A stretch of 61,700 nucleotides of DNA, taken from Pseudomonas sp. 21. GTDB lineage: Bacteria; Pseudomonadota; Gammaproteobacteria; Pseudomonadales; Pseudomonadaceae. The stretch spans positions 1 to 61,700 of the forward strand of contig NZ_JYOA01000014.1 of assembly GCF_000955805.1 (NCBI RefSeq). Reading direction: 5' to 3'. The position numbers were made by a program, and so were the translations under genes. This document shows, piece after piece, positions 1 through 61,700 of the stretch. Under the pieces are notes generated by a model. The model was not told the origin of the DNA and did no database searches. It saw only the letters and a list, made by a program, of their open reading frames with translations. Each line of letters opens with the position of its first letter. Position 1 is the stretch's first letter.

Positions 1-11
1 CCTCTCCCCCG

Positions 12-129
12 CCCTCTCCCTGAAGGGAGAGGGAGCCGCCCGTGCCAGCTGACACATCAGTTTGATCCTGCACCGAACCAGTCCCCTCTCCCTTCGGAGC
101 GGGGCGCGCAGCCAGGGTTAGGGAGAGGG
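12..129. repeat. Intergenic inverted repeats (CCCTCTCCC/GGGAGAGGG), cut by window edge
   Basis: Two copies of the arm CCCTCTCCC (12-20 and 84-92) each pair with GGGAGAGGG (25-33 and 121-129). The first forms a tight hairpin with a TGAA loop. The second encloses about 28 bases that include GGGGCGCGCAGCCAGGGTTA. Similar pyrimidine-rich inverted repeats are scattered between genes in pseudomonads. The block probably continues left of the window. No coding function is seen in bases 1-293. Confidence 0.6.
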
Positions 130-161
130 CAAAGCCCAGGCAGGTATCTCCCGACAAGTGA

Positions 162-869
<708 letters not shown>

Positions 870-882
870 TCCTGCGCCGTAC

Positions 883-917
883 AAAAAAGGCGGGCACCGA
901 CAGGGCCCGCCTTTTTT
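883..917 (+). terminator. Intrinsic terminator after xpt
   Basis: The stem GGCGGGC/GCCCGCC is flanked by an A run on the left and a T run on the right, giving a hairpin followed by TTTTTT. It lies directly downstream of the xpt stop. The A-run/T-run symmetry means it could also act on transcripts from the convergent CoA-transferase gene. Confidence 0.85.
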
Positions 918-946
918 CATGCCCGCTCGACGGACCTGGCATGTCC

Positions 947-972
947 TGTAGGAGCGAGCTTGCTCGCGAACC
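947..972. repeat. REP element, single copy
   Basis: Contains TGTAGGAGCGAGCTTGCTCG followed by CGAACC. It is identical to the arms of the paired REPs at 43,107 and 47,917. No clean inverted partner follows; only a degenerate GCGCCTACA occurs near 1,031. It lies between the convergent genes xpt and the CoA-transferase gene. Confidence 0.85.
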
Positions 973-1033
973 GCACGGCGCCGTTGCCATCCCGGAGAGC
1001 TTCGCAAGCCATAACGATGGCGCCCCCTCGCGC

Positions 1034-2935
1034 CTACAAGGTTTGTTCGGCGCTGGCTTTCAGGCCGGCCAGCACCAGGCGCTGGTACAGCTCCTCGCGC
1101 AGCCCATCCGGATTTGCCAGCCCCATGCGCTCCAGATGCGCCGGGTAGGCCTCCGGCGCCGGCGCATCGAGAGTCGCCTTGCCCAGCTCGAGAATCTCGC
1201 TCAGCTTCAGCTTGCTCTTGAGCCAACCCAGCGCGCGCAACAACTCGCGCTCCTGTTCGGTGAAGTCGCACCCCAAGGGGAACTCCGGCAGCAGATGACG
1301 ATGCTGTCGCGCCGCGTCCCGCAGGCGCTCCGGGGTATTGTCGCGATAGCGCTGGTCCAGCTCGAAATCCTTCGGCAGCTTGCCAGCCTCCTGGGCCTGG
1401 GCGATCAGCTCGTCCTGGAAGCGCGAGTCGGCGATGGACAGCATGGCGGCGATCACCTCGGCATCGTTGCGGCCGCGCAGGTCGGCAACGCCGTACTCGG
1501 TCACCACCATGTCACGCAGATGCCGGGGAATGGTCGTGTGACCGTAGCTCCAGACGATGTTGGAGCTCAGCTCGCCCTCGGATTCGCGCCAGCTGCGCAG
1601 CATCAGGATCGAGCGTCCGCCCTCCAGCTCATGGGCCTGGGCGACGAAGTTGTACTGCCCGCCGACGCCGCTGAGTACCCGGCCGTCCTCCAGTTGGTCG
1701 GCCACGCCGGCGCCCAGCAGGGTGACGGTGAAGGCGCTGTTGATGAAACGCGCGTCGCGACGCTGCTCGCGCTTGAGCTCCTCGTCGCGGTAGAGGTTGT
1801 TGACGAAGCCGATGCCGGTCATGCCGATCCCGGCCAGCTCCTCGCGGGGCATTTCGCGCAGGCGCCGGTAGAAGGCCTGCGGGCCAAGGAAGAAGCCACC
1901 GTGCAGCCAGACGCCCGGCTCGGTCGGTGCGGCGCCGGGGCGCGCCGCTACCCGGCGGTTGAGCACACCCGCCTCGGCCAGGGCCAGCAGGCCGGGAACG
2001 AACATCTCGCTGCAGCCATACAGCCCGTGCTGGAAAGCGCCCAGCCCACCGTCGCGCTCGATCAGCCCGGTGTGGCGGGCGGTGGAGTCGAGGCTGTCGA
2101 GCAGCGCACGATAACCGTCGTTGTCACGCTGGCGGGTCAGCAGCGCCGAGGTCAGGGCATCGCCCATGGAACCGATGCCGATCTGCAGGGTGCCGCCGTC
2201 GCGCACCAGGGCGCTGGCGTGCAGGCCGATGCAGTGGTCCTGAAGGCCCACTGGCAGGTTGGGGGTGGAAAACAACGTGCTGCTGTCGCCCGGTGCATCC
2301 ACCAGCAGGTCGAAGAAATCCTCGTCCACCTCGGCGTCGCCGGGCATGTACGGCAACTGGTCGTGGACGACGCCGATAATGACGATGGTTTCGCCCGCCG
2401 CGCGGCGACGCTGCAGCATCGGTAGCAGGTCGAGGGTGATGTCCGGGTTGCACGCCAGGCTCAGCTTGCCCGGCCGCGCCGGGTCGCGGGCCACCAGCTG
2501 GGCGACGGCGTTGACGCCCTTGGCGTTGATGTCGCGCGCCACGTGGCTGTAGTTGCAGCTGATGTAGTTCTGCTGCGCCGGGGCGCTGTCCAGCAGGCTG
2601 CCGGGCTGCAGGTAGAACTCTTCGACACGGATGTTTTCCGGCACGTTGCCGCTGCGCAGGTCGTGCAGGTAGTCCAGTTCCGGGTAGTCGCCGTAGATGC
2701 GCTCGACAAAGGGTTCGAGGAAGCGCCGCTGCAGCTCGCCGCCGGCCTGTGGGCGGCCCAGCGACAACGCGGTGTAGAGCGTCAGCTGTCGGCGCGGGTT
2801 CTCGCGCATGTGCCGGTACAGCGCATTGGCCAGCTGATTGGGCTTGCCCAGCCCGAGCGGCAGACCGAGGCGGATGTGCCCATCCAGGCGTTGCAGCAGT
2901 TGTTCGACGGCAGTTTCGATCGAGCAGGATTGCAC
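1034..2935 (-). CDS. Acetyl-CoA hydrolase/CoA-transferase family protein
   Basis: A 633-residue protein of the acetyl-CoA hydrolase/4-hydroxybutyrate CoA-transferase family, which moves CoA between carboxylic acids or hydrolyses acyl-CoA in the cytoplasm. Visible family motifs are QIGIGSMGDAL in the middle, GVGGQYNF, and VVTEYGVADLRGR in the C-terminal half. It is longer than typical 430-500 residue members, with about 130 extra residues, mostly C-terminal. I chose the GTG at 2935 because a good AGGAGG lies 8 bases upstream and family similarity (VQSCSIETAVEQLL) begins there. The reading frame runs open further upstream to 3031 but would cross the cycB terminator. The substrate cannot be told from sequence. 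Confidence 0.8.
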   Translation of the reverse strand: MQSCSIETAVEQLLQRLDGHIRLGLPLGLGKPNQLANALYRHMRENPRRQLTLYTALSLGRPQAGGELQRRFLEPFVERIYGDYPELDYLHDLRSGNVPENIRVEEFYLQPGSLLDSAPAQQNYISCNYSHVARDINAKGVNAVAQLVARDPARPGKLSLACNPDITLDLLPMLQRRRAAGETIVIIGVVHDQLPYMPGDAEVDEDFFDLLVDAPGDSSTLFSTPNLPVGLQDHCIGLHASALVRDGGTLQIGIGSMGDALTSALLTRQRDNDGYRALLDSLDSTARHTGLIERDGGLGAFQHGLYGCSEMFVPGLLALAEAGVLNRRVAARPGAAPTEPGVWLHGGFFLGPQAFYRRLREMPREELAGIGMTGIGFVNNLYRDEELKREQRRDARFINSAFTVTLLGAGVADQLEDGRVLSGVGGQYNFVAQAHELEGGRSILMLRSWRESEGELSSNIVWSYGHTTIPRHLRDMVVTEYGVADLRGRNDAEVIAAMLSIADSRFQDELIAQAQEAGKLPKDFELDQRYRDNTPERLRDAARQHRHLLPEFPLGCDFTEQERELLRALGWLKSKLKLSEILELGKATLDAPAPEAYPAHLERMGLANPDGLREELYQRLVLAGLKASAEQTL

Positions 2936-3032
2936 CAGACGTTCCTCCTGATTCGTGTCAACGACAGGAGTTTGGACCGGTATTACGCAAAAGTTGCTCC
3001 CGCGACTCACAAGGTGACAAATCGCGGGCATG

Positions 3033-3058
3033 AAAAAGCCGCCCTTGGGCGGCTTTTT
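3033..3058 (-). terminator. Intrinsic terminator after cycB
   Basis: AAAAAGCCGCCC and GGGCGGCTTTTT form a perfect 12-bp stem with a 2-base loop. It begins 15 bases past the cycB stop on the minus strand and ends before the CoA-transferase start, so the two genes are separate units. Confidence 0.85.
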
Positions 3059-3073
3059 CGCACAGGTCGGCTG

Positions 3074-3502
3074 TTACAGGCCGGACATGTGGTGAATCGC
3101 AGCTTTCAGCTCGTCATCGGAGCAATCAGCGCAAGTGCCCTTGGGCGGCATGGCGTTGATACCCGAGATGGCCTTGGCCAGCAGGCCGTCGAGGCCGCCC
3201 TGCTCTTTCGCACGCTTGCCCCAGTCAGCCTTGTCGCCGACTTTCGGTGCGCCCAGCAGGCCGCTGCCGTGGCAGTTGGTGCAGACCTTGCCGACAATCT
3301 CTTCGCCCGAACGCGGAGCACCACCACCGCCAGCAGCGGCTACGGCGCCAACGCCTTCGCATTCCTTGCCCTGGACGCAGACTTTGCCGACAGGTTCGAG
3401 GCGCTTGGCAATGGCGTCATCGTTGGTCGCGGCCTGAACGCTCACTGCCCACAGGGCCAGTACGGCAGCTTGGGCTGCCAGGATTTTTCTAATCAGGTTC
3501 AC
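3074..3502 (-). CDS. cycB: Cytochrome c5
   Basis: A 142-residue periplasmic electron carrier. Residues 1-24 form a signal peptide (hydrophobic core LAAQAAVLALWAV, cleavage after VQA). The haem attachment motif CTNCH is at about 74-78. Met118 in INAMPPKG is the likely sixth ligand. CADC near 124-127 gives the extra cysteine pair characteristic of cytochrome c5. Start is the GTG at 3502, which yields an ordinary signal peptide; the frame remains open for 36 more codons upstream without signal-peptide character. A Gly/Ala-rich linker (residues 52-65) precedes the haem domain. Confidence 0.88.
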   Translation of the reverse strand: MNLIRKILAAQAAVLALWAVSVQAATNDDAIAKRLEPVGKVCVQGKECEGVGAVAAAGGGGAPRSGEEIVGKVCTNCHGSGLLGAPKVGDKADWGKRAKEQGGLDGLLAKAISGINAMPPKGTCADCSDDELKAAIHHMSGL

Positions 3503-3687
3503 CCTTTCACCCTCATCGTGGCTTATCACGCCCGGTCGCGGTGCAGTCACAGTCTCGGGCCGCGCGAGCGGGCGCAAGTATAACGGCAAAGCTTCGAAGC
3601 TCGAAACCATTGCGCCACCTCGCCGTGCTTTCTTACCGGGCTTTGCGGCATTAGGTCGCAGCTGATCTGGCCGGTCCTACCGGCTGT

Positions 3688-4236
3688 TCAAAAATTTGCC
3701 GGTGTGGTCGCGCTGATCAGTCGTGCCGGGGTTTCGAACGGATTGCGGAAGCGGTGCGGCTTGGTGCTGTCGAAATAGTAGCTGTCGCCACATTCGAGGA
3801 CGAAGGTCTCGTCGCCGACGGTCAGTTCCAGACGGCCTTCGACCAGTACGCCGGTCTCTTCGCCTTCGTGGGCGTACATGTCGTCACCGGTGTCGGAGCC
3901 CGGCGGATAGGTCTCGTCGAGCAGGGTGATGGCACGGCTGGGGTAGTCCTTGCCGATCAGCTTCATGATGATCGAGCCGCTGGACAGGTCGCTGAGTTCG
4001 TCTGCCTTGTAGACCACAGGAGTGTTGCTGCTCTGCTCAAGATCGAGGGAAAAGAACTCGACCAGGGACATCGGAATACCACCCAGCACTTTCTTCAGCG
4101 AACTGATGGAGGGGCTGACGCTGTTCTTCTCGATCATCGAGATTGTGCTGTTGGTCACACCCGCCCGTTTGGCGAGTTCGCGCTGGGACAAACCTTTGAG
4201 CTTACGGATGGCTTGCAGACGAGCACCGACGTCCAA
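3688..4236 (-). CDS. pauR: PauR-type HTH/cupin transcriptional regulator
   Basis: A 182-residue regulator with an XRE-type helix-turn-helix at about residues 7-60 (LSQRELAKRAGVTNSTISMI) and a C-terminal cupin domain (about 110-180, ending CGDSYYFDSTKPHRF). PauR of P. aeruginosa represses polyamine catabolism genes, and this protein occupies the same position beside dadX. I chose the TTG at 4236: an excellent AGGAGG is 9 bases upstream, and translation gives MDVGARLQAIRKLKG, the family start. Likely targets in this window are kauB and the PuuB-like oxidase. That link is inferred from the family, not seen in sequence. Confidence 0.8.
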   Translation of the reverse strand: MDVGARLQAIRKLKGLSQRELAKRAGVTNSTISMIEKNSVSPSISSLKKVLGGIPMSLVEFFSLDLEQSSNTPVVYKADELSDLSSGSIIMKLIGKDYPSRAITLLDETYPPGSDTGDDMYAHEGEETGVLVEGRLELTVGDETFVLECGDSYYFDSTKPHRFRNPFETPARLISATTPANF

Positions 4237-4283
4237 GGGTGGGGTCCTCCTTATTCTTGTGATCAGGCAGGCTCTGAAAGGCA

Positions 4284-4314
4284 GAACCCGCAGCGGCTTG
4301 AGCCGAGCGGGTTC
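4284..4314. other. Composite hairpin between dadX and pauR
   Basis: GAACCCGC (4284-4291) pairs with GCGGGTTC (4307-4314), enclosing a second stem CGGCT/AGCCG. It lies downstream of the dadX stop and upstream of the pauR start on the same strand. There is no U-tract, so it is only a weak terminator candidate. It could equally be an operator or a leader structure of pauR. Confidence 0.5.
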
Positions 4315-4399
4315 CAAGTGCCACGTATCATGGCAACACCGTTCAGTATTTACAACAGATCGCCCGACGATCCTGCGCAAACTTTACGGGCGGTATCCG

Positions 4400-5479
4400 T
4401 CACTCGCCGCTATAGACCCGCGGGACCCGCTTGAGGTTGCAGAACAGCTGGTAGGGAATGCTGCCGCACAGGGAAGCCAGCTGGCTGGCGGGGACGTTCG
4501 GGCCCCAGAGTTCGACGCGACTGCCCAGGCCGGCCTGCGGCAGGTCGGTCAGGTCCACGGTGAGCATGTCCATGGACACACGGCCGATGATGCGGCTGGG
4601 CTTGCCGTCGATGAACACCGGCGTGCCGTCCGGCGCGTGGCGCGGATAGCCGTCGGCGTAGCCCATGGCAACCACGCCGACGCGCACCGGGCGCTCGGCA
4701 ATGAAGCGCGCACCGTAGCCGACGGGCTCGCCGGCCGGCAGTTCGCGGATGCTGATGACCTGGGATTCCAGGGTCATCACCGGGCGCAGTTGGTCCGCCA
4801 GCGGATGGGTCTGCTCGAACGGAGTGGCGCCGTAGAGCATGATGCCGGGGCGCACCCAGTCGCTGGGCACTTCGGACCAGCCGAGGATGCCGGGGGAATT
4901 GCGCAGGCTGATCTCATGACCCTGGCCCGCGGCTTCGCGCACGGCCTGGAAAGCGGCGACCTGCTCCTCGGTGCGGGGGCAGTCCAGCTCGTCGGCGCGG
5001 GAGAAGTGGCTCATCAGCACGACCTTGGCCACATGGGGCAGCGCCTTCAGGCGCGCCAGCGCGGCAGCGTAGTCCTGCGGGAAGAAGCCGACGCGGTGCA
5101 TGCCCGAGTCCATCTTCAGCCAGACGGTCAGCGGCTTGCTCGGGCGGGCACGCTCGATGGCCTCCAGCTGCCAGGCCGAGTGCACCACGCACCAGAAATC
5201 ATGGGCGTCGATCAGCTCCAGTTCGCTGGCCTCGAAGAAGCCTTCGAGCAGCAGGATCGGCGCGCGGATGCCGGCTTCGCGCAGCTCCAGCGCTTCCTCG
5301 ATACAGGCCACGGCGAAACCGTCGGCCTCGCCTTCCAGGGCGCGGGCGCAGACCACTGCACCGTGGCCGTAAGCGTCGGCCTTGACCACCGCCAGCGCTC
5401 GCGCGCCGGTGACTTCACGAGCCAGGCGGTAGTTGTGGCGCAGGGCGGCGAGGTCGATCAGGGCACGGGCGGGACGCAT
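4400..5479 (-). CDS. dadX: Catabolic alanine racemase
   Basis: A PLP enzyme of 359 residues that interconverts L- and D-alanine so that DadA can oxidise the D-isomer. The PLP lysine is K33 in [11 protein letters not shown] and the second catalytic base is Y254 in VGYGARF, both in the expected places. Length matches DadX/Alr (about 357-360). It lies downstream of dadA and a RidA-like gene on the same strand, the P. aeruginosa dad order. A good intrinsic terminator lies between the RidA gene and dadX, so dadX may be partly uncoupled or have its own promoter. Confidence 0.92.
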
Positions 5480-5521
5480 GGCGAGGCTCTCTTATGGTGG
5501 TTGGAACAAAAACGACGGACG

Positions 5522-5548
5522 AAAAAAACCCGGCGCTCCGGCCGGGCC
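5522..5548 (-). terminator. Intrinsic terminator inside the dad cluster, between ridA-like gene and dadX
   Basis: Read on the minus strand: CCCGGC, a 6-base loop, GCCGGG, then seven consecutive T residues. It starts 13 bases after the RidA-like stop at 5560 and ends 43 bases before the dadX start at 5479. The shape is that of a strong Rho-independent terminator or attenuator. Confidence 0.8.
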
Positions 5549-5559
5549 ACGCAAAACGG

Positions 5560-5913
5560 TCAGGGCAGTGCAGCGACGATGGAGACCTCGACGAGGATCT
5601 CCGGATAGCACAGCGCCGCCTGGACGGTGGCGCGCGCCGGGGCGCAGCCCTGCGGGACCCACTGGTCCCAGACGCCGTTCATGCCGGCGAAGTCGGCGGC
5701 GACGTCCTTGAGGTAGATGGTTGCCGAGAGGACACGCGACTTGTCGGTGCCGGCCTCGTCGAGCAGGCGCTCGACGCTGGCGAGGACTTCGCGGGTCTGT
5801 TGCTCGACTCCGGCGGAGAGGTCATCTGCCACCTGGCCGGCGAGGTACACCGTGCCGTTGTGGACGACGACCTGGCTCATCCGCTGATTAGTGTGCAGGC
5901 GCAGGATGGCCAT
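5560..5913 (-). CDS. RidA-family imine/enamine deaminase of the dad operon
   Basis: A 117-residue member of the YjgF/YER057c/UK114 (RidA) family. RidA proteins hydrolyse reactive imines such as 2-iminopropionate, the immediate product of DadA acting on D-alanine, so the placement is biochemically sensible. The catalytic arginine is R94 in [10 protein letters not shown]. The start overlaps the end of dadA by 26 bases, implying translational coupling. A terminator follows immediately. It is distinct from the second RidA at 34,650. Confidence 0.85.
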
Positions 5914-7183
5914 CGTGGGCCTCCGAGGCAGAGCCGTAGCGGGAAATATCCAGGCCTTCGGTGCTGATCTGCGGGCGCTTCTTGGCCATCAGGTCGGCGA
6001 GGTAGCGACCCGAGCCGCAAGCCATGGTCCAGCCCAGGGTGCCGTGGCCGGTGTTGAGGAACAGGTTGCGGTAGCGGGTGGCGCCGACGATCGGGGTGCC
6101 GTCCGGGGTAGCCGGGCGCAGGCCGGTCCAGAATTCCGCCTGGCTGACATCGCCGCCTTCCGGATACAGGTCGGTGGTGATCATTTCCAGGGTGGCGCGG
6201 CGACGCGGGTTCAGCGACAGGTCGAAGCCGGCGATTTCCGCCATGCCGCCGACGCGGATGCGCTGGTCGAAGCGGGTGATCGCGACCTTGTAGGTCTCAT
6301 CGAGAATGGTCGAGGTCGGCGCCATGTCCGGGTTGGTGATCGGCACGGTCAGCGAGTAGCCCTTGAGCGGGTAGACCGGGGCGTCGATGCCCAGCGGCTT
6401 GAGCATCTGCGGCGAATAGCTGCCCAGCGCCAGCACGTAGCGGTCGGCGGTGACCAGTTGGCCATCGACCCAGACGCCGTTGATGCGGTCGCCGGCGAAA
6501 TCCAGGCGCTGGATGTCCTGGCCGAAGCGGAATTCCACGCCCAGGGCCTTGGCCATCTCGGCCAGCTTGGTGGTGAACATCTGGCAGTCGCCGGTCTGGT
6601 CGTTGGGCAGGCGCAGGGCGCCGACCAGCTTGTCCGCCACCTTGGCCAGGGCCGGCTCGACGCGGGCGATGCCGGCGCGGTCGAGCACTTCATAGGGCAC
6701 GCCGGTGCTTTCCAGGACGGCGATGTCCTTGGCGGCCGAGTCCAGCTGGGCCTGGGTGCGGAACAGCTGGGTGGTGCCCAGGGAGCGGCCCTCGTAGGTG
6801 ATGCCGGTCTCGGCACGCAGTTCGTCGAGGCAGTCGCGGCTGTACTCGGACAGGCGAACCATGCGCTCCTTGTTCACCGCGTAGCTCTTGGCGTTGCAGT
6901 TGCGCAGCATCTGCCACATCCAGGTGTACTGGCTCGGGTCACCGGTCAGCTTGATGGCCAGGGGAGCGTGGGTCTGCATCAGCCATTTCATGGCCTTCAG
7001 CGGAATACCCGGGGCGGCCCAGGGCGATGCATAGCCAGGCGACACCTGGCCGGCGTTGGCGAAGCTGGTTTCCAGGGCCGGGCCGGGCTGGCGGTCGACG
7101 ACGACCACTTCGAAGCCGGCACGGGCGAGATAGTAAGCACTGGCGGTACCGATCACACCGCTGCCAAGCACCAGAACGCGCAT
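5888..7183 (-). CDS. dadA: D-amino acid dehydrogenase small subunit
   Basis: A 431-residue FAD enzyme that oxidises D-alanine and other D-amino acids to keto acids and passes electrons to the respiratory chain at the inner membrane. The N-terminus [20 protein letters not shown] carries the dinucleotide-binding GxGxxG at residues 7-12. The C-terminal [22 protein letters not shown] is typical of DadA. Good ribosome binding site (AGGAGG) before the ATG. It is the first gene of the dad cluster. In P. aeruginosa this operon needs Lrp, and lrp lies 3.7 kb away. Confidence 0.93.
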
Positions 7184-7377
7184 CTTTGCCTCCTACGTCG
7201 CGCCAGGGGCGCAGACGTTTCTTATTCTGAACGTAGATGCGCGCAGTATAGGAAGTCAGGCTCAGCGATATTCACTGATTGCTATGCGGTATTTGACGAA
7301 AATTCCTGGCAAAAGCGGCTTTCACGGAGGGACATCCACCAGGATTACGGCGTTTTCACCCGAGACCGAAGGGTCGA

Positions 7378-7404
7378 GGATCTGGTGAGAATTTCGCCAG
7401 ATCC
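7378..7404. promoter_or_regulatory. Operator-like 27-bp palindrome upstream of dadA
   Basis: GGATCTGG (7378-7385) and CCAGATCC (7397-7404) are perfect inverted arms around 11 bases, and the symmetry partly continues inward (TGGTGA/TCGCCA). It lies about 195 bp upstream of the dadA start and 140 bp past the end of ydbL. It could be a regulator-binding site or an RNA hairpin. There is no T run on either side. Confidence 0.5.
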
Positions 7405-7498
7405 AGAGGAAATAGCGAACGGAATGGGATTGACCAGAACTTCTCGCGCCAGAGCATTTGCCGACGGGAATTACCTGCTTCCGCCGCAGCTCCCCGGA

Positions 7499-7522
7499 CT
7501 CGCCGCCGCAAGCGACGGCGAG
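7499..7522. other. Hairpin after ydbL
   Basis: CTCGCCG (7499-7505) pairs with CGGCGAG (7516-7522) across a 10-base loop. It lies just past the ydbL stop on the minus strand. It may end the ydbH-ynbE-ydbL transcript, although it lacks a U-tract. Confidence 0.4.
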
Positions 7523-7544
7523 CAGGGAAATCCCCTTGGCGCGC

Positions 7545-7889
7545 TTACTTGCGCACCCACTGGCCATTGACCTGTACGTACTGCCCCGAAGGGGTGCGCT
7601 CGATGGCCTTCTTGCCGGCCAGGGATTCCACGTCCTTGAGGGTGGCGCCACTCTGGCTGGCGACCTTCTGGTACTCGGCGCGGCGCGCGGCGTTGATCTG
7701 CGCGGCGACATCGGCGGCATCGCCGCCGTTCTTCACGACACCCAGGTAACCGTCGGCCTGCTCGCCGACCAGCCCCTGGGACTTGGCGCCGCCCAGCGCG
7801 GACATCGCCTGCTCCAGGCTCATGGCCATAACCGGCAGGCTCAGGCAGAGGGCGACCAGCGCGACGCCCAGTTTGCGGTGCAATCTCAT
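7545..7889 (-). CDS. ydbL: YdbL family periplasmic protein (DUF1318)
   Basis: A 114-residue exported protein: signal peptide at residues 1-22 (LVALCLSLPVMA), then a small helical domain with the pattern GEQADGYLGVV and a basic tail. YdbL homologues sit in an operon with YdbH and YnbE. In E. coli they are reported to assist the YdbH-YnbE envelope phospholipid-transport bridge, YdbL acting as a chaperone-like partner. Here it is the last gene, 15 bases after ynbE. Family assignment rests on sequence style, size and operon order. Confidence 0.78.
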   Translation of the reverse strand: MRLHRKLGVALVALCLSLPVMAMSLEQAMSALGGAKSQGLVGEQADGYLGVVKNGGDAADVAAQINAARRAEYQKVASQSGATLKDVESLAGKKAIERTPSGQYVQVNGQWVRK

Positions 7890-7904
7890 GCAAAGGCTCC
7901 TTCT

Positions 7905-8096
7905 TTAGAACAGGCCGCTGTTCTCATTGATGATGCCGTCGAGCGCCTTGTCGACCTTGATATAGATCTCGTGCTCGATCTTCACGTTGAGGTTGATGTT
8001 GATCGGCTCCTTGGGCGCGGCCAGCTGCACGGTGGGCGTGCAGCCCTGGACGACGCCTGCCAGGAGCAGGAAGGGTAAAACGGCGCGAAGGCGCAT
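7905..8096 (-). CDS. ynbE: YnbE-like outer-membrane lipoprotein
   Basis: A 63-residue lipoprotein: MRLRAVLPFLLLAGVVQGC ends in a lipobox cysteine, followed by CTPTVQLAAPKEPININLNVKIEHEIYIKVDKAL. The short beta-rich PININLNVKIEHEI segment is typical of YnbE. I chose the ATG at 8096 because AAGGAG lies 7 bases upstream; an upstream start at 8117 would spoil the signal peptide. It sits 17 bases after ydbH. In E. coli YnbE multimers are reported to continue the YdbH groove to the outer membrane. Confidence 0.8.
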   Translation of the reverse strand: MRLRAVLPFLLLAGVVQGCTPTVQLAAPKEPININLNVKIEHEIYIKVDKALDGIINENSGLF

Positions 8097-8113
8097 CGGG
8101 GTTCTCCTTGCGG

Positions 8114-10678
8114 TCATGGTGCGGCGGCCGGGTCGTTGCGCAGGCGGTCCTGCACGCGCTTGCGGATGGTGTCGCTGACCCGGTCGCTCAGTTGCAGGCT
8201 GGTGAGCAGCTTGGGCACGTTCTCCTCCAGGTTGACGTTGAGGTTGATCGGCCGGCCCTGTTCCAGTTCGGGATTGCGCCCGCTCAGGCTCAGGGCGAGG
8301 AGCAGCTTGCCGGATTCATCATAATCCACGCGGCTGCTCAGCTTGTCGTAGCGGAAATCATCGATGGCGGTGGCCACCAGTTGCATGGCCGGGTTGCTCT
8401 GGCCCAGCGACTGGATCTTCGGCGAACGGAACTGCAGCACACCCGGCTGCCGCGCGGCCACTTCGCCATTGCGGATCACCAGCTTGCCCTCGTGCAGGCC
8501 CAGCGGCAGGTTGCCGTCGATGATGCCGTTGCCGGACAGACCTTCCGCCGGATACGCCGCGAGGATCGCCTCCAGCGCCAGCCCCTCCAGCTTCAGCGTC
8601 AGACCCTCGCGGCGCGCGGAAAGATCCACAGCCCCCGGCGGTAGCCATGCACGACCGTTGAACAAACCGAGCTCCGCCTGCTGCCAGTCGACCCGCCCGG
8701 CCAGCGGCGCGTCCAGCGAGCCCTTGTAGTTGCCCTGCAGCGACAGCGGGCCGAGGGTCACGCCGGGGTTGAGCGAGGCGACTTTCACCTGCGGCAACTG
8801 CAGCTCCAGCTGCGAGCCTTTCAGGGAAACCTTCGCCTGCAGGTCAAGGCCATGGACCTCGCTGCGGTCGTAGACGCCTTCCAGTCCGCTGCCGCGCAGG
8901 TTCAGCTCGAGACCCTGCGGCTCAGCGCCCGGCGGCAGGCGCCAGTTCAGGTCGAAGCTGGCCTTGCCGTTGTTCAGGCTGAGCAGCGCCGGCCAGTCGC
9001 CAAGTGACTTCTCCAGCGGGTTGCCGGTGCGCAGGAAGAACTCCGGCTGGCGCGCAACCAGCGCAACACCCTGCTTGGCGGAATTGTTCAGATCGACTTC
9101 GGCATTCAGCCCGCCGCTGTTCAGCAGGCGGCCCTTGAACTGCTGGCTGTCGAGGCTCGCCGCCAGCGTCCCGAGGGCATTCCAGGACAGCGGCTTGACG
9201 TGGGACTGGCGCAGCTCGCCCACGGCCAGTTTCAACGGCGCATTCAGTTGCAGGGTGGCCGGCGCATCACTGGCGTACCCCAGGCCCAACACACCTTTGC
9301 CCAGCGTGACGGCAAGCTTGCTGGCCTTGAGCAACTGCGGGCCGCTCAGCGTGCCGACCTGCCATTGCGCGCCATCGGCCAGGTTGAAACTCGCCGACTG
9401 CTGATCGAGGCGGCCGTCGAAACTCAGGTCGATACGACTGTTGTCGCCGCGCAGGCCGGCCATTTCCAGGTGCGGAATCTTGCCCTCCAGCCGCGAGTCC
9501 ATCAGTTGCAGCGCCAGCGGCACCGCTTCCAGCAACGCCACGCGGGAACGCAGGCGCAGGTCGGCAGCGCCTACAGCGTGCAGGTCAGCGCGAACACTAC
9601 CGGCCTCTTCGTCCACGCCGGGTTCCATATGCAGGGTCAGTCGTGCCGGGCGCAGGCCGACTGGCAGCGCCTGCAGCCAGTCGCCGTAGAGGTCCGACAG
9701 GCGCAGATCACCGCTGAGCACCGAGGGCCGCCAGCCGGCACCGCTGCCGTTGGCGATCAGCCGCAGGTCGCCCTGCAGGTTGCCCAGGCCCGGCAGCGGC
9801 CAGGGTTGCGGCAGTTGCAGGGACAGATCGATGTTGCCGCGGCCATCGCGCAGGCCGGGCCAGTCAGGCCAGGCAGCGTCTCCCGCCGATTGCGTGTCCC
9901 AGCTCAGGCGCAGGCGCCCGGCTTCGGGGATCGGCAACGGCAGGTTCGGCGTTGGCAACCACATGCCCAGCCAGTTGCGCACCGCCTGCACCGGCGGCAC
10001 GGCGGGGCTGGCAAGGCTGCCGCTGAGCTGGCGGGCGCCCGGCGCCCAGGTCGAATCCAGCGACAGCAGCTGTTCGTTATCGAGGAAGCTGTCCAGCTGC
10101 AGGCGCCACTGCCCGTCGCCGGGCTGCAACAGGCCATTGAAGGCAAGCTGCTGCCCGCCCTGGCGCAGCTCGCCGCCCAGGGCCGCGGCGCCGCCCTGGA
10201 TCTGCTGCCAGTGGGCGCTGCCGTTGAGGGTGCAACGCTGTTCGCGGGCACAGGGCAACTCGAGGAAAACCTGCTCCAGCGCCAGCCGCCCGGGCAGCAG
10301 CGCCAGCCAGCGATTGAGCTGCGCCAGGTCCGGCAGGGCAGCGTCCTCGTCTTCCGCCCTCTCTCCCGGCCATTGGCGGACATCGATCCTGCCGGCGGCC
10401 AGCTCCTTCAGGCGCCAGCGGCCGTCGGCATGTTCGGGCCAGCCAACGCGGACCTCGCGTAACTGGATGGCCAACCGCGCGCCATCGGCTGTCTGCCGCT
10501 GAAGCGTCATTTGCTCCAGGGTCAGCCCTTGTCGCGAAACGCTCAGGCCCTGCCACTGCTCGATGCTCACCCCGGCATTCGCCAGCAGCCGCGGAACCGC
10601 CAGCCACACCGCGCCGACCGCCAGTGCCAGGAGCAGCAACAGCAGCAGGAGGACGGTGCGCAGGCGGGGGAACGACAT
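8114..10678 (-). CDS. ydbH: YdbH family AsmA-like envelope lipid-transport protein
   Basis: An 854-residue protein with one N-terminal membrane anchor (about residues 8-28, a run of leucines and alanines) and a long periplasmic region rich in repeating beta segments, as in AsmA/TamB/YhdP/YdbH bridge proteins. In E. coli YdbH, TamB and YhdP redundantly carry phospholipids from inner to outer membrane. The C-terminal DRVSDTIRKRVQDRL is followed directly by ynbE and ydbL. I chose the ATG at 10678, with GGAG 7 bases upstream, over the one at 10702. It is transcribed divergently from lrp. Confidence 0.82.
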   Translation of the reverse strand: MSFPRLRTVLLLLLLLLALAVGAVWLAVPRLLANAGVSIEQWQGLSVSRQGLTLEQMTLQRQTADGARLAIQLREVRVGWPEHADGRWRLKELAAGRIDVRQWPGERAEDEDAALPDLAQLNRWLALLPGRLALEQVFLELPCAREQRCTLNGSAHWQQIQGGAAALGGELRQGGQQLAFNGLLQPGDGQWRLQLDSFLDNEQLLSLDSTWAPGARQLSGSLASPAVPPVQAVRNWLGMWLPTPNLPLPIPEAGRLRLSWDTQSAGDAAWPDWPGLRDGRGNIDLSLQLPQPWPLPGLGNLQGDLRLIANGSGAGWRPSVLSGDLRLSDLYGDWLQALPVGLRPARLTLHMEPGVDEEAGSVRADLHAVGAADLRLRSRVALLEAVPLALQLMDSRLEGKIPHLEMAGLRGDNSRIDLSFDGRLDQQSASFNLADGAQWQVGTLSGPQLLKASKLAVTLGKGVLGLGYASDAPATLQLNAPLKLAVGELRQSHVKPLSWNALGTLAASLDSQQFKGRLLNSGGLNAEVDLNNSAKQGVALVARQPEFFLRTGNPLEKSLGDWPALLSLNNGKASFDLNWRLPPGAEPQGLELNLRGSGLEGVYDRSEVHGLDLQAKVSLKGSQLELQLPQVKVASLNPGVTLGPLSLQGNYKGSLDAPLAGRVDWQQAELGLFNGRAWLPPGAVDLSARREGLTLKLEGLALEAILAAYPAEGLSGNGIIDGNLPLGLHEGKLVIRNGEVAARQPGVLQFRSPKIQSLGQSNPAMQLVATAIDDFRYDKLSSRVDYDESGKLLLALSLSGRNPELEQGRPINLNVNLEENVPKLLTSLQLSDRVSDTIRKRVQDRLRNDPAAAP

Positions 10679-10774
10679 GCGAAGGCTCCGGAAAAAACAC
10701 ACGATTGCAGCCGGAAACGGCAGAACTCTGGCCTACAGGCTGGCCGCCCGGCGCGGGAAGTTCAAGGGATGCCA

Positions 10775-10803
10775 GTGATATTCCCTGCACAACCGACTAT
10801 ATT
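10775..10803 (+). promoter_or_regulatory. Candidate sigma-70 promoter of lrp
   Basis: A -35-like GTGATA (10775-10780), a 17-base spacer and -10 TATATT (10798-10803) lie 39 bases before the lrp start, in the divergent ydbH/lrp gap. Confidence 0.5.
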
Positions 10804-10841
10804 GCCGACATTCCCCCAAAGCTCATCCCAGAGTCTTTCCC

Positions 10842-11330
10842 ATGAGAACCCAGCACCAAAGCCGCCGCGAACTGGACAAAATCGACCGCAACATCCTGCG
10901 CATCCTGCAGGAAGAGGGTCGCATCTCCTTCACCGAACTGGGCGAGCGCGTCGGTCTCTCCACCACGCCGTGCACCGAGCGCGTGCGCCGGCTGGAGCGC
11001 GAGGGGATCATCATGGGCTACAACGCCCGGCTGAACCCGCAGTACCTGAAAGCGAGCCTGCTGGTGTTCGTCGAAATCAGCCTGGACTACAAATCCGGTG
11101 ACACCTTCGAGGACTTCCGCCGCTCGGTGCTCAAGCTGCCCCACGTGCTGGAGTGCCACCTGGTGTCGGGCCACTTCGACTACCTGGTGAAGGCGCGTAT
11201 CTCGGAGATGGCCTCCTACCGCAAGCTGCTGGGCGACATCCTGCTCAAGCTGCCCCACGTCCGCGAGTCCAAGAGCTACATCGTGATGGAAGAGGTGAAG
11301 GAAAGCCTCACCCTGCCCATCCCCGACTAA
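10842..11330 (+). CDS. lrp: Leucine-responsive regulatory protein, AsnC/Lrp family
   Basis: A 162-residue regulator. Winged HTH at about residues 11-60 (LDKIDRNILRILQEEGRISFTELGERVGLSTTPC) and a C-terminal RAM/ligand-binding domain (VFVEISLDYKSGDTFEDF through VLECHLVSGHFDYLVKARI). The orthologue in P. aeruginosa beside this locus is required for dadAX induction by alanine, which fits the dad genes 3.7 kb away. The ribosome binding site is weak (AGAGTC). The strength of the promoter suggests constitutive basal expression. Confidence 0.9.
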   Translation: MRTQHQSRRELDKIDRNILRILQEEGRISFTELGERVGLSTTPCTERVRRLEREGIIMGYNARLNPQYLKASLLVFVEISLDYKSGDTFEDFRRSVLKLPHVLECHLVSGHFDYLVKARISEMASYRKLLGDILLKLPHVRESKSYIVMEEVKESLTLPIPD

Positions 11331-11394
11331 ATAGCCGGACTAGAAAGCCCGACTGGTTCCCCGCCGTTCCCGGCAGGCTCATCGAGTTTATTTA

Positions 11395-11445
11395 CGACTT
11401 CCCGACGCTTTTTGCGCCGCTGCCTATTGGCTGGGCGGGAAGTCG
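11395..11445. promoter_or_regulatory. 10-bp inverted repeat upstream of the PuuB-like oxidase
   Basis: CGACTTCCCG (11395-11404) and CGGGAAGTCG (11436-11445) are perfect inverted arms 31 bases apart. The AT-rich stretch TAAAATTTTAACAACACAAAAA follows, then the gene starts at 11496. Placement fits either two half-operators or a large RNA hairpin. Confidence 0.5.
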
Positions 11446-11495
11446 GCGTTTATCCTGCGTAAAATTTTAACAACACAAAAATCAGGATATCGCAC

Positions 11496-12815
11496 ATGAA
11501 CGCCCGCGTTCACCAGCCGGTGCACACCGACCGCCACGCCCCGTCCTACTACGCCGCGAGCGTCAATCGGCGCCTCGAAGTACCGCCCCTGGCCGGCGAG
11601 GAAAGGGCCGACGTGTGCATCATCGGCGGTGGCTTCTCCGGGCTGAACACGGCCATCGAACTGGCCGAGCGCGGGTTCTCGGTGATCCTGCTGGAAGCCC
11701 ACCAGATCGGCTGGGGCGCCAGCGGCCGCAACGGCGGCCAACTGATCCGCGGCGTCGGCCACGGCCTGGAACAGTTCGAGCCGGTGATCGGCGCCGATGG
11801 CGTCCATGCCATCAAGCAGATGGGCCTGGAGGCGGTGGAAATCGTCCGCCGCCGCGTCGAGCAGTACGCCATCGACTGCGACCTGACCTGGGGCTACTGC
11901 GACCTGGCCAACAAGCCTTCCGACGTCGAAGGCTTCCAGGAAGACTTCGATGAACTGAAGAGCCTCGGTTATCGCCACGAACTGCGCATGGTGCCGAAGG
12001 AGGAGATGCGCTCCATCGTCGGCTCCGACCTCTATGTCGGCGGCATGGTGGACATGGGCTCGGGCCACCTGCACCCGCTCAACCTCGCCCTGGGTGAAGC
12101 CGCCGCGGCGCAGAGCCTGGGCGTGAAGCTGTTCGAGAACTCCGCCGTCACCGGCATCGACTACGGCAGCGAAGTGCGCGTGCGTACCGCCCAGGGCAGC
12201 GTGCGCGCCAAGTCCCTGGTGATCGCCTGCAACGCCTACCAGAACCGCCTCAATCCCTACCTCGACGGCAAGGTGCTGCCTGCCGGCAGCTACGTCATCG
12301 CCACCGAGCCGCTGTCCGCCGAACAGGCCCATGCGCTGCTGCCGCAGAACATGGCCGTGTGCGACCAGCGCGTGGCACTGGACTACTACCGCCTTTCCGC
12401 CGACAACCGCCTGCTGTTCGGCGGCGCCTGCCATTACTCCGGGCGCGACCCGGCGGACATCGCCGCGTATATGCGACCAAAGATGCTCAAGGTCTTCCCG
12501 CACCTGGAAAACCTGCGCATCGACTACCAGTGGGGCGGGATGATCGGCATCGGCGCCAACCGCCTGCCGCAGATCGGCCGCCTGCCCGACCAGCCCAACG
12601 TGTACTTTGCCCAGGCCTATGCCGGCCACGGCGTGAACGCCACGCACCTGGCCGGCAAGCTGCTCGCCGCGGCCATCGCCGGCCAGCAGGGCAGCGGTTT
12701 CGAGCTGTTCGCCAGGGTGCCGCACATCACCTTCCCCGGCGGCAAGCTGCTGCGCTCGCCATTGCTGGCCCTGGGCATGGCCTGGTACCGCTTCAAGGAA
12801 ACCCTCGGCGGCTGA
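11496..12815 (+). CDS. FAD-dependent gamma-glutamylputrescine oxidase-like protein (PuuB/PauB family)
   Basis: A 439-residue DAO-fold flavoprotein. The dinucleotide-binding motif CIIGGGFSGLNTA is at about residues 41-53, and the C-terminal YFAQAYAGHGVNATHLAGKLLA is typical of PuuB/OrdL oxidases. Such enzymes oxidise gamma-glutamylated polyamines to aldehydes, which KauB-type dehydrogenases finish; a kauB gene lies 3 kb downstream. P. aeruginosa has several paralogues (pauB1-pauB4) and this position matches pauB4. The exact substrate is not readable from sequence. Confidence 0.82.
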   Translation: MNARVHQPVHTDRHAPSYYAASVNRRLEVPPLAGEERADVCIIGGGFSGLNTAIELAERGFSVILLEAHQIGWGASGRNGGQLIRGVGHGLEQFEPVIGADGVHAIKQMGLEAVEIVRRRVEQYAIDCDLTWGYCDLANKPSDVEGFQEDFDELKSLGYRHELRMVPKEEMRSIVGSDLYVGGMVDMGSGHLHPLNLALGEAAAAQSLGVKLFENSAVTGIDYGSEVRVRTAQGSVRAKSLVIACNAYQNRLNPYLDGKVLPAGSYVIATEPLSAEQAHALLPQNMAVCDQRVALDYYRLSADNRLLFGGACHYSGRDPADIAAYMRPKMLKVFPHLENLRIDYQWGGMIGIGANRLPQIGRLPDQPNVYFAQAYAGHGVNATHLAGKLLAAAIAGQQGSGFELFARVPHITFPGGKLLRSPLLALGMAWYRFKETLGG

Positions 12816-12883
12816 CCGCCACGGCGATCCAGCGGCTAGAATCTTCCGCAGCCCGTCACCGGCGGGCTTGTCGGAGAGTCCCT

Positions 12884-14437
12884 TTGTTTCCACGCCTGCT
12901 CCTGCTGATCCTGCTGGCACTGGGTGGCTGCGCCAGCGCGCCGCCGCCCGAGCCGTCGCACGTGCTGCCAGTGCAAGGCACGCGGCTGGACAACCAGATC
13001 AGCGAACAGGCCGCCGCCCATCCCGGGCAATCCGGCTTCCACCTGCTGGCCTCCAGCGTCGACGCCTTCCTCGCCCGCGCCGAGCTGATCCGCAAGGCCC
13101 AGCGCAGCCTCGACGTGCAGTACTACATCGTCCACGACGGCCTCACCACCCGCGCGCTGATCCGCGAACTGCTGCACGCGGCGGACCGCGGCGTGCGCGT
13201 GCGCATCCTGATCGATGACACCAGCAGCGACGGCTGGGACTACGAGCTGGGTGCCCTCGCCGCCCACCCGAACATCCAGGTGCGCCTGTTCAACCCCCTG
13301 CACCTGGGCCGCAGCACCGGCATCACGCGCAACCTCGGGCGGCTGTTCAACCTCTCCGAACAACACCGGCGGATGCACAACAAACTGCTGCTGGCGGACA
13401 ACAGCGTGGCCATCGTCGGCGGCCGCAACCTGGGCGACGAATACTTCGACGCCAAGGCCGAGATGAATTTCAGCGACCTCGACCTGATGGGCGTCGGCCC
13501 GGTGGCGCAGTCGCTGGGGCAGAGCTTCGACCAGTACTGGAACAGCCGCATCAGCCGGCCCATCGAGGACTACCTGTGGGGCGACCCGGACCTCGACGAA
13601 CTCAGCCGCATGCGCCGCAAGCTGGACCACTACCTGGCGAAAGAGCGGGTGAAGAGCTCCAGCTACATCGCCCGGCTGAATCGCAACAGCGATCGCCCAC
13701 ACCTGCAGGATTGGCTGGACGACCTGGTCTGGGCGCCGGGCAAGGCGGTCTGGGACACCCCGCTGAAAGTCCTCGACCACGGCGATCCGAAGGGCGAGTA
13801 CCTGCTCAGCACCCAGCTGCAGCCGCTGTTCGACGGGGTGTCGAAGGAACTGATCCTGGTCTCGGCCTACTTCGTGCCGACCAGCGCCGGTGTCGAGTAC
13901 CTGACCCAGCGCGCCGACAACGGCGTCAGCGTGCGCCTGCTGACCAACTCACTGGAGGCGACCGACGTACCCGCCGTTCACGCCGGCTACGCGCCCTATC
14001 GGCTGGAGCTGCTGGAGCACGGGGTGAAGCTCTACGAGCTGCGCGCCGACCCGGACCAGCGCCTGTCCGGTGCACCGTGGATGGTGCGGGGATCGAGCAG
14101 CGCCAGCCTGCACAGCAAGGCGGCGGTGTTCGACCAGCGGAAGGTCTTCGTCGGCTCGCTGAACTTCGACCCGCGCTCGGTGCTGTGGAACACCGAGGTC
14201 GGCGTCATCGTCGACAGCCCGGAACTGGCCGACCAGGTGCGCCGCCTGGCGCTGGCGAGCATGTCGCCCAGCGTCAGCTACCAGGTGAAGATCGCGCCGG
14301 ACAGCGACCCGCCGAAGCTGGTCTGGGTCGAGGAACGCGGCGGCAAGCTGGTGGCGCTGGAGCGTGAGCCGGGCAACGCCTGGCGCCGGCTCAACGCGTG
14401 GATCGCCGGCGCCATTGGGCTGGAGAAGATGCTCTAG
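12884..14437 (+). CDS. Phospholipase D-family lipoprotein, cardiolipin synthase C-like
   Basis: A 517-residue lipoprotein with two HKD catalytic motifs: HNKLLLAD (H165, K167, D172) and HSKAAVFD (H410, K412, D417). MFPRLLLLILLALGGC ends in the lipobox cysteine C16, so the mature protein is membrane-anchored outside the cytoplasm. Start is the TTG at 12884 with GGAGA 8 bases upstream; the frame is open far upstream inside the oxidase gene but without signal-peptide character. The two-HKD lipoprotein layout is like E. coli ClsC (YmdC), which condenses two phospholipids into cardiolipin. It overlaps the convergent MFS gene by 4 bases. Confidence 0.82.
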   Translation: MFPRLLLLILLALGGCASAPPPEPSHVLPVQGTRLDNQISEQAAAHPGQSGFHLLASSVDAFLARAELIRKAQRSLDVQYYIVHDGLTTRALIRELLHAADRGVRVRILIDDTSSDGWDYELGALAAHPNIQVRLFNPLHLGRSTGITRNLGRLFNLSEQHRRMHNKLLLADNSVAIVGGRNLGDEYFDAKAEMNFSDLDLMGVGPVAQSLGQSFDQYWNSRISRPIEDYLWGDPDLDELSRMRRKLDHYLAKERVKSSSYIARLNRNSDRPHLQDWLDDLVWAPGKAVWDTPLKVLDHGDPKGEYLLSTQLQPLFDGVSKELILVSAYFVPTSAGVEYLTQRADNGVSVRLLTNSLEATDVPAVHAGYAPYRLELLEHGVKLYELRADPDQRLSGAPWMVRGSSSASLHSKAAVFDQRKVFVGSLNFDPRSVLWNTEVGVIVDSPELADQVRRLALASMSPSVSYQVKIAPDSDPPKLVWVEERGGKLVALEREPGNAWRRLNAWIAGAIGLEKML

Positions 14438-15603
14438 GAGCGCTCCTGCTGCAGCTCGGCGTCGGTCGCGCGCATCACCGGCGGCAAGCCGCGATAGGAC
14501 ACCAGCACCACAAAGCCCGCAGCCCCCAGCGCCATCACCAGCGGCAGCGCATGGCCGCTTATCCACTGGCTGGCCGCGCCGGTGGCCAGCGGCCCGATCA
14601 GGCAGCCGATGCCCCAGAGCTGGGCGATGTGCGCATTGGCGCGCACCAGCGCGTCGTCACGGTAGCGCTCGCCAATCAGAATCAGCGACAGGGTGAACAA
14701 CCCGCCCGCACTGGCGCCGAACAGCACCAGCACCGGCCAGATGGCGCTATGGTGCAGCAGCAGCGGCATGGCCAGGCTGCTGAGGAGCAGCACGATGCCG
14801 CAGCCCTTGAACAGCGTCTGCCGCGAGATGCGGTCGGCCAGCCAGCCGATGGGCAGTTGCAGCAGCGCATCGCCGACCACCACGGTGCTGACCATCGCCA
14901 GTGCCACGGCCTGGGTGAAGCCCTGCTGGATGCCATACACCGGCAGCAGGGTGAGGATCATGGCCTCGAAGCCGGCGAACAGCACCACCGCCCAGGCAAT
15001 CGCCGGAAGCTGGGCGCAGAAGCTGAACAGCCCGCGCCCGTTGGCACTGTGCGGGTCGACCTTGGGCGCGCCGGTGCGGCCGAGCAGCAGCAGGGAGCCG
15101 CCCACCAGCAGGCAGACGCTGAACCAGAAACCACGGTCGTCGGCGGTGCCGATGAAGGTCAGCAGCACCGGGCCGGACAACTGGCTCAGTGCATAGCCGG
15201 TGCCATACAGGGCGACCAGGCGGCCACGCCATTTCTCGATGGCCAGCTGGTTGATCCAGCTCTCCCCGAGGATGAACACCACGGTCAGCTGGACGCCGAT
15301 CAGCAGGCGCAGGATCAGCCAGACCGGATAGCTCTGCAGCAGCGCCAGCAGGCCCACCGAGAAGGCCCCGGAAATCAGGCAGATGCGCATCAGCAGCGGT
15401 GTGCCGACCCGCGCGGCGAGGCGGCCGGCGATCATTGCGCCCAACAGCACGCCCACCGCAGGCGTGGACGCCATGACGCCGATGGCGAAGTTGCCGTAAC
15501 CCCAGCCCTCCAGTCGCAGAGAAACCAGCGGCATGGTCAGGCCCAGGGCCAGACCGATGCTGATCACGGCAGCACACACAGCAAAATAAGGACCCCAACG
15601 CAT
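14434..15603 (-). CDS. MFS transporter, 12-TM (YcaD-like)
   Basis: A 389-residue major facilitator with about twelve hydrophobic segments, starting MRWGPYFAVCAAVISIGLALGL. The cytoplasmic loop GRLAARVGTPLLMR resembles the conserved loop 2-3 motif. I chose the ATG at 15603, with GGGAG 7 bases upstream. The substrate is unknown. Neighbouring kauB and the PuuB-like oxidase make an amine or amino acid possible, but nothing in the sequence shows this. It ends overlapping the convergent phospholipase D gene. Confidence 0.8.
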   Translation of the reverse strand: MRWGPYFAVCAAVISIGLALGLTMPLVSLRLEGWGYGNFAIGVMASTPAVGVLLGAMIAGRLAARVGTPLLMRICLISGAFSVGLLALLQSYPVWLILRLLIGVQLTVVFILGESWINQLAIEKWRGRLVALYGTGYALSQLSGPVLLTFIGTADDRGFWFSVCLLVGGSLLLLGRTGAPKVDPHSANGRGLFSFCAQLPAIAWAVVLFAGFEAMILTLLPVYGIQQGFTQAVALAMVSTVVVGDALLQLPIGWLADRISRQTLFKGCGIVLLLSSLAMPLLLHHSAIWPVLVLFGASAGGLFTLSLILIGERYRDDALVRANAHIAQLWGIGCLIGPLATGAASQWISGHALPLVMALGAAGFVVLVSYRGLPPVMRATDAELQQERS

Positions 15604-15667
15604 TGTCTTTCTCCCGTTCCATCCGGAGCGCACGCCAGGCGCGAGGGTGCCCGATGCGCAATGCACA

Positions 15668-15700
15668 GCGGCCGGGTTTCCCTGAGGGAAACCCGGCCGC
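15668..15700. terminator. 15-bp perfect hairpin after kauB
   Basis: GCGGCCGGGTTTCCC (15668-15682), loop TGA, GGGAAACCCGGCCGC (15686-15700). This is the most stable short hairpin of the region. It lies downstream of kauB and upstream of the MFS gene, both on the minus strand. There is no U-tract, so termination strength is uncertain. A second GGCCCC/GGGGCC stem at 15724-15741 is adjacent. Confidence 0.55.
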
Positions 15701-15760
15701 GGGTGTGGCTCTTTGTCAGAGCCGGCCCCTGGATCGGGGCCGACCTGCTTCAGCCGAGGA

Positions 15761-17254
15761 TCAGAGTTTGATCCAGGTGGCCTTCAGCTCGGTGTACTTG
15801 TCGAACGCGTGCAGCGACTTGTCGCGGCCGTTGCCGGACTGCTTGAAGCCGCCGAACGGAGCGGTCATGTCGCCGCCATCGTACTGGTTCACCCAGACGC
15901 TGCCGGCGCGCAGCGCCTTGGCGGTCAGGTGGGCCTTGGACAGGTCGCTGGTCCACACCGCGGCGGCCAGGCCGTACGGAGTGTCGTTGGCGATGCGTAC
16001 GGCTTCTTCGGCATCGGTGAACTCGATGACCGACAGCACCGGGCCGAAGATCTCTTCACGGGCGATGCGCATGGCGTTGGTCACGCCGTCGAAGATGGTC
16101 GGCTCGACGTAGGTGCCGCCAGTCTCTTCCAGGGTGCGCTTGCCGCCAGCCACCAGCTTGGCGCCGTCGTCGTGGCCAGCCTGGATGTAGCTCAGCACGT
16201 TGTTCATCTGGGTGGTGTCGACCAGCGCACCGACGTTGGTTTCCGGGTCCAGCGGGTTGCCCGGTTTCCAGGCCTTGATGGCTTCGACGACCATTGGCAC
16301 GAACTCGGCCTTGATCGACTTCTCCACCAGCAGGCGCGAGCCGGCGGTGCAGACTTCGCCCTGGTTGAAGGCGATGGCGCTGGCAGCGGCTTCAGCAGCG
16401 GCTTTCAGGTCCGGCGCGTCAGCGAAGACGATGTTCGGACTCTTGCCGCCGGCTTCCAGCCAGACGCGCTTCATGTTGGATTCGCCCGCGTAGACCATCA
16501 GCTGCTTGGCGATCTTGGTCGAACCGGTGAACACCAGGGTGTCGACGTCCATGTGCAGGGCCAGGGCCTTGCCCACGGTGTGGCCGAAGCCCGGCAGGAC
16601 GTTGAACACGCCTTTCGGGATGCCGGCCTCGATGGCCAGCTGGGCGATGCGGATACCGGTCAGCGGGGACTTCTCGGAAGGCTTGAGGATCACCGAGTTA
16701 CCGGTGGACAGCGCCGGGCCGAGCTTCCAGCAGGTCATCAGCAGCGGGAAGTTCCACGGCACGATGGCGGCAACGACGCCGACCGGCTCGCGGGTAACCA
16801 GGCCCAGTTCGTTGTGGGCGGTGGCGGCCACTTCGTCATAGATCTTGTCGATCGCCTCGCCGCTCCAGCGCAGGCTGTTGGCGGCGCTGGACACGTCGAT
16901 GCTCAGCGAGTCGCTGATCGGCTTGCCCATGTCGAGGGTTTCCAGCAAGGCCAGTTCCTCGGCGTTCTCCAGCAGCAGCTCGGAGAAGCGGATCATGACC
17001 TTCTTGCGCTTGGCCGGGGCCAGGCGCGACCAGGAGCCGGAATCGAAGGCGGCACGGGCGACCTGCACGGCACTTTCGGCATCGGCCAGATCGCAGCTGG
17101 CGACCTTGGCCAGGAAGCGGCCATCCACAGGGCTGATGCAATCGAAGGTGGCGCCGGATGCGGCGTCGACGTATTCACCGTTGACGAAGGCGCGGCCTTC
17201 GATCTTCAGGTCCTTGGCGCGAGCTTCCCAATCGGCGCGAGTGAGGGTACCCAT
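15761..17254 (-). CDS. kauB: Aldehyde dehydrogenase KauB/PauC
   Basis: A 497-residue NAD(P)-dependent aldehyde dehydrogenase. Catalytic Glu267 lies in VWLEAGGKSPNIVF and the nucleophile Cys302 in FNQGEVCTAGSR; VPWNFP and FGGFKQSGNGRD are further family motifs. KauB (PauC) of P. aeruginosa oxidises 4-guanidinobutyraldehyde, gamma-glutamyl-aminoaldehydes and related products of arginine and polyamine breakdown. In P. aeruginosa the aminotransferase gabT2 is next to kauB. Here no gabT2 lies between kauB and the following cupin gene. PauR control is expected from the family. Confidence 0.88.
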   Translation of the reverse strand: MGTLTRADWEARAKDLKIEGRAFVNGEYVDAASGATFDCISPVDGRFLAKVASCDLADAESAVQVARAAFDSGSWSRLAPAKRKKVMIRFSELLLENAEELALLETLDMGKPISDSLSIDVSSAANSLRWSGEAIDKIYDEVAATAHNELGLVTREPVGVVAAIVPWNFPLLMTCWKLGPALSTGNSVILKPSEKSPLTGIRIAQLAIEAGIPKGVFNVLPGFGHTVGKALALHMDVDTLVFTGSTKIAKQLMVYAGESNMKRVWLEAGGKSPNIVFADAPDLKAAAEAAASAIAFNQGEVCTAGSRLLVEKSIKAEFVPMVVEAIKAWKPGNPLDPETNVGALVDTTQMNNVLSYIQAGHDDGAKLVAGGKRTLEETGGTYVEPTIFDGVTNAMRIAREEIFGPVLSVIEFTDAEEAVRIANDTPYGLAAAVWTSDLSKAHLTAKALRAGSVWVNQYDGGDMTAPFGGFKQSGNGRDKSLHAFDKYTELKATWIKL

Positions 17255-17554
17255 GACAACGTGTCCTCTTATTAATGTACTTATCAGGTGCAGGCGCCCG
17301 GCGGGCGCGCTGTCAAATATTCCGCAAGGCGGAGCAAACGCATGCTGTTGGCAACCCTAAACCGGAGGCCGCCAATTTTCAATATTTTTTACACTAAGCG
17401 GCCAAATGGCCTTGTCACGTTCGTTTTATTAAACATAGACTGCCCTGATTCGTCGGCTGATGGTTTTCCGACAGCCGCTTCGGAGTAAATATCCAACAGC
17501 GCTGCGCGTGCCCGCACGCACTCTCGCCAACAACTCTAAAGAACCGAGACCGCC
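17255..17554. promoter_or_regulatory. Divergent promoter region between kauB and the cupin gene
   Basis: A 300-bp gap with a markedly AT-rich centre (about 17,370-17,440), unlike the GC-rich neighbourhood, and a GGCC-AAAT-GGCC palindrome at 17,400-17,411. This is where control of both divergent genes, possibly by PauR, would be expected. I cannot name a definite operator. Confidence 0.5.
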
Positions 17555-17917
17555 ATGAACGTCGAGCAGATCGTCGATTTCGCCCAGGCCACCACCGCCC
17601 CCGAACACTACCGCCCCGCTCCGGACCGCATCATCAAGGGCGACCCGGCGCAGAACGTGCGCAACCACTACGCCAGCGACTGCGGCCAGTTCAACGTGGG
17701 CATCTGGGAAGGCGAGCCGGGCCACTGGAACGTCAGCTACACCGAGCATGAATACTGCGAGATTCTCCAGGGCGTGTCGGTGATCCGTGACGCCAATGGC
17801 GGCGCCAAGACCGTGCGCGTCGGCGACCGCTTCGTCATCCCCGCCGGCTTCAGCGGCACCTGGGAAGTGCTGGAGCCCTGCCGCAAGGTCTACGTGATCT
17901 TCGAGCAGAAGGCCTGA
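17555..17917 (+). CDS. Cupin-domain protein (DUF861 type)
   Basis: A 120-residue single-domain cupin. The fold signature is visible as GEPGHWNVSYTEHEYCEILQG followed by VRVGDRFVIPAGFSGTWEV, the pattern of the cupin_3/ureidoglycine-aminohydrolase-like group. The enzymatic role is unknown. It is divergent from kauB and shares its promoter region, as in P. aeruginosa, which suggests a part in amine or amino-acid catabolism. Confidence 0.75.
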   Translation: MNVEQIVDFAQATTAPEHYRPAPDRIIKGDPAQNVRNHYASDCGQFNVGIWEGEPGHWNVSYTEHEYCEILQGVSVIRDANGGAKTVRVGDRFVIPAGFSGTWEVLEPCRKVYVIFEQKA

Positions 17918-17930
17918 TCCACCGAACATG

Positions 17931-17957
17931 AAAAAGCCCGCCGATCGGCGGGCTTTT
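17931..17957 (+). terminator. Intrinsic terminator after the cupin gene
   Basis: AAAAAGCCCGCC, loop GATC, GGCGGGCTTTTTT. Strong hairpin with T run, 13 bases past the stop. Confidence 0.85.
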
Positions 17958-17961
17958 TTGT

Positions 17962-18022
17962 GCCCGCGGTTCCGTGAGAAACCGCGGGCAAGAAAAAACC
18001 CGCCACGAGGGCGGGTTTCTTC
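17962..18022 (-). terminator. Tandem hairpins ending the rpmB-rpmG transcript
   Basis: Reading leftward from rpmG, the first hairpin is the CCCGCC/GGCGGG stem with an A/T-run context (about 17,994-18,022). The second is GCCCGCGGTT paired with AACCGCGGGC (17,962-17,989). The first has a clear U-tract on the minus strand and begins about 18 bases after the rpmG stop. Confidence 0.7.
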
Positions 18023-18039
18023 ACAAGGGCGAAGATCAA

Positions 18040-18195
18040 TTACTTGATCTTGGCTTCCTTGTAGATCACGTGCTTGCGAACAACCGGATCGTATTTCTTG
18101 ATCTCGATTTTCTCAGGCTTGGTACGCTTGTTCTTGTCGGTGGTGTAGAAGTGGCCGGTACCGGCGCTGGACACCAAACGGATCAGTTCGCGCAT
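18040..18195 (-). CDS. rpmG: 50S ribosomal protein L33
   Basis: A 51-residue basic ribosomal protein: [20 protein letters not shown], then [20 protein letters not shown], ending VIYKEAKIK. This is the standard bacterial L33 sequence, of the type without the zinc-binding cysteines. It sits 12 bases downstream of rpmB and is co-transcribed with it. Its length equals the family norm. Confidence 0.96.
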
Positions 18196-18207
18196 GACTG
18201 CAGCTCC

Positions 18208-18444
18208 TTAGAATTTTTCGCCGCGGGCGCGCAGGTCGTTCAGAACGGCCTCGATGCCACGCTTGTCGATGATACGCATGCCTTTGGCGGAAACGCGCAG
18301 ACGCACGAAGCGCTTCTCGGATTCAACCCAGAAACGGTGATGCTGCAGGTTCGGCAGGAAACGGCGACGGGTTTTGTTGTGTGCGTGGGAAATGTTATTC
18401 CCGGTAACCGGACCCTTACCGGTCACTTGGCAAACTCTCGACAT
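18208..18444 (-). CDS. rpmB: 50S ribosomal protein L28
   Basis: A 78-residue ribosomal protein, [20 protein letters not shown] through [12 protein letters not shown], matching L28 in length and sequence. It is the first gene of the rpmB-rpmG operon, expressed from the promoter at about 18,600. Confidence 0.96.
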
Positions 18445-18590
18445 GGCTCAGCCCTCTGTAAACCACATGCCAAACCCGGCATGGGTTGGCTGCTTAACTC
18501 AATAGGATTCTCAGTTTCACCGGGGTCTTAACTGCCGCTTCGCCGCGATCGAGTCGCAGGATCAGGCAGGGCCCCAGAAAAGAGCGCAGC

Positions 18591-18620
18591 TTTATATCAG
18601 AAAGTCACTTCACGCTGCAA
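18591..18620 (-). promoter_or_regulatory. Sigma-70 promoter of rpmB-rpmG
   Basis: On the minus strand TTGCAG (18615-18620), an 18-base spacer and TATAAA (18591-18596) lie about 150 bases upstream of rpmB, giving a 5' leader of about 140 bases. The rest of the 18,445-18,808 gap holds the leader and, on the other side, the dipeptide-binding gene's promoter area, where I see no clear motif. Confidence 0.6.
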
Positions 18621-18808
18621 GGGAAAGCATGACTCGGAAAAGCCGACGCCAGCCCCCGCGGGCCGCGGCACTGGTGCCGTTCGTCGCTTGTCATCGTTGT
18701 GACGGGCAGCGGCTTGGTCTAGGGTAGCTCCTTCGAGGCTGCCAACAGCCTTGCATGACCCGCCCAGCCTCGCGGATGGGCATCTTGCCAGCTTACACGG
18801 AGTCCGTC

Positions 18809-20380
18809 ATGCGTCTTGCCCTTCTCGCCCTCCTTCTTTCCCCCGCCCTCGCCAGCGCCGCCTCGCTGAGCGTGTGCACCGAAGCCAGCCCCGAAGGCTT
18901 CGACGTGGTCCAGTACAACTCGCTGACCACCACCAACGCCTCGGCCGATGTGCTGATGAACCGCCTGGTGGACTTCGACGCGGCAAAGGGCGAAGTGGTG
19001 CCGAGCCTGGCCGAAAGCTGGAAGGTCTCCGATGACGGCCTGACCTATGACTTCCAGCTGCGCGACGGCGTAGCCTTCCACCACACCGACTACTTCAAGC
19101 CCAGCCGCGCGCTGAGCGCCGACGACGTGGTGTTCAGCTTCCAGCGCATGCTCGACCCGGCCCAGCCCTGGCACAAGGTCGCCCAGAGCGGTTTCCCCCA
19201 TGCCCAGTCGATGCAGCTGCCGAGCCTGGTAAAGGCCGTGGAGAAGGTCGATGAGCACCATGTGCGCTTCAGCCTCAACCATCCGGACGCGACCTTCCTG
19301 GCCATGCTCAGCATGGGCTTCGCTTCCATTTATTCGGCCGAGTACGCCGACCAGCTGATGAAGGCCGGCACCCCGGAGAAGCTCAACGCCCAGCCGATCG
19401 GCACAGGGCCCTTCGTCTTCAAGCGCTTCCAGAAGGACGCCGTGGTGCGCTACAGCGCCAACGCCGAGTACTTCGGCGGCAAGCCGGCGGTGGATAACCT
19501 GGTGTTCGCCATCACCCCGGACGCCAGCGTGCGCCTGCAGAAGCTCAAGCGCGGCGAATGCCAGATCGCCCTGTCGCCCAAGCCGCTGGACGTCGAGGCC
19601 GCGCAGAAGAGCGCCGAGCTCAAGGTCGAACAGACCCCGGCGTTCATGACCGCCTTCGTCGGCATCAACAGCCAGCACCCGCCGCTGGACAACCCCAAGG
19701 TGCGCCAGGCGATCAACCTCGCCTTCGACAAGGGCAGCTACCTGAAGAGCGTGTTCGCCGGCAGCGCCACCGTCGCCGACGGCGTCTACCCGCCCAACAC
19801 CTGGAGCTACGCCAAGGACATCCCCGGCTACCCGCGGGACCTGGACAAGGCCCGCGCCCTGCTGGCAGAAGCCGGACACAAGGACGGCTTCAAGACCACC
19901 GTCTGGACCCGCCCTTCCGGCAGCCTGCTCAACCCCAACCCCAGCGTCGGCGCGCAATTGCTGCAGGCGGACCTGGCGCAGATCGGCATCCAGGCCGAGA
20001 TCCGCGTGATCGAATGGGGCGAGCTGATCCGCCGCGCCAAGGCCGGCGAGCATGACCTGCTGTTCATGGGCTGGGCCGGCGACAACGGCGACCCGGACAA
20101 CTTCCTCACCCCGCAATTCTCCTGCGCCAGCGTGAAATCCGGCCTCAACTTCGCACGCTACTGCGACGAGAAGCTCGACGGCCTGATCAGCCAGGGCAAG
20201 GCGGTGGCCGACCAGGCCAAGCGCAGCGAGCTGTACCACCAGGCGCAACAGATCATCCACGACCAGGCGTTGTGGTTGCCGCTGGCGCACCCGACCGCCT
20301 CGGCGCTGACCCGCCAGAACGTGAAGGGCTACCTGGTAAGCCCGTTCGGTCGCCAGGACTTCTCGAAGGTGCAGCTGTAG
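18809..20380 (+). CDS. Periplasmic dipeptide-binding protein, ABC transporter (DppA family)
   Basis: A 523-residue solute-binding protein of the SBP_bac_5 (DppA/OppA) family. Signal peptide MRLALLALLLSPALASAA. Family pattern SLAESWKVSDDGLTYDFQLR near the N-terminus. I chose the ATG at 18809, with GGAG 7 bases upstream; an ATG at 18755 would add 18 residues before the signal peptide. No permease or ATPase genes are adjacent, so it likely feeds a Dpp transporter encoded elsewhere, as P. aeruginosa does with several DppA paralogues (this position is dppA5 there). Confidence 0.85.
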   Translation: MRLALLALLLSPALASAASLSVCTEASPEGFDVVQYNSLTTTNASADVLMNRLVDFDAAKGEVVPSLAESWKVSDDGLTYDFQLRDGVAFHHTDYFKPSRALSADDVVFSFQRMLDPAQPWHKVAQSGFPHAQSMQLPSLVKAVEKVDEHHVRFSLNHPDATFLAMLSMGFASIYSAEYADQLMKAGTPEKLNAQPIGTGPFVFKRFQKDAVVRYSANAEYFGGKPAVDNLVFAITPDASVRLQKLKRGECQIALSPKPLDVEAAQKSAELKVEQTPAFMTAFVGINSQHPPLDNPKVRQAINLAFDKGSYLKSVFAGSATVADGVYPPNTWSYAKDIPGYPRDLDKARALLAEAGHKDGFKTTVWTRPSGSLLNPNPSVGAQLLQADLAQIGIQAEIRVIEWGELIRRAKAGEHDLLFMGWAGDNGDPDNFLTPQFSCASVKSGLNFARYCDEKLDGLISQGKAVADQAKRSELYHQAQQIIHDQALWLPLAHPTASALTRQNVKGYLVSPFGRQDFSKVQL

Positions 20381-20384
20381 CGCG

Positions 20385-21059
20385 CTACAGCATCCCCAGC
20401 TCGGCCATGGATTGCGGCTCACCGTCGCCGACGATGAAGTGATCCAGCACGCGTACGTCGATCAGCGCCAGCGCCTCGACGATGCGACGGGTCAGCAGGT
20501 CGTCGGACTGGCTCGGCTCGGCGATCCCGGAGGGGTGGTTGTGCGCCAGGATCAGCGCCGCGGCGTTGTGCGCCAGGGCACGCTTGACGATCTGCCGGGG
20601 GTAGACGCTGGCACTGTCGATGGAGCCGCGGAACAGCACTTCGAAGTCCAGCATGCGGTGGCGGTTGTCCATGAACAGGCAGGCGAACACCTCGTGGGGC
20701 TCGTGGCGCAGCCGTGCCTTGAGGAAGTCGCGCACCGCCTGCGGGCTCTCCAGAGCGGGGCCACGGCCCATGTCCTCGGCCAGGTGCCGGCGCCCCATCT
20801 CCAGCACCGCCTGGAGCTGGGTGAACTTGGCCGGCCCCAGCCCGCGATGACGGCAGAACGCTTCGAGATCGGCCTCCAGCAGCGCGCGCAGGCTGCCAAA
20901 CTCGACCAGCAGCCGGCGCGCGAGGTCGACGGCACTGCAACCGGCGACACCGGTGCGCAGGAAGATGGCCAGCAATTCGGCATCGCTCAGGCTCGCCGCC
21001 CCCTGTTCGAGCAAGCGCTCCCGGGGGCGTTCCGACACAGGCCAATCGAGAATTCTCAC
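20385..21059 (-). CDS. radC: RadC family JAMM/MPN+ domain protein
   Basis: A 224-residue protein with an N-terminal helix-hairpin-helix-like UPF0758 region and a C-terminal JAMM metalloprotease fold. The metal-binding motif [14 protein letters not shown] gives His173, His175 and Asp186. Historically named RadC for a DNA-repair phenotype, but the biochemical role remains unsettled. Its stop lies 4 bases from that of the convergent dipeptide-binding gene. Confidence 0.88.
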
Positions 21060-21201
21060 GCAACCTCCCAGGTCTGGTCCGCCCGCTGTTCCGGCGCAGG
21101 CGCTGTGCTATCTTAGCCCCCTCGCTGCGCGCAGCCGGAGGCCTGGGGAGGCGTCATCGGCTTCAGCGCGCGTCATCCATTTCCGTATTTAAGGCTGGCC
21201 T

Positions 21202-22410
21202 ATGCAGCGGCTCTATCGTAAACGCATCGTTCTGGGCGTCGGTGGCGGTATCGCCGCCTACAAGAGCGCCGAACTGGTCCGCCGGTTGCGCGACCAGGGC
21301 GCCGAGGTGCGTGTCGTGATGACCCAGGGCGGCCGCGAGTTCATCACCCCGCTCACCCTTCAGGCCCTTTCCGGCCATCCGGTACACCTGGACCTGCTCG
21401 ACCCCGCCGCCGAAGCGGCCATGGGGCATATCGAACTGGCCCGCTGGGCCGACCTGGTGCTGATCGCCCCCGCCACCGCCGACCTCATGGCGCGCCTGGC
21501 CCAGGGCGTGGCCAACGACCTGCTGACCACCCTGGTGCTTGCCACCGACGCGCAGGTCGCCCTTGCGCCGGCGATGAACCAGGCCATGTGGCGCGACCCG
21601 GCCACCCAGGTGAATGCCGAGCTGCTGCGTTCGCGCGGCCTGCATTTCTTCGGCCCCGCCGCCGGCAGCCAGGCCTGCGGCGACGTTGGTCCGGGGCGCA
21701 TGCTCGAGGCCGAAGAGTTGGCGCAACTGGCCGCCGACTGCTTCGAGTTCAAGGCCCTGACCGGCCAGCACATCCTGATCACCGCCGGGCCGACCCAGGA
21801 AAACATCGACCCGGTGCGCTACATCACCAACCACAGCTCCGGGAAGATGGGCTTCGCCCTGGCCGAAGCAGCCGCCGAAGCCGGCGCTCGTGTGACCCTG
21901 GTGACCGGTCCGGTGCACCTGCCAACCCCGGACCGCGTGAGCCGCGTCGACGTGGTCAGCGCCCGCGACATGCTCGCGGCCTGCGAAGCGGCAATGCCGG
22001 CGGACATCCTGATCGCCTCCGCCGCCGTGGCCGACTACCGCCCGGAGCTGGTCGCCACGCAGAAACTCAAGAAAGACCCCACCACCGGTGACGGCCTGCT
22101 CTTGCAGCTGGTGCGCAATCCCGACATTCTCGCCACCCTCTCGCTGCGCGAGGACCGGCCCTTCAGCGTCGGCTTCGCCGCGGAGACCGAGAACCTGCTC
22201 GAGTACGCCTCGCGCAAGCTCAAGGACAAGAATCTCGACCTGATCGTCGCCAATGACGTGGCAAATCCGTCCATCGGCTTCAATAGTGAAGAGAACGCCA
22301 TCACGGTCATCGACCGCGAATTGCACAAGACTGCGTTCGCCCAGACCAGCAAGGGCAAGATTGCCCGCCAGCTGATCGCCTTCATCGCCGAACGCATCAA
22401 TCAACACTGA
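21202..22410 (+). CDS. coaBC: Bifunctional phosphopantothenoylcysteine decarboxylase/synthetase
   Basis: Catalyses two successive CoA-biosynthesis steps: ligation of cysteine to 4'-phosphopantothenate (CoaB) and decarboxylation to 4'-phosphopantetheine (CoaC). The 402-residue protein has the flavoprotein CoaC domain first ([15 protein letters not shown]; active-site His76; PAMNQAMW at 123-130; Cys159 in [13 protein letters not shown]), then CoaB from about residue 190 ([13 protein letters not shown]). First gene of coaBC-dut-algC-argB; dut follows after 7 bases. Confidence 0.95.
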
Positions 22411-22417
22411 GAACTCA

Positions 22418-22873
22418 ATGCATTCCCTGCAAGCCAAGATCCTCGATCCCCGCCTGGGCAGCGACTTCCCGCTGCCGCAGTACGCCACTCCGGGTTCCGC
22501 CGGCCTCGACCTGCGCGCCATGCTTCAGGAGGACTGCGTCCTCGAGCCGGGCCAGACCGTACTGATCCCCACCGGCCTGTCCATCTACGTCGCCGATCCG
22601 GGCCTGGCCGCGCTGATCCTTCCGCGCTCGGGCCTGGGCCACAAGCACGGCATCGTGCTGGGCAACCTGGTCGGCCTGATCGACTCGGACTACCAGGGCG
22701 AGCTGATGGTCTCCTGCTGGAACCGCGGCCAGACGGCTTTCAAGATCGCCATCGGCGAGCGCATCGCCCAGCTGGTGCTGGTGCCCGTGGTGCAGGCGCA
22801 TTTCGAGCTGGTCGAGAGTTTCGACGAGAGCCAGCGCGGCGCCGGCGGCTTCGGTCATTCCGGCAGCCATTGA
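22418..22873 (+). CDS. dut: dUTP diphosphatase
   Basis: A 151-residue trimeric dUTPase converting dUTP to dUMP and pyrophosphate, keeping uracil out of DNA and supplying dTMP synthesis. All five family motifs are recognisable: [49 protein letters not shown] and the C-terminal [10 protein letters not shown]. Tightly spaced after coaBC. Confidence 0.96.
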
Positions 22874-22913
22874 CCCTTTCTCTTTTCAGGATGAATCGCC
22901 GAGGAGACGTTGC

Positions 22914-25538
22914 ATGAAACTTTTCCAACGCACTGCCAAGGACAGCGCCGAACTGCCGGAACTCGTGCCGGCGGAGAAGCCCGTCAAGGGGCCGGCGGCC
23001 AAGGTCGACCTCAAGCCACTGCTGCCCGCCCTGGTCCTCACCGTCGGCGGCGTGGCGGCGGCCGGCGCGCTGCTGTGGTTCAGCCTGTTCGGTCAGGCGG
23101 ACAAGGCTCACATCGCACAACTGAGCAGCGCCTGGTCGGAAAGCCAGGCCGGCGCGCTGCGCCAGTCGCTCAGCCTGCTGGCCGCGGACAGCCGCGCCAT
23201 GGCGAGCAACTCGCAATTGCTGCCAACCTTGCAGAGCAATGATCCGACGCGCATCGCCGCGCTGGAGAAGGCACTGGCCCAAGGCCATCTCGACGGGCTG
23301 GTGGACGTTCACCTGAACGCCAGCGGCCAGGCCGTTCAGGACACGTCCCGCCCCGGCCCGCTCAACTATGCCGCGCTGGACATGCTGCACCGCGTCGAAA
23401 GCGGCCAGGCCGTGGCGCCGGAAGCCTACAAGGTCGGCACCCGCTGGCTGGTCTACAGCCCCACCGCCTTGCGTGGCGCGGACAATTTGATCCAGGGTTC
23501 GCTGCTGCTGGTCGTCGACCTGCAGCGCCTGCTCGGCAGCCTGCCGCCGATGTCTGCCGATATCGGCCAGCTGCAGCTTTCCCAGCAGTTCGGCAACTCG
23601 CCGGCGCAGGTATTGCTGCAGCGTGGCCAGGCCAGTGAGGGTGCGCCGCTCAGCATCGCCAGCGGCAACCCGAACTGGAAGCTGAGCTTCACCCCCGGCC
23701 CGACCATCACCAATCCGCTGTACTCGCAAACCATGCTGGGTATCGCCGCGCTACTGGCACTGGTGGGCGGCCTGCTCGGCCTCTATCTTGCGCAAAGTGC
23801 GATGCAGCGCCGGGTCAGCAAGGATGCCCAGGCCCTGGGGCAGTTCATTCAGGAACTCGCCGGCCAACGCACTGCCAAAGCTCCTGAGCTGAGCCTGCCG
23901 AGCCTGCAGGCACTGGCTCAGGCGCTGGCCCGTCAGCCGCGCCGCAAGACCGAAACACCTGGTGCCAGCGCCCCCGCCGCGCCTGCAGCCGCCGTCCAGC
24001 CGGTTCCGGTTGTCGCCGCTGCCAGCGCCCCGGCCGCTGCCACCGAAACACCATTGGTCGATCCGCTATTCCAGAACACCGACATTCTGGACATCGACAT
24101 TCTTGATGAAGACCAGGATCTCCTGGGATTGGAGCAAACAACCGCTATGAGCACGCCTAAAGCCCCGCAGCTGCCCGCCAGCATCTTCCGCGCCTACGAC
24201 ATCCGTGGCGTGGTCGGCGACACCCTGACCACCGAGACGGCCTACTGGGTCGGCCGTGCGATCGGTTCCGAAAGCCTTGCGCGCGGCGAGCCGTGCGTCT
24301 CCGTGGGCCGCGACGGCCGCCTGTCCGGCCCCGAACTGGTCCAGCACCTCATCCAGGGCCTGCTCGACTGCGGCTGCCAGGTCACCGACGTCGGCATGGT
24401 ACCGACTCCGGTCCTGTACTACGCGGCCAACGTCCTGGAAGGCAAGTCGGGCGTGATGCTCACCGGCAGCCACAACCCGCCGGACTACAACGGCTTCAAG
24501 ATCGTCGTCGCCGGCGAGACCCTGGCCAACGAGCAGATCCAGGCCCTGCGCGAGCGCATCCAGAATGGCGACCTCGCCTCCGGCGTGGGCAGCGTGCAGC
24601 AGGTCGACATCCTGCCGCGCTACTTCCAGCAGATCCGCGACGACATCGCCCTGGCCAAGCCGCTGAAAGTGGTGGTGGACTGCGGCAACGGCGTAGCCGG
24701 CGTGATCGCCCCGCAGCTGATCGAAGCCCTGGGCTGCACCGTGATCCCGCTGTACTGCGACGTCGACGGCACCTTCCCCAACCACCACCCGGACCCGGGC
24801 AAGCCGGAGAACCTGGAAGACCTGATCGCCAAGGTGAAAGAGACCGGCGCCGACCTCGGCCTGGCCTTCGACGGCGACGGCGACCGCGTGGGCGTGGTGA
24901 CCAACGAAGGCACCATCATCTACCCCGACCGCCTGCTGATGCTGTTCGCCAAGGACGTGGTCTCGCGCAACCCGGGCGCCGACATCATCTTCGACGTCAA
25001 ATGCACCCGTCGCCTGATCTCGCTGATCAGCGGCTACGGCGGCCGTCCGGTAATGTGGAAGACCGGCCACTCGCTGATCAAGAAGAAGATGAAGGAAACC
25101 GGCGCCCTGCTCGCCGGCGAGATGAGCGGCCACATCTTCTTCAAGGAACGCTGGTACGGCTTCGACGACGGCATCTACAGCGCCGCGCGCCTGCTGGAAA
25201 TCATCAGCCTGGACAAGCGCGACGCCGAGCGCGTGTTCTCCGCGTTCCCGATGGACATCTCCACCCCGGAAATCAACATCACCGTCACCGATGAGGGCAA
25301 GTTCGCCCTGATCGAGGCACTGCAGGCCCGCGGCCAGTGGGGTGAAGCCAACCTCACCACCCTCGACGGCGTGCGTGTGGATTACCCCAAAGGCTGGGGC
25401 CTGGTTCGCGCGTCCAACACCACTCCGGTGCTGGTCCTGCGTTTCGAGGCGGATTCCCAGGAAGAACTGGAACGCATCAAGGAAGTGTTCCGCACCCAGC
25501 TGAAAGCGGTCGACCCCGCCCTCAGCCTGCCCTTCTGA
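22914..25538 (+). CDS. algC: Phosphomannomutase/phosphoglucomutase with N-terminal membrane extension
   Basis: An uninterrupted 874-codon frame. The C-terminal 463 residues (from an internal ATG at 24,147) equal classical AlgC: phosphoserine loop VMLTGSHNPPDYNG, metal loop FDGDGDRVG and sugar loop GEMSGHIFF. AlgC makes mannose-1-P and glucose-1-P for alginate, LPS and rhamnolipid. The first 411 residues form a separate module: TM segments at about 38-58 and 276-296 flank an extracytoplasmic domain, then an Ala/Pro linker and an acidic DILDIDILDEDQ motif (390-401). Either one membrane-tethered fusion is made, or the soluble enzyme starts internally; the internal ATG has GGAG about 13 bases upstream. 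Confidence 0.88.
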   Translation: MKLFQRTAKDSAELPELVPAEKPVKGPAAKVDLKPLLPALVLTVGGVAAAGALLWFSLFGQADKAHIAQLSSAWSESQAGALRQSLSLLAADSRAMASNSQLLPTLQSNDPTRIAALEKALAQGHLDGLVDVHLNASGQAVQDTSRPGPLNYAALDMLHRVESGQAVAPEAYKVGTRWLVYSPTALRGADNLIQGSLLLVVDLQRLLGSLPPMSADIGQLQLSQQFGNSPAQVLLQRGQASEGAPLSIASGNPNWKLSFTPGPTITNPLYSQTMLGIAALLALVGGLLGLYLAQSAMQRRVSKDAQALGQFIQELAGQRTAKAPELSLPSLQALAQALARQPRRKTETPGASAPAAPAAAVQPVPVVAAASAPAAATETPLVDPLFQNTDILDIDILDEDQDLLGLEQTTAMSTPKAPQLPASIFRAYDIRGVVGDTLTTETAYWVGRAIGSESLARGEPCVSVGRDGRLSGPELVQHLIQGLLDCGCQVTDVGMVPTPVLYYAANVLEGKSGVMLTGSHNPPDYNGFKIVVAGETLANEQIQALRERIQNGDLASGVGSVQQVDILPRYFQQIRDDIALAKPLKVVVDCGNGVAGVIAPQLIEALGCTVIPLYCDVDGTFPNHHPDPGKPENLEDLIAKVKETGADLGLAFDGDGDRVGVVTNEGTIIYPDRLLMLFAKDVVSRNPGADIIFDVKCTRRLISLISGYGGRPVMWKTGHSLIKKKMKETGALLAGEMSGHIFFKERWYGFDDGIYSAARLLEIISLDKRDAERVFSAFPMDISTPEINITVTDEGKFALIEALQARGQWGEANLTTLDGVRVDYPKGWGLVRASNTTPVLVLRFEADSQEELERIKEVFRTQLKAVDPALSLPF

Positions 25539-26471
<933 letters not shown>

Positions 26472-26479
26472 TCAAGGGA

Positions 26480-26514
26480 CACCCGCCAGGAGCGATCCTC
26501 GCGGGTGTTTTTCT
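26480..26514 (+). terminator. Intrinsic terminator after argB
   Basis: ACACCCGC (26480-26487) pairs with GCGGGTGT (26502-26509), followed by a T run. It closes the coaBC-dut-algC-argB cluster. Confidence 0.75.
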
Positions 26515-26579
26515 GTCTGTTCGAGGCCGCTTCAGCCTGATGGACGTCCTGCCTCGAACAGGTCTTCAGGAGATTTTGC

Positions 26580-27026
26580 ATGGCCGCGTCCCCCGTTTCC
26601 CGCAACGACTTCAGTTTCTTCCACGGTCTGCGCGTGCGCTGGTCGGAGGTCGACCCGCAGGGCATCGTCTTCAACGGCAACTACCTGACCTATGCCGATG
26701 TCGCCACCACCGAGTACTACCGCCACCTGGGCGTGAGCTACCCGGCTGACCTGCTGCGCGGCGGCGGCGACCTGTTCGCGGTGAAGACCACCCTGGAATA
26801 CCTGGCGCCCGCGCGCTTCGACGACTGGCTGGAACTGGGCGTGCGCGTCAGTCGACTGGGCCGCAGCAGCCTGACCTTCCAGGTGTCGATCTGGTGTGAT
26901 GAAACCCTGCTGACGCTGGGGGAGCTGATCTACGCCTATGCCGGCGAAGACCGGACGAGCCAGCCCCTGCCGGACTGGCTGCGCGGGAAGATCAACGAAT
27001 TCGAGCGCGTCTCGCCGCAACAGTAA
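26580..27026 (+). CDS. Acyl-CoA thioesterase, hotdog fold (4HBT/YbgC type)
   Basis: A 148-residue single hotdog-domain protein. The motif VRWSEVDPQGIVFNGNYLTYADVATTEYYR carries the catalytic Asp of the 4-hydroxybenzoyl-CoA thioesterase/YbgC group. It hydrolyses acyl-CoA, but the substrate is not readable. Stops 18 bases from a convergent gene. Confidence 0.82.
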   Translation: MAASPVSRNDFSFFHGLRVRWSEVDPQGIVFNGNYLTYADVATTEYYRHLGVSYPADLLRGGGDLFAVKTTLEYLAPARFDDWLELGVRVSRLGRSSLTFQVSIWCDETLLTLGELIYAYAGEDRTSQPLPDWLRGKINEFERVSPQQ

Positions 27027-27044
27027 GCGCGGCGAACGTCTGCC

Positions 27045-27677
27045 TCAGTTGCCGCCGGATATCTGGGCGAAACGTGCCCGGTCGGCGGCGAAGCTGTTCT
27101 GCGCCTGAGTGCGCAGCTGCTGATAGCGGGCGATGTCCTGCTGGAGGCGTTGCTCATCGCTGCGCAGGTTGCTCAGTTGCGCGACCAGGTCATCCGGCAC
27201 CTGGCGCCCGGCGCGTTCCTGATCGGCGGCGCGGGCCTGCAGGTTGGCCTGCTGCGTCTTCAGCGACTGCAGGTTGCCCTTGGCCACGCTGGCCAGCCCG
27301 TCGAGCTCGGCCAGCTTGCGATCGCGGGCACGGTCGACGTCCTCCACGCTGGTGTACATGCGCATCAGTTGCTGGTCGGAACTGGCGCGCGCGGCATCCG
27401 CCTTGCGCTGCTCGATCTCGGCAGCGGTCGGCGCTGGCGGCACTTCACGGATCACCCGACCCTGGTCGTTGAGCACCTGGTAGCCCTTGCCGATGTACTG
27501 CGGCGGTACGCCCAGCCGGTCGATGACGGTAATGCCCCGGTCATCGACGTAACGGTACATCTCGACCGCACCGCCGGGACTGGCGACCGGTTTGCCGGCA
27601 GCGATCACCTGGCCTGCGAGCATGCCCCCCAGAAGCCCCATCAACACCCTGTAGCGGTAAGCACCCTGCTTGGCCAT
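27045..27677 (-). CDS. DUF4124-containing exported protein with coiled coil
   Basis: A 210-residue protein with an N-terminal hydrophobic segment (VLMGLLGGMLAGQVIAAG) likely to be a signal peptide. A DUF4124-like stretch follows (MYRYVDDRGITVIDRLGVPPQYIGKGYQVL), then about 110 residues of coiled coil rich in Gln, Arg, Glu and Ala (AEIEQRKADAARA through LRSDEQRLQQDIARYQQLR). Probably periplasmic. I chose the ATG at 27677; a GTG 9 bases upstream is possible. Function unknown. It lies 20 bases downstream of pyrE on the same strand and may be co-transcribed with it. Confidence 0.7.
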   Translation of the reverse strand: MAKQGAYRYRVLMGLLGGMLAGQVIAAGKPVASPGGAVEMYRYVDDRGITVIDRLGVPPQYIGKGYQVLNDQGRVIREVPPAPTAAEIEQRKADAARASSDQQLMRMYTSVEDVDRARDRKLAELDGLASVAKGNLQSLKTQQANLQARAADQERAGRQVPDDLVAQLSNLRSDEQRLQQDIARYQQLRTQAQNSFAADRARFAQISGGN

Positions 27678-27697
27678 GCCCGACACCCTTGTTCCGG

Positions 27698-28339
27698 TTA
27701 GATACCGTACTGCGCCCGATAGGCCTCGACGGCCGCGAGATGCTGCTTGAGCTGCCCGTCACCGGCCAGATACTCCAGCACCTGCTCCAACGAGACAATG
27801 CTTACGACCGGGATCGAGAAGTCCCGTTCAACTTCCTGGATCGCCGACAGCTCGCCCTTGCCGCGCTCCTGGCGGTTCAGCGCGATCAGCACGCCGGCGG
27901 CCTGGGCCCCCTGCGCGTCGATGATCTGCATGACCTCGCGGATCGCAGTGCCGGCGGTGATCACGTCATCGATGATCAGCGCGCGGCCGGTCAGCGGCGC
28001 GCCGACCAGCGTGCCACCTTCGCCATGGTCCTTGGCTTCCTTGCGGTTGAAGCACCAGGGCAGGTCGCGGCCGTGCTGCTCCGCCAGCGCAATGGCTGTA
28101 GCGGCCGCCAGCGGGATTCCTTTATAGGCCGGGCCGAACAACACGTCGAAAGGTATGCCGCTGTCGACTACCGCGCTGGCGTAGAAACGACCCAGCTGGG
28201 ACAGCGCAACGCCGGTGTTGAACAGCCCGGCATTGAAGAAGTACGGACTGGTGCGCCCGGACTTGAGGGTGAATTCGCCGAAACGAAGAACGCCGCGCTC
28301 GATGGCGAAGCGGATGAAATCGCGTTGATATGGCTGCAT
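27698..28339 (-). CDS. pyrE: Orotate phosphoribosyltransferase
   Basis: A 213-residue PRTase converting orotate and PRPP to OMP in pyrimidine synthesis. The PRPP loop [13 protein letters not shown] is clear, and the N-terminal [22 protein letters not shown] matches PyrE. It is divergent from crc with an 81-bp gap, the same arrangement as in P. aeruginosa. Confidence 0.95.
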
Positions 28340-28387
28340 GGGAGAGAACCGGCCGGTATGAATTTAGCTAAACCGTTTGAGCTCGGG

Positions 28388-28393
28388 TATCAT
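28388..28393 (+). promoter_or_regulatory. Candidate -10 element of crc
   Basis: TATCAT, 28 bases before the crc ATG in the 81-bp pyrE/crc gap. The -35 region (TAGCTA, about 17 bp upstream) is a poor match, so the promoter is only tentative. Confidence 0.35.
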
Positions 28394-28420
28394 ACACACA
28401 CGTGATTTTGGGGGCCATTT

Positions 28421-29200
28421 ATGCGGATCATCAGTGTGAACGTGAATGGTATTCAGGCTGCAGCCGAGCGTGGTTTGCTCAGTTGGCTGCAAGCCCAGAA
28501 TGCCGACGTGATCTGCTTGCAGGATACCCGCGCCTCCGCTTTCGATCTGGATGACCCATCCTACCAACTGGATGGCTACTTCCTGTACGCCTGCGATGCC
28601 GAAGTGCCCAGTCAGGGCGGCGTCGCAATCTATAGTCGTCTGCAACCCAAGGCTGTCATAAGCGGCCTGGGTTTCGAGATGGCCGATCGTTACGGGCGCT
28701 ACCTGCAAGCCGATTTCGATAAGGTGAGTATCGCCACTCTCCTGCTGCCTACCGGGCAGGAAGGGGACGAGAACCTGAACCACAAGTTCAAGTTCATGGA
28801 CGATTTCGCCCAGTACATGAACAAGCAGCGCCGCAAGCGCCGCGAATACATCTATTGCGGCTCGCTGTACGTCGCGCACCAGAAGCTGGACGTGAAGAAC
28901 TGGCGCGAATGCCAGCAATCGCCGGGCTTCATGGCGCCGGAGCGTGGCTGGATGGATGAGATCTTCGGCACCATGGGCTACGTCGACGCCCTGCGCGAGG
29001 TCAACCGCGAAGGCGACCAGTACAGCTGGTGGCCGGACAGCGAGCAGGCCGACCTGCTCAACCTGGGCTGGCGCTTCGACTATCAGATCCTCACGCCGGG
29101 TCTGCGCCGCTTCGTGCGCAGCGCCAAGCTGCCGCGCCAGCCGCGCTTCTCCCAGCATGCGCCGCTGATCGTCGATTACGACTGGACCCTGAGCATCTGA
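28421..29200 (+). CDS. crc: Catabolite repression control protein Crc
   Basis: A 259-residue member of the exonuclease/endonuclease/phosphatase fold that, with Hfq, represses translation of catabolic mRNAs carrying A-rich CA motifs in pseudomonads. The sequence begins MRIISVNVNGIQAAAERGLLSW and ends SQHAPLIVDYDWTLSI. The fold's catalytic residues are partly altered in Crc, consistent with a non-nuclease role. Its CrcZ antagonist RNA is not in this window. Confidence 0.94.
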   Translation: MRIISVNVNGIQAAAERGLLSWLQAQNADVICLQDTRASAFDLDDPSYQLDGYFLYACDAEVPSQGGVAIYSRLQPKAVISGLGFEMADRYGRYLQADFDKVSIATLLLPTGQEGDENLNHKFKFMDDFAQYMNKQRRKRREYIYCGSLYVAHQKLDVKNWRECQQSPGFMAPERGWMDEIFGTMGYVDALREVNREGDQYSWWPDSEQADLLNLGWRFDYQILTPGLRRFVRSAKLPRQPRFSQHAPLIVDYDWTLSI

Positions 29201-29230
29201 GTCCTGTCGTGCCGTCGCAAGGCGGACAGA

Positions 29231-29257
29231 AAAAAGCCGGCTTCGAGCCGGCTTTTT
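29231..29257. terminator. Bidirectional terminator between crc and the DUF4870 gene
   Basis: AAAAAGCCGGCT, loop TCG, AGCCGGCTTTTT. Symmetric A and T runs let it serve both convergent genes. Confidence 0.85.
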
Positions 29258-29276
29258 CGTACCTGGAGCCCAGCGC

Positions 29277-29648
29277 CTACTTGAGCGGGCGCCAGGTGAA
29301 GGGATAGCGATAATCCAGCCCTTCGTTGGCCTTGATCCCGGCGATGATGGTGAGCACCAGCGCGCCGATGCTCACCAGCCCCAGCAGGAAGAAGCCAATC
29401 ACCACCAGCATCAGCAGGCAGCTGACCACGACCGCGAGGCTCACGGTGATCTGGAAGTTCAGCGCTTCCTTGCCCTGGCGGTCCACGAACGGGTCCGATT
29501 CACGCTTGATCTGCCAGACGATCAGCGGCCCGAGCAGGTTTCCGAAGGGGAAGATGAAGCCGAGGAAGGCGGCGAAGTGGCAGAACATCGCCCACTGGCG
29601 GGCTTCCTGGCTCGGCTGAACCTGCTGTACCGGTACTTCGTCGCTCAT
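29277..29648 (-). CDS. DUF4870 small inner-membrane protein
   Basis: A 123-residue protein with a cytoplasmic N-terminus (MSDEVPVQQVQPSQEARQW) and about three hydrophobic segments (FAAFLGFIFPFGNLLGPLIVW; LAVVVSCLLMLVVIGFFLLGLVSIGALVLTII). The DRQGKEALNFQI segment between them is diagnostic of DUF4870/Tic20-like proteins. Function unknown. It follows rph by 35 bases on the same strand. Confidence 0.8.
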   Translation of the reverse strand: MSDEVPVQQVQPSQEARQWAMFCHFAAFLGFIFPFGNLLGPLIVWQIKRESDPFVDRQGKEALNFQITVSLAVVVSCLLMLVVIGFFLLGLVSIGALVLTIIAGIKANEGLDYRYPFTWRPLK

Positions 29649-29683
29649 CCTTTCGCTCCTTGCCGTTGGGTATCGAGTGCGGA

Positions 29684-30403
29684 TCAGTCCGCCAGCGCGG
29701 CGCGCTGCAGTTCGAACAGTTCGCGCAGGCCCTGCTGCGCCAGCTCCAGCATGGCATTCAGCTCGGCCGGCTGGAAGGGCGCGCCCTCGGCGGTGCCCTG
29801 GACTTCGATGAAGCCGCCGGCATCGGTCATGACCACGTTCAGGTCGGTCTCGGCGGCGGAATCTTCCAGGTAGTCCAGGTCCAGCACCGGCTCGCCCTGG
29901 TACATGCCCACGGAAACGGCAGCGACCATCTGCTTGAGCGGGTTGCCCTTGAGCGCGCCACGCTTCTTCAGCACGGCCAGGGCGTCGATCAGCGCCACGG
30001 TGGCGCCGGTGATGGAAGCGGTGCGGGTGCCGCCATCGGCCTGGATCACATCGCAGTCGATGTACAGGGTGTTCTCGCCCAGCTTGGACAGGTCCAGCGC
30101 AGCGCGCAGGGATCGGCCGATCAGGCGCTGGATTTCCAGGGTGCGGCCACCCTGCTTGCCGCGCGCGGCTTCACGCTGGTTACGCTCGCCGGTGGAACGC
30201 GGCAGCATGCCGTATTCGGCGGTCAGCCAGCCCTGGCCCTGGCCCTTGAGGAAGCGCGGCACACCGGATTCGGCGCTGACGGTGCAGATCACCTTGGTGT
30301 CGCCGAACTCGACCAGCACGGAGCCCTCGGCGTGCTTGGTGTAATGGCGGGTGATACGGATCGGGCGCAGTTGGTCGGCGGCGCGGCCACTGGGACGGTT
30401 CAT
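29684..30403 (-). CDS. rph: Ribonuclease PH
   Basis: A 239-residue phosphorolytic 3'-5' exoribonuclease that trims tRNA 3' ends. [34 protein letters not shown] is the classic start, and [18 protein letters not shown] is the phosphate-binding/catalytic segment. Full length. Divergent from yicC. Confidence 0.96.
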
Positions 30404-30569
30404 GGAGGCATCCTGTACAGATTACTGGCGGGGGAATGTCCGCCATTATAGAGGCCAGCGGACGGGCGCAACCACCGCCGGCGTGCTGCGGCGCGCTACG
30501 CTGGGGTACAATTGCCGGTTTCCGACGACCTGTCGGCCGTTTTTCCAGCCCATTCAGAGAGGTGACTCC

Positions 30570-32091
<1,522 letters not shown>

Positions 32092-32148
32092 AGTCGCCGA
32101 GAGAAGGCACTTCCATAAAGATTGGCGATTTTTTAGACTACCCAGTCC

Positions 32149-32168
32149 GCCCGGCATTTTCCGGGCCT
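32149..32168 (+). other. Hairpin between gmk and rpoZ
   Basis: GCCCGG, loop CATTTT, CCGGGC, then CTACATTTTAG. It lies 25 bases before the rpoZ start. It may attenuate read-through from gmk or shape the rpoZ leader. Confidence 0.4.
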
Positions 32169-32191
32169 ACATTTTAGTAACGAGGAACACC

Positions 32192-32458
32192 ATGGCCCGC
32201 GTCACCGTTGAAGACTGCCTGGACAACGTCGATAACCGTTTCGAGCTGGTCATGCTCGCCACCAAGCGTTCGCGTCAGCTGGCCACTGGCGGCAAAGAGC
32301 CGAAGGTACCGTGGGAAAACGACAAGCCCACCGTCGTTGCCCTGCGTGAAATCGCTTCCGGCCTGATCGACAACGAAATCGTTCTGCTGGAGGACGTGGT
32401 TGAAGAAGAACCGCTGTTCGCTGCCTTCGAAGACGAGGCCAACAACGAGGCCCTGTAA
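32192..32458 (+). CDS. rpoZ: RNA polymerase omega subunit
   Basis: An 88-residue subunit, [30 protein letters not shown], which aids RNA polymerase assembly and contributes to the ppGpp site. I chose the ATG at 32192 (GAGG 6 bases upstream; the family's MARVTVEDC start), although the frame is open upstream from 32,021. The acidic tail [20 protein letters not shown] is normal for Pseudomonas. Confidence 0.95.
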
Positions 32459-32518
32459 GTCGATGTCCGGCCGACGAATCGGTGCACTGCGACGTACCGC
32501 TCGGCAGGGGGTGAACCC

Positions 32519-34627
32519 ATGCCGAGCATAGATGCCTTCGCCGATCGTCTGTCGAGCTATCTGGGCCCGGACCAGGTCAACCTGGTCCGCCGCGCCTACT
32601 ACTACGCCGAGCAGGCCCATGACGGGCAGCGCCGCCGCAGCGGCGAGGCTTACGTCACCCATCCGCTCGCCGTCGCCAATATCCTCGCCGACATGCACAT
32701 GGACCATCAGAGCCTGATGGCGGCCATGCTGCACGACGTGATCGAGGACACCGGCATCGCCAAGGAAGCGCTCACCGCGCAGTTCGGCGAGACCGTCTCG
32801 GAACTCGTGGATGGGGTCAGCAAGCTGACCCAGATGAACTTCGAGTCCAAGGCCGAGGCGCAGGCCGAGAACTTCCAGAAGATGGCCATGGCCATGGCGC
32901 GCGACATCCGCGTGATCCTGGTGAAGCTGGCCGACCGCCTGCACAACATGCGCACGCTGGAAGTGCTGTCCGGTGAGAAGCGCCGGCGCATCGCCAAGGA
33001 AACCCTGGAAATCTACGCACCCATCGCCAACCGGCTGGGCATGCACAGCATGCGCGTGGAATTCGAGGACCTGGGCTTCAAGGCCATGCACCCGATGCGC
33101 TCCGAGCGCATCCGCCAGGCCGTGAAGAAGGCTCGTGGCAACCGCCGCGAGATCGTCGGCAAGATTCAGGAATCGCTGGTCAACTGCCTCGCCCGCGAAA
33201 ACATGGAAGGCCAGGTCCTGGGCCGCGAGAAGCACCTGTTCAGCATCTACAAGAAGATGCGCGGCAAGCGCAAGGCGTTCAACGAGATCATGGACGTCTA
33301 CGCCTTCCGCATCGTGGTCGACAAGGTTGACACCTGCTACCGCGTGCTCGGCGCCGTGCACAACCTGTACAAGCCGTTCCCCGGCCGCTTCAAGGACTAC
33401 ATCGCGATTCCCAAGGCCAACGGCTACCAGTCGTTGCACACCACGCTGTTCGGCATGCACGGCGTGCCCATCGAAATCCAGATCCGCACCCGCGAGATGG
33501 AAGAGATGGCCAACCACGGCATCGCCGCGCACTGGCTGTACAAGTCCAGTGAAGAGGAAGCGCAGAAAGGCACCCATGCCCGCGCCCGCCAGTGGGTAAA
33601 GGGCATCCTCGAACTGCAGCAACGCGCCGGCAACTCGCTGGAATTCATCGAGAACGTGAAGATCGACCTGTTCCCGGACGAGGTCTACGTCTTCACGCCC
33701 AAGGGCCGCATCATGGAGCTGCCCAAGGGCTCCACGGCCGTCGACTTCGCCTACGCGGTGCACACCGATGTCGGCAACAGCTGTATCGCCTGCCGTATCA
33801 ACCGCCGCCTGGCGCCGCTGTCCGAACCGCTGCAGAGCGGTGCGACAGTGGAAATCGTCACCGCGCCGGGCACCCGGCCGAACCCGGCCTGGCTCAACTT
33901 CGTGGTCACCGGCAAGGCGCGCACGCACATCCGCCACGCGCTCAAGCTGCAGCGCCGCTCCGAGTCGATCAACCTCGGCGAGCGCCTGCTGAACAAGACC
34001 CTCGCCGGCTTCGACAGCCACCTGGAGAAGATCCCGCAGGAGCGCATCCAGGGCGTGCTCAACGAGTACCGCATGGAAGTCTTCGAGGACCTGCTCGAAG
34101 AGATCGGCCTGGGCAACCGCATGGCCTACGTGGTCGCGCGCCGCCTGCTGTCCAGCGAAGGCGAACAGGCGCCCAGCGCCGAAGGGCCGCTGGCGATCCG
34201 CGGTACCGAAGGCCTGGTGCTCAGCTACGCCAAGTGCTGCACGCCGATCCCGGGCGACCCGATCGTCGGCCACCTGTCCGCCGGCAAGGGCATGGTCGTG
34301 CACCTGGAGAACTGCCGGAACATCAGCGAAATTCGCCACAATCCGGAAAAGTGCATCCAGCTCAGCTGGGCCAAGGATGTCACCGGCGAATTCAACGTCG
34401 AACTGCGTGTCGAGCTGGAACACCAGCGCGGCCTGATCGCCCTGCTGGCGACCAGCGTCAACGCCGCCGACGGCAACATCGAGAAGATCAGCATGGACGA
34501 GCGCGACGGTCGCATCAGCGTGGTCCAGCTCGTCGTCAGCGTGCACGACCGTGTGCACCTGGCCCGCGTCATCAAGAAGCTGCGCGCGCTCAAGGGCGTG
34601 ATCCGCATCACCCGCATGCGCAGCTGA
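32519..34627 (+). CDS. spoT: Bifunctional (p)ppGpp synthetase/hydrolase
   Basis: A 702-residue RelA/SpoT homologue. The hydrolase HD domain has His48 and the HDVIEDT motif (72-78). The synthetase region holds [19 protein letters not shown] at about 282-300. The TGS domain (about 388-448, [27 protein letters not shown]) and C-terminal ACT domain (about 625-702) follow. Both catalytic halves look intact. Start ATG at 32519, 60 bases after rpoZ. Confidence 0.95.
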
Positions 34628-34649
34628 TCCCACCCCGTTAGGAGTCGAC

Positions 34650-35030
34650 ATGACCAAGACCGTTATCCACACCGACAAAGCCCCGGCCGCCATCGGCACT
34701 TACTCCCAGGCGATCAAGGCTGGCAACACCGTCTATGTCTCCGGCCAGATCCCGCTGGACCCGAAAACCATGGAACTGGTCGAGGGCTTCGAAGAGCAGA
34801 CCGTCCAGGTCTTCGAGAACCTGAAAGCCGTCATCGAAGCGTCCGGCGGCTACCTGCACGACGTCGCCAAGCTGAACATCTTCCTCACCGACCTGTCGCA
34901 CTTCGCCAAGGTCAACGAGATCATGGGCAAGTACTTCGTCCAGCCCTACCCGGCCCGCGCCGCCATCGGCGTCGCCGCCCTGCCCAAGGGCGCCCAGGTC
35001 GAGATGGACGCCATCGTCGTCCTGGAATAA
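34650..35030 (+). CDS. ridA: RidA 2-iminobutanoate/2-iminopropanoate deaminase
   Basis: A 126-residue trimeric enzyme that hydrolyses reactive enamine/imine intermediates from PLP enzymes such as threonine dehydratase. The catalytic Arg103 lies in [43 protein letters not shown] is the standard N-terminal signature. It follows spoT by 22 bases and is closer to canonical RidA than the dad-operon copy at 5,560. Confidence 0.93.
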
Positions 35031-35057
35031 GCGCTGCGAAAAACCTACGGGGCCCTC

Positions 35058-35326
35058 GGAGGGTCTGATGTCGTTTCGACGTGGCCGCGACGGAGCCGCA
35101 TTTTGCGCAGGGCGAGGCGCGAATCGTGTGGTTTGGTCATTCCAAATGAACGATGAGTAACGAAGCGCTGCGCAAAATGCGGCCCGTCCCTTCGGGTTGT
35201 GCGTCAAATCACGCCATGCGTCGTTGCGGGGCTAGGTAAGGGAGCGCCATTACCGTCGCCCCGCGTCTAGCCTGGCGTGATTTGACGCGGCAACGCGGCT
35301 CACGGCGAAACGACATCAGACCCTCT
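35058..35326. repeat. Large nested inverted-repeat element (three-arm, cloverleaf-like)
   Basis: The whole gap between ridA and the next gene folds on itself. Outer arms 35059-35083 and 35301-35325 pair over 25 positions with one mismatch (core GTCTGATGTCGTTTCG). Inside are arm A, 35095-35110 with 35168-35183 (16 bp perfect, GCCGCATTTTGCGCAG), and arm C, 35201-35216 with 35273-35288 (16 bp perfect, GCGTCAAATCACGCCA). A short CCCG/CGGG hairpin lies between them at 35183-35196. Arm A contains a nested ATCGT..TTTGG..CCAAA..ACGAT hairpin; arm C contains GCGGGGC/GCCCCGC plus GGTAA/TTACC. No coding frame of interest. Symmetry is as expected of a structured repeat, a cruciform or a structured RNA. 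Confidence 0.85.
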
Positions 35327-35355
35327 CCCCGTTCCTTTGTCTGCAAGGAGCAAAC

Positions 35356-36090
35356 ATGCGTCGCGCCCTGATCCTGAGCGCCCTGATCGGCCTGCTCACC
35401 GGCTGCGCCGGCACCCCGTCCGACCCTTCCGGCGTCTGGGTCAACCAGGCCGCCATCGATGCCGCCGGCAAGGGTGGCAAGCTGCGCGAGGCGCTGCTGG
35501 CCTACGGCCCGAACCTGGAATGGAAGCTGGACACCAAGGCCAGCCAGGCCACCTTCAGCAACGGCTTCGAGCTCGGCGAAGGCCAGCTGACCGCCGAAGA
35601 TCCCAAGCACTACCGCGTCGACTTCTACGGCAGCAACCAGGAATCCCTGGAGCTGGACGGCAAGGAGCTGGTGCAGGTGGGCAGCGACAACTGGCCCGAG
35701 CAGCGCTTCCTGCGTCCCAAGCAGCAGCCCGCCGCGCAGAGCCCGGCCGGCAGCACCTTCGAGAACGCCCTCTACGCCGCCTACCTGAACGGCACCTGGA
35801 TCATCGAGGAAGGCGAAGGCAAGGGCAGCAAGGTCAAGTTCGCCGCCAACGGCAGCCTCGAAGGCATGCCCGGCTTCGACCGCTACGCGCTGTGCCTGGC
35901 CGGCGACTGCGCCGCCATGAGCGGTGACAACGACAGCATCTGGCTGCAACAAGGCCAGCAGGGCCGCGAGTTCCTGTTCGAGCGTGACGGCGACAAGCTG
36001 GAGCTGTTCGAGGCGGTGAACCGCGCCCAGTCCGACGAGATGCCGCAATACGCGCCCGGCAACAAGGTCTGGACCCTTGAGCGCGACTGA
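35356..36090 (+). CDS. Hypothetical lipoprotein
   Basis: A 244-residue predicted lipoprotein: MRRALILSALIGLLTGCAG has a classical lipobox (LLTGC). The mature part has two similar-looking halves, each with a W/Y-rich beta pattern around a hydrophobic AAYLNGTW or QAAIDAAGKGG segment, and an internal CLAGDC cysteine pair. I do not recognise a named family. The ribosome binding site (AAGGAG) is good. The large inverted-repeat element ends 30 bases upstream of the start. Confidence 0.75.
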   Translation: MRRALILSALIGLLTGCAGTPSDPSGVWVNQAAIDAAGKGGKLREALLAYGPNLEWKLDTKASQATFSNGFELGEGQLTAEDPKHYRVDFYGSNQESLELDGKELVQVGSDNWPEQRFLRPKQQPAAQSPAGSTFENALYAAYLNGTWIIEEGEGKGSKVKFAANGSLEGMPGFDRYALCLAGDCAAMSGDNDSIWLQQGQQGREFLFERDGDKLELFEAVNRAQSDEMPQYAPGNKVWTLERD

Positions 36091-36126
36091 TCCGTGTGGG
36101 CGGGCCGGCGTGCTCGACTACTTCAG

Positions 36127-36750
36127 TCAACGCAGCCCGCTCCACAGCAGCCAGCTACCCAGCGCCAGCAACAGGCCGCCACAAAGGCGGTCCAGCGCCG
36201 TGACCCGGCGCTTCAGCCAGCCGCGCCAGCGCGGGCGATCCAGCAGGCGCACCAGCGCCATGTCCCACAGCAGCACCACCGCGCCCATCCACAACACACA
36301 GGCGCCCAGCGCCCAGGCCGGCAGGTGGAACTGGCCAAGGACGCCGAACAGCCCGGTGTAGAAGATCGGCAGCTTGGGGTTCAGGCTGCTGGCCAGCAGG
36401 CCTTCGCGCATCCCCCGCAGAAATCCCCCGCTCCGCTGCTCGCCCGGCTCCGTGGGAATGTTCAGCTCCCGACGCGCCAGCAGCGCCTGCGTGCCGAGCC
36501 AGACAAAGTAGGCGCCCCCCAGCAGCTGAACCACCCGCAGTCCGTGGCTGGCCACTTCAGGTAGCAGGCCGAGCACGAACAACACCAGCAGCATGCTCGC
36601 CAGATTGGCCAGGGCGATGCCCGCTGCGCAGCCATCAGCATGACGGCGGCCGCGCAACAAAGCGGCGCGGATCAGCAGGAAGAAATCCGGCCCCGGCGAC
36701 AGCAGGGCGGCAAAATGGGTGCTGGCGACCAGCGCGAAGGCGGCGAACAT
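36127..36750 (-). CDS. LysE-family amino-acid exporter
   Basis: A 207-residue inner-membrane protein with about six hydrophobic segments. The start MFAAFALVASTHFAALLSPGPDFFLLIRAALLRGRR carries the LysE/RhtB signature SPGPDFFL, and SLNPKLPIFY is the second family motif. I chose the ATG at 36750, with GGGAG 6 bases upstream. It lies 67 bases downstream of the AraC-type gene on the same strand, so that protein may control it. The exported substrate is unknown. Confidence 0.82.
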   Translation of the reverse strand: MFAAFALVASTHFAALLSPGPDFFLLIRAALLRGRRHADGCAAGIALANLASMLLVLFVLGLLPEVASHGLRVVQLLGGAYFVWLGTQALLARRELNIPTEPGEQRSGGFLRGMREGLLASSLNPKLPIFYTGLFGVLGQFHLPAWALGACVLWMGAVVLLWDMALVRLLDRPRWRGWLKRRVTALDRLCGGLLLALGSWLLWSGLR

Positions 36751-36817
36751 GACGATCTCCCGGATAGCGGCGTCGCGCAGTCTGGAAGCGTCGGGGGTCG
36801 CCGGTCTTGGAAGAAAG

Positions 36818-37618
36818 TCAGGTGCGCGTGGTGTGCAGGAAGCGTCCGGGCGTGACGCCGGTGAAGCGGCGGAAGGTGCCGGCAAAGTGCGCCTGGTCGT
36901 AGAAGCCCAGCGCCAGCGCGACGTCCAGCGGCTTCTCGCCGGCCACCAGCAGGCGCTTGGCCTCGCGGATGCGTCGCTGCAGCAGGTAGGTGTGCGGCGG
37001 CACGCCGTAGGCGTTGCGGAAGGCTTCGATCAGGTGGCGCGGATGGCGCTGCAACAGCGCGGCGAGGGCTTCCAGGCTGACCGCCTCGCGATAATGCGCC
37101 TCCAGGTAGTCCCGCAACCTGGCGGTGACGCTGCCATCGCGCGATGCCGAAGCGTTCGGGCGCATGCCGCCGTGGCGGACAAATACCAGCTCCAGCAGCG
37201 CCAACAGTTCGCTTTCCAGTGCCAACGCGTCGTTGCGCTCGAACTCCGTGGCGACGCGCCGCAGCGCCTCCGCCACCTGACCGTCATCGTGCGGATTGAG
37301 CGCCTGGAAGCCGCGCGGCAACTGCTTGCGGCCCAGCAGCGGGAGCAGGCGCGACTCCTCGATGTAAAGCATGCGATAGACCAGCCGCTCGGACTCGGCA
37401 TTGCCGGTATGTGGCTCCTCCGGGTTCATCAGCGACAGGGTACCGGCCGGCAGCACGTGGTGCGCGCCACGGCACTGGTAGCCGCCGGCGCCCTGCAGGA
37501 TGGCGCCGATGGCGAAGGCATCGTGGCTATGACGCCCGAACGGCTGGCCGGAGAAGTCCGCGTGGAACAACTCCACCCCCGGCAACCAGGGGCGCGCCAG
37601 CAGCCGGTTGGCGTCCAT
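36818..37618 (-). CDS. AraC-family transcriptional regulator
   Basis: A 266-residue regulator: an N-terminal cupin-like sensor (HSHDAFAIGAILQGAGGYQCRGAHHVLPAGTLSLMNPEEPHTG) and a C-terminal double HTH (LEALAALLQRHPRHLIEAFRNAYGVPPHTYL; DVALALGFYDQAHFAGTFRRFTGVTPGRF). The sensor type is common in regulators of LysE-like exporters. The start lies 1 base after the stop of the upstream SDR gene, so translation is coupled. Confidence 0.85.
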   Translation of the reverse strand: MDANRLLARPWLPGVELFHADFSGQPFGRHSHDAFAIGAILQGAGGYQCRGAHHVLPAGTLSLMNPEEPHTGNAESERLVYRMLYIEESRLLPLLGRKQLPRGFQALNPHDDGQVAEALRRVATEFERNDALALESELLALLELVFVRHGGMRPNASASRDGSVTARLRDYLEAHYREAVSLEALAALLQRHPRHLIEAFRNAYGVPPHTYLLQRRIREAKRLLVAGEKPLDVALALGFYDQAHFAGTFRRFTGVTPGRFLHTTRT

Positions 37619-37619
37619 C

Positions 37620-38489
37620 TCAGTCCTGCTTGCCGGCGAGGATCGCCGCGTAGCCTTCGCGGAAGCTCGGGTAGCGCGGCTCCCAGCCCAGCGCACGGGC
37701 GCGGGCGTTGCTGCAGCGCTTGCTGCCGGCCCGGCGCACGGTCTGCTCGTCGGCCCAGTGGGTCACGCCGAGGTGCTCGCGCAGCCAGGCGACCACGTCA
37801 TGCAACGCGGCGGGATCGTTGTCGACGCCGAGGTAGCAGGCCTCCAGAGCAACACCATTGCGATCGGCTTCCAGCAGATGCGCCAGCAGGCCGGCACAGT
37901 CCTCGGCGTGAATGCGGTTGGCGTACAGCGGTGGCTCGCTGGCGACGCGGTAGCCCTCGCGCACCTGCTTGAGCAGCCACTCGCGGCCGGGGCCGTAGAT
38001 GCCGGTGAGACGCACGACACTGGCGGGAATGCCGCTCTGCAGCGCCACCTGCTCGGCTTCGAGCATCACGCTGCCGGAATAGCTTTCGGCCTCGGCCGGC
38101 GAGGTCTCGTCGATCCACTCGCCATCGCGCTGGGCGTAAACGCCGCTGCTGGAGACGAACAACAGGCGCTTGGGCATTTGCCCACGCTGCTGCAGCCAGC
38201 CGAGCGTGTTGCGCAGGCCTTCGACGTAAGCCGCGCGATAACCGGCTTCGTCGTGCTGGGTCGCGGCGGCGCAGTACACCAGGTAATCGAGCTTGCCGAT
38301 CGGCCAGGAATCGGGGCACTCCAGCTGGCCCAGGTCACCCGCCACCGGCAGCACTTCCAGCGGCAGTGCGGCGATGGTGCGACGCAGGCCGTGGACACGC
38401 CAGTCACGCGCGGCCAGTTGGCGCCCCAGGCGACTGCCAACGTCGCCACAACCGACGATCATCAGGCTGGGGAAGGTGCTCTTGCTCAT
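37620..38489 (-). CDS. NAD(P)-dependent epimerase/dehydratase-like SDR (YeeZ type)
   Basis: A 289-residue atypical short-chain dehydrogenase. The nucleotide-binding motif MIVGCGDVGSRLGRQLA starts at about residue 10. SSSGVYAQRDG and the missing classical YxxxK pattern resemble the YeeZ group rather than true epimerases. The reaction is unknown. It is divergent from oxyR and precedes the AraC gene. Confidence 0.78.
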   Translation of the reverse strand: MSKSTFPSLMIVGCGDVGSRLGRQLAARDWRVHGLRRTIAALPLEVLPVAGDLGQLECPDSWPIGKLDYLVYCAAATQHDEAGYRAAYVEGLRNTLGWLQQRGQMPKRLLFVSSSGVYAQRDGEWIDETSPAEAESYSGSVMLEAEQVALQSGIPASVVRLTGIYGPGREWLLKQVREGYRVASEPPLYANRIHAEDCAGLLAHLLEADRNGVALEACYLGVDNDPAALHDVVAWLREHLGVTHWADEQTVRRAGSKRCSNARARALGWEPRYPSFREGYAAILAGKQD

Positions 38490-38528
38490 GCTTGGCTCCG
38501 CGAATCAAAGCTCGGCAGTTTAGCGCGG

Positions 38529-38557
38529 TTGGTTCGCGGCGGTGCAGCCGCTATGCT
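38529..38557 (+). promoter_or_regulatory. Candidate promoter of oxyR
   Basis: TTGGTT (38529-38534), a 17-base spacer and TATGCT (38552-38557) lie 28 bases before the oxyR ATG. Confidence 0.45.
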
Positions 38558-38584
38558 TGGGCCACCTCAACGGACTTAGTCGCC

Positions 38585-39517
38585 ATGACCCTTACCGAAC
38601 TGCGCTACATCGTCACGCTTGCCCAGGAGCAACACTTCGGCCGCGCCGCGGAGCGCTGCCACGTCAGCCAGCCGACGCTGTCGGTGGGCGTGAAGAAGCT
38701 GGAAGACGAGCTCGGCGTACTGATCTTCGAACGCAGCAAGAGCGCGGTGCGCCTGACCCCGGTCGGCGAAGGCATCGTGGCGCAGGCGCAGAAGGTGCTG
38801 GAACAGGCCCAGGGCATCCGCGAACTGGCCCAGGCCGGCAAGAACCAGCTGACCTCGCCGCTCAAGGTCGGCGCGATCTACACCATCGGCCCGTACCTGT
38901 TCCCGCACCTGATCCCGCAGCTGCACCGGGTCGCCCCGCAGATGCCGCTGTACATCGAGGAAAACTTCACCCACATCCTGCGCGACAAGCTGCGCACCGG
39001 CGAACTGGACGCGATCATCATCGCCCTGCCGTTCCAGGAAGCCGACGTGCTGACCCTGCAGTTGTTCGACGAGCCCTTCTACGTGCTGATGCCGGCGGAC
39101 CATCAATGGACCGCGAAGAAAACCATCGACCCGGAACTGCTCAACGACAAGAGCCTGCTGCTGCTCGGCGAGGGCCACTGCTTCCGCGACCAGGTCCTGG
39201 AAGCCTGCCCGACGACTCACAAGGGCAGCGAAAACAAGCACACCACGGTGGAATCCAGCTCGCTGGAAACCATTCGCCACATGGTCGCCTCCGGCCTGGG
39301 CGTGTCGGTGCTGCCCTTCTCTGCCGTGGACAGCCACCACTACGCGCCGGGCGTGCTGGAAGTGCGTCCGTTCAGCGCGCCCGTGCCCTTCCGCACCGTC
39401 GCCATTGCCTGGCGCGCCAGCTTCCCGCGGCCGCGCGCCATCGAGGTGCTGGCCGACTCGATCCGCCTCTGTTCGGTCGCCAAGCCGACCGTCAAGGGTG
39501 AAGCCGAGCCGGCATGA
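38585..39517 (+). CDS. oxyR: Hydrogen peroxide-sensing regulator OxyR
   Basis: A 310-residue LysR-type regulator. HTH at about residues 18-40 (FGRAAERCHVSQPTLSVGVKKLE). The two redox cysteines are exactly at C199 and C208 in GHCFRDQVLEAC, the disulfide that activates OxyR under peroxide. Start ATG at 38585; the frame is open upstream, but family length (310) fixes it. Overlaps recG by 4 bases, so the two are translationally coupled. Confidence 0.96.
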   Translation: MTLTELRYIVTLAQEQHFGRAAERCHVSQPTLSVGVKKLEDELGVLIFERSKSAVRLTPVGEGIVAQAQKVLEQAQGIRELAQAGKNQLTSPLKVGAIYTIGPYLFPHLIPQLHRVAPQMPLYIEENFTHILRDKLRTGELDAIIIALPFQEADVLTLQLFDEPFYVLMPADHQWTAKKTIDPELLNDKSLLLLGEGHCFRDQVLEACPTTHKGSENKHTTVESSSLETIRHMVASGLGVSVLPFSAVDSHHYAPGVLEVRPFSAPVPFRTVAIAWRASFPRPRAIEVLADSIRLCSVAKPTVKGEAEPA

Positions 39518-41589
39518 CCGATCTGTCTAATGTCCCGGTCACCGCGCTCAAGGGCGTAGGCGCCGCGCTGGAGGAAAAGCTGGCAAAGGTCGGCCTGGAG
39601 AACCTCCAGGACATCCTCTTCCACCTGCCGCTGCGCTACCAGGACCGTACCCGCATCACTCCCATCGGCGCGTTGCGCCCGGGGCAGGATGCGGTGGTCG
39701 AAGGCGTGGTCTCCGGCGCCGACGTGGTGATGGGCAAGCGTCGCAGCCTGCTGGTGCGCCTGCAGGACGGGACTGGCGTGCTGAGCTTGCGTTTCTACCA
39801 CTTCAGCCAGGCGCAGAAGGAAAACCTCAAGCGCGGCACGCACCTTCGTTGCTACGGCGAAGCGCGCCCCGGCGCTTCGGGCCTGGAGATCTACCACCCC
39901 GAATACCGCTCCCTCACCGACGCCGCCGCGGCGCCGGTGGAGCAGACGCTGACGCCGATCTACCCGACCACCGAAGGCCTCACCCAGCAGCGCCTGCGCC
40001 AGCTCAGCGAGCAGACCCTGGCGCGCCTGGGCCCGTCGAGCCTGCCGGACTGGCTGCCGGCCGAGCTGGCCCGCGACTACCGGCTGGGCCCGCTGGACGA
40101 AGCCATCCGCTACCTGCACCGGCCACCGCCGGACGCCGACCTGGAAGAACTCGCCGAAGGCCGCCACTGGGCCCAGCATCGCCTCGCTTTCGAAGAACTG
40201 CTGACCCACCAGCTGTCGCTGCAGCGCCTGCGCGAGAGCGTGCGCTCCCAGGCCGCGCCGCAGCTGCCGCCGGCCAAGCGGCTGCCAGCGCTGTACCTGA
40301 AGAACCTCGGCTTCAAGCCCACCGGCGCGCAGCAGCGAGTCGGCGCGGAAATCGCCTACGACCTCGCCCAGCCCGAACCCATGCTACGCCTGGTGCAGGG
40401 TGACGTCGGTGCCGGCAAGACCGTGGTCGCCGCCCTCGCCGCCCTGCAGGCGCTGGAAGCCGGCTACCAGGTGGCGCTGATGGCGCCCACCGAGATCCTC
40501 GCCGAGCAGCACTTCCTCAACTTCACCAAGTGGCTGCAGCCGCTGGGCATCGAAGTCGCCTGGCTGGCCGGCAAGCTCAAGGGCAAGGCCCGCGCCAGCG
40601 CGCTGGAACAGATCGCCGGCGGCGCGCCGATGATCGTCGGCACCCATGCGCTGTTCCAGGACGAGGTGAAGTTCAAGCGCCTGGCCCTGGTGATCATCGA
40701 TGAGCAGCACCGCTTCGGCGTGCAGCAGCGCCTTGCCCTGCGCCAGAAAGGCGTCGACGGTCGGCTCTGCCCGCACCAGTTGATCATGACTGCCACCCCC
40801 ATTCCGCGGACCCTGGCGATGAGCGCCTACGCCGACCTGGACACCTCGATCCTCGACGAGCTGCCGCCCGGCCGTACGCCGGTGAACACCGTACTGGTGG
40901 CCGACAGCCGCCGCATCGAAGTGATCGAGCGGGTGCGCGCCGCCTGCGCAGAAGGCCGCCAGGCCTACTGGGTGTGCACATTGATCGAAGAATCCGAAGA
41001 GCTGACCTGCCAGGCCGCGGAAACCACCTACGAGGAACTCTCCTCGGCGCTGGGCGAACTGCGCGTGGGCCTGATCCACGGGCGCATGAAGCCGGCGGAC
41101 AAGGCCGTGGTCATGGAAGCCTTCAAGGAAGGCATGCTGCAGTTGCTGGTGGCGACCACGGTGATCGAGGTCGGCGTGGACGTGCCCAACGCCAGCCTGA
41201 TGATCATCGAGAACCCCGAGCGCCTGGGCCTGGCCCAGCTGCACCAGCTGCGCGGCCGTGTCGGCCGGGGCAGCGCGGCGAGCCACTGCGTGCTGCTCTA
41301 CCACCCGCCGCTGTCGCAGATCGGCCGCGAGCGCCTGGGCATCATGCGCGAGACCTGCGACGGCTTCGTCATCGCCGAAAAGGACCTGGAACTGCGCGGC
41401 CCCGGCGAAATGCTTGGCACCCGCCAGACCGGCCTGCTGCAATTCAAGGTGGCCGACCTGATGCGCGACGCCGACCTCCTGCCGGCGGTGCGCGATGCCG
41501 CCCAGGCCCTGCTGGCGCACTGGCCGCAATCGGTCAGCCCGTTGCTGGCACGCTGGCTGAGACACGGGCAGCAATACGGACAAGTGTGA
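39514..41589 (+). CDS. recG: ATP-dependent DNA helicase RecG
   Basis: A 691-residue superfamily 2 helicase that remodels stalled forks and branched DNA. An N-terminal wedge/OB domain precedes Walker A GDVGAGKTVVA and the DEQH box IIDEQHRFGVQQR. The later motif LHQLRGRVGRG is typical. Full length, starting inside the oxyR stop (ATGA overlap). Confidence 0.96.
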   Translation: MTDLSNVPVTALKGVGAALEEKLAKVGLENLQDILFHLPLRYQDRTRITPIGALRPGQDAVVEGVVSGADVVMGKRRSLLVRLQDGTGVLSLRFYHFSQAQKENLKRGTHLRCYGEARPGASGLEIYHPEYRSLTDAAAAPVEQTLTPIYPTTEGLTQQRLRQLSEQTLARLGPSSLPDWLPAELARDYRLGPLDEAIRYLHRPPPDADLEELAEGRHWAQHRLAFEELLTHQLSLQRLRESVRSQAAPQLPPAKRLPALYLKNLGFKPTGAQQRVGAEIAYDLAQPEPMLRLVQGDVGAGKTVVAALAALQALEAGYQVALMAPTEILAEQHFLNFTKWLQPLGIEVAWLAGKLKGKARASALEQIAGGAPMIVGTHALFQDEVKFKRLALVIIDEQHRFGVQQRLALRQKGVDGRLCPHQLIMTATPIPRTLAMSAYADLDTSILDELPPGRTPVNTVLVADSRRIEVIERVRAACAEGRQAYWVCTLIEESEELTCQAAETTYEELSSALGELRVGLIHGRMKPADKAVVMEAFKEGMLQLLVATTVIEVGVDVPNASLMIIENPERLGLAQLHQLRGRVGRGSAASHCVLLYHPPLSQIGRERLGIMRETCDGFVIAEKDLELRGPGEMLGTRQTGLLQFKVADLMRDADLLPAVRDAAQALLAHWPQSVSPLLARWLRHGQQYGQV

Positions 41590-41680
41590 TCTATTTCACT
41601 TTCATCGGTCGGTTGACTGCTCGGTCACGCTGACTGCGTGGTTATACTCCGACCCAGCCGTTGATAACCGGATCACATTC

Positions 41681-43087
41681 ATGAGCGACGCCGCACGCGC
41701 CCCATCCGACTCCTCGCAGGCCCCCGAGGTCATCCTGCAGCTGCTCGCCAAGCTGGGCATACCGTCTCGCGAAGTCTGCGATGTCACCACGCTTCCGGCC
41801 ACGCGCCGGGTGCAGGCCAGCCTGCTGGAAGATGCCGTCGGCACCCTGCTGGTGCTGTTCCCGCAAAGCCAGCTACTGGACCTGAATCGCCTGGCCGAAC
41901 TCACCGGGCGCAAACTGGTGGCGGTCAAGCCTGACCGCCTGGAGCGCATGCTCGGCAAGCACCAGCTCGGCCGCCTGCCGGCGCTGCCGCCGCTGACCAG
42001 TTCGCCGTGCCTGTATGACGAGCGCCTGCTGCAGGAACCCCAGCTGCTGGTCGAGTCCGGCACGCCGGGCACACTGCTGGAGATTCCCACCGCGTCCTTC
42101 CGTAGCCTGCTGGAGAAAGCCAGCGCGGCGCGCTTCGGCGTGGCGCTGGAGTCGATCCGGCCGAACCTCGACCGCCCGGACGACGACCGCAAGGAAATCA
42201 CCCAGGCCGTGCAGGCGTTCACCGCCCGCCGCATCCAGCAGCGCCTCGAGGAAACCATCGAGATTCCGCCGCTGCCGGAAACCGCGCAGAAGATCATCAA
42301 GCTGCGCGTGGACCCCAACGCCACGGTGGACGACATCACCGGCGTGGTGGAAACCGATCCGGCACTGGCCGCGCAGGTGGTCAGCTGGGCCGCCTCGCCC
42401 TACTACGCCGCGCCCGGCAAGATCCGCTCGGTGGAGGACGCCATCGTCCGCGTACTGGGCTTCGACCTGGTGATCAACCTGGCTCTCGGCCTGGCCCTGG
42501 GCAAGACCCTGAGCCTGCCCAAGGACCAGCCGCAGCACGCCACGCCCTACTGGCACCAGGCGATCTACACCGCCGCGGTGATCGAGGGACTGACCCGCGC
42601 CGTGCCGCGCGCCGAGCGCCCGGAAGCCGGCCTGACCTACCTCGGCGGCCTGCTGCACAGCATCGGCTACCTGGTCCTGGCGCACATCTTCCCGCCGCAC
42701 TTCTCGCTGATCTGCCGGCACCTGGAAGTGAACCCGCACGTCGAGCACAACCTCGTCGAGCAGCACCTGCTGGGTATCACCCGCGAGCAGATCGGCGCCT
42801 GGCTGATGCGCACCTGGGACATGCCGGAAGAGATCTACACCGCCCTGCGCTTCCAGCACGACCCGTCCTACGCCGGCGACTGCTCGGCCTACGCCAACCT
42901 GGTCTGCCTGGCCACCCGCCTGCTGCGCAACCACGGCATCGGCAGCGGCCCGGAGACCGACATTCCGCAGGACCTGCTGGATCGCCTGGACATCCCGCGC
43001 GAGAAGGCGGAAGACGCCGTGCGCAAGGTACTCGACGCCGAAGCGGTGCTGCGCGAGCTGGCCAGCCAGTTCAATCCCGGCCACTGA
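41681..43087 (+). CDS. HDOD-domain protein with N-terminal YbaK-like domain
   Basis: A 468-residue fusion. Residues about 1-160 resemble the YbaK/ProX aminoacyl-tRNA deacylase fold (LPATRRVQASLLEDAVGTLLVLFPQSQLLDLNRLAELTGRKLVAV). Residues about 195-400 form an HDOD domain (LPETAQKIIKLRVDPNATVDDI and FDLVINLALGLALGK). HDOD proteins are usually non-enzymatic signalling modules. Whether the YbaK-like part hydrolyses aminoacyl-tRNA is not shown. Starts ATG 41681, 91 bases after recG. Confidence 0.75.
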   Translation: MSDAARAPSDSSQAPEVILQLLAKLGIPSREVCDVTTLPATRRVQASLLEDAVGTLLVLFPQSQLLDLNRLAELTGRKLVAVKPDRLERMLGKHQLGRLPALPPLTSSPCLYDERLLQEPQLLVESGTPGTLLEIPTASFRSLLEKASAARFGVALESIRPNLDRPDDDRKEITQAVQAFTARRIQQRLEETIEIPPLPETAQKIIKLRVDPNATVDDITGVVETDPALAAQVVSWAASPYYAAPGKIRSVEDAIVRVLGFDLVINLALGLALGKTLSLPKDQPQHATPYWHQAIYTAAVIEGLTRAVPRAERPEAGLTYLGGLLHSIGYLVLAHIFPPHFSLICRHLEVNPHVEHNLVEQHLLGITREQIGAWLMRTWDMPEEIYTALRFQHDPSYAGDCSAYANLVCLATRLLRNHGIGSGPETDIPQDLLDRLDIPREKAEDAVRKVLDAEAVLRELASQFNPGH

Positions 43088-43106
43088 GCGAAACCGCTCT
43101 ATCTTC

Positions 43107-43177
43107 TGTAGGAGCGAGCTTGCTCGCGAACCGGAATCGCTCGGCGCTATGGGTTCGCGAGCAAGCTCGCTCCTACA
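43107..43177. repeat. Paired REP elements (inverted)
   Basis: Two perfect 26-base inverted arms, 43107-43132 and 43152-43177, built on TAGGAGCGAGCTTGCTCGCG and its complement, separated by 19 bases. They lie between the convergent HDOD and SCP2 genes, next to a terminator. Confidence 0.95.
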
Positions 43178-43197
43178 ATCGCTTTCATTGCCCCATG

Positions 43198-43224
43198 AAA
43201 AAGGCCCCGTCAGGGGCCTTTTTT
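43198..43224. terminator. Terminator between the HDOD and SCP2 genes
   Basis: AAAAAGGCCCC, loop GTCA, GGGGCCTTTTTT. It can terminate transcripts from either side. Confidence 0.85.
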
Positions 43225-43242
43225 CTGCTCATCGAAAGCGCC

Positions 43243-43644
43243 TCAGGCGGCTTTCTTGTCGCTCGCCGGCGCGGCCTTCTTCTTCGGCTTGAGGTACTTC
43301 ACCAGGCCCTGGAACCAGATCACCAGGCCAGGGTTGCCCTGGATCTGGATGTCCTTGTTCTGGATGCCCTGCATGAACGCCAGTTGCGGGTTCTTCGAAG
43401 TCATGGTGGCGAAGCCGTAGGCGCCGTCCTTGAAGCCCAGCGCGAAGGCCGGCTGCGGATGGGTGCCGCGACGGGCGCTGACCTTGAGGTCCTTGACGAT
43501 GTAGTGGCGGGCAACCTTGCCGTCGAGGGTGTGGAGCTGGAACACCAGGTCCTTGCCTTCGAGCTGCTTCTGGAACGCCGGATTTTCGCGACTGGCCTTG
43601 GCCATCAGGCGACCGAGCATCCACAGGAGTAGACGGAATTTCAT
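43243..43644 (-). CDS. SCP2 sterol-binding-domain family protein
   Basis: A 133-residue protein of the SCP2 type: QLEGKDLVFQLHTLDGKVARHYIVKDLKVSARRG and LAFMQGIQNKDIQIQGNPGLVIWFQGLVKYL show the alternating beta-strand pattern that binds lipids. The basic tail KPKKKAAPASDKKAA is unusual. I chose the ATG at 43644 (AGG 8 bases upstream). Related Pseudomonas proteins are small helper lipid carriers of unknown partner. Confidence 0.72.
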   Translation of the reverse strand: MKFRLLLWMLGRLMAKASRENPAFQKQLEGKDLVFQLHTLDGKVARHYIVKDLKVSARRGTHPQPAFALGFKDGAYGFATMTSKNPQLAFMQGIQNKDIQIQGNPGLVIWFQGLVKYLKPKKKAAPASDKKAA

Positions 43645-43745
43645 GCACAAACCTCGACGTTCGAGACAAAAGTCTGCGCATTGTAGCCAGTTTGAAAACG
43701 GACTACATCCGGTCTTTTGGAGGGATTATGTAACTGGAGGAGGCA

Positions 43746-43770
43746 ACCCGGAGCCGCTCTGGCTCCGGGT
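43746..43770 (-). terminator. Hairpin after the HU gene
   Basis: ACCCGGAGCC, loop GCTCT, GGCTCCGGGT. A 10-bp stem about 10 bases past the HU stop, with only a short T-rich tail on the minus strand. Confidence 0.6.
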
Positions 43771-43779
43771 CAGACGCGA

Positions 43780-44052
43780 TCAGTTGACGGCGTCTTTCAG
43801 CGCCTTGCCCGGTTTGAAGGCAACGGTATTGCTGGCTTTGATCTTGACCGGCTGGCCGGTTTGCGGGTTCTTGCCGGTACGGGCGCCACGGTGGCGCTGA
43901 ACGAAGGTACCGAAACCGACAAGGGTAACGCTGTCCTTGCGGTTGAGCGCGCCAGTGATTTCATCCAGCAGCGCGTTCAGCACCTTGTTGGCTTGTTCTT
44001 TGGTGAGGTCGGCCTTCTCGGCGATCGCGGCGGCGAGTTCTGGTTTACGCAT
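43780..44052 (-). CDS. HU-family DNA-binding protein
   Basis: A 90-residue nucleoid protein. The fold runs MRKPELAAAIAEKADLTKEQANKVLNALLDEI, then the DNA-binding arm GFGTFVQRHRGARTGKNPQTGQPVKIKASNTVAFKPGKALKDAVN, the prokaryotic DNA-binding protein signature. ATG at 44052 has GAGG upstream; the 20-residue upstream extension has no HU character. It is a second HU-like gene relative to the lon-linked hupB of pseudomonads, so I give no symbol. Confidence 0.92.
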   Translation of the reverse strand: MRKPELAAAIAEKADLTKEQANKVLNALLDEITGALNRKDSVTLVGFGTFVQRHRGARTGKNPQTGQPVKIKASNTVAFKPGKALKDAVN

Positions 44053-44248
44053 AAATGCCTCTTTGACGGTTTGTTGTTGTTGTGTCCGTGCTGTCTTCCC
44101 AACAGCGCCCAAAGCACCGCAGGCTTGCCGTACAGGCTCTAGGCTGCGGCAGACGGGGGGAGAATGGCACGCCGCCGGCTGGTACGCCAGTATCGTCTGA
44201 CAATTTGCGGGCCGTTTCCCAAGGCAAAAACGCCATTGGCGACGCCTG

Positions 44249-45403
44249 TCACGCCAGTAGTACCGGCAACTCCTTGTTCAGGGAAAGTTTTTCGCTCACG
44301 GCGGCCCCGGTTAGCGCATATCCGAGCAATCGACCGGCGGTATCCCGGCACAGCACCTTGAGGTCCGGGCCAGAGCCTTCCACCCGCCATTCGCCCTCGC
44401 TGCCACGCGGCGGCGGCGACACCACCAGGGGGCACACCGGCGTCTTCACGGTCACCGGCATGGCACCGTAGGTCACCGGCGTCGGTTTGCCGGCCAGGGT
44501 CTGCGCCAGTGCGCGGGCGCAGGACATCAGTGGCATCACGTAGAGCAGGTTGAGGCCATCGACTTCGGCGCAGTCGCCCAGGGCGTAGATATTGGCGTGG
44601 GAGGTGCGCAGCTCGCGGTTGACCATCACGCCACGGTTGATGTCCAGCCCGGCGGCGGCGGCCAGGTCGATGCGCGGGCGCAGGCCGACGGCAGAAACAA
44701 CCAGGTCGCAGGGGATCACCTGGCCATCGGAAAGATGCGCCTCCAGTGCATCACCGGCGCGCACCAGGCTGTTCAGCACCGGGCCGAGGTGGAAGCGCAC
44801 GCCGAGGCCTTCCAGCCCCTGCTGCACTGCCTGGGCGGCAGCCGGGTGAAGCAGGCCGGGCATGACCTGCTCGCAGGGCGCCACGACGTCGAGCTGATAG
44901 CCACCGCTGGAGAGGTCGTTGGCGAACTCGCAGCCGATCAGGCCGGCGCCCAGCAGCAGCACGCGGCGCTTGCCGGCGGCGGCGCTGCGGAAGCGCGCGT
45001 AGTCTTCCAGGTCGTTGATCGGGAAGATCAGGTCCTGGGCATCGCCCTCGACCGGTACGCGGATGGTCTCGGCGCCCCAGGCCAGCACGAGGTCGCGGTA
45101 GTGGATTTCTTCTTCGCCGATCCAGATGCGCCGGTGGCCCGGGTCGATGCCGGTGACACGGGTATGGGTGAGGATGCGCGCCTTGAGCTGGTCGGCCATC
45201 GCGCCGGCCTCGGCCATGGCCAGGCCGTCGGCGTCCTTGTCCTTGGAGAAGCCGGTGGAGAGCATCGGCTTGGAGTAGGAGCGACCGTCGTCGGCGGTGA
45301 TCAGCAGCAGCGGCGTCTCGCTGTCCAGCTTGCGCCACTCGCGGGCCAGGTTGTAGCCGGCGAGGCCAGTTCCGATGATCACCAGCGGTGCGTTTTCGCT
45401 CAT
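44249..45403 (-). CDS. rubB: Rubredoxin-NAD(+) reductase
   Basis: A 384-residue FAD flavoprotein that passes electrons from NADH to rubredoxin. The FAD-binding motif [16 protein letters not shown] starts at residue 8, the NAD-binding [16 protein letters not shown] lies mid-protein, and [20 protein letters not shown] is the second FAD motif. Downstream of rubA1 and rubA2 on the same strand, separated by the structured element at 45,483. In Pseudomonas this trio supports alkane hydroxylase and other rubredoxin-using reactions; no alkane hydroxylase gene is in the window. Confidence 0.92.
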
Positions 45404-45482
45404 TACTCTCTCACCTCAAAATCGCCACAGCGTAAAGACGGAATGGCGGCGCGGAAGCCGCCGCATGTTAGTTCTGTCACCC

Positions 45483-45681
45483 AGAATCCATTCAGGACCT
45501 GGCGAGCCAGAGCAGAACAAGGCGGAAGCGAGCGAGGGAGCGGAGTGTACTTCAGTACATGAGCATGACTCGCTCCGCTCGCCCCTCCGGGGCCGCACTA
45601 AAGTGCGTTAGCCACAAGTGGCTTCCGAGTTCGCTTCCAACGCAGTTATGCCGACGCGCAGCCCGGTCAAGGATGGATTCT
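45483..45681. repeat. Nested multi-hairpin element between rubA2 and rubB
   Basis: Imperfect outer arms: AGAATCCAT (45483-45491) with ATGGATTCT (45673-45681), continued by GACC/GGTC. Inside are GGAAGCGA (45524-45531) with TCGCTTCC (45631-45638) and several small hairpins: TGTACT-TC-AGTACA (45546-45559) within a longer GCGAG..AGCG stem, GCCCC/GGGGC (45581-45593), CGCACT-AA-AGTGCG (45594-45607) and AGCCAC-AA-GTGGCT (45610-45623). The left end is in the rubA2/rubB gap and the right end abuts the rubA2 stop. The architecture parallels the element at 35,058. Confidence 0.75.
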
Positions 45682-45848
45682 CAGGAGATTTCGATCATCT
45701 CGAAGTCCATCTTGCCCACGCCGCAATCCGGGCAGACCCAGTCCGCCGGGATGTCTTCCCAGCGCGTGCCGGGGGCGATGCCCTCGTCCGGCAGGCCCAG
45801 TGCCTCGTCGTAGATGAAGCCACAGACCACGCATTGCCATTTGCGCAT
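45681..45848 (-). CDS. rubA2: Rubredoxin, second copy
   Basis: A 55-residue iron-sulfur-free Fe(Cys)4 electron carrier. Ligands Cys6, Cys9, Cys39 and Cys42 sit in CVVCG and CPDCG. Sequence [20 protein letters not shown] through [12 protein letters not shown]. Second gene of the rub trio, nearly identical in plan to rubA1. Confidence 0.93.
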
Positions 45849-46000
45849 CAGCAAAGCCCTCCTGCGATTGCCCGGTGAAGCTAACGTATCGGCGCGCACC
45901 GGCCAACGGCGGGCGCGACGCCGGGCTCCGTCAACAGGGTCAACCCGGCGCGCCTCCAGTCTACCGCGTCAGGCGCGGGCTTGCGGGGTGCGCAAACGCA

Positions 46001-46024
46001 GACGGCGGCCCGAAGGCCGCCGTC
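46001..46024 (-). terminator. UUCG-type hairpin after rubA1
   Basis: GACGGCGGCC, loop CGAA, GGCCGCCGTC on the plus strand. On the minus-strand transcript the loop reads UUCG, an unusually stable tetraloop. It lies 22 bases past the rubA1 stop and before rubA2. There is no long U-tract, so it may attenuate or protect RNA rather than terminate fully. Confidence 0.6.
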
Positions 46025-46046
46025 GCGGGAATCGATCCGGGCGGGA

Positions 46047-46214
46047 TCAGCCGATTTCGATCATCTCGAAATCCAGCTTGCCGACGCCGCAATCCGGGCA
46101 CAGCCAGTCTTCCGGCACGTCTTCCCAGCGGGTACCGGCGGCGATGCCCTCTTCCGGCCAACCCTTGGTCTCGTCATAGATCAGGCCACAAACCACGCAC
46201 TGCCACTTCTTCAT
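46047..46214 (-). CDS. rubA1: Rubredoxin, first copy
   Basis: A 55-residue rubredoxin, [20 protein letters not shown] through [12 protein letters not shown], with the same four cysteine ligands as rubA2 (CVVCG and CPDCG). Tandem with rubA2, with a 198-base gap holding a hairpin. The ribosome binding site is weak. The tandem pair with rubB matches the P. aeruginosa rubA1-rubA2-rubB locus. Confidence 0.92.
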
Positions 46215-46283
46215 CAGCTATCACCCTCATGTTCTTGTCGCTTGGACGTCGGTGCATCCAATGTCCGGCTTTGTACTGGCGAT

Positions 46284-46348
46284 GGGCTTGCGGCGCAAGC
46301 CCCATGAAAAACGCCGGGCGGCCGGCCAAACCTTTGGTGGGGTTTGGC
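46284..46348. other. Two perfect hairpins in the rubA1/ubiC divergent gap
   Basis: GGGCTTGC-GGC-GCAAGCCC (46284-46302) and GCCAAACC-8 bases-GGTTTGGC (46325-46348). Both have perfect 8-bp stems. They fill most of the 220-bp gap between rubA1 and ubiC and leave little room for ordinary promoters. They may be repeats or leader structures. Confidence 0.55.
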
Positions 46349-46434
46349 GTAATGCACTCTTGCGGACAACGCAATCGGCCGCGCAAAGGCGCCATGTTAA
46401 GCTGCCGCGTCCCTGGCCAACCGCAGTCGAAGCC

Positions 46435-46989
46435 GTGCCCGAAGCCGCCCTGATCCACCCGCCCCGCTGGCTCACCTCCGCCCAGTTGCACCCCGCTCCC
46501 GCCGCCCAGGTCGTGGACTGGCTGTTCGACGAAGGCTCGCTGACGCGCCGGCTGACGGCCCTCTCCGGCGACAACTTCGCCGTGCAGCCACTGGCCGAGG
46601 GCTGGCACCGCCTGCGCACCGACGAGTGCGCCGCGCTGGGCGTACCGGACGGCAGCCAGGGCTGGGTGCGCGAGGTCTACCTGAAAGGCCACGGCACGCC
46701 CTGGGTATTCGCCCGCAGCGTCGCCGCACGCTCGGCGCTGGAAGGTTCAGGCTTCGACCTGCGCCTGCTCGGCACGCGCTCCCTGGGTGAGCTGCTGTTC
46801 AGCGACCGCGCCTTCCAGCGCGGCCCCATCGAAGTCTGCCGCTACCCGGCCGCCAGCCTGCCGGCCGACGTTCGCGCCGAGCGCCTCTGGGGCCGCCGCT
46901 CCTGCTTCAGCCGCGACGGCCTGGGCGTGCTGGTCGCCGAGGTTTTCCTGCCGTCACTGTGGCACCGGGTGGAACAACAGCCCGTATAA
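46435..46989 (+). CDS. ubiC: Chorismate pyruvate-lyase
   Basis: Cleaves chorismate to 4-hydroxybenzoate and pyruvate, the first step of ubiquinone synthesis. The 184-residue product holds the UbiC core DNFAVQPLAEGWHRLRTDE, GWVREVYLKGHGTPWVFARSV and GRRSCFSRDGLGVLVAEVFLPSLW. The start is uncertain: I use the GTG at 46435, nearest to the family start; the frame stays open up to 46252 through the hairpin region, which I do not think is translated. Followed by ubiA after 27 bases. Confidence 0.85.
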   Translation: MPEAALIHPPRWLTSAQLHPAPAAQVVDWLFDEGSLTRRLTALSGDNFAVQPLAEGWHRLRTDECAALGVPDGSQGWVREVYLKGHGTPWVFARSVAARSALEGSGFDLRLLGTRSLGELLFSDRAFQRGPIEVCRYPAASLPADVRAERLWGRRSCFSRDGLGVLVAEVFLPSLWHRVEQQPV

Positions 46990-47016
46990 TTCCCGGATCG
47001 TTTTCCGGAGGCCGCC

Positions 47017-47907
47017 ATGTTCGTCGCCCTGATCAAACCCCTTGCCCGCCTGCATCCCCGCGCCTGGGACTTCATCCAGCTGACGCGCATGGACAAGCCG
47101 ATCGGCATCTACCTGCTGCTCTGGCCGACGCTGTGGGCGCTGTGGATGGCCAGCGGCGGCGTGCCGAGCGTGAAGAACCTGGTGATCTTCGTCCTCGGCA
47201 CCGTGCTGATGCGCATGGCCGGCTGCGTGATCAATGACTTCGCCGATCGCAAGCTCGACGGCCATGTCGAACGCACCAAGGCGCGCCCGCTGGCGACCGG
47301 CAAAATCACCGTGCGCGAGGCCTGGATTGCCTTCTTCACGCTACTGGGGCTGAGTTTCCTGCTGGTGCTGTGCACCAACGCGCAGACCATCTGGCTGTCC
47401 TTCGGCGGCGCAGCGGTGGCGGCGCTCTACCCGTTCATGAAGCGCTACACCTACTACCCGCAGGTGGTCCTGGGCGCGGCGTTCTCCTGGGGCATCCCGA
47501 TGGCCTTCACCGCGGCCAGCGGCACGCTGCCGGCGGTGGCCTGGCTGCTGTTCTTCGCCAACGTGCTGTGGACGGTTGCGTACGACACCTACTACGCGAT
47601 GACCGACCGCGAAGACGACCTGAAGATGGGCATGAAGTCCACGGCGATCCTCTTCGGCGACGCCGACCGGGTGATCAACCTGAGCCTGCAGGGGCTGATG
47701 CTCCTGCTGCTGGTCCTGGCCGGCAATAAACTGGCCATGCACCTGTATTACTACCTGGGCCTGGCCGTGGCGGCGGGCTGCTTCGCCTGGCAATTCCACT
47801 CGACCCGCGACCGCGAGCCGATGAAGTGCTTCAAGGCCTTCCTGCACAACCACTGGGCGGGGCTGGCGATCTTCCTCGGCACCGTGCTGGACTTCGCCCT
47901 GCGCTGA
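47017..47907 (+). CDS. ubiA: 4-hydroxybenzoate octaprenyltransferase
   Basis: A 296-residue integral membrane prenyltransferase that attaches the polyprenyl tail to 4-hydroxybenzoate. The two Asp-rich motifs NDFADRKLD and DREDDLKMG bind prenyl diphosphate through Mg. [12 protein letters not shown] is conserved. About eight to nine membrane segments. GGAGG lies upstream of the ATG. Confidence 0.95.
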
Positions 47908-47916
47908 GGCAAACCC

Positions 47917-47994
47917 TGTAGGAGCGAGCTTGCTCGCGAACCCGCTGGACACCCAAGGTGCCAGGCCAGGTTCGCGAGCAAGCTCGCTCCTACA
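47917..47994. repeat. Paired REP elements (inverted)
   Basis: Perfect 26-base inverted arms at 47917-47942 and 47969-47994, identical in sequence to the pair at 43,107. Lies between the convergent ubiA and the small secreted-protein gene. Confidence 0.95.
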
Positions 47995-48001
47995 AACCGC
48001 T

Positions 48002-48367
48002 TTACGGCTTGGCCATGTGCCAGACGCCCATCTTGCCTTCACCGGTCATGTCGCCAGCCTTCTTGTCCTGCACGAAGGTGTACAGCGGCTTGCCCTTGTA
48101 GGCCCACTGGGCGCTGCCGTCGTCACGCTTGATCAGCGTCCAGTCACCCATGGCGCTGTCATCCGCAACGGCCATCAGCGGAGGCCAGTTCTGCGCGCAG
48201 CCGCCGTTGCACATCGACTTGCCGCCGCTGTCCTTGTCGAAGGTGTAGAGCGTCATGCCCTTGGCATCGACCAGCATGCCGTTCTTCTCCATGCCGGGGC
48301 CGGCGGCCAGGGCAGACATCGCGGGCAGCATCAGGCCCAGTGCCAGGGCCGGGAATAGCAGTTTCAT
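48002..48367 (-). CDS. Secreted lipoprotein_15-like repeat protein (COG4315 type)
   Basis: A 121-residue exported protein. Signal peptide MKLLFPALALGLMLPAMSALAA. The mature part contains two copies of the pattern (G-x-x-L-Y-T-F-x-x-D): GMTLYTFDKDSGGKSMCNGGC and GKPLYTFVQDKKAGDMTG, the COG4315 repeat. CNGGCAQNWPPL holds a Cys pair. ATG at 48367 with GGAGA upstream. Function unknown. It is divergent from phoB. Confidence 0.75.
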   Translation of the reverse strand: MKLLFPALALGLMLPAMSALAAGPGMEKNGMLVDAKGMTLYTFDKDSGGKSMCNGGCAQNWPPLMAVADDSAMGDWTLIKRDDGSAQWAYKGKPLYTFVQDKKAGDMTGEGKMGVWHMAKP

Positions 48368-48613
48368 AACGCTTCTCCTCTGGTGAGGTGGAAACGGCGC
48401 GAGCATCGACGCAAAGGCGGCGGGATTGCAGGCAGGGCCGGCCAGGGCGACGTCGTCAACGCACTCACTACCGTCATCGCAAGACTCCGGCAGGCTCTCT
48501 GCCGGGCACACCGCCGACCGGGCCGGTGGGTTCCGCTTGTGCCGCGCGGTAAACGCGTGGCGACCCAGTGAGCATAGACGAGCGCTCTGGCACGAGGCTC
48601 AGCTACCATCGCG

Positions 48614-48647
48614 GTGTCACATTCATGAAATATTTCCGTTATCTAAT
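48614..48647 (+). promoter_or_regulatory. Degenerate Pho box and -10 upstream of phoB
   Basis: GTGTCAC-ATTC-ATGAAAT (48614-48631) has the 7-4-7 spacing of a Pho box, matching CTGTCAT at 5/7 and 4/7. A good -10 TCTAAT (48642-48647) follows at exactly 10 bases, the standard Pho promoter spacing. PhoB autoregulation makes this plausible. The rest of the 312-bp gap (48,368-48,679) shows nothing clear. Confidence 0.5.
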
Positions 48648-48679
48648 GCGGCGCATTACAGAAATTCTGAGGCCTCAGC

Positions 48680-49369
48680 ATGGTTGGCAAGACAATCCTC
48701 ATCGTCGATGACGAAGCTCCGATCCGGGAAATGATCGCCGTGGCCCTGGAGATGGCCGGCTACGAGTGCCTGGAGGCGGACAGCGCCCAGCAGGCACACG
48801 CGGTGATCGTCGACCGCAAGCCGGACCTGATCCTGCTCGACTGGATGCTTCCGGGCACCTCCGGCATCGAACTGGCCCGCCGCCTCAAGCGCGACGAGCT
48901 GACCTCGGCCATTCCGATCATCATGCTCACCGCCAAGGGCGAAGAGGACAACAAGATCCAGGGTCTGGAAGTCGGCGCGGATGACTACATCACCAAGCCC
49001 TTCTCCCCGCGCGAACTGGTTGCCCGCCTGAAGGCCGTGCTGCGCCGCACCGGCGCCGGCGACAGCGAGACGCCGATCGAAGTCGGCGGCCTGATGCTCG
49101 ACCCGATCAGCCACCGCGTGACCATCGACGGCAAGCCCGCCGATATGGGCCCGACCGAATACCGTCTGCTGCAGTTCTTCATGACCCACCAGGAGCGCGC
49201 CTATACCCGCGGCCAGCTGCTGGACCAGGTCTGGGGTGGCAACGTCTACGTCGAGGAGCGCACCGTCGACGTGCATATCCGCCGTCTGCGCAAGGCCCTG
49301 GGCGAGGTCTACGAAAATCTGGTTCAGACCGTGCGCGGCACCGGGTATCGTTTCTCGACCAAAAGCTGA
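48680..49369 (+). CDS. phoB: Phosphate regulon response regulator PhoB
   Basis: A 229-residue OmpR-class regulator. Receiver domain with acidic pocket D10-D11, phosphorylated Asp54 (ILLDWMLPG) and Lys in [10 protein letters not shown]; winged-helix DNA-binding domain at about 130-228 ([46 protein letters not shown]). It binds Pho boxes when phosphate is scarce. Followed by phoR after 42 bases. Confidence 0.97.
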
Positions 49370-49411
49370 TCGAGTCGACACCGACTCGCCGGGCACAAGG
49401 AACGGAATTTC

Positions 49412-50716
49412 GTGACCCAGAACTGGAGTGGCGTGCTGATACGCCACCTGCTGCTAGTCGTAGCCGCCGGCGCGCTGCTCGGCCTGATCACCGGCCAGTA
49501 CGGCTGGGCCATCGCCGTGGCGCTGGCCGCCTACCTCGGCTGGTCGACCTGGCAGCTGCTGCGCCTGCACAAGTGGCTGAAGAACCACCAGCCCGATGAA
49601 GCTCCGCCCGATGGCTACGGCCTGTGGGGCGAGGTGTTCGACAGCATCTACCACCTGCAGCGGCGCAACCAGCGCGCCCGCGGGCGCCTGCAGGCAGTGA
49701 TCGACCGCATGCAGGAATCCACCGCGGCGCTGCGCGACGGCATGATCCTGCTGGACCGCGACGGTAACCTGGAGTGGTGGAACCAGTCCGCCGAGCGCCT
49801 GCTGGGCCTCAAGAGCCCGCAGGACGGCGGCCAGCCAGTGACCAACCTGGTTCGCCATCCGCGCTTCAAGGAATACTTCGAGGGCGAGGACTACCGCGAG
49901 CCGCTGGAGCTCTCTTCGCCGATCAACGACAACCTGCGCCTGCAGTTCCACATCACCCTCTACGGCGCCGGCGAGCACCTGATGCTGGTGCGCGACGTGA
50001 CCCGCGTCCACCAGCTGGAACAGATGCGCAAGGACTTCGTCGCCAACGTCTCCCACGAGTTGCGCACGCCATTGACGGTGATCGCCGGCTACCTGGAGAC
50101 GCTGCTCGACAACGTCGAGGACGTGAACCCGCGCTGGACCCGCGCGCTGCAGCAGATGCAGCAGCAGGCCGGGCGCATGCAGAACCTGCTCAACGACCTG
50201 CTCCTGCTGGCCAAGCTGGAAGCCACCGATTACCCCGCGGACAACAAGCCGGTGGCGGTGGACCTGATGCTGCTGTCGATCCGCAACGACGCCCAGGCGC
50301 TGTCCGGCGCGCGCAACCATCGCATCAGCCTGGAAGCCGATTCGAAGGTGAAACTCAAGGGCAGCGAGGCAGAACTGCGCAGCGCCTTCTCCAACCTGGT
50401 GTTCAACGCCGTGAAGTACACCCCCGACGAAGGCGAGATCCGCATCCGCTGGTGGGGCGACGAACAGGGCGCGCACCTGGCCGTGCAGGACAGCGGCATC
50501 GGCATCGATCCCAAGCACCTGCCGCGCCTGACCGAGCGCTTCTACCGCGTCGACTCCAGCCGCAACGCCAGCACCGGCGGCACCGGCCTGGGCCTGGCCA
50601 TCGTCAAGCACGTCCTGCTGCGCCATCGCAGCACCCTGGACATCAGCAGCGTCCCGGGCAAGGGCAGCAGCTTCACCTGCCACTTCCCGCCGCAACAGGT
50701 CGAGAGCCGCGCATAG
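49412..50716 (+). CDS. phoR: Phosphate regulon sensor kinase PhoR
   Basis: A 434-residue histidine kinase. Membrane segments at about 10-46 (RHLLLVVAAGALLGLITGQYGWAIAVALAAYLG), then a PAS-like region, His215 in ANVSHELRTPL, and HATPase motifs ending TGGTGLGLAIVKHVLLRH. Start is GTG at 49412. There is no large periplasmic sensor, as in E. coli PhoR, consistent with signalling through Pst/PhoU. Confidence 0.96.
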   Translation: MTQNWSGVLIRHLLLVVAAGALLGLITGQYGWAIAVALAAYLGWSTWQLLRLHKWLKNHQPDEAPPDGYGLWGEVFDSIYHLQRRNQRARGRLQAVIDRMQESTAALRDGMILLDRDGNLEWWNQSAERLLGLKSPQDGGQPVTNLVRHPRFKEYFEGEDYREPLELSSPINDNLRLQFHITLYGAGEHLMLVRDVTRVHQLEQMRKDFVANVSHELRTPLTVIAGYLETLLDNVEDVNPRWTRALQQMQQQAGRMQNLLNDLLLLAKLEATDYPADNKPVAVDLMLLSIRNDAQALSGARNHRISLEADSKVKLKGSEAELRSAFSNLVFNAVKYTPDEGEIRIRWWGDEQGAHLAVQDSGIGIDPKHLPRLTERFYRVDSSRNASTGGTGLGLAIVKHVLLRHRSTLDISSVPGKGSSFTCHFPPQQVESRA

Positions 50717-50808
50717 CAGGCCTCCACTTCGGCTCTTGCATGAGCGGGCTTGCCAGCCGGGCCCGCTGAACCGCATTCTTGTCCGTCCATTTGCAAACCA
50801 ACAGAACC

Positions 50809-52149
50809 ATGGACCCTTCCCCTAGTAGCAACTTCCTCACTTATTTCGCCGATTTCGGCCTGATCCTGTTCGCCCTGTTCCTCGTCGTGCTCAACGGCTT
50901 CTTCGTCGCCGCCGAGTTCGCCATGGTCAAGCTGCGCTCCACCCGTGTGGAGACCATCGCCAACCAGCACGGCTGGCGCGGCACCATCCTGCGCAAGGTG
51001 CACAACCAGCTCGACGCCTATCTTTCCGCCTGCCAGCTGGGCATCACCCTCGCATCGCTGGGCCTGGGCTGGGTCGGCGAGCCGGCCTTCGCCGAGCTGC
51101 TGGAGCCGCTGCTGGCCGCGATTGGCGTGCACTCCGAGGAAGTCATCCGCGGCGTGTCGTTCTTCACCGCGTTCTTCATCATTTCCTATCTGCACATCGT
51201 GGTCGGCGAGCTCGCGCCCAAGTCCTGGGCGATCCGCAAGCCGGAGCTGCTGTCGCTGTGGACCGCGGTGCCGCTCTATCTCTTCTACTGGGCCATGTAC
51301 CCGGCCATCTGGCTGCTCAACGCCAGTGCCAACGCCATCCTCAAGATCGCCGGGCAAGGAGAGCCGGGGCCGCGCCACGAGCACCACTACAGCCGCGACG
51401 AGCTCAAGCTGATCCTGCACTCCAGCCGTGCCCATGACCCCAGTGACCAGGGCATGCGCGTGCTGGCTTCGGCGGTGGAGCTGGGCGAGCTGGAAGTCGC
51501 CGACTGGGCCAACTCCCGCGAGGACCTGGTCTACCTCGAGCGCACGGCGCCGCTGGATGACATCCTCGCCACCATTCGCCGCCACAAGTACAGCCGCTAC
51601 CCGGTGTACGACAGCGAGAAGAACGAGTTCATCGGCCTGTTGCACATCAAGGACCTGCTGCTGGCCCTGGCCACGCTGGACAGCCTGCCGGAGTCCTTCG
51701 ATCTCGACGAGCTGACCCACCCGCTGGAAATGGTCACCAAGCACCTACCGCTGGCGCGTCTGCTGGAGCAGTTCCGCCAGGGCGGCTCGCACTTCGCGCT
51801 GGTGGAGGAAGCCGACCACAAGGTGGTCGGCTACCTGACCATGGAGGACGTGCTGGAAGTGCTGGTGGGCGATATCCAGGACGAGCACCGCAAGGCCGAG
51901 CGCGGCATCGTCGCCTACCAGCCCGGCAAGCTGCTGGTGCGTGGCGATACCCCGCTGTTCAAGCTGGAGCGCCTGCTGGGCATCGACCTGGATCACATCG
52001 AGGCCGACACCCTCGCCGGCCTGGTCTACGACACGCTCAAGCGCGTGCCGGAGGAAGAGGAAGTCCTGGATACCGAAGGCCTGCGCATCATCGTGAAGAA
52101 GATGAAAGGCCCGAAGATCGTCCTCGCCAAGGTGGTCAAGCTCGACTGA
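50809..52149 (+). CDS. CorC/HlyC-type CBS-pair membrane protein
   Basis: A 446-residue protein: DUF21 membrane domain with about four hydrophobic segments (from FGLILFALFLVVLNGFFVAAEFAMVKLRS), a tandem CBS domain (about 210-335) and a C-terminal CorC_HlyC domain (about 350-440). The group includes Mg/Co efflux and hemolysin-like proteins. The transport role here is unproven. I chose the ATG at 50809 over an upstream TTG at 50779. Confidence 0.8.
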   Translation: MDPSPSSNFLTYFADFGLILFALFLVVLNGFFVAAEFAMVKLRSTRVETIANQHGWRGTILRKVHNQLDAYLSACQLGITLASLGLGWVGEPAFAELLEPLLAAIGVHSEEVIRGVSFFTAFFIISYLHIVVGELAPKSWAIRKPELLSLWTAVPLYLFYWAMYPAIWLLNASANAILKIAGQGEPGPRHEHHYSRDELKLILHSSRAHDPSDQGMRVLASAVELGELEVADWANSREDLVYLERTAPLDDILATIRRHKYSRYPVYDSEKNEFIGLLHIKDLLLALATLDSLPESFDLDELTHPLEMVTKHLPLARLLEQFRQGGSHFALVEEADHKVVGYLTMEDVLEVLVGDIQDEHRKAERGIVAYQPGKLLVRGDTPLFKLERLLGIDLDHIEADTLAGLVYDTLKRVPEEEEVLDTEGLRIIVKKMKGPKIVLAKVVKLD

Positions 52150-52167
52150 GCCTGTTGCCCCTGAATG

Positions 52168-52195
52168 AAAAAGGCTGCCCTCGGGCAGCCTTTTT
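52168..52195 (+). terminator. Intrinsic terminator after the CorC-like gene
   Basis: AAAAAGGCTGCCC, loop TC, GGGCAGCCTTTTT. Strong hairpin, 19 bases past the stop. Confidence 0.85.
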
Positions 52196-52207
52196 CTTTG
52201 GCTCTTC

Positions 52208-52285
52208 GTAGGAGCGAGCTTGCTCGCGAACAGTGCTTGACGATGCGCCGGAGCCGGGCGGGTTCGCGAGCAAGCTCGCTCCTGC
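52208..52285. repeat. Paired REP elements (inverted)
   Basis: Arms 52208-52231 and 52262-52285, GTAGGAGCGAGCTTGCTCGC type, with one mismatch. Between the convergent CorC-like and M23 genes. Confidence 0.93.
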
Positions 52286-52303
52286 ACGGACGCCGCGCTG
52301 AAC

Positions 52304-53203
52304 TCAGTGCTCCCGGACCACCGCGAAATTCGGCAGCGTATCCACCGGCTGGGAGAAGTCGTAGGGGATCGAGACCAGGTCCAGGCCGACGTTGCGTTGC
52401 ACCACGAAGTGCAGGTGCGGGCCGCTGCTGTTGCCGGTGTTGCCCGACTGCGCCAGCGGCGTGCCGGTGCCGACGCGCTGGCCCTCGTGCACCAGCACCG
52501 AGCCGCGCATCAGGTGCAGGTACACCCCCATGGTGCCGTCGTCGTGCAGGACCCGCACGAAGTTGCCGGAGGGATTCTTGCCCCGCCCGCTCTGGCCGTT
52601 CTCGATCTTCACCACAGTGCCGCCGCGAGCCGCGATGATCGGCGTGCCCACCGGCATGGCGATGTCCATGGCGTAGCGACCCTTGGGCGTGAAGTGGCTG
52701 TAGCGGCCGTTGGCGCCCTGGGTCAGACGGAACGGCCCCCCCACCCAGGGCAAGGCGTACTGGTAGGACAAGGGCGTCGGGCGCGGATCACCCAGCGCGT
52801 AGCGCAGCTTGGGCTTGTAGCGCAACGGCTTGGCGGGGTCGAGCGGGGCCAGGGTAGCGAGGCGGATCGAGCTGCGCGGCGCCAGCACCCAGCGGATCGG
52901 CCGCTCCGGCGCGCCCACGGCATTCTGTACGCCGGTCACGCTCAGCTCGACTTCCACGGGCGCATACAGGTCGTTGCGCACCTGCAGCGTCTCACCGCCG
53001 GCGTGCTTCCTGGTCTCCAGCTTCACCTGTTCTTCCAGGTGCTCGACCATGCGGTCGCGGAAAACGAAGACAGCCGCACCCGCCACGGCCTTGTCCGTGT
53101 AGGTGACCACGCCGTTGGCGTCGGTGTACTTGTAGATGGTCACGGCCGAAGCCGTCCCGGAAGCGGCCAATAGACCACACAGGAGGATACTGCGCCCTAG
53201 CAT
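52304..53203 (-). CDS. M23 family metallopeptidase with DUF4124 domain
   Basis: A 299-residue exported protein. Signal peptide at residues 1-20 (MLGRSILLCGLLAASGTASA), DUF4124 segment ITYKYTDANGVVTYTD-like at about 22-38, then an M23/LysM-type peptidase with zinc ligands His170 and Asp180 (SHFTPKGRYAMD) and His265 in PHLHF. Likely a peptidoglycan endopeptidase or an EnvC/NlpD-like amidase activator. A 10-bp hairpin (53,225-53,254) lies upstream. Catalytic residues appear complete. Confidence 0.82.
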   Translation of the reverse strand: MLGRSILLCGLLAASGTASAVTIYKYTDANGVVTYTDKAVAGAAVFVFRDRMVEHLEEQVKLETRKHAGGETLQVRNDLYAPVEVELSVTGVQNAVGAPERPIRWVLAPRSSIRLATLAPLDPAKPLRYKPKLRYALGDPRPTPLSYQYALPWVGGPFRLTQGANGRYSHFTPKGRYAMDIAMPVGTPIIAARGGTVVKIENGQSGRGKNPSGNFVRVLHDDGTMGVYLHLMRGSVLVHEGQRVGTGTPLAQSGNTGNSSGPHLHFVVQRNVGLDLVSIPYDFSQPVDTLPNFAVVREH

Positions 53204-53224
53204 GTCGACTCTGGTTATAGGTAT

Positions 53225-53254
53225 GGCGACGCTGGCAAGACTAGCAGCGTCGCC
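53225..53254. other. Hairpin between the response regulator and M23 genes
   Basis: GGCGACGCTG and CAGCGTCGCC form a perfect 10-bp stem across a 10-base loop. It may end the response-regulator transcript or shape the M23 leader; there is no T run. Confidence 0.5.
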
Positions 53255-53326
53255 CCTGCGTCGCGACCTGCCGCCGGTCGGCCTGTGAAGCAGTACTACC
53301 CACCGGTCGGCCCATTTGTAACCGGA

Positions 53327-54226
53327 TCAGGCTCCGGGCACGTAATGCTTCTGGGTGCTGCCGCGGGCGATCAGGCGCGACAGGTAGTCGAGCTTCTGTG
53401 GATCACGGTCGACGAAGCGGAAAGTCAGTTGCAGCCATTCGCTATCCGGCTTGGGCTCCAGCGCCGCCACGGCATGCAGGTAGCCGTTGAGGCGAGCGAC
53501 ATCGCTGTCTTCTTCCAGGTCGAGCACGGCGCTTTCCAGTACCTGCGGCAGCGGCGTTCCGCGCTTCACCACCAGCAGCGCTTCCTTGAGGCTGAGCGCC
53601 TTGATCACACAGGGCAGGTTCGCCGAAGGCAGGCGCAGTTGCCCCTGCTGGCCCTTGGCGCCGCTACGCGCGGCCGGAGCGGCGCCCGCCGGTGCCGCAG
53701 CAGCCGGAGCGGCGCGAGGTGCTGGGGATGTTGCCGCCGGGCGCACGACTTCGGCCTTGCCACCGGTAAGGGCGGCCAGGGAGTCGTTGGGCATGGAGCC
53801 GACCAGACTGCGCTGCGGTGCCTGCGCCGCGAGGGCTTCCAGCTTGCCGGCACGCGACAGCGCCTTCTTCACCTTGCTCACCAGCTGGTCGTTGGAGAAC
53901 GGCTTGCCGATGAAGTCGGAGACGCCGGCCTGGATGGCCTGCACCACGTTGTCCTTGTCGCCGCGGCTGGTGACCATGATGAAGGGCGTGGTCTTCAGGC
54001 TGTCCTGCTCGCGGCACCAGGTGAGCAGCTCGATGCCCGACAGCTCGGGCATTTCCCAGTCGCAGAGGATCAGGTCCACGGCCTGGCGTGCGAGGAATTG
54101 CTGCGCCTTGCGGCCGTTGACCGCTTCTTCGATCTGCAGACCGGGGAAATGGTCCCGCAGTCCCTTCTTCACCAGGTCACGGATGAACGGAGCGTCATCC
54201 ACCACCAGCACACTGACCTTGCCCAT
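53327..54226 (-). CDS. Response regulator with unrecognised output domain
   Basis: A 299-residue protein: receiver domain at about 1-125 with D10, D11 and phospho-acceptor Asp56 (LILCDWEMPELSG), then a low-complexity Pro/Ala linker (about 145-200), and a C-terminal domain of about 90 residues (LPCVIKALSLKEALLVVKRGTPLPQVLESAVLDLEED) that I cannot name, perhaps PilZ-like. No DNA-binding motif is visible. ATG at 54226, with GGGAG 6 bases upstream. Lies beside phoU, so phosphate-linked signalling is possible but unshown. Confidence 0.75.
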   Translation of the reverse strand: MGKVSVLVVDDAPFIRDLVKKGLRDHFPGLQIEEAVNGRKAQQFLARQAVDLILCDWEMPELSGIELLTWCREQDSLKTTPFIMVTSRGDKDNVVQAIQAGVSDFIGKPFSNDQLVSKVKKALSRAGKLEALAAQAPQRSLVGSMPNDSLAALTGGKAEVVRPAATSPAPRAAPAAAAPAGAAPAARSGAKGQQGQLRLPSANLPCVIKALSLKEALLVVKRGTPLPQVLESAVLDLEEDSDVARLNGYLHAVAALEPKPDSEWLQLTFRFVDRDPQKLDYLSRLIARGSTQKHYVPGA

Positions 54227-54312
54227 CGGCATCTCCCGAAAACGATAGGGCGAAGGATAGCCTTGCCGGGTGGCTACATGCCATTGGTGAGGGACCGCCC
54301 GGCCATAAAATG

Positions 54313-54340
54313 ACGAACCCGGCGCGCGGGCCGGGTTCGT
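54313..54340 (-). terminator. Hairpin after phoU
   Basis: ACGAACCCGG and CCGGGTTCGT pair across 8 bases; the minus-strand transcript continues CATTTTATGG. Lies 20 bases past the phoU stop. Likely end of the pst-phoU operon. Confidence 0.65.
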
Positions 54341-54359
54341 TCTGGTACGGGCGTCTGGC

Positions 54360-55103
54360 TTATTCGGCCTTGTCGGCCTTGCCAGCGGTGCCCTGCACTT
54401 CTTCCTTCATGCGGGTCAGGCCGATGTGGCGGACATCGGTGCCGCGCACCAGGTAGATCACCAGTTCGGCGATGTTGCGCGCGTGGTCGCCGATGCGCTC
54501 CAGCGAGCGCAGGGCCCAGATGACGTTGAGCACGCGGGAGATCGCCCGCGGGTCTTCCATCATGTAGGTGACCAGCTCGCGCAGGGCGGTCTTGTATTCG
54601 CGGTCGACGGTCTTGTCGTACTGCGCCACCGACAGCGCGAGGTCGGCGTCGAAGCGGGCGAAGGCGTCCAGCGCCTCCTGCACCATCTTGCGCACCTGGT
54701 TGCCGATGTGACGCACCTCGACATAGCCGCGCGGCGACTCGCCTTCCTCGCACAGCTGGATGGCGCGGCGGGCGATCTTCGAGGCTTCGTCACCGATGCG
54801 CTCGAGGTCGATCACCGACTTGGAGATGCTGATGATCAGGCGCAGGTCGGAGGCAGCCGGCTGGCGGCGGGCGAGGATGCGCAGGCATTCCTCGTCGATG
54901 TTGCGCTCCATCTGGTTGATCTGGTCGTCGATCTCGCGCACCTGCTGGGCGAGACCGGAGTCAGCGTCGATCAGCGCGTTGACGGCGTCGTTGACCTGCT
55001 TCTCCACCAGGCCGCCCATGGCCAGCAGATGGCTGCGCACATCTTCCAGCTCGGCGTTGAACTGCTGCGAGATGTGGTGGGTGAGGCTTTCTTTGTTGAT
55101 CAT
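54360..55103 (-). CDS. phoU: Phosphate signalling protein PhoU
   Basis: A 247-residue protein of two similar three-helix halves, each with the E(D)xxxD metal-binding type pattern (RIGDEASKIARRA and RIGDHARNIAELV). PhoU relays transporter state to PhoR so that PhoB is silenced when phosphate is plentiful. Last gene of pstC-pstA-pstB-phoU, 85 bases after pstB. Confidence 0.96.
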   Translation of the reverse strand: MINKESLTHHISQQFNAELEDVRSHLLAMGGLVEKQVNDAVNALIDADSGLAQQVREIDDQINQMERNIDEECLRILARRQPAASDLRLIISISKSVIDLERIGDEASKIARRAIQLCEEGESPRGYVEVRHIGNQVRKMVQEALDAFARFDADLALSVAQYDKTVDREYKTALRELVTYMMEDPRAISRVLNVIWALRSLERIGDHARNIAELVIYLVRGTDVRHIGLTRMKEEVQGTAGKADKAE

Positions 55104-55188
55104 GTTCGCTCCGCGAAAGCCGCAGGCTCCGGGCCGCTGGCTTGTGATGTTCTCCGGGAAGTTCTACCGCGCACGCAATACCGCGAAA

Positions 55189-56025
55189 CTAGCCGTAGCG
55201 ACCGGTGATGTAGTCTTCCGTCTGCTTCTTGGCCGGGTTGGTGAACAGGGTATCGGTATCGCCGAACTCGATCAGCTTGCCCATGTACATGAACGCCGTG
55301 TAGTCGGAGACGCGCGCGGCCTGCTGCATGTTGTGGGTCACGATGACGATGGTGAACTTGGATTTCAGCTCGTAGATCAGCTCTTCGATCTTCAGGGTGG
55401 AGATCGGGTCCAGTGCCGAGCAGGGTTCGTCGAGCAGCAGGACTTCCGGCTCCACGGCGATGGTGCGGGCAATGACCAGGCGCTGCTGCTGGCCACCGGA
55501 GAGGCCGAGGGCGGATTCGTGCAGGCGATCCTTCACCTCGTCCCACAGAGCGGCGCCCTTGAGGGCCCACTCGACGGCTTCGTCGAGCACGCGCTTCTTG
55601 TTGATGCCCTGGATGCGCAGGCCGTAGACCACGTTCTCGTAGATGCTCTTGGGGAACGGGTTGGGCTTCTGGAACACCATGCCGACGCGGCGACGCAGCT
55701 CGGCGACGTCGACGTTCTTGGCAAAGATGTTGTGGCTGTCCAGGAGGATCTCGCCCTTCACGTTGCAACCGTCGACCAGGTCGTTCATGCGGTTGAAGCA
55801 ACGCAGCAGGGTGGACTTGCCGCAGCCGGACGGGCCGATGAAGGCGGTCACGCGCTGCTTGGGGATGTTCATGCTGACGTCGAACAGTGCCTGCTTCTCG
55901 CCATAGAACAGGCTCAGGCCGGGCACTTCGAGGGCGACGGTCTCGCTTTCCAGGTTCATGCCCTGGCGGTCGCCGCGGCCGAGCGCGCCGATGTCGATGC
56001 CGTGGGATGCGGTTTCATGTTGCAT
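55189..56025 (-). CDS. pstB: Phosphate ABC transporter ATPase PstB
   Basis: A 278-residue ATPase with Walker [10 protein letters not shown], signature LSGGQQQRL and Walker [14 protein letters not shown]. Powers phosphate uptake through PstC-PstA. The family start is nearer [10 protein letters not shown] or later, but the ATG at 56025 has an in-frame, well-placed ribosome binding site; N-terminal exact length is uncertain. Confidence 0.95.
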
Positions 56026-56077
56026 GTTCAGTCTCCTTGGGAGGCTTGGCGGCGGGCACAGCCCGCCGCCTGCAGAA

Positions 56078-57754
56078 TCAGTTTTCCAGCGCCTTGTACT
56101 TTTCGCGCAGGCGGTTACGAATGGCGATGGCCGAGAAGTTCAGCAGGGCGATCACCATCACCAGCAGCAGCGCGGTGGCGTACACCAGCGGGCGCGCGGC
56201 CTCGACGTTCGGGCTCTGGAAGCCGACGTCATAGATGTGGAAGCCCAGGTGCATGATCTTCTGGTCCAGGTGCACGTACGGGTAGTTGCCGTCCACCGGC
56301 AGCGCCGGAGCCAGCTTCACCACGCCCACCAGCATCAGCGGCGCCACTTCGCCGGCGGCACGGGCCACGGCGAGGATCAGGCCGGTCATCATCGCCGGGC
56401 TGGCCATCGGCAGGACCACTTTCCACAGGGTCTCGGCCTTGGTCGCGCCCAGGGCAAGGGAGCCTTCACGGGTGGCCCGCGGGATGCGTGCCAGGCCTTC
56501 CTCGGTGGCCACGATCACCACCGGCACCGCGAGGATGGCCAGGGTCAGCGAGGCCCAGAACAGCCCCGGCGTGCCGAAGGTCGGCGCCGGCAGGGCTTCG
56601 GGGAAGAACATCCGGTCGAGCGAGCCGCCCAGCACGTAGACGAAGAAGCCCAGGCCGAACACGCCGTAGACGATCGCCGGAACGCCTGCGAGGTTGTTCA
56701 CCGCGATGCGGATGATCCGGGTCAGCAGGCCCTGGCGAGCGTATTCGCGCAGGTAGACCGCGGCGATCACACCGAACGGGGTGACGATCACGGCCATCAC
56801 CAGGGTCATCATCACGGTGCCGAAGATGGCCGGGAAGATACCGCCCTCGGTGTTGGCTTCACGCGGGTCGTCGCTGAGGAATTCCCAGAGCTTCTTGAAG
56901 TAGAAGCTCAGCTTGGTGGCGACGCCCATCTGGTTGGGCTGGTAGGCGTGCACCAGCTTGCCGACGCTGATTTCGGTTTCCTTGCCGGTGGCATCGCGCA
57001 TGACGATGCTGTCGCGGTTGAACTCCTGGTGCAGCCCGTTGAGCTGCTCTTCCAGCACCTTGTACTGGGCGTTCAGCTCGGCGCGGCCGGCGGCGATATC
57101 GGCCTCGGCGGTGGCATCCAGCTTGTTGTTCAGCTGCAGGCCACGTTCCTTCAGGCGCAGGCGCTCCAGGCCATGGTTGATGCCGCCGATGTCTTTCTTT
57201 TCCAGCTGATACAGCTTGGTGTACAGCTCATCGACACGCTTGAGACGGGTCTGCAGCTCGGCCATGGCGGCCGGACCTTCGGCGACGACCTTGCCGTTTT
57301 CCTTCACGCTCAGCAGGTAGCCATAGAAGTTGCCCCACTCGCGGCGCTCCAGGGTCACCAGCTCGGCCGGGTGGCGACGGTCGGTCAGCCATTCGCCGAT
57401 CACCCAGGAGAAGTCGCTGCCGTAGAGGTCGCGGTTGCCCAGTTTGAGCAGTTCGCGGGTCATGAACTCCGGACCATTGTCCGGCACCGGCAGACCGGCG
57501 CCGCGCAGACGTTCGCGCGGCACCTGCTCGATCTGCACTTCTTCGCCGATCAGGGTCTTGGGTGCTTCACCGGGGACGGTGTAGGTCGCCTCGATCACGT
57601 CCGCCGGCCAGAAGTGGCCGAGACCGCGCACGGCGATCACGGCGAGCAGGCCGATGGTCATGATCACGGCGATGGACACTGCACCCGCGTTCATCCACAC
57701 CCAGGGAGAACCGCTGGCGAACCACGCTTTGACGGATTCCTGTTTCTGTTTCAC
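56078..57754 (-). CDS. pstA: Phosphate ABC transporter permease PstA, long form
   Basis: A 558-residue permease, nearly twice E. coli PstA (296). After a first TM (about 22-45) comes a periplasmic insertion of about 250 residues, including a charged coiled-coil stretch ([32 protein letters not shown]). The ABC permease core follows in the C-terminal half ([26 protein letters not shown], the EAA-type loop). The long form is typical of Pseudomonas. The role of the insertion is unknown. Confidence 0.93.
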
Positions 57755-57778
57755 GGAACTAGCCTCGTCGGGCGGCGC

Positions 57779-60061
57779 TTAGAGCGACGCGTATTTCTTG
57801 CGCAGGCGCTGACGGATCAGCTCTGCCAGGGTGTTCATCACGAAGGTGAAGGACAGCAGTACCAGTGCCGAAAGGAACAGCACGCGGTAGTGAGTCCCGC
57901 CCACCTCCGACTCGGGCATTTCCACCGCGACGTTCGCCGCGAGAGTGCGCATGCCCTGGAAGATGTTCACGTCCATGACCGGGGTGTTGCCGGTGGCCAT
58001 CAGCACGATCATGGTCTCGCCCACGGCGCGGCCCATGCCGATCATCAGCGCGGAGAAGATGCCCGGGCTGGCGGTCAGGATCACCACGCGGGTCAGCGTC
58101 TGCCAGGGCGTGGCGCCCAGGGCCAGGGAGCCGTAGGTCAGGCTGCGCGGCACGCTGAAGATGGCGTCTTCGGCGATGGAGAAGATGTTCGGGATCACCG
58201 CAAAGCCCATGGCCAGGCCGACTACCAGGGCGTTGCGCTGGTCGTAGGTGATGCCCAGGTCGTGGCTGATCCACAGGCGCATGTCGCCGCCGAAGAACAT
58301 GGTCTCCAGGTGCGGGCTCATCCACAGGGCGAAGGCGCCGGTGGCGAGGACCACGGGGATCAGGATCGCCGCTTCCCAGCCGGCCGGCAGGCTCAGGCGG
58401 ATGCGCTCGGGCAGTCGGCTCCAGATCAGGCCGGCGGCCAGGATGCCCAGCGGCGTGAGCAGCAGCAGGCTGAAGATGCCCGGCAGGTGGCCTTCGACAT
58501 ACGGCGCGAGGAACAGGCCGGCGAAGAAGCCGAGGATCACGGTCGGCAGCGCCTCCATCAGCTCGATCACCGGCTTGACCTTGCGGCGCATGCCCGGAGC
58601 CATGAAGTAGGCGGTATAGACGGCGGCGGCGATAGCCAGCGGCGCGGCGAGAATCATCGCGTAGAACGCGGCCTTCAGTGTACCGAAGGTCAGCGGCGAC
58701 AGGCTCAGCTTGGGCTCGAAGTCGGTGGTCGCGGCGGTGGACTGCCAGACGTAGGACGGTTTGTCGTAGCTCTCGTACCAGACCTTGCCCCACAGCGCAC
58801 TGAAGGACACTTCCGGGTGCGGGTTGCTCAGGCTGAAGCGACGCAGCTCGCCACCCTGCTCGACGATCAGGCGGTTGGCGCGCGGCGACAAGGCCATCGG
58901 GCCAGCAGACGATGCGACGTTCTCCACCAGCAGCGTGCGGTGCGCGGTGCTGTGGAAGATGCCCAGGTTGCCCTGCTTGTCGAGGGCCAGGAAGCCCTTG
59001 CGGCGCTGCTCCGGCGCGATGCTGGAGATCGGCTGGTCGCCCAGCTTGAAGTCACGTACGTGGGACAGGCGCGGCTCGCCATCTTCGCCACGGGCCATGA
59101 ACCACTGGCCGATGCCGCCCTTGGAGTCGCCGACCATCAGCGAGATGCCACCCAGCAGCTGGCTGCTGGCCGTCACTTCGGCGGAGGCGTCATCCAGCAG
59201 CTTGTAGCGGCCGTTGAGCTGGTGAGTATTCAGGTCGAAGACGTCGGCCTGGGCACGGCCATTGAGGACATAGAGCCACTGCTTGCGCGGGTCCATGTAA
59301 ATGGCTTTCACCGGATCGGCGATCTGCGGCAGGTTGATGCGCTCTTCCTGCAGGGTGCTTTCGCCGGTCAGCATGTTTTCCTGCTGGGTCAGGCCGAGCA
59401 GCAGCATCTCGCTGCCGGTGGACGCGGCCAGCAACAGGCTGTCATCACCCGAGACGATCGCCACGTGCTCCAGCGGACGGCCCTGGGGATCCAGGTTCAT
59501 CGCGGCTTCGCCGTAGGGATAGTCGATGTGCGGGGTGATGGTCTTCTTGTTGTCCGGGTAGGTGACCTTGTAGTTGTGCTTGAACACCAGCACCTGGCCG
59601 TTGGACAGACCCAGCGCGACGGTCGGGTGACCCGGCTGGTCCTCGGCGATGGAGGTGACGCTGGTGCCGGCAGGCAGCTTCAGCGCAACGCGATCCATCT
59701 CGTCGCCTTTCTTGGCGTCGAAGAACACCACCTCGCCGTTCGCGGCGACGCGCATGCCCACCATGTTCTGCTCTTCGATGCTCAGCAGCAGCGGCGCCTG
59801 GGCCGTCTTCAGCCAGGCGGGAGCCAGGGGTTCGCGGGTCTCCAGTTCGGCGCCGCGGAACAGCGGCAGCACGACGTAGGCGAGGTAGAAGAAAATCAGG
59901 GTAATGGCAGCCAGCACGGCGAGACCGCCGACCAGGACGTACCAACGGGTCAGTCGATCCTTGAGCGCTCGGATACGGCGCTTGCGCTGCAGGGCAGGCG
60001 TATTGAAATCGATCCGCTCGGGGAGAGAAGAAGTCATCGGGGAGTTGGCCATGTCGTTCAT
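57779..60061 (-). CDS. pstC: Phosphate ABC transporter permease PstC, long form
   Basis: A 760-residue permease (E. coli PstC is 319). TM at about 40-63, then about 370 residues of periplasmic sequence with repeating beta-strand patterns, then the permease core (LALGATPWQTLTRVVILTASPGIFSALMIGMGRAVGETM). I chose the ATG at 60061 (MNDMANSP), with AGGGTG upstream. In-frame ATGs at 60052 and 60037 are alternatives, because a Pho box lies only 25 bases upstream. It ends 25 bases before pstA. Confidence 0.9.
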   Translation of the reverse strand: MNDMANSPMTSSLPERIDFNTPALQRKRRIRALKDRLTRWYVLVGGLAVLAAITLIFFYLAYVVLPLFRGAELETREPLAPAWLKTAQAPLLLSIEEQNMVGMRVAANGEVVFFDAKKGDEMDRVALKLPAGTSVTSIAEDQPGHPTVALGLSNGQVLVFKHNYKVTYPDNKKTITPHIDYPYGEAAMNLDPQGRPLEHVAIVSGDDSLLLAASTGSEMLLLGLTQQENMLTGESTLQEERINLPQIADPVKAIYMDPRKQWLYVLNGRAQADVFDLNTHQLNGRYKLLDDASAEVTASSQLLGGISLMVGDSKGGIGQWFMARGEDGEPRLSHVRDFKLGDQPISSIAPEQRRKGFLALDKQGNLGIFHSTAHRTLLVENVASSAGPMALSPRANRLIVEQGGELRRFSLSNPHPEVSFSALWGKVWYESYDKPSYVWQSTAATTDFEPKLSLSPLTFGTLKAAFYAMILAAPLAIAAAVYTAYFMAPGMRRKVKPVIELMEALPTVILGFFAGLFLAPYVEGHLPGIFSLLLLTPLGILAAGLIWSRLPERIRLSLPAGWEAAILIPVVLATGAFALWMSPHLETMFFGGDMRLWISHDLGITYDQRNALVVGLAMGFAVIPNIFSIAEDAIFSVPRSLTYGSLALGATPWQTLTRVVILTASPGIFSALMIGMGRAVGETMIVLMATGNTPVMDVNIFQGMRTLAANVAVEMPESEVGGTHYRVLFLSALVLLSFTFVMNTLAELIRQRLRKKYASL

Positions 60062-60085
60062 GGAGTGACACCCTAGCGGCTCTGT

Positions 60086-60103
60086 ATGACAGAAAGATGA
60101 CAT
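60086..60103 (-). promoter_or_regulatory. Pho box upstream of pstC
   Basis: On the minus strand ATGTCAT-CTTT-CTGTCAT, 13/14 of the consensus half-site positions with the 4-base spacer. A third, weaker half-site GCGTCAC lies 11 bp further upstream. Only 25 bases separate it from the chosen ATG, so the transcript would be nearly leaderless if the -10 is TAGGGT (60070-60075). TACAGA, nearer the box, is the alternative -10. Confidence 0.8.
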
Positions 60104-60114
60104 GGAAGTGACGC

Positions 60115-60148
60115 GACAAAGCCCACCAGCAGAGCCATGCTGGCGGGC
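60115..60148 (-). terminator. Terminator-like hairpin between pstS and pstC
   Basis: GCCC-A-CCAGCA (60121-60131) pairs with TGCTGG-C-GGGC (60138-60148), and the minus-strand transcript continues TTTGTC. A second hairpin CCGGGCGG/CCGCCCGG lies at 60174-60195. Together they would reduce read-through from pstS into pstC. Confidence 0.6.
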
Positions 60149-60207
60149 TCGGTCGAGTAAGCGTCAGCCCATGCCGGGCGGGGATCTCCGCCCGGTTTGA
60201 AGGCTGA

Positions 60208-61179
60208 TTACAGACCCAGGTCCTTGATCGCTTTTTCGGCGACTTTGGACGGCAGCGGGATGTAGCCGTCTTTCACGACAACCTGCTGGCCGGTCTTGGA
60301 GAGCACCATCTTCAGGAACTGGGCTTCCAGCGGGTTCAGCGGCTTGTTCGGCGCCTTGTTGACGTAGACGTAGAGGAAGCGCGACAGCGGGTAGGTGCCG
60401 TTCAGGGCATTCGCCTCGTTGTCTTCGATGAACTCGCCGCCTTCTTTCTTGGCCAGGGCAACGGTCTTCACGCTAGCGGTCTTGTAACCGATACCGGAAT
60501 AGCCGACGCCGTTCAGGGACTGGCTGACCGACTGCACCACGGAAGCCGAACCCGGCTGCTCGTTCACGTTCGGCTTGTAGTCGCCTTTGCACAGGGCTTC
60601 TTCCTTGAAGTAGCCGTAGGTGCCGGAAACGGAGTTGCGACCGAACAGCTGCACGGGCTTGTTGGCCCAGTCGCCGGTCAGGCCCAGGTCACCCCAGGTC
60701 TTCACTTCCGACTTGCCGCCGCACAGGCGGGTGGAGGAGAAGATGGCGTCGACCTGTTGCATGGTCAGGCCTTTGATGGGGTTGTCCTTGTGCACGAAGA
60801 TGGCCAGGGCGTCCACGGCAACCGGAACAGCGGTCGGCTTGTAGCCGTACTTCTGCTCGAAGGCCTGCAGCTCGACGTCCTTCATCTTGCGGCTCATCGG
60901 GCCCAGGTTGGCGGTGCCTTCGGTCAGAGCCGGCGGCGCGGTGGAGGAACCGGCGGCCTGGATCTGCACGTTCACGTTCGGGTACAGGCGCTTGTACTCT
61001 TCCGCCCACATGGTCATCAGGTTGGCCAGAGTGTCGGAACCGACGCTCGACAGGTTACCCGACACACCGCTGGCTTTCTGGTAGTCCGGCAGAGCCGGAT
61101 CGATCGCGGCCACCGCACTGGCGGTGCCTACGCCTGCGGCGACAAAAGTCAGGGCCGCCATCAAACGCTTGAGTTTCAT
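60208..61179 (-). CDS. pstS: Periplasmic phosphate-binding protein PstS
   Basis: A 323-residue solute-binding protein. Signal peptide at residues 1-25 ([19 protein letters not shown]). Phosphate ligands lie in [26 protein letters not shown] and [12 protein letters not shown] (S-x-S-G-T). I chose the ATG at 61179; the frame is open up to 61344 but passes through the Pho boxes. Highly expressed under phosphate limitation; it also has roles beyond transport in P. aeruginosa. Confidence 0.96.
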
Positions 61180-61222
61180 GCCTTGCTCCTTGAGGAGAAT
61201 GGGGTTGGATGGAACGGGGGCC

Positions 61223-61278
61223 AGTATCGTCAGGCCGCATGAAGACTCTATGACGTGAATGTGACAGTTGGATGAAAT
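61223..61278 (-). promoter_or_regulatory. PHO promoter of pstS: four half-sites plus -10
   Basis: On the minus strand: ATTTCAT-CCAA-CTGTCAC-ATTC-ACGTCAT-AGAG-TCTTCAT (61239-61278), four half-sites phased at 11 bp, so tandem Pho boxes. Exactly 10 bases downstream lies -10 GATACT (61223-61228). The transcript would start near 61,216, 37 bases before pstS. Confidence 0.8.
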
Positions 61279-61423
61279 GCCATCAGTGCTGCGGCAGAGG
61301 TTTTGTAACAGCAAGAATGGCGCCTCCCGAATGGCGGAATTCACGCTGAAATGACCGTTCTAGAGCACCTATTGTTGAGTCGAGCAGCTCCTGAGCCGAC
61401 GTCTCGCAGGCTCGTCGCGAGGC

Positions 61424-61657
61424 TCATCCGGCCATGATCATGGCCGCGATGAAGCACCCCATGCACACCAGATACGGCAGCAGGAGCCATTTATAGATGC
61501 CGTGCCGGCGTCCGAGAAAGAAGCCGAAGCCCGGGATGATCAGTGCGAGCAGCGCAGCTGGCCCTGCTCGCGTGAGCAACAGAAAGAAGGCAAGCAACTG
61601 GCCGACGCTGAGGCTCAGGACGCCCAGCAGAATGAGGGTTGAAATCAACGTATCCAT
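61424..61657 (-). CDS. Small hydrophobic membrane protein, unrecognised
   Basis: A 77-residue protein with three hydrophobic segments (MDTLISTLILLGVLSLSVG; LLAFFLLLTRAGPAALLALIIPGFGFFLG; IYKWLLLPYLVCMGCFIAAMIMAG) joined by the basic loop RRHGIYK. I know no family for it with confidence. Upstream AAGGA is 12 bases from the ATG. It is on the same strand as pstS, with about 245 bases between. Confidence 0.55.
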   Translation of the reverse strand: MDTLISTLILLGVLSLSVGQLLAFFLLLTRAGPAALLALIIPGFGFFLGRRHGIYKWLLLPYLVCMGCFIAAMIMAG

Positions 61658-61700
61658 GTCGAGCGGCGTCCTTTTCCACGCGCAAAAGCAAAACCCCCGG

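Follow-up and report, generated by a model that had tools for sequence, protein, structure and literature searches.

Related elements

Correia, ERIC and RUP elements are palindromic, intergenic MITEs flanked by TA. None of these three families is known to have two homologous modules in inverted orientation about a C-UNCG-G linker.

Other described systems resemble the element studied here in one respect or another. In Pseudomonas syringae, MITEPsy1 is a MITE thought to use ISPsy2, an IS of the IS5 family, and has a CTAG/YTAA target (PMC3189936). ISPsp10, a Pseudomonas IS of the IS427 group, duplicates TA, and the target supplies the stop codon of its transposase (PMC4133298). The TIMEs of Pseudomonas, which derive from Tn3, are 262 bp long; their cores contain short conserved stretches, and RNA stem-loops have been predicted in them (PMC4133298). 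QMITE1 and QMITE2, MITEs of the gammaproteobacterium Coxiella burnetii, fold very stably and have ends of about 21-29 nt (PMC5896051, PMC10969869).

We analysed a stretch of 61,700 nucleotides from Pseudomonas sp. 21 (hereafter the window). The palindrome between ridA and a lipoprotein gene in this stretch is a 265-bp element, and the mobile unit is at 35060-35324. We read it as a MITE with IS5-type ends and a cloverleaf core of inverted modules, moved in trans by an IS5-family transposase (probability roughly 0.86). A MITE with IS5-type ends is an already known kind of element. At 265 bp and with no credible ORF, the element lies within the MITE size of less than about 500 bp without a transposase gene, and its terminal inverted repeats are 25 nt long with one mismatch. 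Its copies are dispersed and have a target duplication (TA/TA at 34 of 59 loci; empty site CCTAGGC in three relatives of one copy) that is not visible at the window copy. Its ends are shared with autonomous elements, both at 12 of 14 IS loci and, for a second end type, in genome G340.

The element also differs from each of the described systems. MITEPsy1 is 100 bp long, with 18-nt ends of another sequence and a 4-nt duplication, and the available text on it describes no paired-module cloverleaf (PMC3189936). TIMEs have 38-bp ends of Tn3 type and duplications of 5-6 bp and are usually present in single copy, on which description we set them apart (PMC4133298); our element has TA flanks and GGGTCTG ends of IS5 type. 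The QMITEs, which have direct repeats of another length, are likewise set apart by their description, and QMITE1 was reported to be without orthologues in other genomes (PMC5896051, PMC10969869). In the literature searched, with most subscription papers and ISfinder outside it, we found no description of the element or of a shared two-module core.

REPs and REPINs are palindromes of 20-40 bp with a high copy number and an association with RAYT, unlike this 265-bp unit with its IS5-type ends. The original prediction, made from the sequence of the locus, had called the element larger and more ordered than a REP or a terminator. This was correct, yet the element sits inside a former terminator-like hairpin.

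Structure of the element

The features of the locus are listed below; the two gene names are putative and come from the first reading of the sequence.

34650-35030, + strand: ridA (putative name), upstream neighbour
35047-35058, + strand: left half of the terminator-like hairpin that the element interrupts, downstream of ridA (ACGGGG...); intact in relatives
35060-35324, + strand: complete cloverleaf element, read as a MITE; module A before module B; linker reads CCC-TTC-GGG
35061-35083, + strand: left terminal inverted repeat, GGGTCTGATGTCGTTTCG...; 84% identity (19 nt) with ends of IS5-family ISs
35087-35190, - strand: hairpin module A (inverted copy); model R3, 82.4 bits; arms 35095-35113 and 35165-35183
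35188-35196, + strand: linker mini-hairpin CCC-TTC-GGG; a C(UNCG)G loop if + strand RNA, a C(GNA)G loop if - strand single-stranded DNA
35194-35296, + strand: hairpin module B; model R3, 86.2 bits; arms 35201-35219 and 35270-35288
35301-35323, - strand: right terminal inverted repeat
35325-35340, + strand: right half of the interrupted terminator-like hairpin (CCCCGTTCCTTT), intact in relatives
35356-36090, + strand: lipoprotein gene (putative name), downstream neighbour

The outer arms are at 35059-35083 and 35301-35325 (25 nt each, one mismatch), and the GGG...CCC of the mobile unit spans 35061-35323. Each of the two hairpins, A and B, has a pair of 19-nt arms that match at 95% and include a perfect 16-bp run. 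Between the hairpins is a central mini-hairpin of nine bases, CCCTTCGGG. The nested arms of the original prediction, with 25-nt outer arms, two perfect 16-bp runs and a short hairpin, are thus real. As it had also stated, no credible gene was seen within the element; the ORFs of at least 50 aa that overlap it run antisense. Of the 325-bp gap, the other ~60 bp consist of the split terminator-like hairpin and the leader of the lipoprotein gene.

The predicted folds were extreme on both strands. For 35040-35345 as RNA, the + strand folded at -194.7 kcal/mol (z -14.2) and the - strand at -176.1 kcal/mol (z -12.8), and 0 of 100 shuffles were as low in either case. For 35059-35325 as DNA, the z values of the two strands were -14.7 and -13.3 (0 of 200 shuffles each). 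Either strand of 35060-35324 folds to a four-way junction.

When the whole 61.7-kb window was searched with model R3 at E<=1, there were only two matches, both in the element: 35194-35296 on the + strand (86.2 bits) and 35087-35190 on the - strand (82.4 bits). Model R1 was made from hairpin B and detects hairpin A too, in reverse orientation; for example, the two matches at locus L007 scored 121 and 69.6 bits. Because R3 and R1 match both hairpins on opposite strands, A and B are two copies, in inverted orientation, of a single module of ~103 nt. With the modules inverted and a linker hairpin between them, either strand can fold into the four-way-junction cloverleaf.

Insertion at the ridA locus and empty sites

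The ridA and lipoprotein flanks were present in all 25 genus genomes searched, that of Pseudomonas sp. 21 included. In all 24 others the element was absent from the locus, where only 5-87 bases separate the matched flanks, which leaves no room for it. The junction was readable in 23 of these 24 genomes (all but G012), and 22 of the 23 junctions read ACGGGG...CCCGTT, which is a terminator-like hairpin whose short tail is rich in T; the junction of G017 is a different GC-rich hairpin. The intact hairpin in relatives reads ACGGGGCC...GGCCCCGTT, and for five relatives the computed folding energy of the junction hairpin was between -10.3 and -20.4 kcal/mol. In the window, the element occupies the loop of this hairpin, and its halves are left at 35047-35058 and 35325-35340. 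The window element is an insertion private to Pseudomonas sp. 21 among the 25 genus genomes.

These empty loci bear on two options that the original prediction had left open. A structured RNA gene belonging to the ridA locus was rejected, because 24 of 24 other genomes have no element there; the lack of a match above the Rfam gathering score and an inconsistent strand signal, both described below, also stand against an RNA dedicated to the locus. A cruciform exapted at the ridA locus, structuring the chromosome or recruiting a protein, would agree with the extreme DNA fold of both strands. However, with the locus empty in the 24 other genus genomes and copies scattered at other loci, we consider such a role highly improbable.

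The window copy is flanked by GA/TC rather than TA/TA, so no target duplication is visible there. The copy in G014 reads CTA-GGG...CCC-TAG, and the empty site in three relatives reads CCTAGGC; the nearest relative of this copy, G004, has CCTGAGC at the empty site, with no TA. Among 59 independent loci (elements with GGG-type ends and a recognised linker), 34 read TA-GGG...CCC-TA. The remaining 25 were not TA/TA: nine had complementary non-TA dinucleotides, the GA/TC of the window included, and 16 had other flanks. The empty sites in relatives fit a duplication of TA.

Ends shared with IS5-family insertion sequences

The end pattern TAGGGTCTGTTGACGTTTCG, with at most two mismatches, was found in 29 of 56 relatives, and its reversed control in none. 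Around unpaired ends in genome G026, we found an IS of 855 bp whose ends are of the same type and whose single ORF, of 249 aa, matched Pfam DUF4096 and DDE_Tnp_1 and the NCBIfam IS5 family (276 bits, cutoff 110). IS5-family ISs with element-type ends (NCBIfam NF033580, transpos_IS5_3) are ~810-860 bp long. Like elements of this family, they have TA/CTAG flanks and ends of 18-20 nt that read TAGGG(T/G/C)CTGTTGACGTTTCG or ..TTCCCGTTT..; we take them to be IS427-like. IS5 relatives were present in 9 of 198 family genomes, with 15 matches, and 12 of the 14 loci read among these had ends of the same types.

An IS5 relative was found in 7 of the 19 element-carrying genomes searched. G340 had five IS5 matches; the three that were read are ISs of ~808 bp whose ends, TAGGGCGTGTTAACACTAAT, closely resemble those of cloverleaf elements in other genomes (L262, L268, L296 and L297). 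The IS5 relatives of G577 had other ends (TAGATAGTGTCGTCAC), and in five further genomes convincing ends around the IS5 relatives were not found. Only the relatives in G340 had element-like ends among those read in element-carrying genomes. The genome of Pseudomonas sp. 21 had no IS5 relative at E<=1e-60 and, therefore, no present-day mover was found there.

Compared with IS ends, those of the elements were 95% identical over 20 nt in L041, 90% over 20 nt in L262 and 84% over 19 nt in the window copy. The interiors, compared by blastn, shared no stretch longer than 15 nt. Since the IS5-family ISs have only their ends in common with the element, which itself has no transposase, we infer that the MITE was moved in trans. 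A DDE transposase of the IS5 family, supplied in trans, would bind both outer arms and insert the unit at TA sites, in many cases that of a stop codon. At the ridA locus, the insertion would have entered the terminator loop and done little harm to the host. IS630, hinted at by the TA flanks and an IS630 gene beside L037, was considered as the mover and set aside, as IS5-family ISs carry the same ends.

Many types of outer arm occur across the elements (GGGTCTGTTGACG, CTAGTACTCTTTCAAGG, AGAGCCTGTCTC, TTAACCCGGCAAC and ATACCAAT), and single genomes such as G821 and G577 carry several of them. Types CTAGTACTCTTTCAAGG and AGAGCCTGTCTC are among several for which no IS was identified in the genomes examined. 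For types CTAGTACTCTTTCAAGG and GAGCCTATCTCGATGGGAA, no IS-sized pair of ends was seen by eye among the matches listed. When 14 loci with a single end were inspected by eye, transposase letters were seen only in L107 (IS3-like). In L170 (G026:C106), an IS5-type left end is followed, as read by eye, by an apparent transposase region of IS3 type; this locus is perhaps an IS copy interrupted by another IS.

Position relative to genes

With genes called by a rough GC3 method, no copy among 40 was wholly inside a called gene, though several calls overlapped an element. Among 62 gene ends that faced an element at 66 loci, 28 lay at a distance of 1-9 nt (19 of 39 and 9 of 23, by our own tally), so that an element often starts at a stop codon. 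A TA target followed by GGG gives TAG, and insertion there would restore and keep the stop.

Copies and distribution

A second copy in the genome of Pseudomonas sp. 21 (G000:C3:64349-64612) is 81% identical to that in the window. At E<=0.001, 19 of 25 genus genomes, our own included, had a match, which in G002 and G007 was only a piece of 38 or 65 bases. The hairpin B pattern detected 51 loci in genomes of Pseudomonas, Azotobacter and Halopseudomonas, and some copies carry one module only, or a shortened one. Four plasmid records from Azotobacter, Pseudomonas aeruginosa and Halomonas have the element at 69-80% identity. The window element had no match in phage records, and one exact module A pattern had 0 matches in viral contigs. 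This second genomic copy and the cross-genus family, together with the empty sites, TA flanks and IS5-type termini, bear out the mobile repeat that the original prediction had offered as one option.

We surveyed the class with R1 and the phylum with R3, which was built on 51 modules, at a threshold of 1e-4 per genome in samples that both include the genome of the window. R1 matched 73 of 274 genomes (61 of 222 genera) and R3 112 of 398 genomes (57 of 212 genera), counts that rest on rough E-values and were made without a shuffled-genome control. At 46 of 58 loci from these searches (own tally), a second, inverted module was beside the first, and the outer arms around such pairs were often unrelated. 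Among 29 loci outside the training set of R3, 21 had the inverted pair (7 of 7 in the own family and 14 of 22 in others), and some of the eight misses fall where a contig ends. L291, L294 and L295, which are copies from AT-rich genomes, show the same plan by eye, with the second module below threshold, and a stretch similar to them occurs in Pseudoalteromonas plasmids. When the AT-rich relative from G357, and not the window element, was used as the query, no match was found in E. coli genomes.

MITEs are usually classed by their ends, and the interior is taken as filler. Here the interior is shared, across 57 of the 212 genera by R3, while the ends change. The element thereby offers a case, open to test, for a conserved folded core in bacterial MITEs that does not depend on their transposase.

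Covariation and the conserved core

The original prediction had named recurrence with compensatory changes as support for a conserved structured element, and both were found. In addition to there being more than one copy, 74 of 102 fold pairs were changed on both sides across 38 copies, with 375 double-change cells against 82 in shuffles, although these numbers are not probabilities, as the copies are related and the structure was derived from the window sequence. The same pairs were paired in 94.3% of cells, and slid controls in only 36-40%. The alignment (A3) contains the 56 aligned copies minus 15 orthologous ones and minus L020, L068 and L069, in which module A is strongly divergent or short. 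Double changes were present in 28 of 32 module pairs.

When genera were compared, every one of the 15 columns conserved at 90% or more fell within columns 27-80 of 107, the apical half of the module. The basal stem has no such column, and both it and the outer arms vary. In integron attC sites, with R and L boxes bound by IntI, the conserved part is basal, in contrast to this apical conservation. Within the Pseudomonas-type set, identity was 0.75 in apical and 0.74 in stem positions of module A, 0.81 and 0.85 in those of module B, 0.69 in the outer stem and 0.94 in the linker. Of 138 elements that contain a central CC-3nt-GG motif, 125 had the linker CCC-TNC-GGG, and each of the four bases occurred at N; the tally excludes 80 inverted-end stretches without this motif, many of them there by chance. 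RNA loops of the form C(UNCG)G have unusual stability, as do DNA loops of the form C(GNA)G. The linker is thus stable as RNA on one strand and as DNA on the other and does not tell the strand. In five elements with TTAACCCGGCAAC-like ends (L254, L263, L264, L267 and L353), a longer, different linker replaces the CCC-TNC-GGG mini-hairpin.

The cloverleaf might be a functional RNA that is co-transcribed, has a UUCG tetraloop and acts on the mRNA through stability, RNase processing or regulation. The strong covariation, the near-invariant apical columns across genera and a linker that is C(UNCG)G with every N are all in keeping with this. So is the orientation at tandem-gene loci in the first set of 40, where 25 of 33 elements were in the sense direction (25:8). 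However, the bias was gone in the added loci alone (9 sense and 8 antisense); the pooled count was 32 sense to 16 antisense (p 0.029), with genes called by the rough GC3 method and the element bounds of the added loci estimated from pattern position. On the + strand, stems in the Pseudomonas-type alignment had more A.C than G.U mismatches (106 against 51 cells), which favours the - strand, but the outer arms of 66 non-redundant elements had 41 A.C and 33 G.U, and folding energy had no strand preference (38 of 66). We concluded that the mismatch and orientation data do not establish a transcribed strand. Moreover, with inverted modules no one strand has both in the same sense, and Rfam 15 gave no match to the element above the gathering score, either in window positions 34600-35800 or at 20 loci in other genomes. 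Considering also that the orthologous locus is empty in 24 other genomes, we regard a functional RNA as unlikely.

Another explanation is purely selfish DNA, in which covariation is a by-product of template switching that perfects long palindromes and the fold is unselected. The complementary flank dinucleotides in 9 of the 25 loci without TA/TA hint at arm-to-arm copying past the borders of the element, a process by which covariation would arise with no selection; only these nine loci suggest that the arms are homogenised. The lack of a consistent strand signal in the wide set and the similar apical and stem conservation in the Pseudomonas-type set would also be expected. Nevertheless, the confinement of all 15 conserved columns to the apical half and the constancy of the linker (0.94 identity) are left unexplained, and arm copying alone does not explain the apical conservation across genera. 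As a full account, selfish DNA with an unselected fold seems doubtful to us.

We favour DNA-level hairpins over transcribed RNA as the cause of core retention. In the MITE moved in trans by an IS5-family transposase, the stems would be kept complementary partly by copying from arm to arm, through template switching or conversion. The apical loops and the linker persist while the outer arms switch type, and for this reason they may be held by a need common to many hosts, such as foldback of single-stranded DNA or a common host factor. As a tentative extension, the two-module cloverleaf could be a conserved nucleic-acid machine of its own that spread through Pseudomonadota by repeatedly acquiring different IS ends. 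Its apical loops would then be functional and read by a common host factor as folded single-stranded DNA (or RNA), leaving stems and ends free to change.

Related and reduced elements

A relative of 205-206 bp with identical outer arms (GAGGGTCTGCTGACGTTTCG...) is present at G000:C2:330410-330614 (L095). It apparently occupies one orthologous locus in the 11 genomes aligned (L095, L086, L087, L089, L092, L096, L098, L100, L101, L103 and L077; 12 loci were tried), where it is 93.5% identical and the adjoining DNA is 99% identical on one side. From this alignment, it is possibly a domesticated copy. At L079, L084, L173 and L154 there are hairpins of ~50-75 bp with little beyond two element ends, some of them flanked by TA.

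In proteobacterial genomes, a covariance model of the core could serve to annotate palindromic gaps that lack an explanation, and perhaps also contig breaks. In G414 and G429, many contigs begin ~120-310 bp from an element end, which suggests that these repeats may break draft assemblies.
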